A stretch of DNA of 64,000 nucleotides from Gordonia araii NBRC 100433 (lineage in GTDB: Bacteria > Actinomycetota > Actinomycetes > Mycobacteriales > Mycobacteriaceae). The notes beneath the pieces are model-generated. The model was not told the origin of the DNA and searched no databases. It saw only the letters and a list, made by a program, of their open reading frames with translations. Numbering within the stretch: position 1 is the stretch's first letter; every line of letters begins with the position of its first letter. Shown piece after piece: positions 1 to 64,000 of the stretch. The stretch is from assembly GCF_000241265.1 (NCBI RefSeq), contig NZ_BAEE01000082.1:1-64000 (forward strand), given 5' to 3'. Both the position numbers and the translations under genes were made by a program.

Positions 1-360
1 GCCCGTGCCGGGACCCGGGCCCGGTGAACCACCCGCATTCGGACCGTTACCGGGTGCGCCCGGAGTGGAACCCGTCGGTGGGGGCGTGTTCTGCGTCGGC
101 TGAGGCGTGTAGGTCGGCACGTTGATGCACGGCCAATGCGGGCCGTGTTCGAGACGCATCTGATCGCACAGCGCATCCGCGTGGGCGGTACCCGAACCAC
201 CGGACACGACCGCAAGAACGACACCGATCGCGGTCCCAGCCGTGAGGAGCAGGGCGGCGAGCCCGGCGGCCCACCGCCAGCGGCGCGGAGATACGGCCGC
301 AGGGGTGCTGGCCACGGCGGTTGTGTCGTCCGATCCGGCCGTGGCCGCACTGGTGGTCAT
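1..360 (-). CDS. Membrane-anchored protein with proline-rich C-terminus (3' end cut by window edge)
   Basis: The visible part is 120 codons and has no stop before the window edge. Its ATG at 358-360 overlaps the TGA of the upstream gene (ATGA), so the two are probably translationally coupled. A Thr/Ala/Ser-rich N-terminus of about 25 residues is followed by an RRWRW basic patch and one hydrophobic helix (about residues 30-53). An exported segment follows, with two cysteines (motifs LCDQM and WPCINV). The rest is a Pro/Thr/Gly-rich tail (PTYTPQPTQNTPPP and onward). This looks like a type II membrane or secreted protein with a low-complexity, wall-spanning tail. No family is recognised. Its place in an operon with an MspA-like porin suggests a cell-envelope role, which is inference. 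Confidence 0.7.
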   Translation of the reverse strand, partial: MTTSAATAGSDDTTAVASTPAAVSPRRWRWAAGLAALLLTAGTAIGVVLAVVSGGSGTAHADALCDQMRLEHGPHWPCINVPTYTPQPTQNTPPPTGSTPGAPGNGPNAGGSPGPGPGTG

Positions 361-707
361 GCTTTGCCTCGGATCGCCGAGATGATGGCGTCGGTGCCGG
401 CCCAGAACCAGCGCCCGGCCAGCGACATGACCAGGAAGAACCCGAGGAACACGGGGATGCTCCCGTAGCGGCCGGCCCACTCAGACAAACGCGGCAATGC
501 GACGGCGGAGACAACGAGCAAGACACACCCGGCCAGCCAGGCCACCAGGGTGGCGGTTGGAACACCACTGTTAGCCGCGGGTTCAGCAGATCCCCCCGGC
601 GTCACCGGCGTGGCCGGCTCGACCGGTGACTGCGGCTCGGGAATCGTCGCTCGATCATCAGGACCGACGACGGTGATCACGTCAGTGTCGGTGTTCGGCG
701 TGCTCAT
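357..707 (-). CDS. Small two-helix membrane protein in porin operon
   Basis: This 116-residue protein begins with an acidic, Pro/Thr-rich segment of about 50 residues that should lie outside the membrane. Two hydrophobic helices follow (about residues 51-71, motif LVAWLAGCVLLVVSAVAL, and 83-100, motif GSIPVFLGFFLVMSLAG), with a basic C-terminus. A good ribosome binding site (AGAAGGGA) lies about 10 nt before the ATG. The gene starts 27 nt after the porin stop and overlaps the next gene by 4 nt, so the three form one transcription unit. The family is not recognised. A role in the assembly or stability of the porin is a guess from position only. Confidence 0.7.
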   Translation of the reverse strand: MSTPNTDTDVITVVGPDDRATIPEPQSPVEPATPVTPGGSAEPAANSGVPTATLVAWLAGCVLLVVSAVALPRLSEWAGRYGSIPVFLGFFLVMSLAGRWFWAGTDAIISAIRGKA

Positions 708-734
708 GTGGTGGTCCCTTCTCGCATCCGGTGT

Positions 735-1373
735 CTAGAGGTAGTGGGGTTTGCCGTAGAGGTGGTAGGTGTCATCGTTGGTGGGGGTGGACAACGCGAC
801 ACGCACGTAGGCACGCACCGAGACTGGGCCTAGGCAGCTCGACACTTTGGCGTGTACCCCTTCCAACCCGAGTCCTGCTTTCGGGCCGGCGAGTGGTTTG
901 GTACCGAAGGAGATGTCGTAGATCGCCCCCGGTCGGATCGTGGTGGAAATGTTGCCCAGAGCTTGACCGCCGATAATCGCCGCCGGCGGATACGAGATCG
1001 ACATCTGCGCGGTCGGACCGGCAATCACCCCTAAGGTCAGACCGGAGGAAATGTCGGTGTTGCAGGCGATCTGAAACCCACTACTGACCGTGCCCGCGTT
1101 CACCGGGATGCGACTGGCCCCGGTGATCGACACACTGCCCCGCAACGTCAGGAAACTCTCGCGGGTCCACGGGCTCTGATCCAACGGCGGGACACTCCGA
1201 ACCCGCTCCCGCTTCTTCGACAGTTTGATCCGCCACCCGTCCTCAGTCACCCGCACAATCGAACGATCAGCAAACGAATTGGCGGCGCTCGCCGACGCCG
1301 GCGTCGCGAGACCGGCCAGGGTGGTGACCGCGAGCAGGCCGACGACTGCGGCAGCCCCTTGCTTCCCCCTCAT
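735..1373 (-). CDS. MspA-family outer-membrane porin
   Basis: The product (212 aa from the ATG at 1373) has a Sec signal peptide: MRGKQG, a hydrophobic stretch, then ATPASASAA as a cleavage region. The mature part lines up along its length with MspA of Mycobacterium smegmatis: TRESFLTLRGSVSI matches the TREWF region, GFQIACNTDISSG matches GYQIGFPWSLG, the IRPG turn precedes the second half, and the ending ALSTPTNDDTYHLYGKPHYL-like block matches the MspA C-terminus. MspA proteins are octameric porins of the mycolate outer membrane that admit small hydrophilic solutes. Unlike MspA, this copy has two cysteines (IACNT and SSCLG), possibly a disulfide. An AGAGAG motif lies about 9 nt before the ATG. 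In-frame GTG (1379), TTG (1376) and ATG (1400) starts are also possible. Confidence 0.85.
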   Translation of the reverse strand: MRGKQGAAAVVGLLAVTTLAGLATPASASAANSFADRSIVRVTEDGWRIKLSKKRERVRSVPPLDQSPWTRESFLTLRGSVSITGASRIPVNAGTVSSGFQIACNTDISSGLTLGVIAGPTAQMSISYPPAAIIGGQALGNISTTIRPGAIYDISFGTKPLAGPKAGLGLEGVHAKVSSCLGPVSVRAYVRVALSTPTNDDTYHLYGKPHYL

Positions 1374-1737
1374 CAACACATTCTCTCTTTGTGTTATCAA
1401 ATGTCCAGTTGTGTCTGATCATTGCACACACTTCACTATCTTGCACAACAATCAAGGCGACGAGCCGGGGTGACGTAGCGAACTTTGCTTCAACCGCGGC
1501 GTGTCGCCACGTCGAGACGCAGGTAACTGGGGACGCGCTTGGGCGCGCACGATCAGCGACGCCCACACCATCGAAGCGGCCGTCCTTCTTTCTTGAGTTC
1601 AGAATGACGGCAAGGCCAGGCCCGACTCATCGCAGCGTTCACTCGCCGACAAGCGGGCACTCTGCGCGGGGCTCGTTGATACACGGAGTCCGCGCATAGT
1701 TGACGGCATACGAATAGGGCGACTCGGCGAGTGACGG
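1374..1737. promoter_or_regulatory. Non-coding 364-bp leader of the porin operon
   Basis: No gene is supported here. The half nearest the porin is clearly AT-richer than the surroundings (for example around 1385-1455), as expected for a promoter firing leftward. I cannot pick a convincing -35/-10 pair. The half nearer 1737 is ordinary GC-rich sequence with no clear terminator hairpin for the gene ending at 1738. Confidence 0.4.
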
Positions 1738-3033
1738 TTACGGCTCCTCGGATGGTTCGCCCACCGCGGTGATCCGCACGGTCCGCACGCGCAGCCCGTC
1801 CATCGCGACGACTTCCAGAAGGTGACCCGGAACCGGTACGGCATCCCCGACGCGCGGCACCCGCTCCAGCTCGTGCTGAAGGAAACCGCCAATCGTCTCG
1901 TAGGGGCCGTCGGGCAGGTGGGCACCGGCGTCCGCGGCGACCTCCTCGAGCGTGCGCGCACCGTCAACCGTCACGCCGATCCCGTCGTCGGTGACGGCCT
2001 CGTCGGTCGGGTCGTACTCGTCCTCGATCTCACCGACCAGTTCTTCGACGAGATCTTCGAGGGTGACGATGCCGTCGGTCCCGCCGTATTCGTCGATGAC
2101 GACGGCGATGTGGATGCGCTCGCGGCGCATCGTGGTGATCGCCCCGAGGACGGCGTTGGTGCCCGGCAGCACGACGATCTCGCGGACCAGTTCCGCGACC
2201 AGCCGGGTGTCGTCGGCGGCGGCGGCGAGCAGCAGGTCGCGCACGTGCACGAATCCCTGGACGTCGTCGAAGTCGTCACCGATCACCGGATAGCGGGAGA
2301 ACGGATGGGCGGCGATCTCGGGCACCACGTCGGCGAGGGTCCGTTCGGCATGCAGGAAGGCCACCTCGTGCCGGGGCCGCATGACCTCGCTGACCGACCG
2401 CTCCGTGGCGCCGAAGACATCGCGCAGAATCTGCCGCTCGTCCTCCGGCAGGCCCTCGTGAGCGATGACCAGGTCCCTCAGCTCCTCTTCGGACATCTCC
2501 TCGCCCGCCTGCTTCGGGTCGACGCGCAGCAGGCGCAGCACCGCGTTCGTCGTCACCGACAGCAGCCAGATGACCGGGCGCATCAGAGTCGCGAACCGGG
2601 CGAGGGGCGGTCCCGCGGCGAGGGCCACGGCGGACGATTTCTGCAGTGCGAGCCGTTTCGGGACGAGCTCACCGAGGACCAGCGAGCCGAACGCGATGAA
2701 CAACGTCATGACCAGCAGCGCGACGGTGTCGGCGACCTGTGGGCCGAGCCCGACGGCCTCGAACGCCGGCACGATGTCGGGCGCGATCGTCGAAGCGCCG
2801 TAGGCCGCCGAGAAGAAGCCGGTCACGGTCACGCCGATCTGCACCGCGGACAGGAAGGTGTTCGGATCGCGCGCGATCCCGGCGACCCGCTCGCCGCGCC
2901 GCCCGCGCGTCGCGAGCCGGTCGATCTGCGATTCCCGCAGCGAGACGAGTGCTATCTCCGTTCCGGCGAACAAGCCGCCGACGAGGATGAAGAAGAGGAC
3001 GAGCCCGATGTTCATCCAGGTTCCCGCGTCCAT
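1738..3033 (-). CDS. CNNM/CorC-HlyC family membrane transporter-like protein
   Basis: The product (431 aa) has the three-part architecture of the hemolysin C/CorC family. An N-terminal CNNM (DUF21) membrane domain covers roughly residues 1-190 and starts with the typical LFAGTEIALVSL helix and the NTFLSAVQIGVTVTGFF segment. A CBS-domain pair follows (about 205-330, with FSRYPVI and VVIDEYGGTDGIVTLEDL). A C-terminal CorC_HlyC domain (about 345-425) binds small ligands. Family members are linked to Mg2+/Co2+ efflux or homeostasis, and the substrate here is unknown. The ATG at 3033 puts the start directly before the first membrane helix, matching homologues. The frame stays open upstream, but that extension is arginine-rich with no family match. 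The ribosome binding site is weak. Confidence 0.85.
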   Translation of the reverse strand: MDAGTWMNIGLVLFFILVGGLFAGTEIALVSLRESQIDRLATRGRRGERVAGIARDPNTFLSAVQIGVTVTGFFSAAYGASTIAPDIVPAFEAVGLGPQVADTVALLVMTLFIAFGSLVLGELVPKRLALQKSSAVALAAGPPLARFATLMRPVIWLLSVTTNAVLRLLRVDPKQAGEEMSEEELRDLVIAHEGLPEDERQILRDVFGATERSVSEVMRPRHEVAFLHAERTLADVVPEIAAHPFSRYPVIGDDFDDVQGFVHVRDLLLAAAADDTRLVAELVREIVVLPGTNAVLGAITTMRRERIHIAVVIDEYGGTDGIVTLEDLVEELVGEIEDEYDPTDEAVTDDGIGVTVDGARTLEEVAADAGAHLPDGPYETIGGFLQHELERVPRVGDAVPVPGHLLEVVAMDGLRVRTVRITAVGEPSEEP

Positions 3034-3190
3034 CAGCCGTGCACCGCCGGCTCGATCGGACGCGGGCAGGGACTTCGATATTCGTCCATGCATCCATGGA
3101 ATCGGACATTCGGCACGATGTCTAGCGCGATACGCGTCGACGTCGTCGATCGCGGTTCGCCGGGTCGTCGCCCGGTCGCGTCTCGACCGA

Positions 3191-4654
3191 TCACGCTCCG
3201 TAAGGGGAGATGCTGCTGCGGTGCTCGTCGATGTGGAGCGGCACGCCCAGCGGCGGGAAGGCCCGCTGCGGGCATCTCTCCCGCTCACACACACGGCACC
3301 CCGAGCCGATCAGCGTGACCTTGGCTTGCGGACCGATCTCCAGGCCGTCGGAGTAGATGACGCGCCCGGCGTGCCGCAGCTCGCAGCCCAGGCCGATCGC
3401 GAAGGTCTTGCCCGGTTGCCCGAACCGCGCCGCGCGGCGCTCCACCGTGCGCGCCACCCAGAAGTAGTCCCGTCCGTCGGGCATCTGGGCGACCTGCGTG
3501 AGGATCTTGCCCGGCGAGCCGAAGGTCTCGTACACGTTCCACAGCGGGCAGGTGCCCCCGCTGGCGGAGAAGTGAAAACCGGTGGCGGACTGTCGTTTCG
3601 ACATGTTGCCCGCCCGGTCGACGCGGACAAACGACCACGGGATGCCGCGCAGGTTGGGGCGCTGCAGCGTCGAGAGGCGATGGCAGATCGTCTCGTAGGA
3701 GAGCGAGTAGAACGCGGAGAGGCGCTCGATGTCGTAGCGGAAATCCTCGGCGGCGCCGTGGAACTGCTCGTAGGGCATCGCGGCCGCCGCGGCGAAGTAG
3801 TTCGCCAGCCCGGACATCGCCAGCGCACGGGCGTCCGCCGAGGTGAAGTTGGCCTCGTCGACGAGCTGCGTCATCAGATCGCCGTATTCCAGGTAGGCCA
3901 GCTCCGAGGCCAGCTTGAACGTCCGCTGTCCGGGGCCGAGTGCCCCGGAGATCTCCAGCCTGCGCGACTGCGGGTCGAATCGGTGGAGCAGGTCGTCGCC
4001 GAGATCGACGCGGCGAACGATCTGGACGCCGTGCACGGTTTCGAGCCGGTGGGCGATCTCCGCGCGCACGTCCCCGGAATGCATGCGCATGCGGGTGACC
4101 ATCTCCTCGGCCGCGACGTCGAGGTCGTGCAGATAGTTGTGGTGGGCGGAGAAGAAGTCGCGGACCTCCTCGTGGGGGGCGCTGATGGAACCGCGCATGC
4201 TGCGGTCCCCGCGCTCGTCGGTGGCCGCGGCGAGCTGGTCGGTCGCGACGCGGTACCGCCGGTGCAGGTTGACGACGGCCTCGGCGATCGCCGGGTGATT
4301 GGCCACCATGTCGGCGAGCTGCTGCGGGTCGGTGGCCGAGTCGGGTGCCTCGACATGCTCCTCGATCAGCGCCTCGCGCAGCTCGGCGACGAGGCGGATG
4401 TTGTCCTGCGGGTCGAAGAATTCGGCGTCGACGCCGAACACCTCGGAGATGCGGGCCAGCACCGGTGCCGTGAGCGGGCGCGTGTCGTGCTCGATCTGGT
4501 TCAGGTACGACGGCGAGATGCCCAGTTCGCCGGCGAGACGGACCTGGGACAGCCCGCGCTCCGAACGGAGCTGCCGCAGCCGAGACCCGACGTAGTGCGC
4601 CGTGCCGCGACGTGTGTCCGCGTCGGGTTTGGAGCGCGCCGATGTGCTGGTCAT
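3191..4654 (-). CDS. ramB: RamB-type transcriptional regulator of acetate/glyoxylate genes (ScfR family)
   Basis: The product (487 aa) starts with an XRE helix-turn-helix (about residues 22-80; motif LSQVRLAGELGISPSYLNQIE). The middle carries an IrrE/ImmA-like region (FKLASELAYLEYGD), and the C-terminal DUF2083-type domain has cysteines (GTCPLWNVYE and GSGCRVCERERCPQ). This is the short-chain fatty acyl-CoA regulator family. RamB of Corynebacterium and Mycobacterium binds AAACTTTGCAAA-like sites and controls isocitrate lyase and acetate genes. Here aceA lies 1.2 kb away on the other strand with such a site upstream (5646-5657). In M. tuberculosis the homologue also flanks icl1. The gene is divergent from the lipoprotein gene with only 24 bp between starts. 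Confidence 0.88.
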   Translation of the reverse strand: MTSTSARSKPDADTRRGTAHYVGSRLRQLRSERGLSQVRLAGELGISPSYLNQIEHDTRPLTAPVLARISEVFGVDAEFFDPQDNIRLVAELREALIEEHVEAPDSATDPQQLADMVANHPAIAEAVVNLHRRYRVATDQLAAATDERGDRSMRGSISAPHEEVRDFFSAHHNYLHDLDVAAEEMVTRMRMHSGDVRAEIAHRLETVHGVQIVRRVDLGDDLLHRFDPQSRRLEISGALGPGQRTFKLASELAYLEYGDLMTQLVDEANFTSADARALAMSGLANYFAAAAAMPYEQFHGAAEDFRYDIERLSAFYSLSYETICHRLSTLQRPNLRGIPWSFVRVDRAGNMSKRQSATGFHFSASGGTCPLWNVYETFGSPGKILTQVAQMPDGRDYFWVARTVERRAARFGQPGKTFAIGLGCELRHAGRVIYSDGLEIGPQAKVTLIGSGCRVCERERCPQRAFPPLGVPLHIDEHRSSISPYGA

Positions 4655-4665
4655 GGCGTCCCCGG

Positions 4666-4671
4666 TACGGT
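4666..4671 (+). promoter_or_regulatory. Leaderless-type -10 box of the lipoprotein gene
   Basis: TACGGT ends 7 nt before the ATG at 4679. RNA would start at the start codon, which fits the absence of a ribosome binding site in the 24-bp divergent gap. Confidence 0.5.
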
Positions 4672-4678
4672 GTCGCGC

Positions 4679-5461
4679 ATGGGTTCTCCAAGAACGTGGT
4701 CGGCGGTCGTCGCGCTGCTGGCGGCCGTCGGGCTGGTGGGCTGTTCCTCCACGGTAGACCTGGCCCCACCGGAACCGGGGTCCATGCTGTTGGCCCCGTC
4801 GGCCCTGCCGTCGGGATTCAGCCCGGTCACCACGACGGTGGACGAGTTGGTGAGGGCGAATGCCGGACCGTTGGATGCGGTCGCCCGGATGAGGTTCGCC
4901 CCCCCTGATTGCCGGCCGACCGCCGACGCCGAACTCAACAACCGCATGTCGGACGAGAACGCCGCCGTGCTGGCCGCGCGCAGTCTGGATGCGTCGCTGA
5001 CGAACATCGTCGTCGCGGGAACCCGCGATATCGACGCCGACGTGCGGGAGCGAACCGGCAACTGTGCCACGACGCGCACGACGATCACCGAGGGAACGCG
5101 CACCGGTGCGGTCATCACCGCGGAACACCGCAAGCTGACTCCGCCGAAGCTCACCGGCGAGCGCGCCGGCCGGCTGGGGTTGCTGGGTCGGCTGGAGGTG
5201 ACCCAGATGTTCGTGTTTCGCACCGATACGACGACGACGATGCCCGACGGCGCGACATCGCGCTCGGTGTCCTTCGCCGGGTACGCGGCGGCGCACACCC
5301 CGGGCCCGGACGACGGCAAGAATCGGTTCACCGTCGCGGTCACCGTCGCCGGAGCCGCGACGCCGTTCGCCAAGCCGTTCCCCGAGGTGTCCGAGCCGGT
5401 CACCGACAAGGAATTCGTCGAGTTGTTCGGCCGGGCGCTGTCGGCGGCCGGGCGGCTGTAA
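4679..5461 (+). CDS. Putative lipoprotein of unknown function
   Basis: The product is 260 aa. A short positively charged start and hydrophobic helix end in the lipobox LVGC (Cys22), followed by SSTVDLAPPEPGS. The protein should therefore be lipid-anchored outside the cytoplasmic membrane. The mature part has a PPDCRP motif and a second cysteine (TGNCATTRTT), possibly paired. It looks like a sensor-type or DUF5642-like mycobacterial lipoprotein, but I do not recognise the family with certainty. It is divergent from ramB and lies upstream of aceA in the same direction. With a 349-bp gap before aceA, co-transcription is unlikely. Confidence 0.72.
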   Translation: MGSPRTWSAVVALLAAVGLVGCSSTVDLAPPEPGSMLLAPSALPSGFSPVTTTVDELVRANAGPLDAVARMRFAPPDCRPTADAELNNRMSDENAAVLAARSLDASLTNIVVAGTRDIDADVRERTGNCATTRTTITEGTRTGAVITAEHRKLTPPKLTGERAGRLGLLGRLEVTQMFVFRTDTTTTMPDGATSRSVSFAGYAAAHTPGPDDGKNRFTVAVTVAGAATPFAKPFPEVSEPVTDKEFVELFGRALSAAGRL

Positions 5462-5639
5462 CCGGACCGGATCGCCGCGGAGCCGCGCTGTGACTCCGCA
5501 CACAAGGCGCGCGCGGCCGGGCGGCCACGGCGGGCGCGAGACGCCGAACCGGGCCCGAGCGCGGCTCGCCGTCGCCGCCGCGAAATCCCAGTACGCGCGT
5601 ACTTTTTTCTGCGGCGCACGGCGACTTTCACATCCCCAG

Positions 5640-5690
5640 TTTCGCAAACTTTGCAAAAATGCGCGTCGAGATGGTCTGAATTTGCAGGTC
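5640..5690. promoter_or_regulatory. RamB-type operator region upstream of aceA
   Basis: AAACTTTGCAAA at 5646-5657 matches the motif described for RamB in Corynebacterium glutamicum. Directly left, TTTCGCAAAC at 5640-5649 is a reversed half-site that overlaps it. Another TTTGCAGG-like half lies at 5681-5688. The rest of the 349-bp gap (5462-5810) holds no gene and no clear terminator. The AGAAGAAAG sequence at 5791-5799 serves as ribosome binding site for aceA. The match to the motif is visible; binding is inferred from the regulator gene next door. Confidence 0.68.
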
Positions 5691-5810
5691 GCAACGATTG
5701 GACCTGCGGGTTTGTACTGTGGCACCCTTGCATCAGGCACCGCCTAGAGGCAGCGGATTCTTCGCAATCCGCAGACGCCTTTTCGTAAGTAGAAGAAAGC
5801 GAATGCACTA

Positions 5811-7103
5811 ATGAGCAACGTCGGAAAGCCACGTACCGCCGCCGAGATCCAGCAGGACTGGGACACCAACCCGCGCTGGAAGGGCATCACCCGCGACTAC
5901 ACCGCCGAGCAGGTCGCCGAGCTGCAGGGCACCGTCCTCGAGGACCACACCCTCGCGCGTCGCGGCGCCGAGATCCTGTGGGAAGGCGTGACCAAGGGCG
6001 ACGACAGCTACATCAACGCGCTGGGCGCCCTGACCGGCAACATGGCCGTGCAGCAGGTTCGCGCCGGCCTCAAGGCCATCTACCTCTCGGGCTGGCAGGT
6101 CGCCGGTGACGCGAACCTGTCGGGCCACACCTACCCCGACCAGTCGCTGTACCCGGCCAACTCGGTGCCGGCCGTCGTGCGCCGCATCAACAACGCGCTG
6201 CTGCGCGCCGACGAGATCGCCGCGGTCGAGGGCGACAAGGCCGTCGACAACTGGCTCGTCCCCATCGTCGCCGACGGTGAGGCCGGCTTCGGTGGCGCGC
6301 TCAACGTCTACGAGCTGCAGAAGGCCATGATCGCCGCCGGCGCCGCTGGCACCCACTGGGAGGACCAGCTCGCGTCGGAGAAGAAGTGCGGCCACCTCGG
6401 TGGCAAGGTGCTGATCCCGACCCAGCAGCACATCCGCACCCTGACCTCGGCCCGTCTGGCCGCCGACGTCGCCAACACCTCGACCGTCGTGATCGCCCGT
6501 ACCGACGCCGAGGCCGCGACGCTGCTGACCTCCGACGTCGACGAGCGCGACCGCCCGTTCCTGGACGGCACCCGTACCTCGGAGGGCTTCTACGGCATCA
6601 AGAACGGCATCGAGCCCTGCATCGCCCGCGCCAAGGCCTACGCGCCCTACGCGGACCTGATCTGGATGGAGACCGGCAAGCCGGACCTCGAGGTCGCCAA
6701 GCAGTTCGCCGAGGCCGTCAAGAGCGAGTTCCCCGACCAGCTGCTGGCCTACAACTGCAGCCCGTCCTTCAACTGGAAGCAGCACCTGGACGACGACACC
6801 ATCGCCAAGTTCCAGAACGAGCTGGGCGCCATGGGCTTCAAGTTCCAGTTCATCACGCTGGCCGGCTTCCACGCCCTCAACTACTCGATGTTCGACCTGG
6901 CTCACGGCTACGCCCGCGAGCAGATGAAGGCCTACGTCGACCTGCAGGAGCGCGAGTTCGCCGCCGAGGAGCGCGGTTACACCGCCACCAAGCACCAGCG
7001 TGAGGTCGGTGCCGGCTACTTCGATCAGATCGCCACCACCGTCGACCCGAACACGTCGACCGCGGCGCTGAAGGGCTCGACCGAAGAGGGCCAGTTCCAC
7101 TAG
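5811..7103 (+). CDS. aceA: Isocitrate lyase
   Basis: The product (430 aa, the usual size of the short actinobacterial form such as Icl1 of M. tuberculosis) cleaves isocitrate to glyoxylate and succinate, the first step of the glyoxylate shunt. It allows growth on acetate and fatty acids. The catalytic loop KKCGHLGGK is present, as are the substrate and metal segments [21 protein letters not shown] and NCSPSFNW. The protein is cytosolic and normally a homotetramer. A RamB-type site lies upstream, a strong hairpin follows, and the next gene (fadB2) serves fatty-acid metabolism. The start ATG follows an AGAAGAAAG ribosome binding site. An ATG 8 nt earlier is out of frame and closes after two codons. 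Confidence 0.97.
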
Positions 7104-7117
7104 GAACCCCCCCCAGC

Positions 7118-7147
7118 CGACGAATGTGGGCTCGCCTCCATTCGTCG
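7118..7147. terminator. Small inverted repeat after aceA
   Basis: CGACGAATG at 7118-7126 pairs exactly with CATTCGTCG at 7139-7147 around a 12-nt loop, just behind the aceA stop codon. It may protect the mRNA end or work together with the stronger hairpin 16 nt downstream. Confidence 0.4.
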
Positions 7148-7162
7148 AAGGCAGTGCTCAAG

Positions 7163-7202
7163 GAGCCGGGGCGGTGACGGTCCGCCGTCACCGCCCCGGC
7201 TC
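7163..7202 (+). terminator. Strong hairpin terminator after aceA
   Basis: An 18-bp perfect stem (GAGCCGGGGCGGTGACGG and its complement) closes on a 4-nt loop TCCG. It is GC-rich without a T-tract, as is usual for actinobacterial terminators. It lies between aceA and fadB2 and separates the two transcription units. Confidence 0.75.
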
Positions 7203-7221
7203 TCGCGCATCTCGCCCGACC

Positions 7222-7251
7222 TTGACCGCTTCCCTAGTCTTGAAGCATTAG
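7222..7251 (+). promoter_or_regulatory. Possible sigma-A promoter of fadB2
   Basis: TTGACC at 7222-7227 resembles a -35 box. An 18-nt spacer leads to the weak -10 candidate CATTAG (7246-7251). It lies just after the aceA terminator and about 60 nt before the fadB2 start. Confidence 0.3.
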
Positions 7252-7311
7252 TTTTCACCACCCGTAGAACCCACAATCCGTAGCCGTTAACCAGCTTTGA
7301 GGAGCCGTCCC

Positions 7312-8184
7312 ATGGCAAGCCAGAAGATCACGCGAGTCGGTGTCATCGGTGCCGGCCAGATGGGCGCCGGTATTGCCGAGGTGTGTGCGCGCGCTTCGGT
7401 CGACGTTCTCGTGTACGAGTCCACCCGCGAATTGGCCGCCGCCGGTCGCGCCCGCGTCATGCGGTCGCTGGATCGCGGCGTCTCCAGCGGAAAGCTGACC
7501 GAGCGGGAACGCGAGCAGGCGGCCTGGCGGCTGCGCTTCACCTCCGATCTCGGCGACTTCGCCGACCGGCAACTCGTCGTCGAAGCGGTCGTCGAGGACG
7601 AGGCCGTCAAGACTGCGATCTTCGCCGAACTGGACAAGGTCGTCACCGACCCCAACGCCGTGCTCGCGTCGAACACCTCGTCGATCCCGATCATGAAACT
7701 GGGCATGGCCACCCAGAACGCGGCGCGCGTCGTCGGCATGCACTTCTTCAACCCGGTTCCGGTGCTTCCGCTCGTCGAACTGGTGACGACGCTGATGACC
7801 AGCCCGGAGGTCTCCGAGCGCGCCGAGTCCTTCGCCCGCGACGTGCTGGGCAAGCAGGTCGTCCGCTCCGCAGACCGCTCCGGGTTCGTGGTCAACGCCC
7901 TGCTGGTGCCGTATCTGCTCTCCGCGATCCGCATGGTCGAGTCCGGCTTCGCCACCGTCGAGGACATCGACAAGGCCATGGTTCTGGGTTGTGCGCACCC
8001 GATGGGGCCGCTCAAGCTGACCGACCTCGTCGGCCTCGACACCGTGAAGGCGATCGCCGACAAGATGTACGAGGAGTTCAAGGAACCCCTGTACTCGCCG
8101 CCGCCGCTGCTGTTGCGCATGGTCGAGGCCGGGCGCATCGGCAAGAAGGCCGGTCACGGGTTCTACCAATACGACGCGAAGTAG
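7312..8184 (+). CDS. fadB2: 3-hydroxybutyryl-CoA dehydrogenase
   Basis: The product (290 aa) has an N-terminal Rossmann fold with the NAD motif VIGAGQMGAGIAEV. The catalytic His region MHFFNPVPVLPLVELV and the C-terminal dimerisation domain (DRSGFVVNALLVPYLLSAIRMVESG, GPLKLTDLVGLDTV) are typical of the short single-function hydroxyacyl-CoA dehydrogenases. The reaction is reversible oxidation of 3-hydroxybutyryl-CoA to acetoacetyl-CoA. The position next to isocitrate lyase is the same as fadB2 next to icl1 in M. tuberculosis. The ATG at 7312 follows GAGGAG at 7299-7304. A TTG five codons upstream overlaps that site and is less likely. The metE-like gene follows after 12 nt, so the two are probably co-transcribed. 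Confidence 0.93.
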   Translation: MASQKITRVGVIGAGQMGAGIAEVCARASVDVLVYESTRELAAAGRARVMRSLDRGVSSGKLTEREREQAAWRLRFTSDLGDFADRQLVVEAVVEDEAVKTAIFAELDKVVTDPNAVLASNTSSIPIMKLGMATQNAARVVGMHFFNPVPVLPLVELVTTLMTSPEVSERAESFARDVLGKQVVRSADRSGFVVNALLVPYLLSAIRMVESGFATVEDIDKAMVLGCAHPMGPLKLTDLVGLDTVKAIADKMYEEFKEPLYSPPPLLLRMVEAGRIGKKAGHGFYQYDAK

Positions 8185-8196
8185 CGGGCCTGCGCC

Positions 8197-10500
8197 ATGA
8201 CTAGCCCGGACGGCATCGAATACGGTTCGTCGATCCTGGGGTACCCCCGAATCGGCGCCCGCCGCGAGCTCAAGTTCGCCCTCGAGGGGTATTGGCGGGG
8301 GAGCATCGGCCGCGACGAATTGCTGGCCACCGGCCGGGAACTCGCCGACAGCGTCTGGCTCGAACTCGCCGCGACCGGGCTCGAGCAGGTGCCGGGCAAC
8401 ACGTTCTCGTTCTACGACCATGTTCTCGACACCGCGGTGCTGTTCGGCGCGACGCCTCCGCGTTTCGCCGACCTCGCCGACGAGCTGGAGCCGATCGACT
8501 ACTACTTCGCGATGGCGCGAGGCAAGCCGGGCCATCCGCCGCTGGAGCTGATCAAGTACTTCAACACCAACTATTTCTATCGGCAGCCCGAGATCGATCC
8601 GGCAACGGCGTTCTCGCTGCACGCGGAGACCCTGCTCGACGAGCATCGTCGCGCCAAGGCCGAAGGCATCGAGCTGCGCCCCGTCGTCGTCGGTCCCGTC
8701 TCGTTCCTGCTCCTCTCGAAAGCGGCACCCGGCTCGCCGGAGGGTTTCGCGCCGATCGACCGGCTCGACGATCTGCTGCCGGTCTACGCCGAGCTGATGG
8801 AGAAGCTCGCCAAGCAGGGCTGCAAGTGCATTCAGTTCGACGAGCCGTGCTTCACCAGCGACCGCACCGACGCCGACCTCGCCGCGCTGCGTCGTGCCTA
8901 CACGGCGCTGAGCGGCGTGCCGACCGCGTCACGCACCCGGATCCTCGTCACCGGACCGTATGGCGATCTCGGTGAGGCGCTGCCGATCCTGGCCTCGACG
9001 AACGTCGAAGCGATCGGGGTCGATCTGGTGAGCGAGCCGATGACCGCCGCCGAGCTGGCCGCGGTGCCCGGGCTGAAGCGCAAGCGCCTCTATGCCGGTG
9101 TGATCGACGGCCGCAACGTGTGGAAGGCGGCGAAGGGAGGCAAGCTCGACTTCCTGCTGGAGATCAAGGAGCAGATTCCCGACCTGGTCGTCTCGACGTC
9201 GTGTTCGCTCATGCACGTTCCGGTCGACGTCCTCATCGAACCGGACCTGCCGGGCGATGTCGCCGACCGGTTGTCGTTCGCCAAGCAGAAGGTCGCCGAG
9301 GTGGTCGCCCTGGCGAAGGCGATCACGCACGGCGCACCCGAACACTGGTACACACGTCCGGCGACCGTGCACTTCAAACTCAAGCACGACGTGCGGCAGC
9401 GGGTCGCCAACATCCGCCCGGATCAGCGGCAGCGCTTGCCGTACGACCAGCGGAAGCCGCTGCAGGACAAGGCACTGGGTCTGCCTCCGGTGCCGACGAC
9501 GACGCTCGGGTCGTTCCCGCAGACCGGTGAAGTGCGCCAGGCCCGCTACTACTACGGGCAGGGGCGGCTGACGTGGGAGGAGTACGCCCAGCGACTGCGC
9601 GACGAGATCAAGCGCGTGATCGAGCTGCAGGAGGACATCGGGCTCGATGTGCTGGTGCACGGCGAGGCCGAGCGCAACGACATGGTGCAGTACTTCGCCG
9701 AGCTGATGGAGGGTTATGTCGCTACCCACCAGGGGTGGGTGCAGGTCTACGGATCGCGTTGCGTGCGGCCGCCGATCATCTACGGCGACATCAAGCGCAA
9801 GCATCCGATGACCATCGAATGGACGTCGTACGCGCAGTCGTTGACCGACAAGCCGGTCAAGGGCATTCTGACCGGTCCGGTCACGATGCTGGCGCGGTCG
9901 TTCGTGCGTCAGGACCAGCCGATGTACGAGACCGCCGAGCAACTGGCGCTCGCGGTGCGCGACGAGATCGCCGACCTGGAGAAGGCCGGCATCAAGATCA
10001 TCCAGGTCGACGAACCGTCGATCCGTGAGCTGTTGCCGTTGCGGGAGCGCGGTCGAGACGGTTACCTCGACTGGGCCGTCAACGCGTTCCGGCTCGCCGT
10101 CGGCGGTGCGAAGCCGGAAACGCAGATCCACACGCATCTCGGGTACTCGTCGATCGCCCGCGTCGTCGAAGCGTTCGAGGCGATGGACGCCGACGTCGTC
10201 TCTATCGTCGCGACCCGCAACATCGAGTGGGTCTTCACCCAGCTCGCGAAGGGGACGGCCCTGTCGCACGGCGTCGGGCCGGGGGTCTACGAGAGCCGCA
10301 GCGCGCTGATCCCGGAGATCGACGAGATCGACGAGCGGATCCAGCGGGCGACCAGGGCGATCGATCCGGAGCGACTGTGGGTCAACCCCGACGGCGGTCT
10401 GAAGACGCGCCACTATTGGCAGCTCGAGCCGTCGTTGCGCAACATGGTCGCCGCGGCGCGGCGGGAGCGTCGCCGGGTCGAGTCGGGCGACGACGACTGA
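8197..10500 (+). CDS. MetE-like protein lacking three of the four catalytic zinc ligands
   Basis: The product (767 aa) aligns over its full length with cobalamin-independent methionine synthase (MetE). It has the N-terminal LGYPRIGARRELKFALEGYW and the C-terminal LGSFPQTGEVRQAR, HGEAERNDMVQYFAELM and QVDEPSIRELLPL segments that hold homocysteine. The zinc site is destroyed. The usual HTHMCY is HTHLGY (His647 kept, Gly649 instead of Cys). The ligand Glu of the IETSR motif is Val671 (IVATR). NPDCGLKTR is NPDGGLKTR (Gly733 instead of Cys). Zinc activates the homocysteine thiol in MetE, so normal methionine synthase activity is not expected. The frame is intact and well conserved elsewhere, which argues for a retained but altered role. 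It sits 12 nt behind fadB2, with no riboswitch in the gap. Confidence 0.9.
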   Translation: MTSPDGIEYGSSILGYPRIGARRELKFALEGYWRGSIGRDELLATGRELADSVWLELAATGLEQVPGNTFSFYDHVLDTAVLFGATPPRFADLADELEPIDYYFAMARGKPGHPPLELIKYFNTNYFYRQPEIDPATAFSLHAETLLDEHRRAKAEGIELRPVVVGPVSFLLLSKAAPGSPEGFAPIDRLDDLLPVYAELMEKLAKQGCKCIQFDEPCFTSDRTDADLAALRRAYTALSGVPTASRTRILVTGPYGDLGEALPILASTNVEAIGVDLVSEPMTAAELAAVPGLKRKRLYAGVIDGRNVWKAAKGGKLDFLLEIKEQIPDLVVSTSCSLMHVPVDVLIEPDLPGDVADRLSFAKQKVAEVVALAKAITHGAPEHWYTRPATVHFKLKHDVRQRVANIRPDQRQRLPYDQRKPLQDKALGLPPVPTTTLGSFPQTGEVRQARYYYGQGRLTWEEYAQRLRDEIKRVIELQEDIGLDVLVHGEAERNDMVQYFAELMEGYVATHQGWVQVYGSRCVRPPIIYGDIKRKHPMTIEWTSYAQSLTDKPVKGILTGPVTMLARSFVRQDQPMYETAEQLALAVRDEIADLEKAGIKIIQVDEPSIRELLPLRERGRDGYLDWAVNAFRLAVGGAKPETQIHTHLGYSSIARVVEAFEAMDADVVSIVATRNIEWVFTQLAKGTALSHGVGPGVYESRSALIPEIDEIDERIQRATRAIDPERLWVNPDGGLKTRHYWQLEPSLRNMVAAARRERRRVESGDDD

Positions 10501-10515
10501 CCTCTCGCAGTAGTC

Positions 10516-10640
10516 GCCGAGTGGGCACCTCACCCCCGCCGAGTGGGCACCTGACCTCCGCCGAGTGGGCACCTGACCTCCGCCGACTGGGCACCTCACC
10601 TCCGTCGACTGGACCCTCACCCCCGTCGAGTGGGGAGTTA
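10516..10640. repeat. Tandem 22-bp repeat array (locus A)
   Basis: Four units of exactly 22 bp start at 10516, 10538, 10560 and 10582 (GCCGAGTGGGCACCT then CACCCCC, GACCTCC or CACCTCC). A 21-bp unit starts at 10604 and a degenerate one at 10625. The units are the reverse complement of the family seen at 11359, 23803 and 57196. The array begins 16 nt after the metE-like stop codon. Confidence 0.9.
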
Positions 10641-10650
10641 CTGGGCGGAT

Positions 10651-10757
10651 AAGACCGGCTTGCGATGGTCTCGATACACCCGACTCGGCTGGCGCCTCGT
10701 CGGGCACTCGACCACCATTCAACGCCGAGTGGGCACCTCACCTGCATCGAGTGGGCA
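10651..10757. repeat. Inverted copy of the 65-bp core repeat plus two 22-bp units
   Basis: 10651-10720 is a diverged reverse complement of the core element found three times at 23720-24048 (shared blocks such as TGCGATGGTCTCGATAC and GGGCACTCGACCACC). It is followed by 22-bp-type units starting at 10724 and 10746. No coding potential is supported in 10501-10824. Confidence 0.85.
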
Positions 10758-10824
10758 GCGAGTCCCCGGGTGTACGGATGAAAACCGGTTGCGAATCGTG
10801 GGCGACGGTCTGAATCTGGATCGC

Positions 10825-11331
10825 GTGGATGTCACCTTCGTCAAGCGCCGAAACGGATACGACGTGCGGATCAGCCGCGCGGCGGGTCCGGAGCTTGCGC
10901 CGCGCGGAGGACCGGGCGGCCGACCACCGGTTCCGCATGACGCGGCGCATCTGATCGTCGAGACCGAGGCGGGCCTGCGGGGCGGGGTCTTCGGTCGGCT
11001 GGCCGACGCCAACGGTCTTGACGGATTGTTCTGGCCGGTCGATCCCGTGGAGCGGCGCAAGGCCTCTCGGCGGAATAGGAAGCCGACAGCGGCGCAGTCG
11101 GCCGATATGGCGCGGTCGGAGTATCTGGCCTCGATGACGGCGGCGCTGTGGGAGGTCGAGCGCGGGCATCGGAAGCCCGATCCTGCGTGGCCTGGACCTC
11201 GCCCCGACGCCGAGATCCCACCCGAACTGCGTGAGCGCATCTTCGCGCGATACGACGACTTCGCTTCGCGCTGGGCCGCACTGCCCGAGGGCGGCGCGTT
11301 GACGCTGACGTGGATACATCCCACACGCTGA
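10825..11331 (+). CDS. Conserved actinobacterial protein of unknown function
   Basis: The product (168 aa from the GTG at 10825) is soluble, with no signal peptide or membrane helix. It starts MDVTFVKRRNGYDVRISRAA and contains PHDAAHLIVETEAGLRGGVFGRLA, followed by a charged helical region and a C-terminal LTLTWIHPTR. I recall similar short proteins with the same PHD-AH-LVE-GVFG pattern in many actinobacteria, none with a known function. GTG at 10798 and TTG at 10789 are alternative starts. The reading frame also stays open back through the repeat array, but that part is repeat DNA. The gene sits as an island between repeat loci A and B. Confidence 0.6.
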   Translation: MDVTFVKRRNGYDVRISRAAGPELAPRGGPGGRPPVPHDAAHLIVETEAGLRGGVFGRLADANGLDGLFWPVDPVERRKASRRNRKPTAAQSADMARSEYLASMTAALWEVERGHRKPDPAWPGPRPDAEIPPELRERIFARYDDFASRWAALPEGGALTLTWIHPTR

Positions 11332-11358
11332 CGCCATCCGCGCTGGCACGGGTTGGAT

Positions 11359-11480
11359 GCCCAGTCGGCGCCGGTGAGGTGCCCAGTCGGCGGGGTTGAG
11401 GTGCCCAGTCGGCGGGGGTGAGGTGCCCACTCGGCGGGGTTGAGGTGCCCACTCGGCAGGGGTGGGGTGCCCACTCGGCG
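11359..11480. repeat. Tandem 22-bp repeat array (locus B)
   Basis: Six units start at 11359, 11381, 11403, 11425, 11447 and 11469 (the last only 12 nt). Each begins GCCCAGTCGGCG or GCCCACTCGGC and ends GTGAGGT, TGAGGT or GTGGGGT. The array lies between two convergent genes and ends 3 nt before the PPK2 stop codon. Confidence 0.93.
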
Positions 11481-11483
11481 GAT

Positions 11484-12350
11484 CTACAGGGCGGCTACGC
11501 GCGCCTTCTCCTTCTCGACGTCGAAGGTCGCCTTCGGCCACCCCAGATCGAGGCCATCGAGCGCATCGATCAGCAACTCGCACACCGCCAATCGCGAGAA
11601 CCATTTGCGGTCGGCGCCGAGGACATACCAGGGCGCGTGTGGGGTGTCGGTGCGGTCGAAGATGGCCTGGTAGGCCTCCAGATAGTCGTCCCAATGGCCG
11701 CGTTCGTCGACGTCGGACGGGTTGTACTTCCAATGCTTGTTCGGGTCGTCCAGACGATCGCTGAGTCGCTGCTTCTGTTCCTCCTTCGACACCACCAGCG
11801 CGACCTTGACGATCGTCGTGCCCGCATCGGCGACCTCGCGCTCGAACTGGTTGATCGCGTCGTAGCGCTGCGACCACACCGACTCGGGCACCAGGTTGTG
11901 AACCCGCACGGGCAGGACATCCTCGTAGTGGCTGCGGTCGAAGATCCCGATCCGCCCGGCCGGCGGCAGCTCGCGGTGGATGCGCCACAGGAAGTCGTGC
12001 GCGAGTTCCTCCTTGGTCGGCGGGCCGAATCCTTTGATCCGCAGTCCCTGCGGGTCGCATAGGCCGCCGACGTGGCGGACGATGCCGCCCTTGCCCGCGG
12101 TGTCCATGCCCTGGATGACCAGCAGCACGCTGCGATGATCGCCGCTGCGCCCGTTCGCGAACAGCATCTCCTGCAGGTCGGCCAGCAGCTCGCCGCGCGC
12201 CGCCAGGGCGGCCGTCCCAGTCTCCTTGTCGCCGCTGTAGCCCGGTGTCGACGACGGATCGTAGGCGGCGATCGGTCCCGCATTCGCCGCGCGCAAGGTC
12301 TCGCGGGGTGCTGCCGACCATCCGTCGGGCAGTTGCTCCGACTTGCCCAT
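11484..12350 (-). CDS. Polyphosphate kinase 2 family protein
   Basis: The product (288 aa) is a soluble PPK2 kinase that transfers phosphate between inorganic polyphosphate and a nucleotide. The Walker A loop VIQGMDTAGKGG, the Walker B and lid segment FDRSHYEDVLPVRVH, and the substrate motif KHWKYNPSDVDERGHWDDY are all present. The length fits the single-domain class. Whether it prefers AMP, ADP or GDP cannot be told from sequence alone; this size and motif set is typical of the polyphosphate-using nucleotide-phosphorylating type. It starts 3 nt after the stop of the SDR gene, so the two form an operon. A CHAD protein, a family that binds polyphosphate, is encoded at 57277-58137, but too far away to call linked. 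Confidence 0.9.
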   Translation of the reverse strand: MGKSEQLPDGWSAAPRETLRAANAGPIAAYDPSSTPGYSGDKETGTAALAARGELLADLQEMLFANGRSGDHRSVLLVIQGMDTAGKGGIVRHVGGLCDPQGLRIKGFGPPTKEELAHDFLWRIHRELPPAGRIGIFDRSHYEDVLPVRVHNLVPESVWSQRYDAINQFEREVADAGTTIVKVALVVSKEEQKQRLSDRLDDPNKHWKYNPSDVDERGHWDDYLEAYQAIFDRTDTPHAPWYVLGADRKWFSRLAVCELLIDALDGLDLGWPKATFDVEKEKARVAAL

Positions 12351-12353
12351 GGC

Positions 12354-13172
12354 TTACTCCTTCGGGGATTCGGCCGGCGGCGGGAACAGGGGTCCGCCGC
12401 CGAATACCGCTCGATGCGAGTCTGGCACGGTTGTGCCGTCGTTGTTCGTGATCCCGTGCCGTGCGCCGTACTCGGCGGTGACGACGGTGTGGCCGTTCAG
12501 CGCCCCGAGTTCGGGATCGTCGGCCAGGGCGGCGACGACCCGGCCGACGAACTCCGGGTCTTCTGCCCGGTCCACCGAGAACCCCGCGAAGTCGGTGAGC
12601 CCGCTTCCCAGGAGCAGCGGCGTGCGGATGAGCCCCAGCCACAGCGAGACGGCGGTGACCCCGGTTCCGTCCAGTTCGGCGCCCATGTCGAAGGCCATCT
12701 TGTCCAGCGCGGTCTTGCCCATCCCGTACAGCACGGAGTGGAGGTGACCGCGACTCCCGAACGACGACGTCGACGCGATCAGGCCGCTGCCCTGGGGGAC
12801 CATGATCTGCGCGGCGTGGACCGCGGCGACGTAGTGGGCCCGTACGCCGATCCCGATCAGCGAGTCCCAGTCCGAAACCGGCCGTTCGTAGAACTTGGCC
12901 GTGAACCCGGCGAAGCCGGGCGGGGAGGCCCACGCGTTGTTCACCAGGAGATCGAGCCGACCGGCCTCGTCGGCGACGCGGGCGAAAGCGGCGGCGACGG
13001 GCTCGTCGTCGGCGTGGTCGACGGCCAGCGCGACGGTCCCGTCCGGGCCGGTACCGCGCCGGGACGTGCCGTAGACGCGCCAGCCGGCGTCGCGCAGCGC
13101 ACTCGCCACACCCCATCCGACTCCGCGGCTCGCTCCGGTAATGAGGGCGATTCGTTGTTCGACAGCGGGCAC
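12354..13172 (-). CDS. Short-chain dehydrogenase/reductase
   Basis: The product (272 aa) has the classical SDR signature. The nucleotide motif is TGASRGVGWGVA (cofactor-binding glycines near residue 15), with the structural motif LVNNAW. The catalytic Ser and Tyr-Lys pair appear as STSSFGSRGHLHSVLYGMGK. It is an NAD(P)-dependent oxidoreductase of unknown substrate. The C-terminal third is longer than in minimal SDRs and ends in a proline-rich tail (FGGGPLFPPPAESPKE). The GTG at 13172 is preceded by a TAGGCT box 6 nt upstream, the leaderless arrangement seen elsewhere in this window. The PPK2 gene follows after 3 nt. Confidence 0.85.
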   Translation of the reverse strand: MPAVEQRIALITGASRGVGWGVASALRDAGWRVYGTSRRGTGPDGTVALAVDHADDEPVAAAFARVADEAGRLDLLVNNAWASPPGFAGFTAKFYERPVSDWDSLIGIGVRAHYVAAVHAAQIMVPQGSGLIASTSSFGSRGHLHSVLYGMGKTALDKMAFDMGAELDGTGVTAVSLWLGLIRTPLLLGSGLTDFAGFSVDRAEDPEFVGRVVAALADDPELGALNGHTVVTAEYGARHGITNNDGTTVPDSHRAVFGGGPLFPPPAESPKE

Positions 13173-13178
13173 TCGCCC

Positions 13179-13184
13179 AGCCTA
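13179..13184 (-). promoter_or_regulatory. Leaderless-type -10 box of the SDR-ppk2 operon
   Basis: On the minus strand TAGGCT ends 6 nt before the GTG start at 13172. No ribosome binding site is visible. Confidence 0.5.
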
Positions 13185-13370
13185 GTGCCGCGCGCATCGC
13201 GGTTGTCGCGCGGACAGCCTAGATCCTCGTGGGGGGGAATCAGCCGCGCGCACGTGGTCGGTCACACCGCGACACCCGTCGTTCTAGCGGAGGGGCTCGG
13301 TGTGCCGGATAGAGTCGACTCAGATGAGTTACCCAGTCCACATTGTTTCGAACTGAAGTAGCGACACCCT

Positions 13371-14546
13371 ATGCACGTGAACACAACAAGCATCGCCAGG
13401 CGAGAGAGGCTCCACCGATCTGAGGTGGGACCGATTGAACTGTTCTTCGATCTGGTCTATGTCTTTGCAATAATTCAACTCTCACACCTGCTCCTTCATC
13501 ATCTGACCTGGTTGGGTGCGTTGCAGACCGCCGTCTTGTTCTTCGCGGTGTGGTGGGCATGGAACTACTCGGCGTGGGCGATGAACTGGCTGAACCCAGG
13601 CAATGGTGCCGTGCGCATTCTGAACGCATCGCTTATGCTGCTAGGCCTCGGCATGGCGATCGTGCTTCCAGATGCCTTCGGTGACAAGGGGCTTCTCTTC
13701 GCATGTTTCTACGTGGCGGCCCAGGTCATCCGGCCGCTATTTATGATGTTCGCTTTTCGCGGTGAGCAGTTGGCGGCTAACTATCGCAACCTCCTGGCCT
13801 GGTCGGCGAGTGCCGGGTTGCTCTGGTTGTTCGGCGGTCTTCTCGAACCGGATCTCCGGCTAGTCGTCTGGATCTCCGCGCTCTTCATCGACTATTTCGC
13901 ACCTCGCGCCGGTTACCGGTTCCCGTTACTGGGATCGGCGCCTATGCGCATGTGGGATGTCGACGCCGAACACCTTGCTGAACGCAATCGACTCGTCTTC
14001 ATCATTGCTCTCGGAGAGTCCATCTTGGTGATGGGCTTCACGCTCAGTGGGCTCTCCGTATTCACTCCTGTGGTCATCGTGTCGGCGATTGTGGGCTTTG
14101 GATGCCTCTATGTCCTGTGGTGGAACTATTTCGCACTCGACGAGGGAGACACTCGTCACGGCGGGAAGGCGGACACTGGCGTGCTGCGCTCGGCGTACGC
14201 CTACGCCCACTCCCTCATGGTCGCCGGGGCGATCGTATTGGCGGTCTCCATCGAGATGCTTTTGACGCGAGAGCAGACCGACCGGGCTTTTCTTGTTGTC
14301 AGCGTGGCCGGTCCGATGCTCTATCTGATGGGCAACGTGCTATTCCTACGCTCGCGATCTGATGCCCTTGCCTGTTCGCGTTATGGCGCCATGGGAGTGC
14401 TCCTGCTGACCGTCGCTACGTCAGCCTTATTCGGGGAGGACATGTCGCCGCTCGTTCCCGCCGCCGCGATCTTCGTGGTCATGGCGGCACTCGGCATCTA
14501 CACGCAGTATGTGGGAGCACGGACGAACGGTGCCGAGGCGGTGTAG
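13371..14546 (+). CDS. LtrA-family (low temperature requirement A) membrane protein
   Basis: The product (391 aa) begins with the LtrA hallmark GPIELFFDLVYVFAIIQLSH, then about ten hydrophobic helices over the whole length. Other typical segments are FFAVWWAWNYSAWAMNWLNP, AERNRLVFIIALGESILVMG and YAYAHSLMVAGAIVLAV. LtrA proteins were named from a cold-sensitive Listeria mutant, and their transport or catalytic role is unknown. Codon use differs from the neighbours, with many A/T-ending codons (for example GCAATAATTCAACTCTCACA near 13470), which suggests later acquisition. It stands alone between a divergent SDR operon and the DUF445 gene. Confidence 0.85.
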   Translation: MHVNTTSIARRERLHRSEVGPIELFFDLVYVFAIIQLSHLLLHHLTWLGALQTAVLFFAVWWAWNYSAWAMNWLNPGNGAVRILNASLMLLGLGMAIVLPDAFGDKGLLFACFYVAAQVIRPLFMMFAFRGEQLAANYRNLLAWSASAGLLWLFGGLLEPDLRLVVWISALFIDYFAPRAGYRFPLLGSAPMRMWDVDAEHLAERNRLVFIIALGESILVMGFTLSGLSVFTPVVIVSAIVGFGCLYVLWWNYFALDEGDTRHGGKADTGVLRSAYAYAHSLMVAGAIVLAVSIEMLLTREQTDRAFLVVSVAGPMLYLMGNVLFLRSRSDALACSRYGAMGVLLLTVATSALFGEDMSPLVPAAAIFVVMAALGIYTQYVGARTNGAEAV

Positions 14547-14667
14547 CCCGCCGACCGTAGTCCTGATCGGCGGAACCTGATTCGTTGCGAACAAGTTGGG
14601 CATGCGTATGGAACCGAATTTCCCGGCCAGTGGCATGCCCGCAGGTAAGTAGGAAAGACTGGACGCT

Positions 14668-16005
14668 ATGTCTTCGCCAGTAATGTCACCGGGTTCGGCA
14701 CCGGACGCGTCGAGTCCGCCGTCGTCGCCGGCGTTGAGCGCGCTCGGCGCGCAGGCCGACGAACAGCGCCGCCGCGACCTGCGGAAGATGAAGCTCGTCG
14801 CGACCGGGTTTCTGGTCTTCGCCGCGTGCGTCTACTTGTTCACCCGTTACCTGGAGGCGCGCGACGGGGCGAACCTCGCCGGCTGGGTTCCCTACGTGCG
14901 CGCCGCGTCGGAAGCCGGAATGGTGGGTGCGCTCGCCGACTGGTTCGCGGTCACCGCGCTGTTCCGCCACCCGCTCGGCCTGCCGATTCCGCACACCGCG
15001 CTCATCAAGCGCAAGAAGGACCAGATCGGTGACCAGCTCGGCGGGTTCATCGAGGAGAACTTCATGGTGCCCGAGCTCATCGAGCAGCGGGCCGCCAGTC
15101 TCGAGCTGCCGCGTCGGGTGTCGACCTGGCTCGCCGACCCGGTCAACGCGCCGCGGGTGGCCGACGAGGCGTCCCGGCTGCTGTCGCTGGCCGCGGAGAT
15201 GCTGGAGGACGAAGACGTCGAACGGTTCCTGATGGCGGCGGTGAAGTGGGCGGCCGAACCGCAGTGGTCTCAGCCGATGGGGCGGATCCTGGAGCAGCTC
15301 GTCGAGGAGAAGCGGCTCGAACCGATGCTGCAACTGGGGTGCGACCGGGCGCACGAGTGGGCGCTGGGCAGCCTCGACCTGATCGACCGGTTGATCGACC
15401 GCGACGGGCCGCAGTGGATGCCGAAGTTCGCCGCGAACTTCGTCGGCGACAAGATCTACAAGGAACTCGTCGAGTTCACCGCGAAGGTGGCCGCCGATCC
15501 GGATCACGAACTGCGCCGCGCGATGCTCGGCGCGATCACCCAGTTCTCCCACGACCTCCAGTACGACCCGGAGACCATCGCCAAGTTCGAGAACCTGAAG
15601 ACCGAGCTGGTGGGGCGCGACGAGGTGACCGGCGCGGCGTCGACGGCCTGGAAGGCGGGCAAGGCGGTCATCGAGAAGATGCTCGACGACCCGAACGACA
15701 CGTTGCGCAACACCATCACCAACTCGGTGATCCAGGTGGCCGAGCGCATCCGTTCCGACGAGCAGTTGCAGCAGAAGATGAACGGCTGGGTGGCGCGCGG
15801 CGCCCACCACGTCGCGTCGAACTACGCCAACGAGATCATCTCGGTCATCACCGAAACCGTCCGCGGGTGGGATGCGCAGGAGACCAGCGACAAGATCGAG
15901 TTGCAGGTCGGCCGCGACCTCCAGTTCATCCGGATCAACGGCACCGTCGTGGGCGCCCTGGCGGGCCTGGCGATTTACACCGTCTCGGTTCTTATCTTCC
16001 ATTAG
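14668..16005 (+). CDS. DUF445 membrane protein
   Basis: The product (445 aa) has a Ser/Pro-rich N-terminus, then a membrane helix (about residues 37-55, KLVATGFLVFAACVYLFTRY). The DUF445 motif GMVGALADWFAVTALFRHPLGLPIPHTALI comes next. A long charged helical body and a C-terminal membrane helix (GTVVGALAGLAIYTVSVLIF) complete it. Family members (for example YjiN) have no established function. In M. tuberculosis the homologue (recalled as Rv0473) precedes the XRE regulator and hbhA exactly as here, so the block is conserved. The gene starts 121 bp after ltrA, with a weak AGTAGGAAAG ribosome binding site. Confidence 0.85.
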   Translation: MSSPVMSPGSAPDASSPPSSPALSALGAQADEQRRRDLRKMKLVATGFLVFAACVYLFTRYLEARDGANLAGWVPYVRAASEAGMVGALADWFAVTALFRHPLGLPIPHTALIKRKKDQIGDQLGGFIEENFMVPELIEQRAASLELPRRVSTWLADPVNAPRVADEASRLLSLAAEMLEDEDVERFLMAAVKWAAEPQWSQPMGRILEQLVEEKRLEPMLQLGCDRAHEWALGSLDLIDRLIDRDGPQWMPKFAANFVGDKIYKELVEFTAKVAADPDHELRRAMLGAITQFSHDLQYDPETIAKFENLKTELVGRDEVTGAASTAWKAGKAVIEKMLDDPNDTLRNTITNSVIQVAERIRSDEQLQQKMNGWVARGAHHVASNYANEIISVITETVRGWDAQETSDKIELQVGRDLQFIRINGTVVGALAGLAIYTVSVLIFH

Positions 16006-16094
16006 CCGGTCCCGGCCGGAATCCTTGTTGCCGTCGACGACGGTTCGTCAAAGACGCTTCTGAGCAGCGGGATGTGGCATTGCTAACAGGGCGC

Positions 16095-16123
16095 TTGCTT
16101 TTGCTAGCACGGGCGGTGATACT
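16095..16123 (+). promoter_or_regulatory. Sigma-A-like promoter of the XRE regulator/hbhA unit
   Basis: TTGCTT (16095-16100), a 17-nt spacer and GATACT (16118-16123) form a good housekeeping-type promoter 35 nt before the start at 16158. Confidence 0.5.
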
Positions 16124-16157
16124 GAGTCGGTCGACCGACAACCCAAGGTGGATCGCA

Positions 16158-16574
16158 ATGACCAACGACACGGCTCAAACGCCCCCGGCCTCGCCGGACG
16201 GCTCGGCCACGACGATCGACGCGGTGACCAATGCCGCATCGGACATCGGGGCTTTCATCCGGTCGCAGCGCGTCGCCGCCAAGGTGTCGCTGCGGCAACT
16301 CGCCGAGCGTGCCGGAGTCAGTAACCCGTATTTGAGTCAGATCGAACGCGGGCTGCGGAAACCGTCGGCCGATGTGCTCGCACAGATCGCCAAGGGGCTT
16401 CGCGTCTCGGCGGAGGTCCTCTACGTGCGGGCGGGAATCCTCGAAGAGCGCCCCGCCTCCCCGGTGCGTGACGCGTTGATTGCCGACGAGTCGATCAGCG
16501 AACGACAGCGGCAGATGCTGCTGGAGATCTACGAGTCGTTCCGCAACGAGAATCAGGCCAACCACGCCGAGTAG
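16158..16574 (+). CDS. XRE-family transcriptional regulator (Rv0474-type)
   Basis: The product (138 aa) has a disordered N-terminus and an XRE helix-turn-helix in the middle (about residues 28-85: AKVSLRQLAERAGVSNPYLS, then QIERGLRKPSADVLAQIAKG). A C-terminal helix (LIADESISERQRQMLLEIYESF) probably dimerises. AAGGTGG ends 6 nt before the ATG, and a good promoter lies upstream. hbhA follows after 47 nt, as in M. tuberculosis, where this regulator is encoded directly upstream of hbhA. Its targets are not known to me; autoregulation and control of hbhA are plausible. Confidence 0.85.
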   Translation: MTNDTAQTPPASPDGSATTIDAVTNAASDIGAFIRSQRVAAKVSLRQLAERAGVSNPYLSQIERGLRKPSADVLAQIAKGLRVSAEVLYVRAGILEERPASPVRDALIADESISERQRQMLLEIYESFRNENQANHAE

Positions 16575-16621
16575 CACCCACGTTTCCCTCGAAACACCGA
16601 CCTCAGAAATAGGAGACCCGC

Positions 16622-17314
16622 ATGACCGAGAACCCCTTCAACAACGCCGTCGCGCAGGCGACTGCCGTGCTCAACCAGCTTCGCGAGCGCAGCGAGGCCA
16701 CCATCGAGCAGGCCCAGAGCCGCTTCGAGGACACCCGCGACACCGCGCAGGGCCGTTTCGACGAGACCTGGGAGCAGGCCGTCGCCCGCTTCAACGAGGC
16801 CAAGGAGCGTCTCTCGGCGCTGCCCGTCGAACTCCCCACCGACCTGGACGAGCTGCGCGCCAAGTTCAGCCCCGAAGAACTGCGCAAGGTCGCCGAGAGC
16901 TACCTGGCCGTCGCCGCCGGCGTGCTGAGCTCGCTCAGCGAGCGTCGCGACGAGGTCGTCGAGAAGCTCAAGGAGTACCCGCTGGTCGAGGAGAACCTGC
17001 CCAAGCTGGAGAAGGTGTACAACGATGCCCGCGGCCTGACCGAGGAGGCGCTGGGCACTATCTCCGACCAGTCGCTGAGCGTCGGCGAGCGCGCCGCCGC
17101 GCTGGTCAACCTGCCTGCTGACCAGGCCAAGAAGGCCCCGGCGAAGAAGGCTCCGGCCAAGAAGGCCGCCGCCAAGAAGGCTCCCGCCAAGAAGGCCGCC
17201 GCCAAGAAGACTCCGGCGAAGAAGGCTCCGGCCAAGACCGCTGCGAAGTCGACCGCGGCCAAGAAGGCCCCGGCGAAGAAGGCTCCTGCTAAGAAGGCCG
17301 CGCCGAAGAAGTAG
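16622..17314 (+). CDS. hbhA: Heparin-binding hemagglutinin HbhA
   Basis: The product (230 aa; M. tuberculosis HbhA has 199) is a surface adhesin that binds heparan sulfate on epithelial cells and also affects lipid storage. There is no signal peptide. Residues about 10-110 form a long amphipathic coiled coil ([20 protein letters not shown] and onward). The tail from about residue 170 to the end is the lysine-rich heparin-binding domain, built of KKAPAKKA and KKAAAKK units that are methylated in mycobacteria. The tail here is about 60 residues, longer than the M. tuberculosis version. AGGAGA lies upstream of the ATG. The gene after next encodes a hydrolase with the same kind of tail. Confidence 0.94.
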
Positions 17315-17339
17315 TCCGCGCAGACCGCGTCTGACGAAG

Positions 17340-17375
17340 TCCACGCCCCGCTCTCGCATAGAGTTGGGGCGTGGA
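17340..17375 (+). terminator. Hairpin between hbhA and the DUF2516 gene, enclosing its start codon
   Basis: TCCACGCCCC (17340-17349) pairs perfectly with GGGGCGTGGA (17366-17375) around a 16-nt loop and is followed by TTTCGTT. It can act as a terminator for hbhA. The 3' arm contains the GTG start codon (17371-17373) of the next gene, and the loop region contains a TAGAGT -10 candidate. Confidence 0.5.
17359..17364 (+). promoter_or_regulatory. Leaderless-type -10 box of the DUF2516 gene
   Basis: TAGAGT ends 6 nt before the GTG start at 17371. It lies in the loop of the hairpin at 17340-17375. Confidence 0.4.
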
Positions 17376-17721
17376 TTTCGTTAGCGCCGTCGATTTTGTT
17401 GGTTCGCTGGGTCTCGCCCAGGTCTACGTCATACGCACGCTGGGCATCGTCGCGGGGCTGGCCGGCATCGTGACGGTCGTGCATGCCGCACTCCAGCGCC
17501 CCGACGCCTTCACCGCGGTCGACCGCCAGACCAAGGGCTTCTGGGTCGGCATTCTGGCGTTGTCGACGCTGTTTCTCGCCTTGTTCGGTGTCGCAGCGGG
17601 CGGCGGGCCGATCATCGGCATGATCTGCCTCCTCGGCCTCGTAGCGGTCATCGTCTATCTCGTGGACGTCCGCCCGAAGGTCGACGAGGTCCAGGGCAAG
17701 CGCTGGTTCCGGAAACTCTGA
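17371..17721 (+). CDS. DUF2516 family membrane protein (Rv0476-type)
   Basis: The product (116 aa) is hydrophobic. One helix spans about residues 20-41 (VIRTLGIVAGLAGIVTVVHAAL). After the conserved loop QRPDAFTAVDRQTKGFWVGI, two more helices run to about residue 98 (LSTLFLALFGVAAGGG and IIGMICLLGLVAVIVYLVDV). The C-terminus (RPKVDEVQGKRWF) is charged and probably cytoplasmic. This is the small DUF2516 protein that follows hbhA in mycobacteria; its function is unknown. The GTG start is embedded in a hairpin and preceded by a leaderless-type box. The MerR gene starts 2 nt after its stop. Confidence 0.82.
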   Translation: MDFVSAVDFVGSLGLAQVYVIRTLGIVAGLAGIVTVVHAALQRPDAFTAVDRQTKGFWVGILALSTLFLALFGVAAGGGPIIGMICLLGLVAVIVYLVDVRPKVDEVQGKRWFRKL

Positions 17722-17723
17722 CC

Positions 17724-18482
17724 GTGGCCGAGTACCGAATCAACGACCTCGCCCAAGTCTCGGGCGTGTCGGTTCGCAACATCCGCGTCTACCAGGACCG
17801 CGGATTGTTGCCGCCTCCGGTCATCAAGGGCCGCACCGGCTGGTACTACGACGAGCATCTCATCCGGCTGAATCTGATCTCGCGGATGCTTGAGCGCGGC
17901 TACACCTTCGCCACGATCAGCGAGCTGCTGGCGGCCGCGCACCACGGTATGACCGTCGAGCACGTGCTGCGCGGGAGCACCAAGCGGAGCCGGTTCCAGA
18001 CGTTCAAACGCGCCGCGACGATCACCATCGCCGAGCTGCGCAAGTCGCTGGGCGCCAGCGACAAGACCATCGCGCTCAGCCAGAAGCTCGGCCTGCTGGC
18101 CAAAGAGGGCGCCGGCTTCGCGGTGACCAACCCCGAACTCCTCGAAGGTGCCGAGGCGCTCGTGAAGGGCGGCGTCGACATCGACGTTCTGCTGGACCGG
18201 TGGCTGCGCGTGCAGGGGGATCTCGAGGACGTCGCCCACAGCTTCGTTTCGATCATCACCGAACGGTTCGTCGACGAGCGCCTGCTCGGGCTCGACGACG
18301 TGCAGGTCGGTCAGATTTCCGAGCTGATCCGCCGGGTACGACCCCTTGCCCACGAGATCGTGGACAGCACCTTCACCAAGGCGCTGGACCGCGAGATCTC
18401 CAACGCGCTGGCCGAGGTCACCAAGATCCTCGAATCCGATACCCCCGGTGGTTCGGCCCAATCGGGCGCAGAGCAGGATTGA
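17724..18482 (+). CDS. MerR-family transcriptional regulator
   Basis: The product (252 aa) opens with a winged MerR helix-turn-helix (residues 4-72: YRINDLAQVSGVSVRNIRVY, QDRGLLPP and YYDEHLIRLNLISRMLERGY). The C-terminal 150 residues are helical, without cysteine clusters, so a metal sensor is unlikely. An organic effector or protein signal is more probable. The GTG start lies 2 nt behind the DUF2516 stop, and the hydrolase gene starts 3 nt after its own stop, so the three form an operon. The regulator may control that operon, which is an inference from position. M. tuberculosis does not seem to have this gene at this place. Confidence 0.85.
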   Translation: MAEYRINDLAQVSGVSVRNIRVYQDRGLLPPPVIKGRTGWYYDEHLIRLNLISRMLERGYTFATISELLAAAHHGMTVEHVLRGSTKRSRFQTFKRAATITIAELRKSLGASDKTIALSQKLGLLAKEGAGFAVTNPELLEGAEALVKGGVDIDVLLDRWLRVQGDLEDVAHSFVSIITERFVDERLLGLDDVQVGQISELIRRVRPLAHEIVDSTFTKALDREISNALAEVTKILESDTPGGSAQSGAEQD

Positions 18483-18485
18483 GGC

Positions 18486-19736
18486 ATGAAGTTCTCCCGT
18501 GTAATCGCTGCGGCCGCACTCATCGGCGGCGGTGGCGTGGCAGCCGGCGTCACCCGTCTTCTCGGCGGCACGATCGTCGAGGCGCTCCGCGGGGCGCCGG
18601 TTCCGCACGACGTACCCGACCCGGCCCTGGCCACCCCGCCCGCCGCCCCCTACCGCAGTCACGTGCACACCGCCGACGGGGCGGAGCTGAACGTGCTGAC
18701 CTACCCGGCGAGCGACCCGGGGGACACCTCCGACATCGTGGTGCTCGTCCACGGCTGGACCTGCAACACCGCCTACTGGAATCCGCAGATCAACCATCTC
18801 CTCGGCAAGCGCACCATCGTCGCCTACGACCAGCGCGGGCATGGCGAGTCCAGGCTGGGCAGCGCCCGGCCGACGGCGGCGCTTCTCGGGTCGGACCTCG
18901 AGGCGGTTCTCGCCGCTTCGGTCCCGCCCGGCCGCAAGGCGGTCCTGATCGGTCACAGCCTCGGCGGCATCACGATCCAGGCGTGGGCCGACCAGCATGC
19001 CGACGAGGTGAACGAGCGCATCTCCGCCGTCGTCCTCCAGTCCACCGCCGCGACCGACATCCTCGGCCGCCACCGGCTGTTCCAGGACGACCGCCCGGCC
19101 TACACCAAGCCGTTCGAGCACATCACCGGCGTCCTGTTCGCCAGCACGCCGCTGCCGCTGCCGGCGACCAAGGAAGGCCCGCGCGTCGCGCGCTACATCA
19201 CCATGTCGGAGAACGCGCGTGGCGCACACGTCGCCTTCGTCGACGAGATGGTGCGCGCCTGCTCGCCGCTGGCCCGCGGCCTGCTGGGCAGCGGCATGGT
19301 CGGCTTCGACGTGCGTACCGGCACGGCGGCGCTGACCGTTCCGACGACCGTGATCGTCGGGACCGAGGACAGGCTGCTGCCCCCGGTCCACTCGCAGGAG
19401 ATCGCCGACATCCTCGAGCGGGTCGGCGCGCTGCGGCGCCACGTCGTCCTCGACGACATCGGGCACATGTTGAGCATCGAGGCCTCTGACGCCTTCAACG
19501 AGGTCGTCGACGAAGCGGTCGGCCTGGGTGCCCAGGCCCCGGCGAAGAAGGCTCCCGCCAAGAAGGCTCCCGCGAAGAAGGCCGCGGCGACCAAGACGCC
19601 CGCGAAGAAGGCGGCGACCAAGACGCCCGCGAAGAAGGCGGCTGCCAAGAAGCCGGCGGCCAAGCCGGCCGTCGCGCAGGCTCCTGCCGAGCAGGCGCAG
19701 GCGAAGCCCGCCGACAGCGCTACAGACGGCAGTTGA
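18486..19736 (+). CDS. Alpha/beta hydrolase with HbhA-like lysine-rich tail
   Basis: The product (416 aa) begins with a hydrophobic segment (MKFSRVIAAAALIGGGGVAAG) that may be a signal or anchor. An alpha/beta hydrolase domain follows (about 55-345). The oxyanion strand is VHGWTCNTAYW, the nucleophile elbow GHSLGG (Ser158), the acid is in VGTEDRLLP and the His is in DDIGHML. All triad members are therefore present. From about residue 352 to the end runs a tail of KKAPAKK/KKAAATK units ending in an Ala/Gln/Pro-rich stretch, the same composition as the HbhA tail encoded 1.2 kb upstream. The substrate is unknown; family members act on esters, lipids or halogenated compounds. The last 17 bp overlap the end of the convergent murB. 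Confidence 0.85.
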   Translation: MKFSRVIAAAALIGGGGVAAGVTRLLGGTIVEALRGAPVPHDVPDPALATPPAAPYRSHVHTADGAELNVLTYPASDPGDTSDIVVLVHGWTCNTAYWNPQINHLLGKRTIVAYDQRGHGESRLGSARPTAALLGSDLEAVLAASVPPGRKAVLIGHSLGGITIQAWADQHADEVNERISAVVLQSTAATDILGRHRLFQDDRPAYTKPFEHITGVLFASTPLPLPATKEGPRVARYITMSENARGAHVAFVDEMVRACSPLARGLLGSGMVGFDVRTGTAALTVPTTVIVGTEDRLLPPVHSQEIADILERVGALRRHVVLDDIGHMLSIEASDAFNEVVDEAVGLGAQAPAKKAPAKKAPAKKAAATKTPAKKAATKTPAKKAAAKKPAAKPAVAQAPAEQAQAKPADSATDGS

Positions 19737-20775
19737 CGAAGACCGGTTCCGGGGTCAGCGCGACCCCGAACCGGGCATGCACGCCGTCGCGGACTTCGCG
19801 CGCCAGCGCCAGCAGGTCGGCGGTCGTCGCCGAGCCCCGATTGGTCAGTGCGAGCGTGTGTTTGGTCGACAGGCGGACGGGCGCGTCCGGACCGGGGTAG
19901 CCCTTGGTGAAACCGGCGCGCTCGATCAGCCATCCGGCCGAAAGCTTGGTGTCCTCACCGGACGCGAACTGGGGAATGACGACCTCGGGTCCGACGACGA
20001 CGGCGATCTGTGCGATCACAGCCGCGATCTCGCGGGCCGAGACGATGGGGTTCGTGAAGAAGGATCCGGCGCTGTAGGTGTCCGGATCGTCGGCGTCGAG
20101 GACCATGCCTTTCGACCGGCGCAGGCGCAGAACGGCCTCGCGCACGTCGTCGGCGGCCGCGGTCTGGCCGTCGTCGCGGCGCAGTTCTCGCGCCAGCTCC
20201 CGGTAGGTCAACGGCGCCGACACCCCGCCGGGCCGCAGCCACAGCGAGACGCGGGTGACGATGCGGTCGTCGCGGAACTTCAGGTTGGAGTGCCGGTAGC
20301 GCAGGTCCAGGTCCCGCGGTTCGTGCCAAACGAGGCTGCGGGCCGCGCGGTCGTAGATCTCGACGGCACGCAGCGCGTCGGCGATCTCCACGCCGTACGC
20401 GCCGACGTTCTGCACGGGGGTCGCGCCCGTCGATCCCGGAATCCCCGACAGGCACTCCAACCCGCCGAAACCCTCGGCGATGGTGCGCGCGACCAACGCG
20501 TCCCACGTGACCCCGGCGTCGGCGGTCACGAACGGCCGGTCGTCGTCGGTACCGAACTCCACCGTGTCCGACCCGATTCGCACGACTACACCGTCGAATC
20601 CCTCGTCGGCGACGACGAGGTTGGACCCGCCACCGACGACCAGCACCGCGTCACCGGCATCGTCGGCGCGCGTCAGCGCCTCCTCCATGGCTTCGGTGGT
20701 GGTTGTTTCGATGACTTCGCGGGCGGGTCCGCCGAGTCGCAGCGTCGTCAGGTCGGCGATGATCGGGGAGCTCAC
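19720..20775 (-). CDS. murB: UDP-N-acetylenolpyruvoylglucosamine reductase
   Basis: The product (351 aa) makes UDP-N-acetylmuramate by NADPH-dependent reduction of the enolpyruvyl group, an essential cytosolic step of peptidoglycan synthesis. The FAD-binding half has TTLRLGGPA, VVGGGSNLVVADEGFDG and LECLSGIPGSTGATPVQNVG. The substrate half has YRHSNLKF and DTYSAGSFFTNP with the proton-donating Ser, and it ends in a conserved C-terminal Glu region (ALTPEPVFVN). The start is GTG at 20775 with a TAGCGT box 7 nt upstream. The reading frame is open further upstream but without family match. The gene is divergent from the DUF2505 genes, as murB is from Rv0481c in M. tuberculosis. Confidence 0.93.
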   Translation of the reverse strand: MSSPIIADLTTLRLGGPAREVIETTTTEAMEEALTRADDAGDAVLVVGGGSNLVVADEGFDGVVVRIGSDTVEFGTDDDRPFVTADAGVTWDALVARTIAEGFGGLECLSGIPGSTGATPVQNVGAYGVEIADALRAVEIYDRAARSLVWHEPRDLDLRYRHSNLKFRDDRIVTRVSLWLRPGGVSAPLTYRELARELRRDDGQTAAADDVREAVLRLRRSKGMVLDADDPDTYSAGSFFTNPIVSAREIAAVIAQIAVVVGPEVVIPQFASGEDTKLSAGWLIERAGFTKGYPGPDAPVRLSTKHTLALTNRGSATTADLLALAREVRDGVHARFGVALTPEPVFVNCRL

Positions 20776-20782
20776 GGATAAG

Positions 20783-20788
20783 ACGCTA
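20783..20788 (-). promoter_or_regulatory. Leaderless-type -10 box of murB
   Basis: On the minus strand TAGCGT ends 7 nt before the GTG at 20775. This supports the GTG over the longer open frame. Confidence 0.5.
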
Positions 20789-20831
20789 GCGCACACGGTG
20801 AACCGGTCCCGGTTGTGATGGGATAGAGCCC

Positions 20832-21326
20832 ATGGCAACGAATCTGGAGCACACCGTCTCCTTCCCGTTCGGCACCGAACGTCTGTGGGAGGTCGTCACC
20901 AGCGAGAAGTATTGGCGCGACCTGCTCACCGCGATCAATCGCGACAAGGGCGTGCTGGAATCCTTCGACGTTACCGGCGACACCGTGACGGTCGTGTGTA
21001 AGCAGGTCGTCGACGAGGGGAAGCTGCCGTCGATCGTCACCAAGATCCGCTCGGGCGACCTGGTCATTCCGCGCCGGACGGTCCTGCGGCGCGTGGGCAA
21101 CGAGATCACCGGCGATCTGGAGGCCACCGTCGAGGGTGCGCCGGCCAAGGTGAGCGGAACCCAGGTGAGCAGCGGTGATCCGTCCACCACTCGCTACACC
21201 GCGTCGGTGTCCGTCGGCATTCCGCTGGTGGGCGGAAAGATCGAGAAGGCGATCGGCGAGCAGCTCATCGCGCTGCTCGACGCGGAGCGCGACGAGACGC
21301 TCAATTGGGAAGCGGGCAACCGCTAA
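20832..21326 (+). CDS. DUF2505 protein (first of two)
   Basis: The product (164 aa) is a soluble DUF2505 protein, a family with a START/SRPBCC-like lipid-binding fold prediction. Characteristic parts are the opening LEHTVSFPFGTERLWEVVTSEKYWRDLL and the closing VGGKIEKAIGEQLIALLDAERDETLNWE. No signal peptide or catalytic residues are recognised. The start ATG lies 56 bp from the divergent murB start. The second DUF2505 gene begins 16 nt after this stop, and the nitrilase and LmeA-like genes follow in the same direction. In M. tuberculosis a single DUF2505 gene (Rv0481c) sits opposite murB. Confidence 0.78.
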   Translation: MATNLEHTVSFPFGTERLWEVVTSEKYWRDLLTAINRDKGVLESFDVTGDTVTVVCKQVVDEGKLPSIVTKIRSGDLVIPRRTVLRRVGNEITGDLEATVEGAPAKVSGTQVSSGDPSTTRYTASVSVGIPLVGGKIEKAIGEQLIALLDAERDETLNWEAGNR

Positions 21327-21329
21327 CGG

Positions 21330-21335
21330 TAGCCT
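21330..21335 (+). promoter_or_regulatory. Leaderless-type -10 box of the second DUF2505 gene
   Basis: TAGCCT ends 7 nt before the ATG at 21343. It lies in the 16-nt gap after the first DUF2505 gene, so the second can be transcribed on its own. Confidence 0.5.
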
Positions 21336-21342
21336 GACCGTC

Positions 21343-21858
21343 ATGGCACGACGGCTCAGCTATTCGGCCCGCTACCCGCAGCCCGCCGAAAAGCTCTACC
21401 AGGCACAGATGGAACGGCAGTACTGGGACGACATGATGGCGGGGTTCCAGATGCTCTCGCCGCACTGCGAGGTCGCCGACTTCACCGCCGACCCCTCCGT
21501 CGGGATGCGCGTGGTGCTCAAGCAGACCATCGGTCGCGACCAACTGCCCCCGCTCGCGCAGACCGTGATGATGAAAGACATGATCATCACCCGCGAAGAG
21601 TCGTTCGGCGTCTTCCACCCCGACGATGTCACGTCCGGCAGCTACAACGCGTCGATCCCCGCGGGTCCGGGCAGCCTCAACGGCGTGCAGGAACTCTTCG
21701 CCACCGACACCGGCTGCACCATTCGCAAAACCACCGAGGTCAAGGTCTTCGTCCCGTTCGTCAACAGCAAGCTCGAGCAGCTCATGCTGGTGAATCTCGT
21801 CGACCTTTTCCGCGCCGAGGCGGAGTACGCGAAGGACTGGATCGACAAGAACCTCTGA
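21343..21858 (+). CDS. DUF2505 protein (second of two)
   Basis: The product (171 aa) shares the plan of the preceding gene: an opening LSYSARYPQPAEKLYQAQME, a central TVMMKDMIITREESFG and a closing VPFVNSKLEQLMLVNLVDLF that mirrors VGGKIEKAIGEQL. It is therefore a diverged tandem duplicate. It is soluble, and no active site is recognised. It has its own leaderless-type box and is followed after 14 nt by the nitrilase gene. Confidence 0.78.
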   Translation: MARRLSYSARYPQPAEKLYQAQMERQYWDDMMAGFQMLSPHCEVADFTADPSVGMRVVLKQTIGRDQLPPLAQTVMMKDMIITREESFGVFHPDDVTSGSYNASIPAGPGSLNGVQELFATDTGCTIRKTTEVKVFVPFVNSKLEQLMLVNLVDLFRAEAEYAKDWIDKNL

Positions 21859-21859
21859 C

Positions 21860-21865
21860 TAGGCT
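21860..21865 (+). promoter_or_regulatory. Leaderless-type -10 box of the nitrilase gene
   Basis: TAGGCT ends 7 nt before the ATG at 21873, overlapping the end region of the preceding gene. Confidence 0.5.
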
Positions 21866-21872
21866 GGTCGCC

Positions 21873-22724
21873 ATGCGCGTAGCGATGGCACAGATCACGG
21901 CCGGGACCGACCCGGCCGCGAACCTGGAATTGCTCGCCGAGCGGGTCGCGCTCGCCGCCGACGGCGGAGCCGACCTCGTCGTGTTCCCGGAGGCGACCAT
22001 GTGCCGGTTCGGAGTGCCGCTGCGCGGCATCGCCCAACCGCTCGACGGCCCGTGGGCGGCCGGTGTGCGGGACGTGGCCCGCCAGCACGGGATCGCCGTC
22101 GTCGCCGGCATGTTCACGCCCGGCTCGGACGATACCGCGAACGCGCGCGTGCGCAACACCGTCGTCGTCGCCGACCGCGAGGGCGCATTGAGCGGCTACG
22201 ACAAGATCCATCTCTACGACGCGTTCGGTTTCGCCGAATCCGCGACGGTCGAGGCGGGATCGTCCGCGCTCGTCGTCGACCTGCCGCTGGCGGACGGCAC
22301 GTCGACGAGGCTGGGCGTGGCGACCTGCTACGACATCCGGTTCCCGGAACTGTTCGGCGTGCTGGCCGACGCGGGCGCCGAGGTGATCGCCGTTCCGACG
22401 TCGTGGGGCGCCGGTCCGGGGAAGGTCGAGCAGTGGCGCACGCTGACCGCAGCGAGGGCACTCGATTCGGGAGCCTACGTCGTCGCGGTCGACCAGGCGC
22501 CGCCCCCCGACGGCGGACAACAGGCGCCGACGGGAATCGGTCGCAGCCGCCTGATCGATCCGTTCGGTAGCGTGGTGGACGACGAATACGGCGAGTCGCC
22601 GGCACTGGGGGTCCATACCATCGACCCGGCCAGGGTGGCGACGGCTCGTGAAGCGCTGGGAATGCGGGCGAACCGACGCGACTTCGCCCATCCCGGCGGA
22701 CCGACGACCCCGAGCGATCGATAG
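21873..22724 (+). CDS. Nitrilase-superfamily carbon-nitrogen hydrolase
   Basis: The product (283 aa) carries the Glu-Lys-Cys catalytic triad of the superfamily: Glu in VFPEATMCRFG, Lys in GYDKIHLYDAFGF and Cys152 in VATCYDIRFPELF. It is cytosolic and hydrolyses an amide rather than a nitrile in the branches most like this one, such as omega-amidase or deaminated-glutathione amidase. The exact substrate is unknown. It corresponds to Rv0480c next to murB in M. tuberculosis. A leaderless-type box precedes the ATG. The LmeA-like gene starts 12 nt after the stop. Confidence 0.9.
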   Translation: MRVAMAQITAGTDPAANLELLAERVALAADGGADLVVFPEATMCRFGVPLRGIAQPLDGPWAAGVRDVARQHGIAVVAGMFTPGSDDTANARVRNTVVVADREGALSGYDKIHLYDAFGFAESATVEAGSSALVVDLPLADGTSTRLGVATCYDIRFPELFGVLADAGAEVIAVPTSWGAGPGKVEQWRTLTAARALDSGAYVVAVDQAPPPDGGQQAPTGIGRSRLIDPFGSVVDDEYGESPALGVHTIDPARVATAREALGMRANRRDFAHPGGPTTPSDR

Positions 22725-22736
22725 GAGACGGGGCCA

Positions 22737-23702
22737 GTGACCAATGACGACGAATGGACCGCTGCAGGCGAACCGCCGAGCGAATGGCCGACGAAGGCGA
22801 GGGGATCGGAGGCGCCCACCGAGTCGGTGGCTTCGCAGGATCCGACGCCGGCACCCGATTCGGGTCCAGCCGTGCGACCGCACAAATCCGCGGTCACCAA
22901 GGAGGCTCCCTCGCGACGCAACACCAAGCGCTGGGTGACGATCGGCCTGGTCGCGGCGCTCGTGCTGGCCGTCGTGGGACTGGGTGGTTCGGAGTTGTAT
23001 CTGCGCCACCAGGTGACCAGCTGTCTCAGCAAGGCGTTCGCCTCGATCACCGGAGCGCCGACGAAGGTCAGTCTCAGCGGCAAGCCGATGCTGCTGCAGG
23101 CCTGGAGCAAGGAGATCCCGTTCGTCCAGGTCAACTCGACCGGCGACGGCGACTCGGAGGGCGAGCTGGATCTGCGCGTCGAGGACATCCGCAGCACCGG
23201 TGAGGCCTCGACGATCGGAAAGATCACCGGGACGGGGTACGTGCCCTTCGACCAGGTCGTGAAATCGGCCCAGGAGGGCGGCGGCATGCTGGGTTCACCC
23301 CCGGGCGGTGCCGGCGGCGCTGGCGGACCCGGACAGATCGAACGGATCAGCGGCAACGCCGACGGCACCTTCGATGTCGCCACGACCGTGACCGCCGTGA
23401 TCATCCCGGTACCGGTGACGGTGACCCTGCGTCCCGGCGTCCGTGACGGGAAGGCCTACTTCGAGGTCGTCCGGGCCGACGTCGTCGGCTTCGGCATCCC
23501 GCCGGACTTCGCACAGAACATCGTCGACGAAGTCACGACCGCCACCTTCGGGTCGACGATGCGGAACCTGTCGCTGTCGAAGCTGGGCATGCGCGGCAGC
23601 GGAGGCATCGAATTCGCGGTCAACGGCTCCGACATCACCGTCGACGAGAATCTTGTCCGCCCGCGCACCGACTGCGCCGAAGTCACGACAGCGGCTGGCT
23701 GA
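22737..23702 (+). CDS. LmeA-like DUF2993 membrane-anchored protein
   Basis: The product is 321 aa. The first 60 residues are disordered and charged. One membrane helix follows (about 64-85: VTIGLVAALVLAVVGLGGSE), and the rest would be outside the membrane. The extracellular part has the DUF2993 pattern (LDLRVEDIRSTGEASTIGKI, RISGNADGTFDVATTV, VVRADVVGFGIPPDF). It also has a glycine-rich insertion around MLGSPPGGAGGAGGPG. LmeA of mycobacteria is a periplasmic protein that affects mannan elongation of lipomannan; the precise role of this one is unknown. A cysteine pair is possible (VTSCLSK and RTDCAEV). The start is a GTG. The stop is followed within 20 bp by a repeat array. Confidence 0.78.
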   Translation: MTNDDEWTAAGEPPSEWPTKARGSEAPTESVASQDPTPAPDSGPAVRPHKSAVTKEAPSRRNTKRWVTIGLVAALVLAVVGLGGSELYLRHQVTSCLSKAFASITGAPTKVSLSGKPMLLQAWSKEIPFVQVNSTGDGDSEGELDLRVEDIRSTGEASTIGKITGTGYVPFDQVVKSAQEGGGMLGSPPGGAGGAGGPGQIERISGNADGTFDVATTVTAVIIPVPVTVTLRPGVRDGKAYFEVVRADVVGFGIPPDFAQNIVDEVTTATFGSTMRNLSLSKLGMRGSGGIEFAVNGSDITVDENLVRPRTDCAEVTTAAG

Positions 23703-23719
23703 TTCACGCGGCGTTGAAT

Positions 23720-24099
23720 GGTGGTCGAGTGCCCGGCGAGGCGCTAGCCGAGTGGGCGTATCGAGACCATCGCAGGCCGGTCTTGCTGGGTGAGTAGCTG
23801 CCCACTCGGCAAGGGTAGGGTGCCCAGTCGACGAAGGTGTGGTGCCCACTCGGCGTCTATTCGGTGGTCGAGTGCCCGGCGAGGCGCTAGCCGAGTGGGC
23901 GTATCGAGACCATCGCAGGCCGGTCTTGCTGGGTGAGTAGCTGCCCACTCGGCAAGGGTGGGGTGCCCAGTCGGCGTCTATTCGGTGGTCGAGTGCCCGG
24001 CGAGGCGCTAGCCGAGCGGGCGTATCGAGACCATCGCAGGCCGGTCTTGCTGGGTGAGTAGCTGCCCACTCGGCAAAGGTGAGGTGCCCACTCGGCGAA
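23720..24099. repeat. Composite repeat array (locus C): three 65-bp cores with 22-bp units
   Basis: The core, starting GGTGGTCGAGTGCCCGGCGA and ending CAGGCCGGTCTT, is repeated nearly identically at 23720-23784, 23863-23927 and 23984-24048. Each copy is followed by GCTGGGTGAGTAGCT and 22-bp-type units (GCCCACTCGGCAAGGGT and similar). The copy-to-copy distances are 143 and 121 bp, and the difference is exactly one 22-bp unit. The array fills the whole 405-bp gap between two convergent genes (23703-24107), where I see no gene or other signal. Confidence 0.93.
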
Positions 24100-24107
24100 T
24101 CGGTGGC

Positions 24108-25010
24108 CTAGTCGAAGACGACGGTCTTGTCGCCGTGCACCAGCACGCGGTCCTCGAGGTGCCAGCGCACGCCGCGGGCCAGCACCAGCGTCTCGATGTC
24201 GCGCCCTTGCCGCACCATGTCGGCGACATTATCGCTGTGGTCGACGCGGATGACGTCCTGCTCGATGATGGGCCCGGCGTCCAGGTCGGCGGTGACGTAG
24301 TGGCAGGTTGCGCCGATGAGCTTCACGCCGCGCGCGAAGGCCTGATGGTAGGGGCGGGCCCCGACGAAACTGGGCAGGAAACTGTGGTGGATGTTGATCG
24401 CGCGGCGCGCCCAGCGCTCGCACAGCTCGGCGGGCAGGATCTGCATGAACCGCGCCAGGACGATCGCATCCGGGTCGTGCTCGTCGACGATCGCCGCGAC
24501 GCGCTCGAAGGCCTCGGCCTTCACCGAATCCCGCGAGGCGCCGGCTCCGTCGAAGGGGACCAGGTGGAACGGCACGCCGAACCGCTCGGTCAGATCGCCG
24601 AGAGCCGAGTGGTTGCCGATGACGGCGGCGATCTCACCGGGGAACTCGCCGCGACTCGCCCGTCCGAGCAGGTCGATCAGGCAGTGGCTCTCCTTACTCA
24701 CCAGGAGCACCACCTTCTTCCGTGTGCCGGAATCGGTGAGACGCCATTCGGTGTCCGGGTGGAACTGCTCGGCGGCCAGGGCGGCGAACCGCTGGCGCAA
24801 CTCGTCGATACCGCAGCCGACGGAATCGGCGCGCACGGCCTGCCTGGTGAAGAACCAGTTGGAGTCGGCGTCGGAGTGGTAGGCGGCCTCGGTGATCCAT
24901 GCGCCGGCGTCGGCGAGGAACCCGGCGATCCGCGCCACGATGCCCGTCTCGTCCGGGCATCCGAGGGTCAGGATGAAACGGCGGTCGTCGGCGGCGGTGT
25001 CAGGATGCAC
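24108..25010 (-). CDS. purU: Formyltetrahydrofolate deformylase
   Basis: The product (300 aa) hydrolyses 10-formyltetrahydrofolate to formate and tetrahydrofolate, balancing the one-carbon pool used in purine synthesis. An N-terminal ACT domain (about residues 10-90; [20 protein letters not shown]) is followed by the formyltransferase-type catalytic domain ([16 protein letters not shown], then [20 protein letters not shown], where INIHHSFLP holds the catalytic His, and [11 protein letters not shown] with the Asp). It is complete and ends 3 nt from the repeat array. The divergent deoC starts 27 bp away. Confidence 0.93.
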
Positions 25011-25036
25011 CCGTCCAGTGTGTCAAGCTGGCCAGC

Positions 25037-25708
25037 ATGACCGCACACGACCTCACCCGGGCGCATGTCGCGCAGCTCGTCGACCACACGTTGCTCAAGC
25101 CGGAGGCGACCCGCTCCGACGCGGAAGCGACGGTCGCCGAAGCCGCGGACCTGGGCGTCTATGCAGTATGCCTGTCGCCGTCGATGTTGCCGATCAGTAC
25201 CGGCGACCAGCGACTGGCCGTGGTCGCCGGCTTCCCGTCGGGCAAGCACCACGCCCTTGTCAAAGCCGCCGAAGCCCGCATGGCGGTTGACCACGGCGCA
25301 CAGGAGGTCGACATGGTGATCGACATCGGTGCAGCAGTCGACGGCCGCTACGACGAGGTGTTCGCCGATGTCGTGACCGTCGCGCAGGCCATCGGCGACG
25401 ACGCGCTGCTGAAGGTGATCGTCGAGTCGGCCGTGCTGCTGCGCGACGCCGGCCCGGACGCACTGCAGCGCGTTTGCGAGCAGGCGGTGGCGGCCGGGGC
25501 GGGGATGGTCAAGACGTCCACCGGTTTCCACCCGGCGGGCGGGGCCAGCGTGGAGGCCGTCGCGCTGATGGCCGACGCGGTCGGCGGCAGCGCCGGAATC
25601 AAGGCGAGCGGCGGGATCCGCGACGCCGCCTTCGCCGCCGAACTGATCGCGGCCGGTGCGACGCGGCTGGGTCTGTCGCAGACGGCAGCGGTGCTCGACG
25701 GCTTCTGA
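25037..25708 (+). CDS. deoC: Deoxyribose-phosphate aldolase
   Basis: The product (223 aa, the same size as the M. tuberculosis enzyme) splits 2-deoxyribose-5-phosphate into glyceraldehyde-3-phosphate and acetaldehyde in deoxynucleoside salvage. It is a TIM barrel. The opening [10 protein letters not shown] is typical, one active-site lysine lies in [12 protein letters not shown], and the Schiff-base lysine motif region reads GMVKTSTGF, with the second lysine in [10 protein letters not shown]. The gene lies 27 bp from the divergent purU. A weak CAAGCT box ends 7 nt before the ATG. Confidence 0.94.
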
Positions 25709-25746
25709 TCGCCCGGCCGTGACAGGCGATGTTCAGAAACCGTCAC

Positions 25747-25752
25747 TACGCT
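25747..25752 (+). promoter_or_regulatory. Leaderless-type -10 box of the L,D-transpeptidase gene
   Basis: TACGCT ends 7 nt before the GTG at 25760. This supports the GTG over the ATG at 25772. Confidence 0.5.
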
Positions 25753-25759
25753 GGCGTCA

Positions 25760-27043
25760 GTGAGCCAGTCAATGTCTGATCCAGGTCGCCGGCCGACCGG
25801 GCGGCAACCGAATCGCCGCACCGTGCTCGCCGCGGCCGGAGTGGGAGTGGTCGGAGCGGCCGTCGCCGCCTGCACGCGGTCCGATGATCGGCCGGAGGGT
25901 CCGCGGGAGCCGACCGTCAAGGTCGACTACTCGGCCGGAAAAGAACCGATCAACCCGACCGAGAAAGTGGCCGTCACGGTTCGCGACGGTGTGCTGAATC
26001 CCGATGTGAAGCTCCTGCGCCCGGACGGCAAAGCGGTGACGGGCAGTATGTCCGACGACCGGTCGACGTTCACCGTCGCGGGGCCGCTGGGCTACGGCAA
26101 GACGTACACCTGGTCGGGCAGCGCCACCGGGTACGACCGGGTCGGCGTCGAGCTGAGCGGAACCGTCGTCACGCTGACGCCCAAGGCGATCGCCGAGATG
26201 ACCGTGAACATCGGCGACGGCCAGGAGGTGGGGATCGCCGCGCCTGTCATCCTCAAGTTCAACCGGACCGTCACCGACAAGGAGACCGTCGAGAAGGCCC
26301 TGACCGTCACGACGGATCCGCCGACCGAGGGCGCGTGGGGCTGGCTCGGAGAGGACAACGGGTCGCGGGTGCACTGGCGTCCGCGCGAATACTTCAAGCC
26401 GGGTACCAAGGTGCACGTCTCGGCGAAGCTCTACGGCGTCGACTGCGGCGACGGGGTCTTCGGCGACAGCGACGTCACCGTCGATTTCGCGATCGCGCGC
26501 TCGCAGATCGTCAAGGCGGATGCGAACTCGCACCAGATCGTCGTCGTGCGGGACGGCGCACCGATCATGACGCTCCCGTGCAGCTACGGCACCGGCGATC
26601 TGGATCGCAACGTGACCCGCTCCGGCATCCACGTCGTCACCGAGAAGTGGGCGGACTTCTACATGACCAACCCGGCCGCCGGGTACTTCCGGATCCGCGA
26701 ACGCTGGGCCGTGCGCATCTCCAACAACGGCGAGTTCATCCACGCCAATCCGGAGACGGTCGGCGTGCAGGGGTCGTCGAACGTGACCAACGGATGCATC
26801 AACCTGTCGCTGGCGAACGCCGAACGGTACTTCCACACCGCGCTGTACGGCGATCCGGTCGAGGTCACCGGAACCCGGATACCGCTTTCGGAGAGCGACG
26901 GGGACATCTTCGACTGGACCTACAGCTGGCCGCAGTGGCAGCGGCTGTCGGCGATCCGCAACGACGTGCCGGTGCGGTCGGCCCCGGCCACGCCCTCCGG
27001 CGCTCCCGCGGTCCCGTCGAGGGCTCCCGCGCAACCGCGGTAG
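25760..27043 (+). CDS. lprQ: Lipoprotein L,D-transpeptidase (LprQ/LdtMt5-type)
   Basis: The product (427 aa) cross-links peptidoglycan through 3-3 bonds outside the membrane. The N-terminus has a twin-arginine-like motif (NRRTVLAAAG), a hydrophobic stretch and a lipobox ending at Cys38 (VAAC). Two Ig-like domains follow (about residues 45-250). The YkuD catalytic domain (about 255-390) has IHANPETVG with the active His and the nucleophile motif NVTNGCINLS (Cys346). The C-terminus is a Pro/Ala/Ser-rich tail (SAPATPSGAPAVPSRAPAQP), as in LdtMt5. The gene follows murB and deoC in the same order as lprQ (Rv0483) in M. tuberculosis. Confidence 0.92.
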   Translation: MSQSMSDPGRRPTGRQPNRRTVLAAAGVGVVGAAVAACTRSDDRPEGPREPTVKVDYSAGKEPINPTEKVAVTVRDGVLNPDVKLLRPDGKAVTGSMSDDRSTFTVAGPLGYGKTYTWSGSATGYDRVGVELSGTVVTLTPKAIAEMTVNIGDGQEVGIAAPVILKFNRTVTDKETVEKALTVTTDPPTEGAWGWLGEDNGSRVHWRPREYFKPGTKVHVSAKLYGVDCGDGVFGDSDVTVDFAIARSQIVKADANSHQIVVVRDGAPIMTLPCSYGTGDLDRNVTRSGIHVVTEKWADFYMTNPAAGYFRIRERWAVRISNNGEFIHANPETVGVQGSSNVTNGCINLSLANAERYFHTALYGDPVEVTGTRIPLSESDGDIFDWTYSWPQWQRLSAIRNDVPVRSAPATPSGAPAVPSRAPAQPR

Positions 27044-27048
27044 CGGGC

Positions 27049-27054
27049 TACGCT
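27049..27054 (+). promoter_or_regulatory. Leaderless-type -10 box of the SRPBCC gene
   Basis: TACGCT ends 6 nt before the GTG at 27061, in the 17-nt gap after the L,D-transpeptidase gene. Confidence 0.48.
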
Positions 27055-27060
27055 TGGACG

Positions 27061-27534
27061 GTGAGCTTCGTCCTCGAACATTCAGTGGAGATCGCCGCCC
27101 CCGCGGCGACGGTGTGGGCCGTACTCACCGACTTCGACAACTACGGCCAGTGGAATCCGTTCGTCCCCCGCGCCTCGTCCCGGCTGGAACCGGGCGCGCC
27201 GATCGACATGGATGTCGCACTGCGCGGCGGCAAGCTGCGCCGCCAGCGCGAGTTCATCAATCGCGTCGACCCCGGCCGTGCGTTCAGCTACTCGATGAAG
27301 CCGGCGCCGCTCGGTCTGCTGCGCAGTGTGCGCGAGCAGAGCGTCACGCCGTCGGGTCCGGGGACCTGCCACTACGCATCGCACTTCCAGATCGACGGCC
27401 CGTTGTCGCCGGTCGTCTCGGCGTTGCTCGGCAAGGATCTGCGACGCGGATTCGACGAGATGGCCGCGAGCCTCAAATCGCACGCCGAGCATCTAGCCGG
27501 CGGCGCGAAACACACCCCGCTGATCGGGCGCTGA
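27061..27534 (+). CDS. SRPBCC (START-like) domain protein
   Basis: The product (157 aa) is a single SRPBCC domain of the polyketide-cyclase/dehydrase type. The opening VEIAAPAATVWAVLTDFDNYGQWNPFVP is the family hallmark, followed by LEPGAPIDMDV and a C-terminal helix (LGKDLRRGFDEMAASLKSHA) that closes the cavity. Such proteins bind hydrophobic ligands; the ligand here is unknown and no catalytic residues can be assigned. The protein is cytosolic. It starts 17 nt after the L,D-transpeptidase gene with its own leaderless-type box. It is convergent with the SDR gene, whose stop lies 18 bp away. Confidence 0.85.
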   Translation: MSFVLEHSVEIAAPAATVWAVLTDFDNYGQWNPFVPRASSRLEPGAPIDMDVALRGGKLRRQREFINRVDPGRAFSYSMKPAPLGLLRSVREQSVTPSGPGTCHYASHFQIDGPLSPVVSALLGKDLRRGFDEMAASLKSHAEHLAGGAKHTPLIGR

Positions 27535-27552
27535 CCCGACGGGTGCGGCGCG

Positions 27553-28311
27553 CTAGCCCGTCTTGATGTTGCGGCGGGCGGTGGCCTGGTCGCGCGGCTT
27601 GATGACGATCTGGTCGAGGTTCACGTGCGGTGGGCGGGAGGCCGCGAACGCGATCACCTCGGCGACGTCGTCGGCCACCAACGGGGTCAAGCCCTCGTAG
27701 ACGGCATCGGCGCGCTCTTGATCGCCGTCGAACCGCACCACCGAGAACTCGGTCTCCACCAGACCCGGTGCGATCTCGGTCAGCCGGATCGGCTTGCCCA
27801 GCAATTCCAGGCGCAACGTCCGGTGTACGAGCGCCTGCGCATGCTTGGCCGCGGTGTACCCGGCACCGTTGTCATAGGCTTCGAGCGCGGCGACCGACGT
27901 CACCGTCACGACGAGTCCGTCGCCGGACGCCTCCAGCGCGGGTAGCAGGGCCTTGGTGATCCGCATCGTCCCGATGACGTTGGTCTCCCACATCCATCGC
28001 CAGTCCTCTTCGACCGCCTCGGCGACCGGCGCCAGCCCCTTGGCGCCGCCGGCGTTGTTGACCAGCACGTCGACCCGGTCGAGGTCGGCGACGAACGCGG
28101 CGACCGATTCCGGGTCCGTCACGTCGAGGGCGCGGCCGATGCCGCCGATCTCCTCGGCGAGGGCGGTGATGCGATCGAGGCGGCGGGCGCCGACGACGAC
28201 CAGGTAGCCGTCCGCGGCCAGGGCGCGGGCGGTGGCCTCACCGATGCCGGAGCTTGCTCCGGTGACGACGGCGACGCGGCGTTGGGCGGCTGTTTCCTGG
28301 GTAGCAGTCAT
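27553..28311 (-). CDS. Short-chain dehydrogenase/reductase (Rv0484c-type)
   Basis: The product (252 aa) is a classical SDR with TGASSGIGEATARALAADG at the nucleotide site, DVTDPES, LVNNAGG, and the catalytic Ser and Tyr-Lys (TVTSVAALEAYDNGAGYTAAKHA). The C-terminal PGLVETEFS is typical. The sequence resembles the YdfG group, which oxidises serine-like 3-hydroxy acids with NADP, but the substrate is not certain. The order lprQ, SDR, ROK-like regulator is the same as Rv0483-Rv0484c-Rv0485 in M. tuberculosis. The gene is divergent from the regulator with 107 bp between starts, so that regulator could act on it. Confidence 0.88.
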   Translation of the reverse strand: MTATQETAAQRRVAVVTGASSGIGEATARALAADGYLVVVGARRLDRITALAEEIGGIGRALDVTDPESVAAFVADLDRVDVLVNNAGGAKGLAPVAEAVEEDWRWMWETNVIGTMRITKALLPALEASGDGLVVTVTSVAALEAYDNGAGYTAAKHAQALVHRTLRLELLGKPIRLTEIAPGLVETEFSVVRFDGDQERADAVYEGLTPLVADDVAEVIAFAASRPPHVNLDQIVIKPRDQATARRNIKTG

Positions 28312-28405
28312 GGTTTCGGTCTATGCCATGGACTGCGGGGCGCGCAACTCACGAGTGTTTGCGATCCGTGTGCGTGCTATCCCGCGCCGAGCGTGTCGGC
28401 GCTGC

Positions 28406-28411
28406 TAAGTT
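28406..28411 (+). promoter_or_regulatory. Leaderless-type -10 box of the ROK-family regulator
   Basis: TAAGTT ends 7 nt before the ATG at 28419. This fixes the start and rejects the 32-codon longer open frame. Confidence 0.5.
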
Positions 28412-28418
28412 CAGCCCC

Positions 28419-29564
28419 ATGGGACCGACCACCGGGGTGGTGCCGGCGGCGTTGCGCGTGGGCACGTCGCCGGCGGCGGTGGTATTCGCGCGCGTCCGAA
28501 ACGCGGGTCCCGTCACGCGCGACCGCCTCGCGAGCAGCACCGACCTCTCCACGGCGACGGTCAACCGCCAGGTCCACGCGCTCACCCAGGCGGGTCTGGT
28601 CGTCGAGCGGCCGGATCTCGTCGACGGCGGCGGCATCGGCCGCCCCAAGGTGCCGCTGGCCCTCAATCACGACGGGCTGGCGGTCGCGGCCATGCACATC
28701 GGTGCCCGCCGCACCCTGCTGGCCGTCGCCGATCTGTCCGGCCGGACGCTGTACAGCCATGCGGTCCTGACTCCCGCGGGTGGTGCCGAAGAGGCCGTGG
28801 CCGAGCTGGCCGGCGCGCTGCGCGAGCTGGTCGGCCGGTTCTCCGGTCGACGATTCTGTTGGGCCGGCGTCGCGGTGGGCGGTGACGTCGACGAGACGAC
28901 CGGGACCGTTGACCACCCGGTCCGGGGCTGGCGCTCCGCGCCCGTCGGGAAGATCGTGCACGAAGTGCTGGGGCTGCCGGTTTCGGTGTGCGAGCACGTG
29001 CAGGCGATGGCGGCGGCCGAGCTGGTGCTGGCGCCGTCGGCCTCTCCAGACCTGCGGGCACCCGGGCGGTCGTCGGTCTACTGGTACGCGCGCGAGACCG
29101 TCGGCATGGCGCTGACCGTCGACGGTCACGTCCACGTTCCGCGCACGGGGGCGGGCACCGTCGCCCACATTCCCGTGCGCGCCCCGCGGTTCGCCGGCGA
29201 TACCGACGGCGTCGGGTTGCAGCAGGTCATCGGCAGTGCAGTGCTCCACGAGGCCGCGCAGCGCCACGGGCTCGCGGTCGATTCCTCCGAACTCCTCGAC
29301 GAGCGGGCCCGTGCGCTGGGGGAGGCGATCGCGACCATCGGCGACGCCCTCAACCCCGACGCGATCATCGTCGCGGGTGATGCCTTCGCCGAGCACCCAC
29401 GAGGGCTGGCACCCGTCCAGGCGGCGTTCGACGAGGCGCGACACCTGCCGCACCGACTGGAGCTGACCCCGACGCAGTTCGGGCTGGGCGTCCAGGAGGC
29501 GGCGGCGGTCGTCGTCGCTCTGTCGGTGATCTACGCCGACCCGATCACCTCGCTCGCCGAATAA
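28419..29564 (+). CDS. ROK-family transcriptional regulator (Rv0485-type)
   Basis: The product (381 aa) has a MarR-like winged helix at the N-terminus (about residues 15-75: RNAGPVTRDRLASSTDLSTA and QVHALTQAGLVVE) and a ROK (NagC/XylR) domain after it. ROK landmarks are weak but present (ALNHDGLAVAAMHIGARRTL, WAGVAVGGDVDETTGTV, ALNPDAIIVAGDAF). The zinc-binding CxCGxxGC motif of ROK kinases is absent, so it should be a pure regulator. The M. tuberculosis homologue Rv0485 controls the PE13/PPE18 genes; targets here are unknown. It is divergent from the SDR gene. Confidence 0.85.
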   Translation: MGPTTGVVPAALRVGTSPAAVVFARVRNAGPVTRDRLASSTDLSTATVNRQVHALTQAGLVVERPDLVDGGGIGRPKVPLALNHDGLAVAAMHIGARRTLLAVADLSGRTLYSHAVLTPAGGAEEAVAELAGALRELVGRFSGRRFCWAGVAVGGDVDETTGTVDHPVRGWRSAPVGKIVHEVLGLPVSVCEHVQAMAAAELVLAPSASPDLRAPGRSSVYWYARETVGMALTVDGHVHVPRTGAGTVAHIPVRAPRFAGDTDGVGLQQVIGSAVLHEAAQRHGLAVDSSELLDERARALGEAIATIGDALNPDAIIVAGDAFAEHPRGLAPVQAAFDEARHLPHRLELTPTQFGLGVQEAAAVVVALSVIYADPITSLAE

Positions 29565-29609
29565 TCCTGTGCGTGCCGGTCGCGCGAGCGGCTGGTCGAT
29601 ACGGGGCGG

Positions 29610-30422
29610 CTAGGCCCGGCGGAAGTCCGCTACGGCGCGCAGCACCGCCCCGACCAGTTCTGGCCCGGCGATGCGGTAGCGCGCCAGCGTCGCGCCGTCG
29701 CCGACTTTGATGGCGACGTCGTCGGCGCCGCGAAGGTGGCCGAAGGCCTTCTCATCGGTCACGTCGTCGCCGAGGTACAGCACGGCGTCGGCCCCGGTCC
29801 GCTCGCGCAGCAGATCGAGCGCGTGGCCTTTGCTCGTCTCGATGACGGCCAGTTCCAGCACCGCCTTGCCCTCGGTGGCGTGCACCCCAGGGCGGGCGGC
29901 GGGTCCTCGGCGGGCTTCCTCCAGCGCCGATTCGGCGTCGGCCGCCGCGTCCACATTGCGGACGTGCAGCACCGTGCTGGCCGGTTTCGTTTCCACCATG
30001 GCGCCGGGGAAGCGGGCCGCGATCGCTTCCAGCTCCGTTACCAGGCCGGCCAGCAGCTTCTGCTGCTCGTCGGTGATCGGCGACGAGAATCCGTTGTCGA
30101 ATTCGGAGCCGTGGCTGCCGACGAGGGTGGCCGACGCCGGGTCCGGCAGCGCGGCCAGGCGGGCGAGAGCAGCGGGGGTGAGCCGTTCGGCGAGATCGTC
30201 GCGCGCGCGCCCGGAGACGACGGCGATGGCGGTATCCGGCAGCGCGGCCAGGTCGACGAGGGCGTCGACCGCGGCGGGGTCCGGTCGCGCGTCGGCGGGG
30301 TGGGAGACGATCGGGGCCAGGCAGCCGTCGAAATCGGAGCCGACCACGACGCTCGGCAGCGCGGCGAAGGCGCGCAGCGCCGCGGTCAACTCGTCGGGTA
30401 GTCCGGCCATGCCGTGCGTCAT
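29610..30422 (-). CDS. otsB: Trehalose-6-phosphate phosphatase
   Basis: The product (270 aa) removes the phosphate from trehalose-6-phosphate, the second step of the OtsAB route. It is a HAD-superfamily enzyme, with nucleophile motif SDFDGCLAP (Asp30, Asp32), [17 protein letters not shown], the cap region between, KGHALDLL with the lysine, and the metal motif [11 protein letters not shown]. Trehalose supports stress resistance and, in mycolate bacteria, trehalose mycolates. The ATG at 30422 overlaps the otsA stop (ATGA), which implies translational coupling. A second ATG four codons downstream is possible. Confidence 0.93.
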
Positions 30423-31849
30423 CGGCCGTCGGTGTCGCGCAGCGTGTCGAGGAAGCTCTTCGCCCACTTCTCCACGTCGTGGGTGAGGACTTGCCGCCGC
30501 AGCGCGCGCATCCGGGCGCGACCGTCGGCTTCGGGCTGCTTCACCGCGGCTTCGATCGCGGCTTTCACACCCTCCATGTCGTACGGATTGGCCTGATAGG
30601 CCTGCTTGAGTTCGGCCGCTGCGCCGGTGAACTCCGACAGCACCAGGGCACCGCCCAGGTCGCTGCGGCAGGCGACGTACTCCTTGGCGACGAGGTTCAT
30701 GCCGTCGCGCAGCGGCGTCACGAGCATGACGTCGGCGGCGACGAAGAAGGCGAGGAGTTCGTCGCGGGGGATCGGCCGGTTCAGGTACTGGACCACCGGC
30801 TGGCCGACCTCGGCGAACGTGCCGTTGATGTGACCGACGAGCTGCTCGATCTCCGAACGCATCGCCACGTACGACTCGACGCGTTCGCGGCTGGGGGTGG
30901 CCAGCTGCACCATCACCGTCTCATGCGGATCGAGCCGGTTCTCGGCCAACAGTTCCGATACGGCCTTGAGGCGGACGTCGATGCCCTTCGTGTAGTCGAG
31001 GCGGTCGACGCCGAGCAGGATCGTGGTGGGACTGCCGAGTTCTTTGCGGATTTCGCGCGCGCGTTTGCGGATCTCCTGCGACTTCGACGCGGCGTCGATC
31101 TCTCCGGACGCGATGGAGATGGGGAAGGCCCCGACCTTGGCCACCCGGCCGTCGACCTCGACCGAGCCGAAGCGCGATCGCACGCCCACCGACCGTCGGG
31201 ACGCGTCGTGGCCGCCCAGCCGATTCGCGAGGTAGAGGAAGTTCTCCGCGCCGTCGGGCAGATGGAAGCCGATGAGGTCGGCGCCGAGCAGGCCATCGAC
31301 GATCTCCGCCCGCCACGGTAGCTGCATGAACAGCTCGACCGGCGGAAACGGGATGTGCAGGAAGAACCCGATCTTCAGGTCGGGGCGCAATTCGCGCAGC
31401 ATCTTTGGCACGAGTTGCAGCTGATAATCCTGGACCCAGACGAGTGCCCCGCGCCCAGCCGTCTCAGCGGTGGCCTTCGCGAACCGTTCGTTGATGGCGA
31501 CGTAGGTGTTCCACCACTCGCGGTGGTACTCGGGCTTGGCGATGACGTCGTGATACAGCGGCCACAGGGTCGCGTTGGAGAAACCCTCGTAGTACTCGGC
31601 GATCTCGGTGCTGCTCAACGGGACAGCGCGGACGGTGAGCCCCTCGATGTCGGGGTTGTCGTCGGAGTCGGGCACTCCCGACCACCCGACCCATGCGCCG
31701 GTGTGGTTGCGCAGAATCGGTTCGAGAGCGGTGACCAGCCCGCCGGGGCTGCGCTTCCAGCGCACCGAGCCGTCGGGAAGGACTTCTTTGTCGACGGGCA
31801 GTCGATTGGCGACCACCACGAACTCGGCTTGCGGCGTTGGGGCGGTCAT
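30419..31849 (-). CDS. otsA: Trehalose-6-phosphate synthase
   Basis: The product (476 aa) is a GT20 glycosyltransferase that joins UDP- or ADP-glucose to glucose-6-phosphate. Diagnostic parts are the N-terminal [11 protein letters not shown], the loop [50 protein letters not shown], and the C-terminal [19 protein letters not shown] with [10 protein letters not shown]. The start is ATG 31849, 7 nt after the stop of a 53-codon gene. The frame continues upstream through that small gene's region, but in cysteine-rich nonsense. otsB is coupled downstream. Confidence 0.95.
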
Positions 31850-31856
31850 GACCGGC

Positions 31857-32018
31857 TCAGGCGGTTTCGCCCGGTGCGATCCCCAGCATCGACAACAGCA
31901 TCCGGCATTCGTCGGCATCGGTCGCGTACGCCGCGACGACTCGGCGGGCGGAGGTGGCGGTCTCGTCGGCCACGGGCTCCAACTCGTCGTCGTTCAGATC
32001 GGCGGTCTTCGGGGGCAT
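31857..32018 (-). CDS. 53-residue conserved small protein preceding otsA
   Basis: The ATG at 32018 follows AAGAGGA, a good ribosome binding site, and the stop lies 7 nt before otsA. The acidic N-terminal half ([19 protein letters not shown]) is followed by a helix ([20 protein letters not shown]) and the ending [13 protein letters not shown] recall small actinobacterial proteins with the same RRVVA-YA-DA-(D/E)C-LL-MLGL pattern, of unknown function. It has one cysteine and no signal peptide. Its position suggests a regulatory or coupling role for trehalose synthesis, but nothing in the sequence proves that. Confidence 0.65.
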
Positions 32019-32102
32019 GATGTCCTCTTCATTTCTCCCTGGATGATTCGACGACGATTCTACCCATCGGGTGCGCAACCGGCGTGCCCGGTGGTGCCGC
32101 AG

Positions 32103-32510
32103 TCAGTAGGACTTCCCATCGGCATACCGACGGCGACGCCAGGCGCGGCCGTTGCCACGGTTTCTGGACTTATAGGTCGGCAACTGCGAGTCACAGTTGG
32201 GGCACACCAGACGTAGGTTCTCGCGCCGATTGTTCGTGGAGTCCCCATCGACGTGGTCGAGTACGAAGATAAGTTCGCTCCCGTTCCAATGGTTGGTGAT
32301 GCCGCATTGCGCGCAGCGACCACTCTGCGCGTCCAGCAGATGCAGCCGAATGAAGTGACGTCTCCGGGAATCCGGTTGCGTCGTGAGGTCCCCGGCGAGC
32401 CACAGTTCGGTCTTTCTGCGACGGTCGAGCTCTCGCTGGCACGCGTTGCTGCAGAACTTCGTCTGGTGGCGCCGTACCAATTCGGCTCCACAGCATTGGC
32501 AGTGTCCCAT
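32103..32510 (-). CDS. HNH-endonuclease-like zinc protein
   Basis: The product (135 aa) starts with a zinc-finger pair (CQCCGAEL and FCSNAC). An HNH-type core follows, with zinc cysteines CAQCG and CPNC around LDHVDGDSTNNRRENLRLV. The usual last residue of the motif, His in CPNCH, is Asp here (CPNCD). Catalytic strength is therefore uncertain, although similar variants exist in phage-like HNH proteins. The basic tail (RNRGNGRAWRRRR) suits DNA binding. Coding bias is weaker than in the neighbours. The gene ends 84 bp before the otsA-leader gene and starts 41 bp from the 3' end of tRNA-Thr. No integrase or other mobile genes accompany it. Confidence 0.75.
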   Translation of the reverse strand: MGHCQCCGAELVRRHQTKFCSNACQRELDRRRKTELWLAGDLTTQPDSRRRHFIRLHLLDAQSGRCAQCGITNHWNGSELIFVLDHVDGDSTNNRRENLRLVCPNCDSQLPTYKSRNRGNGRAWRRRRYADGKSY

Positions 32511-32551
32511 GCCGACAGGCTAGGGGTGGCAACCGACAGTTCGTGATCGAG

Positions 32552-32625
32552 AGCCCCCTGTCGGGATCGAACCGACGACGTTCCGCTTACAAGGCGGACC
32601 CTCTAGCCAACTGAGGTAAGGGGGC
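32552..32625 (-). tRNA. tRNA-Thr (anticodon TGT)
   Basis: Read on the minus strand, a 7-bp acceptor stem (GCCCCCT with AGGGGGC) encloses the cloverleaf. The D arm contains CTCAGTTGGCTAGAG. The anticodon stem TCCGC/GCGGA holds the loop CTTGTAA, giving anticodon TGT. The T arm is GTCGG-TTCGATC-CCGAC. The CCA end is not encoded. It decodes ACA threonine codons. Confidence 0.95.
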
Positions 32626-32783
32626 GTTGCGGGCCGTGCGACCCGCAAACGTGATGGTATCGCGGTGGCGTACCGGAGTAGAAACGCGCCGCCTCCTGGC
32701 CGTCGGCGTCGAGGTACGGCACGGGGTGGGCGTGACTCACCCCGGACTGATGATGTTTGCGCCGTGCGCCGTCGTTTCGCCAC

Positions 32784-32789
32784 TAGCCT
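32784..32789 (+). promoter_or_regulatory. Leaderless-type -10 box of the FGE gene
   Basis: TAGCCT ends 7 nt before the GTG at 32797. This supports that start over the open frame reaching back to 32665. Confidence 0.5.
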
Positions 32790-32796
32790 TGGGCGC

Positions 32797-33684
32797 GTGA
32801 ACCTCACCGAACTCGTCGAGATCCCCGGCGGCACTTTTCACATGGGCTCCGACGCCCACTACCCGGAAGAGCGCCCGGTACACGAGCGCACGGTCGAGCC
32901 CTTCAGCATCGAGCGCCACCTGGTGACCAACGACCAGTTCGCCGAGTTCGTCGCCGACACCGGCTACGTCACGGTGGCCGAGGAGGAAGTGGATCCGGCT
33001 CAGTTCCCCGGTGCCGACCCCGCCGACCTGGTGCCCGGTGCGCTGGTGTTCACGAAGACGGCCGGGCCGGTGAACCTCGGCGACTGGCGTCAATGGTGGC
33101 GCTGGGAGCCCGGAGCCAGTTGGCGCAACCCGGAAGGCCCGGACTCGTCGATCGAGGGCCGCGGCGATCACCCGGTCGTCCAGGTCGCCTACCGCGATGC
33201 CGCCGCCTACGCCGAGTGGGCCGGCCGGCGGCTGCCCACCGAGACCGAGTGGGAGTTCGCCGCTCGTGGCGGAGTGGACGGCCTCGAATTCGCTTGGGGC
33301 GACGACCTGTTCCCGGACGGGAAGGTCATGGCCAACACCTGGCTGGGCAACTTCCCCTACGAGTCCACCGGCTGGGGAGGCACCTCGCCGGTCGGGGCGT
33401 ACCCGGCCAACGGATACGGGCTCTACGACATGATCGGCAACGTGTGGGAGCGGACCTCCGACGCCTACGCGCCGCGTCACGTCGTCCCGGGCGATCAGCA
33501 CGTCAGCGCCGACGGCCGGCCCGACCTGCTGGCCCCGACCGTCGACCCGCAGGTCATGCGGGTGACCAAAGGCGGGTCCTTCATCTGCGCGCCGGAATAC
33601 TGCCGACGATATCGGCCGGCGGCACGCTCGGCGCAGTCGGACGATTCGGCGACCTCGCACCTCGGTTTTCGCTGCGCGCTCTAG
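32797..33684 (+). CDS. Formylglycine-generating enzyme (sulfatase maturase)
   Basis: The product (295 aa) oxidises a cysteine in the CxPxR motif of sulfatases to formylglycine, using copper and oxygen. The SUMF1 fold is recognisable by the opening ELVEIPGGTFHMGSDAHYPE, the central PVVQVAYRDAAAYAEWAGRR, LPTETEWEFAARGG, YDMIGNVWERTSD and the closing SHLGFRCAL. The copper-binding active pair is Cys264 and Cys269 in GGSFICAPEYCRRYRPAAR, spaced as in human FGE and Rv0712. There is no signal peptide, so it acts in the cytosol. The client is almost certainly the arylsulfatase encoded 2.7 kb away. The 15-bp gap to the convergent LuxR gene has no clear terminator. Confidence 0.93.
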   Translation: MNLTELVEIPGGTFHMGSDAHYPEERPVHERTVEPFSIERHLVTNDQFAEFVADTGYVTVAEEEVDPAQFPGADPADLVPGALVFTKTAGPVNLGDWRQWWRWEPGASWRNPEGPDSSIEGRGDHPVVQVAYRDAAAYAEWAGRRLPTETEWEFAARGGVDGLEFAWGDDLFPDGKVMANTWLGNFPYESTGWGGTSPVGAYPANGYGLYDMIGNVWERTSDAYAPRHVVPGDQHVSADGRPDLLAPTVDPQVMRVTKGGSFICAPEYCRRYRPAARSAQSDDSATSHLGFRCAL

Positions 33685-33699
33685 TGTATGCCGACCCGG

Positions 33700-36306
33700 C
33701 TACCTGCGGTTCGCCACCGCGGCCACCGCGTCGCGGCGATTGCCGACGCCGAGCTTGCGGTACAGCATCCGGGTATGGGTCTTGATCGTGTTGACCGACA
33801 GTCCGAGTTCGGCGGCGATCTCGGTCATCGTCATCGAGGTGCGGAGGAAGCCGACGATCTGCTGCTCGCGCAGGGTCAGGCCGTCGACGGCGTGGGCCGG
33901 CGCGCGCAGGTCGGCGATGAACGACGTGTGGTTGGTGCCCCACCGGCTGTGCTCGGCGAGCAGATCGGCCAAGGCCGGATCCGGTTCGAGGAACGGCCTG
34001 GTCACCCCGGTGGGCGCGGCGACGTCCAGTGCTCGCTCCAGCACCTCGTGCGCCGCACCGTAGTCGCCGTCGGAGCGGTGGATCAGCGCGGACGTGACCA
34101 GCAGCGAGGCTCGTACGTAGTGGGCCATGGGCAGCGGTGCCAACTGCTTCACGATGGCGGCAGCTGCGTGCTTGCCGACGTGGCGGCGGATCAGCTCGAC
34201 CGCGGCGGTCGCCGCCGCCGGGGCCTCACGGAGATCGTTGCGAATGCTCCGGACCAGCGATCCGGCGCGTTCGTGATCACCGTCGGCCTCGGCGAGCTTA
34301 GCGAAGGCCACGGTCCGGTACAGCTCCCACGGAACCCCGCGCACTTCCCGATCCGGTATCTGGCGTACCACCGCCACCGCGTCGCGCCGGTCGCGGGGCC
34401 CGCCGTCGATCGCCGCGATGGTCGCGAGGTACTGCCGGGCGATGCTGCTGAAACCCGCGGCCTCGGTGCGGGAATCGATCGCCTTGCCGAATGCTTCGCG
34501 GGCGGTGGCGAAGTCGCCGGTCCAATAGGCGATCCATCCGCGCGCCGTGACTTCTGGGACGCCGAGCTGGGTCGACCAATCGTCGGTCGTGCCCTCCACA
34601 CTCTGGATACGGGCCAGCACCTCGCGCGCCGCCTCGAAGTCGCCGGTGAACGCATAGCAAAAGGAGAGCAGGCCGGCCGCGCGTCGGCAGAGCGTCGGTT
34701 CGCCCGCTTCCTTGGCGTGCCATTCGGCCGATTTCAGCAACGAGATGCCTTCGGGGACTTCGTATCTGAGCGTCAGGTGAATTCGTCCCAGCAGCAGCTG
34801 GACGGCCGCGTACCGCGCCGGGCCGAGGCTGCGGGCATGGGCCAGGTGTTCGTGGGCTGCGCCCAGTGCTTCGATCAGCTCGGTGCGCTTGTCGCAGAGG
34901 AAGAGGCGGGCGCACGCGTTGGTCAACGCGCCGCGCCAGGAATCGCCGGCGTCCTCGTGGGATCGGGGGCCGGTCCGTTCGATCGAGTCGAGAAGGGCCT
35001 GTCCTTCGGTGCGGCGGCCGGCCATGTCGACCGCGCATGCGGTGACGGCGAGAACATCGGGCCGGGTGGCGAACGGCTCGGGGAGTCGCGCGATCACCCG
35101 GTCCGGTGACTCCTCGGCCCGTCCGGCGAGCAGCAGCACCCACGAGTCGACGAGTATCCGGCACGCCAGTTCGGGGTCGCCGGCCACGAGTGCCTCGTCG
35201 ACGGCGCGCAGCGGATCCTTGTCGGCCAGCAGCTCCGCGGCCCGGCGATGGAGTCCGCGGGAATGTCCGGCGTCGCGCAGGGCGACGAGCTGGCGGCACC
35301 GGCTCGCGAAGACGTCGTGCCACCGGTACTGCTGGACGGCGCCGTCGCCGAATCGCTCGAGGAACAGTCCTCGCCGACGGCACCGCTCGAGCACCGTCAG
35401 GGCGTCGTCGCGCCCGGTGAGGCCGATGGCCAGGTGCTCGTCGATGTCGGAGACGGTCGTGGCGTCGAGGACGAACGCGGCGAGATCCTTGGGCAGGCTG
35501 TCCAGGACATCGTCGGCGATGATCGACAGCAACAGGTCGTCCGTGCGGGCCGGCGGCCGGGAGCTGAGCGAGTTCGCCTCCGAGGTCGACATCAGCATGG
35601 CGAGACGGACCGCAGCGGCCCACCCGCCCGTGCGTTCGGCGACGGCCTCGGTGTCCACGGTCGTCCAGCCGAAATCCTGTGCGACGGCACCGATCTCCTC
35701 GGGCGTGAAAAGGAGGCTGGAGCTGTCGAGGCGGATCGCGTCGCCGGCGAGGACCTGCGACGAGATCCGCAGCTGGTCCGGGTCGCGGCCCAGCAACACG
35801 AGTCGCAGGTTCTGCGGACCCTGTTCGACGAGCGCACCCAGCACGCTGTCGATGACCCCTCCGCCGGCGAGATGCATGTCGTCGACGACGAGGACCAGGC
35901 GCACCTCGGCGAGCCGGACGGCCGAGCAGATGGCCGCGTGCAGTGCGGCGACGCTGGCCTCGTTGACGACGGCGAGCTCGGCGAGGACGTCGTCGCGGTC
36001 CATGCCCCACGCGGTGCGTCGCAGCGTGGTCGCGATCCCTTCCGAAAGCGCTGCGGGGTCGTCGTCGTAGCGATTCAACGACACCCAGGCGACGACGTCA
36101 CCGCTTCGGCGGGCCCACTCGGCTGCGGCAACGGTCTTTCCGTAGCCGCTCGGAGCCGTCAGAGTCGTCACGCGATGGTTCTCCACCGCATCGGCCAGCG
36201 TGTCGTCCAGGCGATTCCGGTGCAGCAGACCGGCGAATTCCGGGACGGCGAAGCGAACGTCGAGACCACCGAGCGTCTGAGGGCCTACGCCGAGCACCCG
36301 ATCCAT
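33700..36306 (-). CDS. Large ATP-binding LuxR (LAL/MalT-type) transcriptional regulator
   Basis: The product (868 aa) has an N-terminal NTPase domain with Walker A APSGYGKT (residues 51-58) and the Walker B-like strand LVLVVDDMHLAGGG. A long helical, TPR-like middle part follows (about 350-790). A LuxR helix-turn-helix lies at the end (about 805-865: LTLREQQIVGFLRTSMTMTE and LGLSVNTIKTHTRMLYRKLG). Such proteins act like MalT, binding ATP and an inducer before activating genes. It lies between FGE and the arylsulfatase, on the sulfatase strand and starting 53 bp behind that gene. Sulfate-ester sensing is therefore plausible but unproven. Confidence 0.88.
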   Translation of the reverse strand: MDRVLGVGPQTLGGLDVRFAVPEFAGLLHRNRLDDTLADAVENHRVTTLTAPSGYGKTVAAAEWARRSGDVVAWVSLNRYDDDPAALSEGIATTLRRTAWGMDRDDVLAELAVVNEASVAALHAAICSAVRLAEVRLVLVVDDMHLAGGGVIDSVLGALVEQGPQNLRLVLLGRDPDQLRISSQVLAGDAIRLDSSSLLFTPEEIGAVAQDFGWTTVDTEAVAERTGGWAAAVRLAMLMSTSEANSLSSRPPARTDDLLLSIIADDVLDSLPKDLAAFVLDATTVSDIDEHLAIGLTGRDDALTVLERCRRRGLFLERFGDGAVQQYRWHDVFASRCRQLVALRDAGHSRGLHRRAAELLADKDPLRAVDEALVAGDPELACRILVDSWVLLLAGRAEESPDRVIARLPEPFATRPDVLAVTACAVDMAGRRTEGQALLDSIERTGPRSHEDAGDSWRGALTNACARLFLCDKRTELIEALGAAHEHLAHARSLGPARYAAVQLLLGRIHLTLRYEVPEGISLLKSAEWHAKEAGEPTLCRRAAGLLSFCYAFTGDFEAAREVLARIQSVEGTTDDWSTQLGVPEVTARGWIAYWTGDFATAREAFGKAIDSRTEAAGFSSIARQYLATIAAIDGGPRDRRDAVAVVRQIPDREVRGVPWELYRTVAFAKLAEADGDHERAGSLVRSIRNDLREAPAAATAAVELIRRHVGKHAAAAIVKQLAPLPMAHYVRASLLVTSALIHRSDGDYGAAHEVLERALDVAAPTGVTRPFLEPDPALADLLAEHSRWGTNHTSFIADLRAPAHAVDGLTLREQQIVGFLRTSMTMTEIAAELGLSVNTIKTHTRMLYRKLGVGNRRDAVAAVANRR

Positions 36307-36359
36307 TGCACGAGTGTATTCCCCGGGGAGTGGATCGGGTGCCGACGGATCGTACGCGG

Positions 36360-38684
36360 TCAATCGAGTGCGAAGGCGGCTGCCGCCTCCTTCTCCAGGT
36401 CGAGATACTGCTCTTCGGACACGTCGACGCCGACACCCAGCAGCTCGCCCCCGGTGAAGGGGAAGTTGCCCTCGTCCTTGTAGAGGCTGCTGACCGGATC
36501 CGCGCTGTCGAAGCCGACGCACAGCCCGTCGCCGGAGAGGGTGAACTTGCCGACCTGGACGCGGAGGTCCTTCGAGTCGACGGCCTCGGTTCCCACGTAA
36601 AGCGTTGCCGTTCCGAGGGATTCCCCGTATTCGCCGGCCTTCTCCCGCTTGAACTCCACGCCGAGGGTCAAGTCGCCGGTCGGCAGTTCCTTCGATTCGA
36701 GGATCTGTTCGTCGACGCCGAGGAAGTTGTACACGTAGTACAGCTTGTGGTCTTTGATGAACAACGAGTGCCCGCCGAACCGGGAGCCGTGGGCGAACAG
36801 GACGCCCTCGGAGTCCTCGGTGGCCCGCACGTCCGCGAGGATCTTGTAGTCACGACCGCGGATGTTGGCCGCGACGCCCTCGGGCACCGGCGAGGTGTCC
36901 GGATAGTAGACGTAGCGGGTGCGGGGCGGCTCGGACTGCGGGCGCGGTTCGGCGAGCATTTCGACGGCCGACCGGTCGTCGAGGGGCAGCACGTCGTTCT
37001 TCTCTGCCTCGGCGAACCACACCTGGATCAGCTTTTCCAGCTTGTCGGGGTGCTCGGCCGAGAGGTCCTTGGACTCCGAGCGGTCCGCATCGACGTGGTA
37101 GAGCTCCCAGCGGTCCTTGTCGAAGTGTCCCTTGTTGGAGATCGGCGCGTGGACCGCAGCGGCCTTCCAGCCGTCCTCCCAGATGCCGCGAGTGCCGAGC
37201 ATGGCGTAGTACTGGCGCTTCTTCTTCGTCGGGGCGTCACCCTCTTCGAAGCTGTAGCGCATCGAGACGCCGGCCACCGGAATCTGCTTGACGCCGCGGT
37301 AGGTGTCGGGCATTTCCAGGCCGACGACGTCGAGGATCGTCGGCACGATGTCAGTCGCGTGGTGGTACTGGTTGCGGATCTCGCCCTTGGCCTTGATCCC
37401 CTTGGGCCAGCTGATCACCAGCGGGTCGCAGGTACCGCCCGAGTACTGCGAGTAGCGCTTGAACATCTGGAACGGCGTGGAGAAGGCGACTGCCCACCCG
37501 GTGGGGTAGTGGTTGTAGGTCGCCGCGCTCCCGAGGTCGTCGAGGTGGCTCATGTTCACCTCGAGCGAGTCGGGGTAGCCGTTGAAGAAGTTGTTCTCGT
37601 TGACCGATCCGTTCGGCGAACCTTCGCCGGAGGCGCCGTTGTCCGCGGCGTAGATGATCAGCGTGTTGTCGAGCTGACCGGACTCCTCCAGGTAGTCGAT
37701 GATCCGGCCGGCCTGCGCGTCGGTGTATTCGGAGAACCCGGCGTACACCTCGGCCATCCGGGAGAAGAGCTTCTTCTCGTCGTCGTTCAGGGTGTCCCAC
37801 GGGCGTACCGCATCGCCGGGGTTGGCCTGGTCCTCGGGCATCGGGTTGAGCGGGGTCAGCGCGGTGCCCTCGGGGACGATGCCCTTGTCGATCATCTTCG
37901 CCAGCACATGCTCGCGGTAGGCCTCGTAGCCGTCGTCGAACTTGCCCTTGTACTTCTCGATGTAGTCCTGCGGGGAGTGGTGCGGCGCGTGGTTCGCGCC
38001 GGGGCACCACCACATGTACCAGGGCTTGGACGGATTCGACGAGTTCTGGTCGCGCAGCATGCGGATGGCCTGGTCGGCGAGGTCCTTGGACAGGTGGTAG
38101 CCGTCTTCGGGGCCGTACGGCTGCTGGATGAAGCGGTTGTCCTCGACGAGGTCGGGGTACCACTGGTTGGTCTCGCCGCCGATGAACCCGTAGAAGCGGT
38201 CGAAGCCCTTGGCGAGCGGCCACTCGCTCTTCGACCCGCCGGAGCACACGTCCTCCTCGGGCACGTTGTGGTTCTTGCCGACCCAGAAGGTGCTGTAGCC
38301 GTTGTCCTGCAGTACCTGCCCGATCGTCGCGCATTCGGCGGGCAACCGGCCGGAGGCGCCGGGGAAGCCCATGGTGCCCTCGGTGATCGAGGCGCAGCGG
38401 TTCTGGTGGTGGTTGCGCCCGGTCAGGAACATCGACCGGGTAGGCGAGCACAGCGCGGCGGTGTGCCACTGGGTGTAGGTGAGACCGTTGTCGGCCAGCT
38501 TCTGCATCGTTGGCATCTCGATGCGGCCGCCGTAGGGCGACCAGGCGGCCAGACCGGTGTCGTCGTACAAGATCACGAGGACGTTCGGTGCGCCCTCGGG
38601 AGCCTCTTTGAGCTTGTACGGCTCCCAGTCCGGGGTGGAATCGCGGACGTCGAGTTTGATGACTCCGTTGAACGGCTTGGTCAT
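36360..38684 (-). CDS. atsA: Arylsulfatase
   Basis: The product (774 aa, close to AtsA of M. tuberculosis) hydrolyses sulfate esters. The sulfatase N-terminal domain opens with NVLVILYDDTGLAAWSPYGG, which holds the metal-binding Asp pair. The modification motif is CSPTR (Cys79, in AALCSPTRSMFLTGRNHHQN), the substrate of FGE. The second metal motif is AADNGASGEGSPNGS. No signal peptide is visible, so the enzyme is probably cytosolic. The ATG at 38684 follows GAGGAG; the longer open frame is not supported. The FGE gene is on the opposite strand beyond the LuxR regulator. Confidence 0.95.
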   Translation of the reverse strand: MTKPFNGVIKLDVRDSTPDWEPYKLKEAPEGAPNVLVILYDDTGLAAWSPYGGRIEMPTMQKLADNGLTYTQWHTAALCSPTRSMFLTGRNHHQNRCASITEGTMGFPGASGRLPAECATIGQVLQDNGYSTFWVGKNHNVPEEDVCSGGSKSEWPLAKGFDRFYGFIGGETNQWYPDLVEDNRFIQQPYGPEDGYHLSKDLADQAIRMLRDQNSSNPSKPWYMWWCPGANHAPHHSPQDYIEKYKGKFDDGYEAYREHVLAKMIDKGIVPEGTALTPLNPMPEDQANPGDAVRPWDTLNDDEKKLFSRMAEVYAGFSEYTDAQAGRIIDYLEESGQLDNTLIIYAADNGASGEGSPNGSVNENNFFNGYPDSLEVNMSHLDDLGSAATYNHYPTGWAVAFSTPFQMFKRYSQYSGGTCDPLVISWPKGIKAKGEIRNQYHHATDIVPTILDVVGLEMPDTYRGVKQIPVAGVSMRYSFEEGDAPTKKKRQYYAMLGTRGIWEDGWKAAAVHAPISNKGHFDKDRWELYHVDADRSESKDLSAEHPDKLEKLIQVWFAEAEKNDVLPLDDRSAVEMLAEPRPQSEPPRTRYVYYPDTSPVPEGVAANIRGRDYKILADVRATEDSEGVLFAHGSRFGGHSLFIKDHKLYYVYNFLGVDEQILESKELPTGDLTLGVEFKREKAGEYGESLGTATLYVGTEAVDSKDLRVQVGKFTLSGDGLCVGFDSADPVSSLYKDEGNFPFTGGELLGVGVDVSEEQYLDLEKEAAAAFALD

Positions 38685-38760
38685 TCGATGCTCCTCAGGA
38701 TCGGTCGGGCGGGCGGTGAATCTGACGCTGCCACCGGGATCACCCGTGCCCGCGCCGAGT

Positions 38761-38777
38761 TCACCCACCAAGGGTGA
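38761..38777. promoter_or_regulatory. Palindrome upstream of the arylsulfatase gene
   Basis: TCACCC and GGGTGA flank a 5-nt centre (ACCAA). It lies in the 215-bp gap between atsA and the divergent ridA-like gene, about 77 bp before the atsA start. It is a candidate operator, for example for the LuxR protein, but the match is short. Confidence 0.35.
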
Positions 38778-38886
38778 GCCACTTCACCGCCGGCGACCGG
38801 GATTCGGGCGAATCGTCGATGACGCAGACGGGTGACGCGCATGCGTTCGCGTAGGTCGGCGGCCACACCGACGCGGTCATCTGCCA

Positions 38887-38892
38887 TAGACT
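38887..38892 (+). promoter_or_regulatory. Leaderless-type -10 box of the RidA gene
   Basis: TAGACT ends 7 nt before the ATG at 38900. Confidence 0.5.
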
Positions 38893-38899
38893 CGACGTC

Positions 38900-39295
38900 A
38901 TGCCGGTACGTCGAGATCGCTCCGAGTCGCTGCCCGACCAGGGCTTCCCCCACACCGCAACGGTCACCGCCGGATCGTTGTTGTTCACCGCGGGCATCGC
39001 CGCCATCGACGCCGACGGGAACGTGGCACCGGAGGGTGACGTCGTGGGCCAGACCAAGGCCTGCCTGGCGAATCTCGAGCGCGTCCTGGACGAGCGCGGC
39101 GCGGGCCTGCCGGATGTCGCGAAGCTGACCGTGCACGTCGCCGAGCGGCTGGCCGTCGACCTGGCCGTCGCGTGGGACGCCGTCGTCGAGGCATTCGGCG
39201 GCGACGTTCCGCCGGCCAGTGTCGTGGGGGTGACGGTGCTCCCGCTGGACAATCAGCTCGTCGAAATCGAGGCCGTCGCCTCGTTGGAGGAATAG
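38900..39295 (+). CDS. RidA-family protein
   Basis: The product (131 aa) is a cytosolic RidA/YjgF/UK114 trimer-forming protein. Family parts are LLFTAGIAAIDADGNVAPEG, DVVGQTKACLANLERVLDERG and VTVLPLDNQLVEIEAVA. True RidA enzymes hydrolyse reactive 2-aminoacrylate imines and use an Arg near the PPAR motif. Here that region reads VPPASVVGVTVL with no arginine, so it probably belongs to one of the Rid subgroups without deaminase activity. It is divergent from atsA, with a leaderless-type start. Confidence 0.85.
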   Translation: MPVRRDRSESLPDQGFPHTATVTAGSLLFTAGIAAIDADGNVAPEGDVVGQTKACLANLERVLDERGAGLPDVAKLTVHVAERLAVDLAVAWDAVVEAFGGDVPPASVVGVTVLPLDNQLVEIEAVASLEE

Positions 39296-39309
39296 GGCGT
39301 AAAACACGT

Positions 39310-39359
39310 CGTGAGACGGATCTAGTGATTCGTCCCACGTTATTGCGAACTTTATTCGC
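39310..39359. promoter_or_regulatory. Hairpin and palindrome after ridA, upstream of the secreted pair
   Basis: CGTGAGACG (39310-39318) nearly pairs with CGTCCCACG (39331-39339), and could end the ridA transcript. Just after it, GCGAA and TTCGC flank CTTTA (39345-39359). That is a compact palindrome about 25 nt upstream of the promoter candidate at 39384-39413 and may be an operator. Confidence 0.35.
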
Positions 39360-39383
39360 TTGGTCACACATCGGGTCGGGGCC

Positions 39384-39413
39384 TTGGTTGCGTCGGAAAC
39401 TTCTGCATAGGTT
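39384..39413 (+). promoter_or_regulatory. Sigma-A-like promoter of the secreted pair
   Basis: TTGGTT (39384-39389), an 18-nt spacer and TAGGTT (39408-39413) lie 37-66 nt before the GTG at 39450. GGAGAG directly before that GTG serves as ribosome binding site. Confidence 0.45.
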
Positions 39414-39449
39414 GAGCACGTTTGTTTCCGCCAACCGATGGAGAGTCCC

Positions 39450-40697
39450 GTGCGCTTGTCTCTGCGCCGAATCGCGGTCGGTGTCCTCGTTGCCTGTTCG
39501 GCGACGACGGCACTGGCCACCGCCCCAGCCGACGCCGCGCCGGTCGACCGCTACCTCGACCTTCCGCTGATCAACCGTGACGCGTCGCGCGGACCCGGCG
39601 GTGTGCACCCGGTACTGCCGACCGACCCGAAGAAGCTGCGGGCGCTCCTGGGACAGGCACGGGCCTCGGGTGTCGCCCCGACGCGCTATCAGGCACTTCT
39701 CTGGCAATACTGGCTCGCCGACACGACGACCGCCGCCGGGATCAATCTCGCCGCGTGGAATCCGCGAGCGGGGGTCAGCGCGAACCGCGCGAATCTGGTG
39801 AAGTCCTACCGGTTCTACGAGAACCTCCAGCTCAAGCACCGGGAACTGCAGTGGGCCGGAATGGGCGGTCTCGTCGGCGCCGACTTCGGCGGCGGCCTAC
39901 TCGACTTCGAGCTCGCGACCAACGTCTACGACTTCGCCCGCCTCGCCCCGGTCGCCAACGCGATCGTCGGCCAGACCAACCAGGTCCTCGGCCCGGTCTT
40001 CGTCGACCGGTTGCCGCGCGGGCTGCGCGCGCTGGCACGCGTCGGCGCGACGATCACCGCCGCCGACCTGCGCAAGATCCAGGGCGACATCCTGGTCATG
40101 CAGAAGAACATCTTCTCCGACCTCATGCCGATGCACCGCGCCTACGTGGTCGGCGGACTGCCCGCGCTGACCGAGATGAACCGGGCGGGACTCTTCTCCG
40201 ACGAGATCCTCGCCGCGTGGACCGGCATCGCCGGAAAGACGCCCGACGGGGTGGCCGCGGGCAACGCCCGGCTGCTGCGCCGCGAACAGGGCGAGATCAT
40301 CAAGAAGCAGTGGGATGCCACTCGCGCCTACAAGGGCGACGTCGGCGAGGCCATGACCTACGCCAGCACCGCGGCGGGATCGCCGTCGGTCGCCGGCGTC
40401 GTCGCCCCCCGCTCGTTCCGTCCGATCCAGATCCACGGAACCGCGCCCGACGGCCGTCGCGCGATCCTGACCGTGCCGCTGCCCAGCTGGAACTGGTCCG
40501 TTTTCGACGGCCGCTGGGCCTACATCACCGAACAGCTGCTGCCGAAGTACCGGTTCCAGGTGGAGCAGCGCTGGCCGGCGCTGCGCGCCGAGCTGCTGCG
40601 CCCCTATGACCAACAGATCGAGTCGCACCGCCCCATGTGGAACATCCTTCCCACGATGCAGTCGGCGCTGGAGACCCTTGAGGTGAAGTACCAATGA
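39450..40697 (+). CDS. Secreted protein of unknown function, coupled to a lipase-like gene
   Basis: The product (415 aa) has a Sec signal peptide (MRLSLRRIAVGVLVACSATT, cleavage near ADAAPVDR). The mature part is about 385 residues, mostly helical, without cysteines and without membrane helices. Notable stretches are YRFYENLQLKHRELQWAGMG, DFGGGLLDFELATNVYD and ILVMQKNIFSDLMPMHRAYV. No catalytic motif is recognised; a faint similarity to DUF2515-type proteins was considered but is not reliable. GGAGAG supports GTG 39450 over ATG 39438. Its stop overlaps the next start (ATGA), so this protein and the inactive-looking lipase are made together and may form a secreted complex. Confidence 0.78.
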   Translation: MRLSLRRIAVGVLVACSATTALATAPADAAPVDRYLDLPLINRDASRGPGGVHPVLPTDPKKLRALLGQARASGVAPTRYQALLWQYWLADTTTAAGINLAAWNPRAGVSANRANLVKSYRFYENLQLKHRELQWAGMGGLVGADFGGGLLDFELATNVYDFARLAPVANAIVGQTNQVLGPVFVDRLPRGLRALARVGATITAADLRKIQGDILVMQKNIFSDLMPMHRAYVVGGLPALTEMNRAGLFSDEILAAWTGIAGKTPDGVAAGNARLLRREQGEIIKKQWDATRAYKGDVGEAMTYASTAAGSPSVAGVVAPRSFRPIQIHGTAPDGRRAILTVPLPSWNWSVFDGRWAYITEQLLPKYRFQVEQRWPALRAELLRPYDQQIESHRPMWNILPTMQSALETLEVKYQ

Positions 40698-42040
40698 CCC
40701 GCCGTATCTCTCTGTTCGCCGCCGCTCTGGCCGCTCTCGTCGGCCTCGGTGCGATCGCCGCGCCGGCCACCGCGGCGCCGCGCACGCCGCCCAACCGGAC
40801 GCCGCAGATCGGCGAAGTGTTCAACGGCTACGTGATCGGCACCTTCCAGAAGGGGCGACTCGCCAGCCCCGAGGAGATCATCAAGCCGCTGACCTCCGGC
40901 GACTCGTTCTATCGCGAGCCGAAGCTCACCGGGCACGAGAAGCCGGGCACGCTGCTGAAGGCCAAGAAGGTCGACGTCCAGTTCACCGGCTTCCGCCCGG
41001 GGAACGTCGACGCGTTCAAGCTGATGTACGTCACCACCGGGCTGCGCGGCGAACGCGAGATCAGTACCGGCATCGTGATGATCCCGCGCGACGGTCGCCG
41101 CAACAGCGAGCGCAAGGTCGTCGGCTACCAGTTCGCCAACGACAGTGTCGGCGCCTACTGCCACCCGTCGACGATGTGGACCGGCGGCGACCCGCTCGAC
41201 GGTGCGTCCTGGTCGGCGCTGGGCCCCCTGGCGCAGATGTTCGCCAAGGGGTACGCCGTGGCGATCAGCGATGTCGGCAACGACGGCGATCCCAAGCCGC
41301 ACGGCGTCTTCGCCGGCAAATACGCGGGCAACGCCATGTCGGACATGCTGCGCGCCACCCTCGGCTATCAGCGGCTCGGCCTGGACAAGCAGGCCCCGAT
41401 CGGGCTGTTCGGCGTCGCCGGCGGCGGCGTGGGTGCTGCCTTCGCGGCCGAGAACGCCGCCGACTATGCGCCGGAGCTGAACATCGCCTCGACCGTCCTC
41501 GAAGGCATGGTCATCAACCAGCGCAACTTCATCCGCACGGCCAGCGGGTCGGTCGGATCCGGTTTCGCGTTCGCGACGCTGCTCGGCCTGGAGCCCAAGT
41601 ACCCGGAGATGCGCGTCGACGACCACCTCACTCCGGTGGGCAAGGCCCTCGCCGACGTCTACCGCACGCAGTGTCAGACGCCCGCGTACTTCACGCTGCC
41701 GTTCGTCCCGCTGCAGACGTTGTTCAAGAACAACCAGCACCCGGCCGACATCAAGGCCTTCCAGCGTGTCTACGACGACAACCTGCTGGGCCGCAAGGCT
41801 CCCAAGGCGCGCGTGCTGATCGCCTCCTGCGTCGCCGACGACTCGCCGATGTCGCTGGTGCCGGCCGAGGACTCGCGCCGACTGGCCCGCCAATACCGCA
41901 GGGGCGGAACCAAGGTGTCCTACCACCCGACCGACTGCAGCATGGTCAAGTTCCTCACCGACATGTACGGCTGGGGCACCGACCTGTTCGGGATGCAGAC
42001 GATCGACTGGCTGGACTGGTCCCTGCGCGCACCGCGCTGA
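40694..42040 (+). CDS. Secreted LIP-family lipase homologue without nucleophile serine
   Basis: The product (448 aa) has a Sec signal peptide (MTRRISLFAAALAALVGLGA, cleavage near PATAAP). The LIP-family secretory lipase fold is visible: FKLMYVTTGLRGEREISTGI, VVGYQFANDSVGAYCHPS, the elbow region and a late VLIASCVADDSPMSLVPAEDS with the acid position. The elbow, normally GYSGGG or similar, reads GVAGGG, with Ala242 in place of Ser. The late catalytic-His region (YHPTDCSMVKFL) also has no His after the Asp. Hydrolysis of the usual kind is therefore not expected. The frame and signal peptide are intact, arguing for a binding or structural role. It overlaps the upstream secreted-protein gene by 4 nt. 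Confidence 0.85.
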   Translation: MTRRISLFAAALAALVGLGAIAAPATAAPRTPPNRTPQIGEVFNGYVIGTFQKGRLASPEEIIKPLTSGDSFYREPKLTGHEKPGTLLKAKKVDVQFTGFRPGNVDAFKLMYVTTGLRGEREISTGIVMIPRDGRRNSERKVVGYQFANDSVGAYCHPSTMWTGGDPLDGASWSALGPLAQMFAKGYAVAISDVGNDGDPKPHGVFAGKYAGNAMSDMLRATLGYQRLGLDKQAPIGLFGVAGGGVGAAFAAENAADYAPELNIASTVLEGMVINQRNFIRTASGSVGSGFAFATLLGLEPKYPEMRVDDHLTPVGKALADVYRTQCQTPAYFTLPFVPLQTLFKNNQHPADIKAFQRVYDDNLLGRKAPKARVLIASCVADDSPMSLVPAEDSRRLARQYRRGGTKVSYHPTDCSMVKFLTDMYGWGTDLFGMQTIDWLDWSLRAPR

Positions 42041-42085
42041 CGCTTCCCGGGGTGTAGGGCGGCGTCCGGTGTCGGGGCGCTGCCC

Positions 42086-42091
42086 TACACT
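42086..42091 (+). promoter_or_regulatory. Leaderless-type -10 box of the winged-helix protein gene
   Basis: TACACT ends 6 nt before the GTG at 42098. Confidence 0.5.
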
Positions 42092-42097
42092 GGCCGC

Positions 42098-43306
42098 GTG
42101 CCAGCCCGACCGAGGATCACCGACGCGCAGCGCCGCGCCCGGCAGTGGCACCGGCAGCTGCTCGGCCGACACGAGTCGCCGCCGACCGTCGCGGACGTCG
42201 CCGACCGACTCGTCGCGCTGCACGCCACCACCGCGTCGACGGTCTATCTCTCGACGTGGGCGCGAACCCCGGCGCTGAAGATCGCCGATGTCGACGCCGC
42301 GCTCTACGCCGAGCGCAGCGTCGTGAAACACCTCGGCATGCGACGAACGCTGTTCGTGACGTCGCATCCCGTGCTCGACGAAGTGCTGGGCGCGGTGAGC
42401 GAACGCGTCGCGGCGTCGGAGCGGACCAATATGCTGCGCGACTTGCGGCGCAGTCCGGACGTCGACGATCCGGTGGCGTGGATCGACGAGGCGTGTGCCG
42501 CGGCCCTGGCGCAGTTGGCGAACGGGGAACCGCAGTCCACGGCACAGTTGCGCGATGCCGTGCCGATCCTCGGGCAGCGGATCGTCGTGTCCCCGGAGAA
42601 GTCGTGGGGCGGCCCGGTCGCCATGGCGCCTCGTGTCATGAACTATCTCTCGGCATCCGGTCGCGTCGTCCGCGGTCCCGACGACGCGGCCTGGTACAGC
42701 TCGCGGATCACCTGGCTGCCGATGGACCGATGGCTCGGGCGGAGCCCGCGCGAGCTGTCGGTCGACGACGGGCACGCCGGGCTGATCCGACGCTGGTTGC
42801 GGGTGTTCGGTCCCGGCACCGAGACCGACATCGTGTGGTGGCTCGGGTCGACCAAATCGGCCGTGCGACGCGCCCTGGCGGCGATCGACGCCGTCGAGGT
42901 CGACCTCGACGACGGTCAGGTCGGCTACGTGCTGCCCGATGACGTCGACACGAACGACCCGGATCCCGACGACGACGCGGTCGCGCTGCTGCCGGAACTG
43001 GACCCGACGACGATGGGCCACAAGCAGCGCGGGTTCTACCTCGGCGAGCTGGAGAAGCAACTGTTCGACAGCAACGGCAACGGCGGTACGACGGCCTGGT
43101 GGCGGGGGCGCGTCGTCGGCGGCTGGTACCCGCACGAGAACGGCGTGGAACTCGCCCTGTGCGAGGACGTTCCGGCGCGGGTCGAGCGCGAGCTGCGCGC
43201 CCGCGGCGAGGAGCTGGTGGCCTGGTGCGCACCGTCGCCGGTGCCGCGCGGAATCTACCTCGGCCCGATCCAGAAGCGGGGCGTCGCATCGGGCCGAGCG
43301 GGCTGA
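42098..43306 (+). CDS. HTH_42 winged-helix protein (AlkZ/YcaQ superfamily)
   Basis: The product (402 aa) belongs to the HTH_42 family of tandem winged helices that includes the DNA glycosylase AlkZ and the crosslink-repair enzyme YcaQ. The opening AQRRARQWHRQLL and VADVADRLVALHATTASTVY, the middle VMNYLSASGRVVR, WLGRSPRELSVDDGHAGLIR and the late LLPELDPTTMGHKQRGFYLG are typical of the actinobacterial branch. I cannot find the short QxQ catalytic motif of proven glycosylases with confidence. A DNA-repair glycosylase role is therefore possible but not shown. It starts with a leaderless-type box and ends 59 bp before phoP. Confidence 0.8.
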   Translation: MPARPRITDAQRRARQWHRQLLGRHESPPTVADVADRLVALHATTASTVYLSTWARTPALKIADVDAALYAERSVVKHLGMRRTLFVTSHPVLDEVLGAVSERVAASERTNMLRDLRRSPDVDDPVAWIDEACAAALAQLANGEPQSTAQLRDAVPILGQRIVVSPEKSWGGPVAMAPRVMNYLSASGRVVRGPDDAAWYSSRITWLPMDRWLGRSPRELSVDDGHAGLIRRWLRVFGPGTETDIVWWLGSTKSAVRRALAAIDAVEVDLDDGQVGYVLPDDVDTNDPDPDDDAVALLPELDPTTMGHKQRGFYLGELEKQLFDSNGNGGTTAWWRGRVVGGWYPHENGVELALCEDVPARVERELRARGEELVAWCAPSPVPRGIYLGPIQKRGVASGRAG

Positions 43307-43365
43307 CAGGTTTCTCACAGCTTATTCGCAGGCGAGGGTTGCCGGGGCGGTTCACACTGGGACCC

Positions 43366-44067
43366 ATGAATGCTGCGAAGGATGCCCGGGTGCTGGTCGT
43401 CGACGACGAGGAGAACATCCGCGAACTGCTCAGCGTCTCGCTCAAATTCCAGGGGTACGACGTGCAGACCGCGGCGAACGGGCCCGAGGCGCTCGACCTG
43501 TGCCGCACGAACCGTCCCGACTTGCTCGTGCTCGACGTCATGATGCCGGGCATGGACGGGTTCGGGTTGCTCAAGCGGTTGCGCGACGACGGTATCGAGG
43601 CACCCGCGCTGTTCCTCTCGGCCCGCGACTCGGTGGCCGACAAGGTGAACGGACTGACCATCGGCGGCGACGACTACGTCACCAAGCCGTTCAGCCTGGA
43701 GGAGGTGGTGGCGCGCCTGGAGGTAATGCTGCGGCGCTCCGGTTTCGTCGACCCCGCCGAGCGGTCGACGCGCATCGTCTTCTCCGACATCGAACTCGAC
43801 GACGAGACGCACGAGGTCTGGAAGAACGGTGAACTGGTCGCGCTGTCGCCGACCGAGTTCACGCTCCTGCGGTACTTCATGGTGAACGCGGGCACCGTGC
43901 TGTCCAAGCCGCGCATCCTCGACCACGTCTGGAACTACGATTTCGGCGGCGACGTCAACGTGGTCGAGTCCTACGTCTCCTACCTGCGCCGCAAGGTCGA
44001 CACCGGCGAGAAGCGGCTCATCCACACGTTGCGCGGCGTCGGGTACGTCATGCGCGAGCCCCGCTGA
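43366..44067 (+). CDS. phoP: Response regulator PhoP
   Basis: The product (233 aa) is an OmpR-type regulator. The receiver domain (about residues 8-120) has the acidic pair VVDDEENI, the phosphorylated Asp57 in LVLDVMMPGMDG, and the Lys in YVTKPFS. The winged-helix domain (about 135-230) has ALSPTEFTLLRYFMVNAGTV, VVESYVSYLRRKVD and LRGVGYVMR. By synteny with HIT and adhB genes and by sequence it is the counterpart of M. tuberculosis PhoP, which controls lipid, pH and stress genes. phoR follows after 8 nt. The ribosome binding site is weak (GGGACC). Confidence 0.92.
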   Translation: MNAAKDARVLVVDDEENIRELLSVSLKFQGYDVQTAANGPEALDLCRTNRPDLLVLDVMMPGMDGFGLLKRLRDDGIEAPALFLSARDSVADKVNGLTIGGDDYVTKPFSLEEVVARLEVMLRRSGFVDPAERSTRIVFSDIELDDETHEVWKNGELVALSPTEFTLLRYFMVNAGTVLSKPRILDHVWNYDFGGDVNVVESYVSYLRRKVDTGEKRLIHTLRGVGYVMREPR

Positions 44068-44075
44068 GGCGCGCC

Positions 44076-45503
44076 GTGTCCCGCCTTCCGCTCCGCGTCT
44101 CGCTGGTGGCCCTGACGATGCTGCTCGTCATCGCGGGCCTGACGGTGTCGGGTTTCCTGGTGAGCCGCGCCATGAGCGACGACCTCTACCGCCGCGTCGA
44201 TTCCCAGCTGACGCAGGCCGTCGAAACCTGGGCCCGGCCGCGCGACCCCAACGTCGGCAACCAGCGGGGGCCGGCGAACGCCCGGCGCCCACCGTCGCAG
44301 TACTACGTGCGCATCGCGCTGGGCGACGGCGTGATGGTGCGCAACAACGACTCCGGCTATGAGCCGGACGTCTCGATGGTCGAGGACAACGCCGCCGAGC
44401 GCTTCGGCCCGGTCACCGTTCCCTCGGTGGAGCCGGGCGGACCGGATTGGCGAGTCGTCAAGTCCAGCAACCCCGACGGCGAATCCATCGTGGCGATGCC
44501 GCTGACGATGCTCGACACCACCCTGTCGAGGCTGGTCCGTCTCCAGATGCTCGTCGGCGCGATCGTCGTGCTTATTCTCGGTGTGCTGGGTTACCTGCTG
44601 GTGCGGACCAGTCTCCGGCCGCTGCGCCGCGTCGAGGAGACGGCGCAGGCGATCGCCGACGGCGACCTGCACGAGCGCATCCCGGAATCACCATCGAACA
44701 CCGAGGTCGGGAGTCTGTCGAACTCGCTCAACCAGATGCTCGCGCAGATCCAGCACGCCTTCGCCGCGACCGAAGCCTCCGAACGGCAGGCGCGTGCGTC
44801 GGAGGAAAAGATGCGGCGGTTCGTCGCCGACGCCGGCCACGAACTGCGCACCCCGCTGACGTCGATCAAGGGTTTCGCCGAGCTGTACCAGCAGGGCGCG
44901 GTGACCGACGCCGACGACGCTTTCCGACGGGTCAACGACGAGGCGACGCGGATGAGCCTGCTCGTCTCGGATCTGCTGATGCTCGCGCATCTGGATGCGG
45001 CGCGGCCCGTCGAGAAGGCGACGGTGAAGGTCGGCGACCTGGTGGCCGAGGCGGTTCTCTCCGCACAGGCCGCGGCACCCGACCGGGTCATCGACGTCGA
45101 AGTCCCCGAGGTGTCGCCCGTCGTCCTCGGCGATCACCCGCGCCTGATGCAGGTGGTGCGCAACCTGATCAACAACGCGGTCGCCCACACCCCGCCGTCG
45201 GCGACGGTGACGGTGACGGTCGCGCAGACGGCCGGAAAGGTGCGCATCGAGGTGCGCGACACCGGGCAGGGGCTGACCGCCGACGAGGCGGCGCAGGTGT
45301 TCGACCGGTTCTACCGCGGCGACACGTCACGGCACCGCGGCTCGTCGGGCGGCGGCAACGGACTCGGGCTGTCGATCGTGTCGGCGCTGGTCGCCGCGCA
45401 CGGCGGCGAGGTCGGCGTCGAGTCGGAACCCGGGCAGGGCGCGACCTTCTGGGTCGAGCTACCCGCCATCGACGCGCAAGTTCACCAGTCGCTCTCGTCG
45501 TAG
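44076..45503 (+). CDS. phoR: Sensor histidine kinase PhoR
   Basis: The product (475 aa) is a membrane kinase. TM1 spans about residues 6-29 (VSLVALTMLLVIAGLTVSGF). A sensor domain of about 120 residues lies outside. TM2 is about 150-172 (LQMLVGAIVVLILGVLGYLL), followed by a HAMP domain. The HisKA helix contains phospho-His255 (FVADAGHELRTPLTSIKGFA), and the ATPase domain has NLINNAVAHT, RDTGQGL, FYRGDTSRHRG and GNGLGLSIV. It starts at GTG, 8 nt after phoP, in one operon. Its last 22 bp overlap the end of the convergent alcohol dehydrogenase gene. Confidence 0.92.
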   Translation: MSRLPLRVSLVALTMLLVIAGLTVSGFLVSRAMSDDLYRRVDSQLTQAVETWARPRDPNVGNQRGPANARRPPSQYYVRIALGDGVMVRNNDSGYEPDVSMVEDNAAERFGPVTVPSVEPGGPDWRVVKSSNPDGESIVAMPLTMLDTTLSRLVRLQMLVGAIVVLILGVLGYLLVRTSLRPLRRVEETAQAIADGDLHERIPESPSNTEVGSLSNSLNQMLAQIQHAFAATEASERQARASEEKMRRFVADAGHELRTPLTSIKGFAELYQQGAVTDADDAFRRVNDEATRMSLLVSDLLMLAHLDAARPVEKATVKVGDLVAEAVLSAQAAAPDRVIDVEVPEVSPVVLGDHPRLMQVVRNLINNAVAHTPPSATVTVTVAQTAGKVRIEVRDTGQGLTADEAAQVFDRFYRGDTSRHRGSSGGGNGLGLSIVSALVAAHGGEVGVESEPGQGATFWVELPAIDAQVHQSLSS

Positions 45504-46606
45504 ACGACCATGCCGCGGATGTTGTTGCCCTCCAGCATGTCGTCGTAGGCCTTGTTGATGTCTTCGAGACGGTAGGTCTGGGTCACCAGATCGGCCAGGT
45601 TCAGCATCCCCGCGCGGTACTCGTTGAGGAGTTTGGGCACCTGGGTGCGCGGCCCGGCGCCCCCGAAGATCGCGCCCTGCACCTTCTTCTGCATCAGCGT
45701 GAGGTCGAAGAGGTTCAGCTTGACGTCCATCGCCTGGAAGTCGCCCATGCCGACGACGACGGTCTGCCCGCCCTTCGCGACCATGGCCATCGCCTGGGCG
45801 ACGTGCTCGCCCTTGATCTCGCCGACGGTGAGGATGACGGTGTTCGCCATCTGACCCCAGGTCATCTCGCCGACGGCGGGGAGGGCCGCTTCCATGCTCT
45901 CGAACGTGTGCGTCGCGCCGAGCTTCTCGGCCATGTCCCGTTTGAACTTCACCGGGTCGACGGCCACCACGTGCCGCGCGCCGGCCGCCTTCGCGCCCTG
46001 CACGGAGTTGATGCCGACGCCGCCGATGCCGACGATGACCACGGTGTCCCCGGGTCGGGTGCCGCCGATCTCGGTGGCCGAACCCCAGCCGGTAGCGACC
46101 CCGCAGCCCAGGAGCGCGGCCTCTTTGAGTGGGATGTCGTCCTCGATCTTCACCAGCGATGCCTGGTTGACCGTGATGTAGGGCGAGAAAGTGCCGAGCA
46201 GACACATCTGGGTCAGCCCCTCGCCGTTGAGGGTGACGCGGTGAGTCTTGTCCGAGATCGATAGCCCGGTCAGCAGTCCGGCGCCCTCGTCGCAGATGTT
46301 CTGCGCGCCCCGGGAACACGGCCCGCACACGCCGCAGGCGGGGATGAAGGCGGTGACCACGTGGTCGCCCTCCTGGAAGCGGGTGACACCGGCACCGACC
46401 TTGACGACGGTGCCCGCGCCCTCGTGGCCGCCGACGACGGGCATCGGTGCCGGGCTCTGACCCGTCCTCAGGTGGTGGTCGGAGTGGCAGAGACCGGAAC
46501 TGACGAGTTTCACCTGCACCTCGCCGTCCACCGGGTCGCCCAGCTCGACTTCTTCGATCTTCCATTCTTCGTTGACGCCGTGGAGTACCGCTGCTTTCGT
46601 CTTCAT
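45482..46606 (-). CDS. adhB: Zinc-dependent alcohol dehydrogenase (AdhB-type)
   Basis: The product (374 aa) is a medium-chain dehydrogenase, of the size and type of the NDMA-dependent or AdhB enzymes of actinobacteria. The catalytic zinc ligands are in GLCHSDHHL, GGHEGAG and the later GCGVATGWG. The structural zinc cysteines are in FIPACGVCGPCSRGAQNIC. The nucleotide motif is VIVGIGGVGINSVQGA. It converts primary alcohols to aldehydes, with a possible role in mycothiol-linked formaldehyde handling. The gene is the counterpart of Rv0761c, close to phoPR as in M. tuberculosis. The start is ATG 46606; an upstream in-frame ATG (46639) is less likely. Confidence 0.92.
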   Translation of the reverse strand: MKTKAAVLHGVNEEWKIEEVELGDPVDGEVQVKLVSSGLCHSDHHLRTGQSPAPMPVVGGHEGAGTVVKVGAGVTRFQEGDHVVTAFIPACGVCGPCSRGAQNICDEGAGLLTGLSISDKTHRVTLNGEGLTQMCLLGTFSPYITVNQASLVKIEDDIPLKEAALLGCGVATGWGSATEIGGTRPGDTVVIVGIGGVGINSVQGAKAAGARHVVAVDPVKFKRDMAEKLGATHTFESMEAALPAVGEMTWGQMANTVILTVGEIKGEHVAQAMAMVAKGGQTVVVGMGDFQAMDVKLNLFDLTLMQKKVQGAIFGGAGPRTQVPKLLNEYRAGMLNLADLVTQTYRLEDINKAYDDMLEGNNIRGMVVYDESDW

Positions 46607-46724
46607 AGCCGTAGTGTGCTCCGGCGCGTGGCGACTCATGGCCGGTTCGGCATAAGTCGTGCAAGGTTGCCCTTACCCGGTGCGGTGATTGACATCGCGG
46701 GCGTTGTCGGTTGGCATGGGGGCC

Positions 46725-47153
46725 ATGCCTTCAGTCTTCTCGATGATCATCAACGGTGACCTGCCCGGCCGGTTCGTGTGGCGCGACGAGCGCGCCGTGG
46801 TCTTCCTGACCATCAACCCGGTGACCACCGGGCACGTGCTCGTCGTACCCGTCGACGAGGTCGACCATTGGGAGTCGGTCGAGGCCGGATTGTTCGATCA
46901 CCTCACCGATGTCGCGCGCACGCTGGGGCAGGCGGTGAAGCAGGGTTTCGACGCTCCGCGCGCCGGTCTGATCATCGCGGGGATGGAAGTGCCGCACCTG
47001 CACCTGCACGTCTTCCCGGCGTGGAAGCTCGAAGACTTCTCGTTCGCCGCGGCGGACCCGGACCCCGATCCCGCCGACCTCGACCGGGCCGCCGAGACGA
47101 TCCGGCAGACCCTGCGCGAGATGGGGCACGGCGAGTTCGTCCCCGACGCCTGA
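46725..47153 (+). CDS. HIT-family nucleotide hydrolase (Rv0759c-type)
   Basis: The product (142 aa) has the histidine triad motif in MEVPHLHLHVFPAW, with the catalytic His in the middle. The N-terminal SMIINGDLPGRFVWRDERAV and PVTTGHVLVVPVDEVDHW are typical. HIT proteins hydrolyse adenosine phosphoramidates or dinucleoside polyphosphates; the exact substrate is open. Homology with Rv0759c fixes the ATG at 46725 over the ATGs at 46689 and 46716. It is divergent from adhB with 118 bp between starts. Confidence 0.9.
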   Translation: MPSVFSMIINGDLPGRFVWRDERAVVFLTINPVTTGHVLVVPVDEVDHWESVEAGLFDHLTDVARTLGQAVKQGFDAPRAGLIIAGMEVPHLHLHVFPAWKLEDFSFAAADPDPDPADLDRAAETIRQTLREMGHGEFVPDA

Positions 47154-47161
47154 GTTCGCCG

Positions 47162-47232
47162 ACAATTTTGTCGTCTCAGCGAGGGCTCGTGGACATAGTG
47201 ACCACCAGGTGCCGGAGCGACGACAAAGTTGT
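47162..47232. repeat. Palindromic element, left copy, flanking the AbiEi/DUF559 gene
   Basis: The arms ACAATTTTGTCGTC (47162-47175) and GACGACAAAGTTGT (47219-47232) are inverted repeats matching at 13 of 14 positions. The centre contains CGTGGACATAGTGACC, identical to the right copy at 48085-48153. The element ends 8 bp before the gene's stop codon. Confidence 0.8.
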
Positions 47233-47240
47233 GCGGGTCG

Positions 47241-48041
47241 CTATCGGATCCGATGTCGGCGGGGACGGGTGACGGCCCGGATGTCGGCGAGTACGGCCGG
47301 CCAGTCGTAGAGGATGTCGTCGTAGGTGAGGCGCATCGTCAGCCAACCGTTGACCAGGGCGGTCCGGTCGCGCCGCCGGTCGTTGCGATAGTTCCGCAAG
47401 CTCGTGTGGTGCAGCTTGCTGTCGCACTCGATCAGTAGCCGTCCGATGCGCAGGTCGACTCGGCCCACCCCGCGGATCTGTGGCTGCACGACGACGTCGT
47501 AGTGGAGTGACCGCAGACGCACACGCGCGATGGACTCCGTGCCCGATTGTGCGCGTCCGTCGCATCGGTCGAGCAGACGCCGGTTGGGTGGGCTGACCGT
47601 TTCGCCCAGAATCGCCCGCAGCTCGTCGACCGACTTTCCGCGCTGGTTGAGATACGAGTCGGCGGCGGCGATCCAGTCCTCGTCCGACATGCAGCGTGTG
47701 GCGCAGGCGAGGGCGAGTTCGGCCGAGTCGACGGCGGTGTCAACCGGGTACGGCCCGCCCGCGGGATGGCAGAAGTCGTGCCGCTGCAGGTGCTTCGACC
47801 CCCGCACGTGCAGCGAGCCGTATCCGGGGGCGACCCAGAGGCCGTGGTGGTCGAGCGCGCTCACGCAACTCATCGCTCCGCCTCGAATCACCGCCTCCAC
47901 GACGTCGGTCCGGGCGCCGTCGTTCGCGTACCAGCCATGCCGCAGCCGACGCAGGTCGCCGTGCTGGACAGCGAGCCGGATCGAGCGATTGGTCTCGCCG
48001 GATCGAAGCAGTTGTTTGCGGGTGTAGACGCCGGTGTCCAT
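47241..48041 (-). CDS. AbiEi-type antitoxin domain fused to a DUF559 nuclease-like domain
   Basis: The product (266 aa) begins with an AbiEi_4-type winged helix (about residues 1-50: VYTRKQLLRSGETNRSIRLA and QHGDLRRLRHGWYA). This is the DNA-binding part of antitoxins of type IV systems. A middle region follows (ALDHHGLWVAPGYGSLHVRG). The C-terminus is a DUF559/Vsr-like, restriction-endonuclease-fold domain (VGRVDLRIGRLLIECDSKLH with the Asp and Glu-x-Asp metal positions, then NDRRRDRTALVNGWLTMRLT). No AbiEii toxin gene lies nearby. The gene is bracketed by two copies of a palindromic element. The start is ATG 48041 or GTG 48047. Confidence 0.8.
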   Translation of the reverse strand: MDTGVYTRKQLLRSGETNRSIRLAVQHGDLRRLRHGWYANDGARTDVVEAVIRGGAMSCVSALDHHGLWVAPGYGSLHVRGSKHLQRHDFCHPAGGPYPVDTAVDSAELALACATRCMSDEDWIAAADSYLNQRGKSVDELRAILGETVSPPNRRLLDRCDGRAQSGTESIARVRLRSLHYDVVVQPQIRGVGRVDLRIGRLLIECDSKLHHTSLRNYRNDRRRDRTALVNGWLTMRLTYDDILYDWPAVLADIRAVTRPRRHRIR

Positions 48042-48084
48042 GCCCACTTAGACGCACGGGCGCCGCGGGCGGATCCCTGGCGAC

Positions 48085-48153
48085 CAATTTCGTCGTCCCA
48101 GCGGCGGCGCGTGGACATAGTGACCGCGCCGCCGTCCTCCGACGACGAAATTG
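48085..48153. repeat. Palindromic element, right copy, flanking the AbiEi/DUF559 gene
   Basis: CAATTTCGTCGTC (48085-48097) and GACGACGAAATTG (48141-48153) are perfect inverted arms. Inside them CGGCGGCGCG pairs with CGCGCCGCCG around TGGACATAGTGAC, so the whole can fold into a nested hairpin. It ends 9 bp before the stop codon of the recQ-like gene. Confidence 0.82.
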
Positions 48154-48162
48154 TTCGGCGAC

Positions 48163-50265
<2,103 letters not shown>

Positions 50266-50337
50266 GGCGTCGACCCTAGCGAGGTCTCCCGACACATCGT
50301 CGGCGACGCGGGATGGGCAGTCCGCAACCCGGCCCAG

Positions 50338-50343
50338 TAAGGT
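50338..50343 (+). promoter_or_regulatory. Leaderless-type -10 box of purD
   Basis: TAAGGT ends 8 nt before the GTG at 50352. This favours that GTG over the ATG-like frame start at 50313. Confidence 0.42.
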
Positions 50344-50351
50344 CAGCAGAC

Positions 50352-51605
50352 GTGCGCGTACTCGTCATCGGCTCGGGCGGCCGTGAACACGCCCTGCTCC
50401 TCGGACTTGCGGCCGATCCGTCGGTCACCGAACTCTTCGCCGCACCGGGCAACGCCGGGACGGAGGCCATCGCGGCCAGCCACCCGGTCGACATCGCCTC
50501 CGGCGAGGCGGTCGCCGCGCTGGCGCGCAAGCTCGACGTCGACCTGGTCGTCATCGGACCCGAGGTGCCCCTGGTGCTCGGTGTCGCCGATGCCCTGCGC
50601 GACGCCGGGATCGCCACCTTCGGTCCAGGCGCCGCGGCCGCGCAGATCGAAGGTTCCAAGGCGTTCGCCAAGGAGGTGATGGCCGCCGCGGGCGTGCGCA
50701 CCGCACACGCCGAGGTCGTCGACAACCCGGCCAATCTCGATGCGGCGCTCGACCGTTTCGGACCGACCTGGGTCGTCAAGGACGACGGTCTCGCCGCCGG
50801 CAAGGGCGTCGTCGTCACCACCGACCGGGCCAAAGCGCGCGACCACGCAGCCGAATGCCTGGAATCGGGCCACCCGGTCCTCCTCGAGTCCTTCCTCGAC
50901 GGGCCGGAGGTGTCGTTGTTCTGCCTGGTCGACGGGGAGACGGTGGTGCCGCTCATTCCCGCGCAGGACCACAAGCGCGTCGGCAACGGCGACACCGGAC
51001 CCAACACGGGAGGCATGGGTGCGTACACGCCGTTGCCGTGGCTGCCCGACGAGACCGTTGCGCAGATCGTCGAGGAAATCGTGAAGCCGGTCGCGGCCGA
51101 ACTGGTCGCGCGCGGTACCCCGTTCAACGGCCTGTTGTACGCCGGCCTGGCGATCGGCGCCGACGGTCCGGCCGTCGTCGAGTTCAACGCCCGATTCGGC
51201 GACCCGGAGACGCAGGCGGTGCTAGCGCTGCTGAAGTCGCCGCTGGGGCAGGCGCTCTACGCCACGGCGACGGGCGCCCTCGCCGATCTGCCGCCGCTCG
51301 AATGGGACGAGGGCGCGGCCGTCACCGTCGTGCTCGCCGCGGAGAACTATCCCGCACGTCCGCGCACCGGCGATGTCATCACCGGTTCGGAGGGGGAGGG
51401 GATCCGGCACGCCGGAACCGCGCGCAACAGCGACGGGCAGGTCGTGTCCGCCGGCGGTCGCGTGCTCGCCGTCGTCGGGACGGGTCCCGACCTCGCCGCC
51501 GCGCGCGAACAGGCCTATTCGCGGCTCGCCGGCGTCAAGCTGCCCGGCGGGCATTACCGCGACGACATCGGCCAGGCGGCGCTGGAAGGCCGCATCACCG
51601 TGTGA
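50352..51605 (+). CDS. purD: Phosphoribosylamine-glycine ligase
   Basis: The product (417 aa) joins phosphoribosylamine and glycine with ATP, the second step of purine synthesis. ATP-grasp landmarks are [13 protein letters not shown] at the N-terminus, [47 protein letters not shown] and [14 protein letters not shown]. The start GTG follows a TAAGGT box. It lies divergent from the recQ-like gene with 86 bp between the starts. The esterase gene ends 9 bp after it on the other strand, so purD is monocistronic. Confidence 0.95.
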
Positions 51606-51614
51606 TGCCGCTGG

Positions 51615-52586
51615 TCAGCGGGTGAGGTTGCGCCCGAGGAACATCACGTGGTCGGGGAGCACGCTGCGCCAGTAGCGATTGCCGTGGCCGCCAGCCGTTG
51701 CGGCGAAGGCGGCGGGCGGATGTAGATCCGCCGCCCACTGGCGGGTGTAGGTAAAGAACTGGTCGCTGGTGCCGATCGTGATCATCAGCGGGATCTTGGC
51801 GAAGGCCTTCTGCTGGCCGAACAGCGAATTCGCCTGGTAGTCCTCGAAGGAGTCGAAGGCACGCGGCGGGAAGTTGTGCGGGTCGGCCCAGAGCGCGGGT
51901 GAACTCACCGAGATCGCGGCGACCCGGGGCGCTCCGACGAGGGCGCCGAGACGCAGCGCCCCGTAGCCGCCCATCGACCAGCCGTGCAGGCCGATCCGTT
52001 CGGTGGACAGGTTGAGTTCGGGGTTGCTCGCGAGCATCGGCAAGAACTCGTCGAGGACCATCGCGCCGGCGTCGGCCCCGGTGACGCGCCGGTGCCAATA
52101 GTTCTCGGCGCCGTCGACGGCGGCCAGCGCGAATGGCGGATTGCCCTCGTCGACGTAGGACTGCAGCACGTTCTGCATCTGCAGCTTCCGCCCGAAGATC
52201 GAGCGCTCGTTGGTATTGAGCGCGTGCAGCACGACGACGACGGGCAGCTTGCCGTTGACACCGTTCGGCCGTGCCACCGCCCACCGGGTCGGGCGGCCCA
52301 GCATCTTCGCGGACACGAAGCTGCCGGTGATGACCGGTGGACCGGGGACCGGCCGGGCGTCCTGGGTCTCCGACGGCAGCACGTCGTCGGCCTGGGCCTG
52401 TTCGTCGAGGTCCTGTTCGGCGGCGGCGGGTCTGGTCGCCTCGGACGACGAGCAGGCGGTGATGCCGGCCAGCGCGGCGGCACTCAGGCCGGCGATCAGC
52501 GCGTTGCGCCGCGACAGGACGAAGGCGCCGGAGTCGTCGGGCGCGGGGGCGGCCGACGGTTCGGGGAGGGGGGAAGTCGCAGTCAT
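51615..52586 (-). CDS. Tat-type lipoprotein esterase (Rv0774c-type)
   Basis: The product (323 aa) has the twin-arginine motif LSRRNALIAG and a lipobox ending at Cys45 (ITACSSS), so a folded, lipid-anchored extracellular enzyme is expected. The esterase-D-like alpha/beta hydrolase domain has the oxyanion strand VVVVLHALNTNER, the nucleophile elbow HGWSMGGYGAL and a His near the end (TAGGHGNRYW). The family includes the antigen-85-like and esterase D proteins. M. tuberculosis Rv0774c, a lipid esterase, occupies the same place behind purD. The substrate here is unproven. Confidence 0.87.
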   Translation of the reverse strand: MTATSPLPEPSAAPAPDDSGAFVLSRRNALIAGLSAAALAGITACSSSEATRPAAAEQDLDEQAQADDVLPSETQDARPVPGPPVITGSFVSAKMLGRPTRWAVARPNGVNGKLPVVVVLHALNTNERSIFGRKLQMQNVLQSYVDEGNPPFALAAVDGAENYWHRRVTGADAGAMVLDEFLPMLASNPELNLSTERIGLHGWSMGGYGALRLGALVGAPRVAAISVSSPALWADPHNFPPRAFDSFEDYQANSLFGQQKAFAKIPLMITIGTSDQFFTYTRQWAADLHPPAAFAATAGGHGNRYWRSVLPDHVMFLGRNLTR

Positions 52587-52744
52587 ATCGAGATCAAAGA
52601 ATACGCAGCCTTGCTGACAGCTAGATGAGCACGCGCCGCGCCGGTAAAGAAGTGACAGATGGTGATTGGCGTCGGGTCCCGCGATACCCGCGCCGTAAAC
52701 TGTGAGCCAAGTCGCAAACATCTCGCCAGGAAGTCAGGTGCGCC

Positions 52745-54409
52745 GTGAAAGCGAACCATGTGGTCACCAACCAGGTACCCCCGCTCGAGGGAGACGACGT
52801 CGCCAACTACCCGCCGATCACCGAGTACCTCGACCGCGTCGGTGCCGGTGATTCGTTGCCGGAGGTACACGAGATCGGCCAGATGGCCGGGTCGGGCGAG
52901 TGGATCACCGTCGGCGATCTCGCCGAGGAACACTCGCCGATCCTGGAGACGCACGACCGGTACGGCAACCGCGTCGACCTGGTGCGCTACGACCCGTCGT
53001 ATCACCGGCTGATGGACACCGCCGTGTCGTACGGCATGGCCGGGCGTCCCTGGGCCGTCGACGATCCGCACGCTCACCTGGTCCGATCCGCCAAGTTCAG
53101 CGTGTGGGCCTCGGTCGACGCCGGCCACGGATGCCCGATCTCGATGACCTACGCGGTGGTCCCCGCGCTGCGGCACAATCCGGAGCTGGCCGCGCAGTAC
53201 GAGCCGGGTCTCACCTCGCTGGTGTACCAGCCCGAACTCTCGGTCCCCACGGCCAAGGCGGGGCTCATCGCGGGCATGTCGATGACCGAGAAGCAGGGCG
53301 GTTCGGATGTGCGCGCGAACACGACGACCGCGGTAGCCCAGTCCGACGGCAGCTATCTGATCACCGGGCACAAGTGGTTCACCTCGGCGCCCAACTCGGA
53401 CCTGTTGCTCGTCCTGGCGCAAACGCCGGGTGCCGGGAGCGGCGCGAGCGGGCCCAACGTAGCGGAGGGATTGTCCTGTTTCTTCGTTCCGCGCATCCTG
53501 CCCGACGGTTCGCGCAACAACATCTTCCTGCAGCGCCTGAAGAACAAGCTGGGCAACCACTCGAACGCCAGCAGCGAGGTCGAATACCACGACGCCGTCG
53601 GCTGGATGGTCGGCGAGCCGGGCCGTGGCGTGCGCACGATCATCGAAATGGTCAACATGACCAGGCTCGACTGCGCGACCGCCTCGGCCGCTGTCATGCG
53701 CAACGGTACGACCGCCGCCGCACATCACGCCGCGTATCGCAGCGCGTTCGGCAAGCGGCTCGTCGACCAGCCGCTCATGGCCAACGTCCTCGCCGATCTG
53801 CACACCGAGGCCGAGGCGGCGACCCTCACCGCGCTGTGGCTCGCCGACCTCACCGATCGCGCGCTCCATGACGAGCAGGCCGCCCAGCTGCGCCGGATCA
53901 GTCTCGCCGTCAGCAAGTACTTCATCTGCAAACGTGCGCCCATGCATGCCGCGGAGGCGCTCGAATGCCTCGGCGGCAACGGCTACGTCGAGGATTCGCG
54001 GATGCCCAAACTGTTCCGCGAGTCACCCCTCATGTCGATCTGGGAGGGGTCGGGCAACGTCGCCGCCCTCGACACGCTCCGTGCCATCGGCCGCGAACCG
54101 CAGACTTTGGCCGTCCTGTTCGACGAGTTCGATTCGGCAGCCGGGTCCGACCGGGTCTACGACGACGCCCTGCGAACGTTGAAGGACGCGTTCACCGACC
54201 CGGAGTCCCTCGAGTACCGCGCTCGGCACCTCGTCGGACAGATGGCGACGTTGCTCTCCGCGTCGCTGCTGATCCGCCACGGTCATCCGGCGGTGGCCGA
54301 CGCCTACGTCCGCAGCCGCCTCGACGGGTCGTGGGGTGCGGTGTACGGAACGCTCGGCGACGGCGTCGATACCGCCGCCATCATTGCCCGGGCCACTCCG
54401 AAGGTCTGA
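52745..54409 (+). CDS. AidB-like acyl-CoA dehydrogenase
   Basis: The product (554 aa) is much longer than ordinary acyl-CoA dehydrogenases (about 380) and follows AidB of Escherichia coli (541 aa). It has an N-terminal extension (HVVTNQVPPLEGDDVANYPP). The FAD domain has LIAGMSMTEKQGGSDVRANT and HKWFTSAPNSDLLLVLAQT, and the C-terminal part carries RLKNKLGNHSNASSEVEYHD, ALECLGGNGYVEDSRMPKLF and SIWEGSGNV. AidB binds FAD and DNA and protects from alkylating agents. Whether this protein oxidises acyl-CoA or protects DNA cannot be told. The start is the GTG at 52745, with AGGAAG about 12 nt upstream. Confidence 0.9.
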   Translation: MKANHVVTNQVPPLEGDDVANYPPITEYLDRVGAGDSLPEVHEIGQMAGSGEWITVGDLAEEHSPILETHDRYGNRVDLVRYDPSYHRLMDTAVSYGMAGRPWAVDDPHAHLVRSAKFSVWASVDAGHGCPISMTYAVVPALRHNPELAAQYEPGLTSLVYQPELSVPTAKAGLIAGMSMTEKQGGSDVRANTTTAVAQSDGSYLITGHKWFTSAPNSDLLLVLAQTPGAGSGASGPNVAEGLSCFFVPRILPDGSRNNIFLQRLKNKLGNHSNASSEVEYHDAVGWMVGEPGRGVRTIIEMVNMTRLDCATASAAVMRNGTTAAAHHAAYRSAFGKRLVDQPLMANVLADLHTEAEAATLTALWLADLTDRALHDEQAAQLRRISLAVSKYFICKRAPMHAAEALECLGGNGYVEDSRMPKLFRESPLMSIWEGSGNVAALDTLRAIGREPQTLAVLFDEFDSAAGSDRVYDDALRTLKDAFTDPESLEYRARHLVGQMATLLSASLLIRHGHPAVADAYVRSRLDGSWGAVYGTLGDGVDTAAIIARATPKV

Positions 54410-54441
54410 GTCATCCCGGCTCGCGACACCTCGCGGTGCGT

Positions 54442-54447
54442 TAGCCT
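54442..54447 (+). promoter_or_regulatory. Leaderless-type -10 box of the small secreted protein gene
   Basis: TAGCCT ends 7 nt before the ATG at 54455. Confidence 0.5.
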
Positions 54448-54454
54448 GACTGCC

Positions 54455-54862
54455 ATGTGGGGAAATACGACAACGAGGATTTCGGCGGCCGCTGCGGCGG
54501 TGATCGCCGCGGGTGCGCTGGCCGCCGTCGGCGCCACGGAGGCTGCCGCGGTGCCGTCCGGGCGCGTCGACCCGGGCGTCGGCTTCTCGTCGAACGCCTA
54601 CGGCACCGGCTGCAGCTATTCGATGACCGTTCCGGTCGACTCGTCCGGCAAGGTCACCTTCTGGGAGAAGAAGCCCGGCCGGTTCCCGCCGCTCTACATC
54701 GGTACGGCCTACCCGGCCGGTGCCACGGCCGCGGTGACGTGGGTGCCGCAGCGCGAGGGCGTCCGTCAGGTCTACGCGGTCCAGCGCGGCAAGCGATCCA
54801 ACTACACGATCGCGCGGGTGCACCGCGGTTACGGCGCCGGCGGCTTCTGCTTCGCCCTCTGA
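54455..54862 (+). CDS. Small secreted protein of unknown function
   Basis: The product (135 aa) has a Sec signal peptide (TRISAAAAAVIAAGALAAVG, cleavage near TEAAAVPS). The mature part is about 100 residues with two cysteines (TGCSYS and GGFCFAL), well placed for one disulfide. It also has a beta-rich pattern (SMTVPVDSSGKVTFWEKKPG, YAVQRGKRSNYTIARVHRGY). No family is recognised; it could be an Ig-like or inhibitor-type domain. The leaderless-type start is clear. It stands alone between the aidB-like and tetR genes. Confidence 0.75.
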   Translation: MWGNTTTRISAAAAAVIAAGALAAVGATEAAAVPSGRVDPGVGFSSNAYGTGCSYSMTVPVDSSGKVTFWEKKPGRFPPLYIGTAYPAGATAAVTWVPQREGVRQVYAVQRGKRSNYTIARVHRGYGAGGFCFAL

Positions 54863-54947
54863 CGCCTCGCGGATGGCCACTTATGGTCGCCTGAGCGGCT
54901 GGTCGAAACCGCCACGGAGCAGCGCGGCGCTTGGCACGATGTCATCC

Positions 54948-55622
54948 ATGGCTGCCGCGACTCCCAAGGGGATGGCACGCCGGCAACTCCTCGCCGAGGC
55001 GGCCGGCGCTCTCTTGATGCAGCACGGCCAGGACGCCGTGCGGCACCGGGCGGTGGCCGAGCGTGCGGGGTTGCCGCTCGCGTCGACGACCTACTACTTC
55101 AACTCTCTCGACGATTTGCTCGCCGCCGCCGTCGAGTACACGTGCGAAGTCGACGCGCGGGAGATGACCGATCGCTGCGCCGCACTGCCGGAGCGGTCCC
55201 GAGGGGCGCGCGACACCGCCGCTGCGCTCGCGCAGGTGTTCGTCGGCGACGGGTCGTCGGAGCGCCTGGCCGCCCGCTACGAACTGTTCGTGCTGGCGGC
55301 CCGCCACCCGGAGCTGGCGAGCATGATCAACCAGCGCCAGCACCAGGTCGAGAAGATCGCCGCGGAGGTCCTGGCGAAGTCGGCGCGACACAGCGCCCCC
55401 GGCGGCGTGCACAAGCTCATCGCGTTCGAGAACGGCGCGCTGCTGGAGTCGATCTCGGTCGACGCCGAGCGGCGTGCGGATCCGGTCGGGGCCATTACCG
55501 ATGCGATCGTCGACGTCGTGGACATGTTCGCACCGGCCTTGGCCGACGGCGGCTTCGCGTCGGCGCTCGGCGACGACGGGCTCGCGGGCCCACCGCCGCT
55601 GGGCAGGGACTCCGGCCACTAA
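54948..55622 (+). CDS. TetR-family transcriptional regulator (Rv0775-type)
   Basis: The product (224 aa) has the TetR helix-turn-helix near the N-terminus (about residues 10-57: RRQLLAEAAGALLMQHGQDA and AERAGLPLASTTYYFNSLDD) and a helical ligand-binding domain behind it (YTCEVDAREMTDRCAALPER onward). Targets and ligand are unknown. It lies 10 nt before purB, as a TetR gene also precedes purB in M. tuberculosis. The purB start has its own leaderless box, so separate transcription is possible. An ATG three codons earlier (54939) is the alternative start. Confidence 0.83.
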   Translation: MAAATPKGMARRQLLAEAAGALLMQHGQDAVRHRAVAERAGLPLASTTYYFNSLDDLLAAAVEYTCEVDAREMTDRCAALPERSRGARDTAAALAQVFVGDGSSERLAARYELFVLAARHPELASMINQRQHQVEKIAAEVLAKSARHSAPGGVHKLIAFENGALLESISVDAERRADPVGAITDAIVDVVDMFAPALADGGFASALGDDGLAGPPPLGRDSGH

Positions 55623-55625
55623 ACT
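55620..55625 (+). promoter_or_regulatory. Leaderless-type -10 box of purB
   Basis: TAAACT ends 7 nt before the GTG at 55633 and overlaps the stop codon of the tetR gene. Confidence 0.5.
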
Positions 55626-55632
55626 GGGCGAC

Positions 55633-57060
55633 GTGGGAAAACCCGAGATCGCCAATGTCCTCGCCGGTCGCTACGCGTCGGCAGAGCTCGCCGACATCTG
55701 GTCGCCGCGCACCAAGATCGCCGCCGAGCGCCAACTGTGGATCGCGGTGATGGCGGCACAGCGCGAGCTGGGCATCGACATCCCCGATGGCGTCATCGAA
55801 GACTACGAGCGGGTCGTCGACGAGATCGACCTCGATTCGATCGCCGACCGGGAGAAGGTCACCCGTCACGACGTGAAGGCGCGCATCGAGGAATTCAACG
55901 CGCTCGCCGGCCACGAGCACATCCACAAGGGGATGACCAGCCGCGACCTCACCGAGAACGTCGAGCAGTTGCAGATCCTGCAGTCGCTGCGCCACGTCCA
56001 CGCGCACGGCGTCGCCATGCTGGCCCGGATCACCGATCGCGCGGTCCAGTACTCGTCCCTCGTCATGGCCGGCCGCAGCCACAACGTCGCCGCCCAGGCC
56101 ACGACGCTGGGCAAGCGCTTCGCCAGCGCCGCCGACGAACTGATGATCGCGCTGCAGCGCCTAGAGGAACTCGTCGCGCGCTATCCGCTGCGCGGCATCA
56201 AGGGGCCGATGGGAACCGCCCAGGACATGCTCGACCTGCTCGACGGGGACGCGGGCAAGCTGTCGCGGCTCGAAGACCTCGTCGCCGGTCACCTCGGCTT
56301 CTCGTCGTCGTTGACCTCGGTGGGCCAGATCTACCCGCGCTCGCTGGACCACGACGTGGTGTCGGCGCTGGTGCAGACCGCGGCGGCGCCGTCGTCGCTG
56401 GCGACCACGATCCGGCTGATGGCCGGCCACGAACTGGTGACCGAGGGCTTCCAGCCGGGTCAGGTCGGTTCTTCTGCGATGCCGCACAAGATGAATACCC
56501 GCAGCTGTGAACGGGTCAACGGACTCGCCGTCGTACTGCGCGGATACGGGTCGATGGCCGCCGAACTGGCCGGCGCCCAGTGGAACGAGGGCGACGTGTT
56601 CTGCTCGGTGGTGCGTCGCGTCGCGCTGCCCGACGCTTTCTTCGCCATCGACGGGCTGATGGAGACCTTCCTGACCGTGCTCGCCGAGTTCGGCGCCTAT
56701 CCGGCGGTGATCAACAACGAGCTGGACCGGTACCTGCCGTTCCTCGCGACGACGAAGGTGCTCATGGCCTCGGTCCGCGCCGGCGTCGGGCGGGAGACCG
56801 CGCACGAGGCGATCAAGGAGAACGCCGTGGCCGTCGCACTGGCCATGCGCGAACAGGGAGCCGCGCCCGATCTGCTCGACCGTCTCGCCGCCGACGAGCG
56901 AATCCCGCTGGATCGTGCCGGGCTCGACGAGGCGCTGGCGGACAAGACGGCCTTCATCGGTGCGGCGCAGGCGCAGGTGGCCGACGTCGTCGCGGCGGCC
57001 GAGAAAGTCGTCGCCCGGTACCCGGAGGCCGCGAAGTACGTCCCCGCCCCGATCCTTTAG
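55633..57060 (+). CDS. purB: Adenylosuccinate lyase
   Basis: The product (475 aa) releases fumarate from SAICAR and from adenylosuccinate in purine synthesis. It is of the fumarase/aspartase superfamily. The opening NVLAGRYASAELADIWSPRT, the catalytic-base segment with His GHEHIHKGMTSRDLTEN, the His region MAGRSHNVAAQATTLGKRFA and the signature loop GSSAMPHKMNTRSCERVNGL are all present. It is cytosolic and tetrameric in the family. The GTG at 55633 is set by a TAAACT box and by homology; the open frame further upstream belongs to the tetR region. A repeat array follows 24 nt after the stop. Confidence 0.95.
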   Translation: MGKPEIANVLAGRYASAELADIWSPRTKIAAERQLWIAVMAAQRELGIDIPDGVIEDYERVVDEIDLDSIADREKVTRHDVKARIEEFNALAGHEHIHKGMTSRDLTENVEQLQILQSLRHVHAHGVAMLARITDRAVQYSSLVMAGRSHNVAAQATTLGKRFASAADELMIALQRLEELVARYPLRGIKGPMGTAQDMLDLLDGDAGKLSRLEDLVAGHLGFSSSLTSVGQIYPRSLDHDVVSALVQTAAAPSSLATTIRLMAGHELVTEGFQPGQVGSSAMPHKMNTRSCERVNGLAVVLRGYGSMAAELAGAQWNEGDVFCSVVRRVALPDAFFAIDGLMETFLTVLAEFGAYPAVINNELDRYLPFLATTKVLMASVRAGVGRETAHEAIKENAVAVALAMREQGAAPDLLDRLAADERIPLDRAGLDEALADKTAFIGAAQAQVADVVAAAEKVVARYPEAAKYVPAPIL

Positions 57061-57084
57061 AAGCCCGCGGCGTTCCCAAACGCC

Positions 57085-57195
57085 GACCGTGCCCACATTC
57101 CCGCCGACCGTGCCCACATTCCCGCCGACCGTGCCCACATTCCCGCCGACCGTGCCCACATTCCCGCTGACCGTGCCCACATTCCCGCCGACCGT
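57085..57195. repeat. Tandem 21-bp repeat array (locus D, first part)
   Basis: GACCGTGCCCACATTCCCGCC-type units of exactly 21 bp start at 57085, 57106, 57127, 57148, 57169 and 57190. They are almost identical (one GCTGACC variant at 57169). The first unit lies 24 bp after the purB stop. The last unit runs directly into the 22-bp family. Confidence 0.95.
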
Positions 57196-57273
57196 GCCCA
57201 GTTGACGCAGGTGAGGTGCCCACTGGGCGCAGGTGGGGTGCCCAGTCGGCGGGGGTGAGGTGCCCAGTCGGCG
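57196..57273. repeat. Tandem 22-bp repeat array (locus D, second part)
   Basis: Units of the 22-bp family start at 57196, 57218, 57240 and 57262 (GCCCAGTTGACG, GCCCACTGGGCG, GCCCAGTCGGCG, GCCCAGTCGGCG), each followed by GTGAGGT or GTGGGGT. The array ends 3 bp before the CHAD gene's stop codon, just as locus B ends 3 bp before the PPK2 stop. Confidence 0.93.
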
Positions 57274-57276
57274 AAT

Positions 57277-58137
57277 TCAAGCGAGTCGAGAAGCTAGTTC
57301 GTCGAGCACGCGCCCGGCGTCGGCGATCGTCTGGAGCTCGCGGCGCAGGACAGCGTCCAGTGCGGGCTTGGCGGGGTCGTCGGCGGCATCGGCGAGTTCG
57401 GCGACGAAGCGCTGTGCGACGGTGGCGTCCTGCTGCTCGCCGAGCGCGTCTTGGAGCGCGGTGCGCTGCTCGATGAGCAGTCTGCCCGGTTCACCGAGGA
57501 CCGGAAGGGCGAGTTCCGCCGCGTACCGGTGGCGCTTACCGGCCTTGCGTGCGGCGTGTGCGCGCTCGGGCCCATCGGCGCTTCCCTCGGCAGCGGCGCG
57601 AACCGCGAGGCCGATTCGCTCGCGCAGGATCCGGTCGGCGGCGTCGACGTACGCCACGACCGTGTCGGCCGGACGGCCGGCCCGCTTGCGCAAAGGAGGA
57701 GTCTCGGTCCAGTCATCGAGCAGCGAGCGCAGACGCGCGTATCGGGGCGAGCCCAACGCCGCACCCACATGCACCCAGGCCGTCCGCGACCGTGCGGCGG
57801 CCTCATCGTCCAGCAATGCGGCGGCCGCGACGGCGGATTCGCGTTCGGCGACGTCGTCCAGGGCCGCAGCGAGCCTGCGCGACTGGACGTCGAGGTCGCG
57901 CACCTCGCCCAGCACCGACCCGAACCATCGCAACTCGGCGCCGAGCACGTCGGCGGCGGACCGCTTGTATACGTCGAAGGTGCGCAAGGTCGAACGCAAC
58001 CGGCGGACCGCCACTCTGGCGGGGTGGACGGCCTCGAGCCGTCCGTCGAGAAGCCGCGGCTCCGCGTCGAGCAGCACGGCGATCTGCGCGTCGACGTAAC
58101 GACCGACGATCTCGGCGAGCGTCCTTGGTGCACCCAC
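57277..58137 (-). CDS. CHAD-domain protein
   Basis: The product (286 aa from the GTG at 58137; ATG-like starts to 58212 are possible) is one CHAD domain, a helical bundle with conserved histidines and many arginines and lysines. Hallmarks are [20 protein letters not shown] near the N-terminus and [20 protein letters not shown] in the second half. CHAD proteins bind inorganic polyphosphate and often sit on polyphosphate granules. There is no CYTH domain, which is often fused to CHAD. It has no signal peptide. It is divergent from purC with 88 bp between starts. Confidence 0.87.
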
Positions 58138-58212
58138 GGCTCGAAGATACGTCCGGCGGCCGGTTGCGGCCACCCGACGAGGACCGGCCACGGTCCCGTC
58201 TCGGGCGGGCAC

Positions 58213-58218
58213 TACGCT
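58213..58218 (+). promoter_or_regulatory. Leaderless-type -10 box of purC
   Basis: TACGCT ends 7 nt before the ATG at 58226. Confidence 0.52.
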
Positions 58219-58225
58219 CGACGCT

Positions 58226-59125
58226 ATGCGTCCTGACCTGGATTCCTACGCGCTCATCGCGTCGGGCAAAGTCCGCGACATCTATCGAATCGACGAGCAG
58301 ACGCTGCTCATGGTCACCTCGGATCGGATCAGCGCCTACGACTTCGTGCTCTCGACGCCGATCCCCGACAAGGGGCGCGTCCTCACCGCCACCAGCTTCT
58401 TCTGGTTCTCCCACCTGGGGGTGCCCAACCACCTCGCCGGCGGACCCGTCGACGAGCGGATCCCGGCATCGGTCCTGGGCCGGTCCATGGTCGTGCGCGA
58501 CCTGCCGATGGTCGCCGTCGAATGCGTCGCCCGCGGCTACCTGACCGGATCGGGGCTGCTCGACTACCAGGCCACCGGCGCCGTCTGCGGCATCGAACTC
58601 CCCGCGGGACTCGGCGAGGCGAGCCGGCTGCCCGAGCCGATCTTCACCCCCGCCTCGAAGGCCGACCTCGGCGACCACGACGAGAACATCACCTACGACC
58701 AAGTCGTCGACCTGGTCGGCGCGGACCTGGCCGCCGACCTCAAAGCGGCGACTCTCGACATCTACGGCCGCGGCGCCGAGCTGGCCGCCGAGCGCGGAAT
58801 CATCCTGGCCGACACCAAGTTCGAATTCGGGCGGGACGCCGACGGCTCTCTCGTCCTCGCCGACGAGGTGCTCACCCCCGACTCCTCGCGCTACTGGGAC
58901 GCCGCAACGTATGTCGCGGGAAAGGTTCAGCCGTCCTTCGACAAGCAGATCGTCCGCAACTGGCTGACCGGCGAGGAATCCGGTTGGGACCGGCACGGCT
59001 CGGATGCGCCGCCTCCGCTGCCCGACGAGGTCGTCGCCCGCACCCGGGCCCGCTACATCGAGGCCTACGAAAGACTGTCCGGACAGCGTTTCGACGAGTG
59101 GCCCGGCGCTGAGGAGGCGATGTGA
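58226..59125 (+). CDS. purC: SAICAR synthase
   Basis: The product (299 aa) joins CAIR with aspartate using ATP in purine synthesis. Signature parts are [20 protein letters not shown] at the nucleotide site, [41 protein letters not shown] and [11 protein letters not shown], then [10 protein letters not shown]. It is the longer form found in actinobacteria and yeast. The leaderless-type box fixes the start. The ptrB start overlaps the stop by 4 nt (GTGA), so the two genes are coupled, as purC and ptrB also are adjacent in M. tuberculosis. Confidence 0.96.
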
Positions 59126-61305
59126 GCGAGCAGCCGATCACCCCGCCGGTCGCCAAGAAGGTTCCCGTCGAACGGACCCATCACGGCGATACCGTCATCG
59201 ATCCCTACACCTGGATGGCCGACAAGACCGACCCCGAGGTCATCGCCTTCCTCGAGGGGCAGAACGAGTTCGTCAAAGCGCAGACAGCGCAACTGAAACC
59301 GTTGCAGGACACCATCTTCAACGAGATCAAGTCCCGCGTGCAGGAGACCGACATGTCGGTGCCGACGCGCAGCGGCGACTACTGGTACTTCGCCCGCACC
59401 GAGGAGGGCAAGCAGTACGGGATCTCGGCCCGGTGCCCGGTGCGGACTCCCGACGATTGGGAGCCGCCCAAGATCGACCCCGACCAGAAGCTCCCGGGCG
59501 AGCAGATCGTCCTCGACGCCAACGTCGAGGCGCACGGACACGAGTTCTTCAGCCTCGGCGGGGTATCGGTCAGCGAAGACGGCGTGTGGCTGGCCTTCGG
59601 CATCGACACCAAGGGCGACGAGCGCTACACCTTGCGCTTCCGGAACCTCGACACCGGTGAGGAACTCGCCGAAACCATCTCCGACACGACCGGAGGCGCC
59701 GTCTGGTCGCGAGATGCGCGGTACGTCTTCTACCAAACGGTCGACGACGCCTGGCGCCCCGACACCGTGTGGCGGCGCGAACTCGGCAGCGGCACACCCG
59801 ACGTCAAGGTCTTCCACGAACCCGACGAGGGCTTCTGGGTCGGCATGGGCGCGACGCGCAGCCGCGAGTACCTGTTCATCGGCGTCGGATCGAAGACGAC
59901 GTCCGAGGTTTACGCGATCCCCACCGCGGATCCGACGGCCGAGCCGGTCAGCCTCGGTCCGCGCGTGCCCGGCGTCGAGTACGAGGTCGACCACGCGATC
60001 ATCAGCGGTGAGGGGTACTTCCTGTTCACCCACAACGGGCCGGCCCCGGACGGGGCGAAGCAGCAGAACTACGCCGTCGACATCGCTCCGGTCGCCGACC
60101 CGTCGCAGCGCACCGTGTTCATCGCCCACGATCCGGCGCGCCGCGTCGAGGACGTCGAGGCCTTCGCCGACTACCTGGTGCTCAGCTATCGCGCGGACGC
60201 TCTGCCGCGCGTCGCGATCGCCGATCTGCGCCAGATCGACGGGATGCCCACCGTCGACGATTTCGTCGAACTGCGCTTCGATCAGCCGTTGTGCTCGGCC
60301 GGTGCGGCGGGCAATCCCGAATGGGAGGCGCCCCGCCTGCGCATCGGTTACACGAGTTTCATCGAGCCGACCGAACTGATCGAACTCGACGTCGCGACGG
60401 GCGAACGCACACTGCTCAAACGCCAGATCGTGCTGGGCGGATACTCGCCCGACGACTACGAGCAGGAGCGCGGGTGGGCCACGGCCGACGACGGGACGCG
60501 CATCCCGGTGTCGATCGTGCAGCGCAAGGGCGTCGACCGAAGCGGCCCGTCGCCGACGCTGCTCTACGGCTACGGCTCCTACGAGCACAGCATCGATCCG
60601 TCCTTCTCGGTCTCGCGGCTCTCGCTGCTGGACCGCGGCGTCGTCTTCGCCGTCGCCCACGTGCGCGGCGGAGGCGAGATGGGCCGTCACTGGTACGAGG
60701 ACGGCAAGGAACTGGCCAAGCGCAACACCTTCACGGACTTCATCGCCGTGGCACGGCATCTCATCGACAGCGGGGTGACGGACTCGACGCACCTGGTGGC
60801 CGAAGGCGGTTCGGCCGGCGGGTTGCTGATGGGCGCGGTCGCCAACTCGGCGCCCGAATTGTTCAACGGGATCGTCGCCGCGGTTCCGTTCGTCGACGCA
60901 CTCAACTCGATCCTCGATCCCAGCCTGCCGCTGACGGTGATCGAGTGGGAGGAGTGGGGTAATCCGCTCGCGGATCCCACCGTCTACGAGTACATGAAGT
61001 CCTACACGCCGTACGAGAACGTGCGGACGGTCGACTACCCGGCCATCCTGGCGCTCAATTCCCTCAACGACACCCGCGTGCTGCACACCGAGGCGGCCAA
61101 ATGGGCTGCCCGACTGCAGGATTCGACGACGGGCGATGCCCCGATCCTCTTGAAGACGGAGATGTCGGCGGGGCACGGCGGCGTCAGCGGGCGGTACAAG
61201 CAGTGGGAGCAGGCCGCCTTCGAGCTGGCGTGGATCCTGCAACAGGCGGGCGCCCCGTTCGAGCCGCTCGCTACCGCCGTCGGGACGTCGACCGAGGGAG
61301 CGTGA
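59122..61305 (+). CDS. ptrB: Oligopeptidase B (prolyl oligopeptidase family, S9A)
   Basis: The product (727 aa) is a cytosolic serine peptidase that cuts short peptides after Arg or Lys. A seven-bladed propeller covers about residues 75-415 and shields the site. The peptidase domain follows, with [19 protein letters not shown], the nucleophile [15 protein letters not shown], the acid in LNSLNDTRV and the His in [12 protein letters not shown]. All triad members are present. In M. tuberculosis I recall the gene as split into ptrBa and ptrBb; here it is one uninterrupted frame. The GTG start overlaps purC. The downstream oxidoreductase gene follows after 2 nt. Confidence 0.93.
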
Positions 61306-61307
61306 CC

Positions 61308-62270
61308 ATGACCGGACTCGACGAGATCCTCGATGCGTTGCGCGTCCCCGTCGTCGGTGCACCGATGGCCGGAGCCGCCGGCGGTCGACTGGCGTCGGCG
61401 ATTTCCGCCGGCGGGGGGCTGGGGCTGGTGGGCGTCGGCAACACCGCCACCGTCGAACAGGTGCGTTCCGAATGCGAGATCGCCGCACGGTCGGGCGAGC
61501 GATTCGGCGCCGGCCTGATGTGCTGGTCGCTTCCGCAGAACCCGGCCCTGCTCGACGTCGTGCTGGAGTTCGAGCCGGTGTTGCTCAGCCTGAGTTTCGG
61601 CGATCCTCGGCCCTATCTGCCGAAGGTCCGCGAGACGGGAGCCGCGGTCGTCGCGCAGGTCGGGACGCGGACCGAGGCGCTCGACGCGCTCGACGCCGGT
61701 GTCGACGGCCTGGTGGTCCGCGGGTCCGAGGGCGGCGGACACGGTCGGGGAGTGGTCTCGACGTTGCCGTTGCTGCAGCAGATTCTGGACCTGACCGACC
61801 GCCCGGTCCTCGTCGGAGGCGGCGTTGCCACGGCGCGCGGTCTGGCCGCGGTGCTCGCGGCGGGTGCGGCTGCCGGCTGGGTCGGTACCCCGTTCGCCGC
61901 CTGCGAGGAGAGCTTGTTCCGGCCGGAGCTCAAGGAGGCGGTGATCGAGGCGGACACCGACCAGACGGTCTACACGCGTGCCTTCGACATCGCGCAGCGC
62001 TTCGACTGGCCGACGATCTACGGCGGCCGCGCGCTGGCGAACGCCTTCACCGACGAGTGGGCCGAACGCACCGATGCGCTGGAAACTGCGGTGACCGAGG
62101 ACTTCACCGCGCGGATGAAGCAAGCCCGCGTCGACGCGGACGTCTCGCTGGCACCGGTGTACGCCGGTGAGTCGGCCGGTCTGGTCGACCGGCCCCGCAC
62201 CGCAGCCGAGGTACTCGCGGCCTTCGAGCCTTTTCGCGAGCACCTGCGGTCCGCGCAGCGCTGGCTCTGA
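61308..62270 (+). CDS. Nitronate monooxygenase-like FMN protein
   Basis: The product (320 aa) has a TIM-barrel of the 2-nitropropane dioxygenase/NMO family. The opening LRVPVVGAPMAGAAGGRLAS and GLGLVGVG bind FMN. VVAQVGTRTEALDALDAGVD, the signature VRGSEGGGHGRG, LVGGGVATARGLAAVLAAGA and GWVGTPFAACEE are typical. The catalytic His of the GGHxG motif is present. It oxidises nitronates such as propionate-3-nitronate, or acts as an enoyl-reductase-like enzyme in some branches. GAGGGAG lies 8 nt before the ATG at 61308. A GTG at 61302 overlaps the ptrB stop and is the alternative. It probably belongs to the purC-ptrB operon. Confidence 0.85.
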   Translation: MTGLDEILDALRVPVVGAPMAGAAGGRLASAISAGGGLGLVGVGNTATVEQVRSECEIAARSGERFGAGLMCWSLPQNPALLDVVLEFEPVLLSLSFGDPRPYLPKVRETGAAVVAQVGTRTEALDALDAGVDGLVVRGSEGGGHGRGVVSTLPLLQQILDLTDRPVLVGGGVATARGLAAVLAAGAAAGWVGTPFAACEESLFRPELKEAVIEADTDQTVYTRAFDIAQRFDWPTIYGGRALANAFTDEWAERTDALETAVTEDFTARMKQARVDADVSLAPVYAGESAGLVDRPRTAAEVLAAFEPFREHLRSAQRWL

Positions 62271-62297
62271 CTTCTGCCGGCGCCAGCACGCCGCCGC

Positions 62298-63161
62298 TCA
62301 GTGCGGCGCGTCGGTGCGCGGCCGGGCGGACGCGAATTCGCGCAGCGCGGTGGCGAACCGTTCGGGTTGATCCTCGCCGATCAGCGTCCGTGAATCGTCG
62401 ACGAGGACGAGCCGGGCGTCGGGGAAGAGGTCGACGAGGCGGTGGGCGTGCTCGACCGGGAACATCGCGTCGTCGACGGCCCAGACGACCAGGACGGGAC
62501 GCTCGAACGACCCCAGTCGCGCCGACCAGTCCAGGAGCGTCTTGCGGGGCGGGGACCCGATCGAGAACTTGCGCAGGTCGCGGCGGATCTCCGCGCTGCG
62601 CGTGGCCGGCGCGAACCAGTCGTCGAGGACGTCGTCGGGGATGCGGCCCTTGGTCAAGATGCCGTATCCGCGGTCGCCGTGCCGGAATGCCGCGGTACCC
62701 ATCAGCCGCATAAACAGCCGAGTGCCGCCGGGCAGCCGGCACAGCGCGACCGCCGGCCGTGCCGGTTTGGGCGGAAAGTTATCGAAGGCTTCGCAGGAGG
62801 CCAGGACCAGGCGTCCGACGCGCTCGGCCCGCCCCTCGGTGATGATGAACTGACCGCCGCCCCAGTCGTTGAGCACCAACGTCACGTCGGTCAGGTCGAG
62901 CGCTTCGAGGAAGTCGGCGACGATGTTGGCGACCCCGTTCTGGGTGAGATCGGCGTCGCTGTTCATGGGCTGTCGATGGGCGCCCAGCGGCCAGGTTGGC
63001 GTGATGCACCGGAACTCGTCCAGCAGCGGAATCACCTTGCGCCACTGTGTCTCGTTCATCAGCAGGCCGTGCCCGAACACCAGGACCGGTCGCCGGTCGT
63101 CGGCCCCCGTTCCGGTGTCGATGTAGTCGATAGGGCCGGCGGGCAGTGCGACACGCTCCAT
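62298..63161 (-). CDS. Alpha/beta hydrolase with Asp nucleophile (dehalogenase/epoxide-hydrolase-like)
   Basis: The product (287 aa) has the oxyanion strand VLVFGHGLLMNETQW and a nucleophile elbow LVLNDWGGGQFIITEG. There Asp99 takes the place of serine, as in haloalkane dehalogenases and epoxide hydrolases. The second acid lies in VVWAVDDAMFPVEHAHRLVD. The usual His loop (GHF-QED) reads SRTLIGEDQPERFA with no His, a feature I recall in a whole actinobacterial subgroup, so its chemistry is uncertain. There is no signal peptide. It is divergent from a TetR gene with a palindrome between them, hence it is probably that regulator's target. Confidence 0.85.
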   Translation of the reverse strand: MERVALPAGPIDYIDTGTGADDRRPVLVFGHGLLMNETQWRKVIPLLDEFRCITPTWPLGAHRQPMNSDADLTQNGVANIVADFLEALDLTDVTLVLNDWGGGQFIITEGRAERVGRLVLASCEAFDNFPPKPARPAVALCRLPGGTRLFMRLMGTAAFRHGDRGYGILTKGRIPDDVLDDWFAPATRSAEIRRDLRKFSIGSPPRKTLLDWSARLGSFERPVLVVWAVDDAMFPVEHAHRLVDLFPDARLVLVDDSRTLIGEDQPERFATALREFASARPRTDAPH

Positions 63162-63171
63162 GATGACCTCG

Positions 63172-63189
63172 CTAGATAGATCGTTCTAG
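63172..63189. promoter_or_regulatory. TetR-type operator between hydrolase and regulator
   Basis: CTAGATAGATCGTTCTAG is an imperfect palindrome (CTAGA ... TCTAG, with inner TAGA-TCGT-TCTA). It lies 11-28 bp before the hydrolase start and 46-63 bp before the tetR start. The place and symmetry fit a self-regulated divergent TetR unit. TACGCT at 63202-63207 is a -10 candidate for tetR. Confidence 0.6.
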
Positions 63190-63234
63190 TTAGAGTGACG
63201 GTACGCTTGGTGTGTATTCGACGCAAGGAGTGCC

Positions 63235-63819
63235 ATGGCGACCGATACGCGCGAGCGCATCATCGAATCGACGGCCGAGCTGTACCGGCGCCAGGGGATG
63301 ACCGCGACCGGGCTCAAGCAGATCGCCGCGGCGGCGAACGCGCCCTTCGGCTCGATCTACCATCACTTCCCGGGCGGGAAGGAGCAGATCAGCGAGGAGG
63401 TGATCCGGGCCGAGGGGATCCGGTACAGCGCCATGGTCGGTCCTCAGCTGGCGGCGGTGGACGATCTCGTCGCGGGAATCCCGGACCTCTTCGCGGCGGC
63501 CGCGGCGCAGCTGGAGTCCATGGACTACACCGAGGCGTGCTCGATCGAAACCATCGCGCTGGAGGTCGCCAGCACCAACGAGCGCCTCCGGGTGGCCACG
63601 GCCACGGTTTTCACGGGGTGGATCGCCGAGCTCACCGGATGGTTCGCTCAGACGGGGCTGCCCGATACCGCCTGCCGTCGTCTCGCCCTGGGGTTCCTGA
63701 CGAGCCTGGAAGGCGCGTTCGTGCTGTGCCGCAGCCTCCGCTCGACCGAGCCGATGACCGCCGCCGGAGTGGCGGTGCAGGCGATGACGCGTGCCGAGCT
63801 GGAACGGGCGTTCAGCTGA
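63235..63819 (+). CDS. TetR/AcrR-family regulator (LmrA/YxaF-like)
   Basis: The product (194 aa) has a TetR helix-turn-helix (about residues 5-52: RERIIESTAELYRRQGMTAT and LKQIAAAANAPFGSIYHHFP). Its C-terminal domain resembles the LmrA/YxaF group (GGKEQISEEVIRAEGIRYSA, EACSIETIALEVASTNERLR, RLALGFLTSLEGAFVLCRSL). Proteins of this group repress divergent genes for detoxification or efflux. AAGGAG lies before the ATG. The palindrome at 63172-63189 is the likely binding site, controlling the hydrolase and itself. Its 3' end overlaps the convergent hadB-like gene by 8 bp. Confidence 0.87.
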   Translation: MATDTRERIIESTAELYRRQGMTATGLKQIAAAANAPFGSIYHHFPGGKEQISEEVIRAEGIRYSAMVGPQLAAVDDLVAGIPDLFAAAAAQLESMDYTEACSIETIALEVASTNERLRVATATVFTGWIAELTGWFAQTGLPDTACRRLALGFLTSLEGAFVLCRSLRSTEPMTAAGVAVQAMTRAELERAFS

Positions 63820-64000
63820 AACGGATGTTGAGCGTCGCCATCCCGAAGATCTTCTTGCCCGCCGACTTCGCGGTCAGGATCACCACGCCGCTGCGGGTCT
63901 CCGGGTCGAGCGACTTGATGCGTCCACCGAATTCGATATCGCCGCGACCGTCGGCCGGGACGATCGCCGGCGACGACAGCCGCACCGAGTACTTGGTGAC
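63812..64000 (-). CDS. hadB: 3' end of a HadB-like (3R)-hydroxyacyl-ACP dehydratase
   Basis: Only the last 62 codons are in the window and the gene continues to the right. The visible end (VTKYSVRLSSPAIVPADGRG, then GRIKSLDPETRSGVVILTAK and AGKKIFGMATLNIRFS) matches the C-terminus of HadB from M. tuberculosis (recalled as AVTEYNVRF, NGRVKSVDPES, TATTGGKKIFGRA). HadB is the catalytic hot-dog subunit of the FAS-II dehydratase that builds mycolic acids, working with HadA or HadC. No hadC-like gene follows on this strand inside the window, because the convergent TetR gene lies there. Confidence 0.75.
   Translation of the reverse strand, partial: VTKYSVRLSSPAIVPADGRGDIEFGGRIKSLDPETRSGVVILTAKSAGKKIFGMATLNIRFS

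What the first reader, a model, noticed from the sequence alone, without database searches (positions are those of the whole stretch)
8197..10500. Intact MetE-family protein that has lost three of four zinc ligands
The sequence shows HTHLGY where MetE has HTHMCY, IVATR where it has IETSR, and NPDGGLKTR where it has NPDCGLKTR. Cys, Glu and Cys are therefore replaced by Gly649, Val671 and Gly733, while His647 stays. In E. coli MetE these four residues bind the zinc that activates homocysteine. The rest, including the homocysteine-binding LGSFPQT, HGEAERND and QVDEPS segments, is well kept over 767 residues. A decayed pseudogene would show frameshifts or scattered damage; here only the metal site is gone. 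That suggests a new function, such as a ligand sensor, another methyl acceptor or a metal-free transfer. Its coupling to fadB2 and isocitrate lyase hints at a link to fatty-acid or propionate metabolism.
Basis: partly seen in the sequence, partly recalled or inferred. Interest (0 to 1): 0.85.

Follow-up and report, generated by a model that had tools for sequence, protein, structure and literature searches.

The report
Zinc-less MetE paralogue beside isocitrate lyase
Many soil actinobacteria carry a second, well-preserved copy of the methionine-making enzyme MetE in which the zinc site and other reaction residues have been replaced, next to genes for living on fats and acetate, so the label methionine synthase is probably wrong and its real job is open.

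Summary
Window 8197-10500 (+) encodes a full-length 767-aa MetE-fold protein with G649, V671 and G733 at three of four zinc-ligand positions; H647 stays. Residues that hold homocysteine's amino and carboxyl groups and the folate glutamate tail are kept.

It belongs to a paralogue clade ('MetE2'). All 120 listed homologues lack the three ligands. Of 80 named loci, 38 are zinc-less and 42 have all four ligands plus His and Trp. The tree fits one origin; dN/dS is 0.07-0.11 to the nearest relatives; order is icl-fadB2-metE2 wherever contigs allow. It hits in 182 of 401 family genomes; of 394 class genomes, only 4, all own-family. The window's genome also has a normal metE under a cobalamin riboswitch, and metH; MetE2 lacks the riboswitch.

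Most likely it is not a methionine synthase but a reused, metal-free pocket for an amino acid and folylpolyglutamate, tied to acetate/fatty-acid growth. Activity is unknown. Zinc-less core homologues were known (PMC7857596); nine searches found no report of this form.

The parts
8197..10500 (+). metE2: full-length zinc-less MetE paralogue, 767 aa
9895..9897 (+). R567, position of the pterin-stacking Trp (T. maritima Trp539)
   Evidence: alignment; Trp role from passages of PMC539065
10135..10137 (+). H647, the one zinc ligand kept
10141..10143 (+). G649, replaces zinc-ligand Cys (G/T/A/S/P/N in the clade)
10207..10209 (+). V671, replaces zinc-ligand Glu (V in 38, I in 1 of 39)
10297..10299 (+). 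R701, replaces candidate acid His (T. maritima His672)
   Evidence: role from passages of PMC539065
10393..10395 (+). G733, replaces zinc-ligand Cys (G in 39 of 39; Phe in 1 of the 120)
7297..8184 (+). fadB2-type 3-hydroxybutyryl-CoA dehydrogenase, 12 bp upstream of metE2
5811..7103 (+). icl, isocitrate lyase, first gene of the conserved three-gene order

Best explanation
MetE2 is a neofunctionalised paralogue of cobalamin-independent methionine synthase. Shown by sequence: the two-barrel fold, the residues that grip an alpha-amino acid's amino and carboxyl groups (E490, D605, S439, M496) and those that grip the folate polyglutamate tail (R23, K26, R521, R524) are kept, while three thiol-activating zinc ligands, the candidate acid His and the pterin-stacking Trp were replaced, the last two mostly by Arg. 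Inferred: the pocket binds a non-thiol, possibly anionic, amino acid or related acid, with R701 and R567 near it, and does not make methionine from homocysteine by the zinc-thiolate route. Inferred from gene order: it acts together with isocitrate lyase and FadB2 during growth on acetate, fatty acids or propionate, either as a folate-linked one-carbon transferase with a non-thiol partner (slightly favoured) or as a ligand-binding pseudoenzyme (first rival, a sub-case of this statement).
For: Zinc ligands lost as a set in a clade that the tree puts on one side of one branch, with dN/dS 0.066-0.106 to the three nearest relatives and 0.052-0.063 in the six closest pairs. The 8 side-chain positions for homocysteine (E490, D605, S439, M496) and the glutamate tail (R23, K26, R521, R524) are invariant in 39 of 39. 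metH in 19 of 19 clade-bearing genomes tested and a second MetE match in 14 of 19, so MetE2 is not needed for methionine there. Cobalamin riboswitch upstream of 8 of 8 canonical metE loci chosen for scanning, in 0 of 9 MetE2 loci chosen and none in the window. fadB2 is the gene immediately upstream in 35 of 38 rows, the other three starting at a contig end. Predicted fold matches MetE (mean pLDDT 86; 4ztx TM 0.91).
Against: No substrate, activity or expression datum. Retention of ligand residues is not clearly more than expected: 9 of 10 kept at the chosen cut-off against 69% of all canonical-invariant positions, P 0.13. Pterin-contact E611 is Thr in two Hoyosella loci and K120 varies, so folate binding is uncertain. 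Spacing fadB2-metE2 reaches 565 bp in some Nocardia, so co-transcription there is unproven. The gene is absent at the cut-off used from 52 of 59 Gordonia genomes, so its function is dispensable or replaceable. Which residues the new arginines contact is not modelled. One curated MetE model passes its cut-off.
Confidence: 0.6

Rival explanations
1. Ligand-binding pseudoenzyme (a sub-case of the best statement; the odds are not additive): MetE2 has lost catalysis and senses or buffers an amino acid or folate, for example methionine or folylpolyglutamate, perhaps acting through a partner protein.
For: Three thiol-activation ligands, the acid candidate and the stacking Trp gone, with the amino-acid clamp invariant. 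Precedent: zinc-less MesB-like proteins of Chloroflexales are taken to have another function in PMC7857596 (passages).
Against: New residues are fixed, not just lost: R701, R567, V671, W678, E699, S700, Q130, R152, Y299, which suggests a remodelled site; Pfam shows no further domain.
Confidence: 0.28
2. Zinc-independent methionine synthase: MetE2 still methylates homocysteine without metal, R701 stabilising the thiolate, as a backup when zinc is short.
For: Homocysteine and folate-tail residues kept; NCBI model NF003556 passes its cut-off (953 against 541 bits). One selenite proteome of a Rhodococcus reports metE induced (passages of PMC13414329), copy not specified.
Against: Needs loss of zinc, acid candidate and Trp to be tolerated; no Zur-like box found in the window with one recalled palindrome (a weak test); no cobalamin riboswitch; metH present in 19 of 19 genomes tested; its conserved neighbours are icl and fadB2.
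Confidence: 0.1
3. Decaying duplicate or sequencing artefact.
For: Absent at the cut-off used from 52 of 59 Gordonia genomes, so it can be lost.
Against: Open 767-aa frame, shared substitutions over six named genera, dN/dS 0.07-0.11 to nearest relatives, 33.6% of positions invariant over 39 sequences.
Confidence: 0.01

Closest known systems
MetE, cobalamin-independent methionine synthase (PF08267 + PF01717; PDB 1U1H, 1XDJ, 4ZTX)
   Same: Same two-barrel fold and length; 48% identity to the genome's own MetE; homocysteine clamp and glutamate-tail residues kept.
   Different: Three zinc ligands, candidate acid His and pterin-stacking Trp replaced; no cobalamin riboswitch in the loci scanned; sits behind icl-fadB2.
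Zinc-less MesB-like proteins of Chloroflexales (Price et al. 2021, PMC7857596, passages read)
   Same: MetE catalytic-domain homologues whose zinc ligands are not conserved (FSHG, YCDQ, YREQ), proposed to have another function.
   Different: Those are relatives of a core (C-domain only) enzyme in another phylum with different substitutions; MetE2 is full length with one nearly fixed set and a conserved gene neighbourhood.
Core methionine synthases MesA-D
   Same: Homologous catalytic barrel.
   Different: They lack the N-terminal barrel that MetE2 has, and keep a zinc site (with some substitutions, such as His for one Cys in most MesC; passages) that MetE2 lost.
Uroporphyrinogen decarboxylase
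   Same: Distant barrel match (4zr8, E 4e-7); not a metalloenzyme, as stated in passages of PMC539065.
   Different: Sequence identity 13%; one barrel; no reason to expect the same substrate.

Membership tests
MetE (cobalamin-independent methionine synthase) | N- and C-terminal barrels, about 750-770 aa | tested here: met
   Pfam PF08267 and PF01717 full length; AF2 model TM 0.91 to 4ztx
MetE (cobalamin-independent methionine synthase) | Zinc ligands His-Cys-Glu-Cys | tested here: not met
   H-G-V-G here; 0 of 38 clade loci and 42 of 42 other loci have HCEC
MetE (cobalamin-independent methionine synthase) | Homocysteine contacts (T. maritima Glu462, Asp577, Ser411, Met468) | tested here: met
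   E490, D605, S439, M496 invariant in 39 of 39; the backbone contact Ile409 is Leu437
MetE (cobalamin-independent methionine synthase) | Folate glutamate-tail Arg15, Lys18, Arg493, Arg496 | tested here: met
   R23, K26, R521, R524 invariant in 39 of 39
MetE (cobalamin-independent methionine synthase) | Pterin-stacking Trp539 and candidate acid His672 | tested here: not met
   R567 in 37 of 39 (F in 2) and R701 in 37 of 39 (H in 2)
MetE (cobalamin-independent methionine synthase) | Curated model cut-offs | tested here: inconclusive
   NF003556 953 bits, cut-off 541, passes; TIGR01371 901 bits, cut-off 930, fails
MetE (cobalamin-independent methionine synthase) | Methyl transfer from CH3-H4PteGlu3 to homocysteine | not testable with these tools
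   needs purified protein
Core methionine synthases MesA-D | Absence of the N-terminal barrel | tested here: not met
   PF08267 matched at residues 11-326
Zur-regulated zinc-free paralogues | Zur box upstream | tested here: inconclusive
   one recalled palindrome, 3 mismatches allowed, 0 matches in the window; the motif was not calibrated for this genus

The most novel reading that the evidence does not exclude
MetE2 is a metal-free, folate-dependent enzyme with a reaction not yet described, moving a one-carbon unit to or from a non-thiol amino acid or acid, that links the folate pool to the glyoxylate/methylcitrate arm of carbon metabolism in mycolate actinobacteria.
Probability: 0.3. Interest if true: 0.82.

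Novelty: new variant of a known kind. Interest (0 to 1): 0.6.

Why it matters
In the sample searched, 182 of 401 family genomes carry a protein of the kind that public annotation calls methionine synthase (source names) although residues that make that reaction possible are gone. Metabolic models, B12-dependence predictions and gene-essentiality readings that count it as metE would be wrong, above all in genomes where it is the only MetE match (5 of 19; all five have metH). It also gives a clean natural experiment: a well-studied zinc enzyme that kept its substrate clamps and lost its metal, with 21 positions fixed for different residues to test one by one.

Tried and rejected
Pseudogene or sequencing error: rejected by the shared substitutions, open frame and dN/dS.

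Zinc-sparing (Zur) paralogue: one recalled Zur-like palindrome found nothing; weak test, kept inside a low-probability rival.

B12-backup role: cobalamin riboswitch in 8 of 8 canonical loci chosen (own plus 7 of the 42), in 0 of 9 MetE2 loci chosen (of 38), none in the window.

One-carbon hint from the alcohol dehydrogenase that follows metE2 in 6 of 38 rows: for L033 it is far from the mycothiol-dependent formaldehyde dehydrogenase model (83 against a cut-off of 513 bits); nearest is aldehyde reductase Ahr, also below cut-off (310 against 470).

Ligand-site retention test: not significant at the cut-off chosen (P 0.13). Joint loss of zinc, Trp and His sites against background gave P 0.013, but those sites were picked after seeing them, so it is descriptive.

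Papers: nine searches listed no description of this clade or of an icl-fadB2-metE operon that I recognised. I read passages only of PMC539065, PMC7857596, PMC13414329 and PMC10699116 (the last puts FadB2 among lipid-inclusion proteins, and does not mention MetE in the passages seen); the rest I saw as search listings. The library lacks most subscription journals.

Full report
What was checked. The frame at 8197-10500 (+) gives 767 residues without a stop. HTHLGY begins at residue 645, IVATR at 670 and NPDGG at 730, so three of the four zinc-ligand positions read G649, V671 and G733, while H647 stays. Pfam finds both MetE domains at full length. NCBI's NF003556 model passes its cut-off (953 against 541 bits) but TIGR01371 does not (901 against 930). 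The ten best sequence matches among solved structures are full-length MetEs, the eleventh a core enzyme.

Using T. maritima positions named in passages of PMC539065 and the alignment, I placed the substrate contacts. Kept: the homocysteine clamp (Glu462, Asp577, Ser411, Met468 are E490, D605, S439, M496), the glutamate-tail residues (Arg15, Lys18, Arg493, Arg496 are R23, K26, R521, R524), and pterin contact Glu583 (E611). Lost besides the zinc ligands: Trp539, which stacks on the pterin (R567), and His672, a candidate proton donor (R701). So the reaction centre as a whole changed, not the metal site alone.

How general it is. The protein search scored 7999 candidates and listed 120, the window's own among them. 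All 120 lack Cys, Glu and Cys at the three positions, have V671, and have R701; 733 is Gly in all but one, which is Phe (two of the 120 are fragments under 480 aa). Of these 80 loci, 38 are zinc-less (Williamsia, Rhodococcus, Nocardia, Hoyosella, Smaragdicoccus, Dietzia) and 42 are HCEC with His and Trp; none is mixed at the ligand positions. Two Hoyosella loci keep His at 701 and have Phe at 567 and Thr at 611, so replacement may have been stepwise. Phe at 567 is also seen in three unnamed-genome loci that have R701 (L014, L017, L020). Across 39 zinc-less and 42 canonical sequences, 21 positions are fixed (90% or more) for different residues.

Distribution. With a cut-off of 1e-262, 182 of 401 family genomes (24 of 31 genera) hit. 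The cut-off rests on the best canonical match seen (6e-253, L021, read as HCEC); I did not read the zinc sites of the genomes one by one. In the class, 4 of 394 genomes hit at 1e-258, all in the window's own family, one of them the window's own genome. A divergent zinc-less form elsewhere would not have been seen. In the window's genus (Gordonia, inferred from named homologues), 7 of 59 genomes have it, the window's own included.

Origin and selection. A quick maximum-likelihood tree of 42 chosen rows puts the 17 zinc-less rows on one side of one branch, SH-aLRT 100 (no bootstrap, no outgroup beyond Actinomycetota, and treekit warned of long branches meeting, Dietzia against the canonical rows). 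dN/dS between the window and its three nearest relatives is 0.083, 0.066 and 0.106; over 636 pairs with dS 0.1-1.2 the median is 0.179 and the range 0.031-0.508 (dS is near saturation in many of these). In the same three pairs fadB2 gives 0.015-0.032 and the part of icl held gives 0.079-0.220. So metE2 evolves faster than fadB2 but far from neutrally.

Genome setting. The window's genome has a second, normal MetE (48% identity, HCEC, His, Trp) under a cobalamin riboswitch and a metH. Of 19 clade-bearing genomes, 14 have a second match at 1e-100 (48-52% identity where listed; their zinc sites were read only for the own genome, and two candidates per genome were scored); 19 of 19 have metH. The riboswitch lies just upstream of all 8 canonical loci that I chose to scan, and in none of 9 zinc-less loci chosen, nor in the window. 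fadB2 is the gene immediately upstream in 35 of 38 rows (37 loci and the window), the other three beginning at a contig end; all three genes were called in 35 of 39, the four others cut by contig ends, and where called they stand in the order icl, fadB2, metE2 on one strand. None of 42 canonical loci shows fadB2 at over 50% identity within the fetched flanks; one, L070, has an icl about 1.8 kb downstream on the other strand. Spacing fadB2-metE2 is 12 bp in the window, 4 bp in Dietzia, and up to 565 bp in Nocardia. The icl-metE2 stretch also matches a Nocardia farcinica record over 90% of its length at 80% identity. In seven genomes without metE2 whose region I took (of ten searched), icl and fadB2 still stand together. 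Of four next genes scanned, two in Gordonia gave an apolipoprotein-type match below its cut-off, one in Gordonia nothing, and one in a g2 genome a mycolic-acid methyltransferase family. So icl-fadB2 looks older than the arrival of metE2 (inference). Upstream in the window lies a regulator with PF09856, the RamB type by recall.

Structure. AlphaFold2 with a 40-row alignment gives mean pLDDT 86, pTM 0.81; the first 29 PDB matches are MetE structures, TM 0.84-0.91. One of them, 4l6o, is C. albicans MetE with glutamine, which shows only that this pocket type can hold an amino acid without a thiol. The tool returns no coordinates, so I did not model which residues the new arginines touch.

Mechanism. 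Shown: loss of the thiol-activating ligands, retention of the amino-acid clamp and folate tail residues, purifying selection, conserved gene order. Inferred: loss of homocysteine methylation, binding of a non-thiol amino acid or acid, folate binding, and a role in acetate/fatty-acid growth. Test against my own reading: among 253 positions nearly fixed in canonical MetE, 69% are kept in the clade; 9 of 10 contact positions are kept at the same cut-off, P 0.13, so retention of the clamp is consistent with, but does not prove, ligand binding. I give about 0.6 to 'not a methionine synthase, ligand pocket reused', with transferase slightly ahead of pseudoenzyme.

Known or new. Zinc-less relatives of the core enzyme MesB exist in Chloroflexales and were proposed to have another function (PMC7857596, passages). 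I found no description of a full-length zinc-less MetE clade or of the icl-fadB2-metE order in nine searches of the open-access library. Hence 'new variant of a known kind'.

Noticed in passing
window 10515-10634 and 11350-11481: Arrays of a 22-bp repeat (core GGTGAGGTGCCCANTCGGC) in opposite orientation, enclosing most of ORF 10630-11331, which has no Pfam match. The core occurs 256 times in the genome (135 + 121, up to 1 mismatch; reversed control 0). In eight stretches picked for showing inverted pairs, the window's included, the arrays face each other about 180-770 bp apart, and the listed similarities between stretches fall in the arrays or their margins. Function unknown.
   Followed up: partly
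L033, L034, L040, L049, L050, L054, just downstream of metE2: A zinc-type alcohol/aldehyde dehydrogenase follows metE2 on the same strand in 6 of 38 rows; in the three scanned (L033, L049, L054) the nearest NCBIfam model is aldehyde reductase Ahr, below its cut-off.
   Followed up: partly
window 3191-5740 (-): Short-chain fatty acyl-CoA regulator (PF09856, HTH, M78 peptidase-like; RamB type by recall), divergent from icl; the called ORF start is probably too far upstream.
   Followed up: no
L124 and L125, gene after fadB2: In two Gordonia genomes without metE2 the gene after fadB2 has an apolipoprotein-type match below Pfam's cut-off, perhaps a lipid-droplet protein.
   Followed up: no
L053, L059 (Hoyosella): Intermediate state: zinc ligands lost, but His at 701, Phe at 567 and Thr at 611; useful for ordering the changes.
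   Followed up: no
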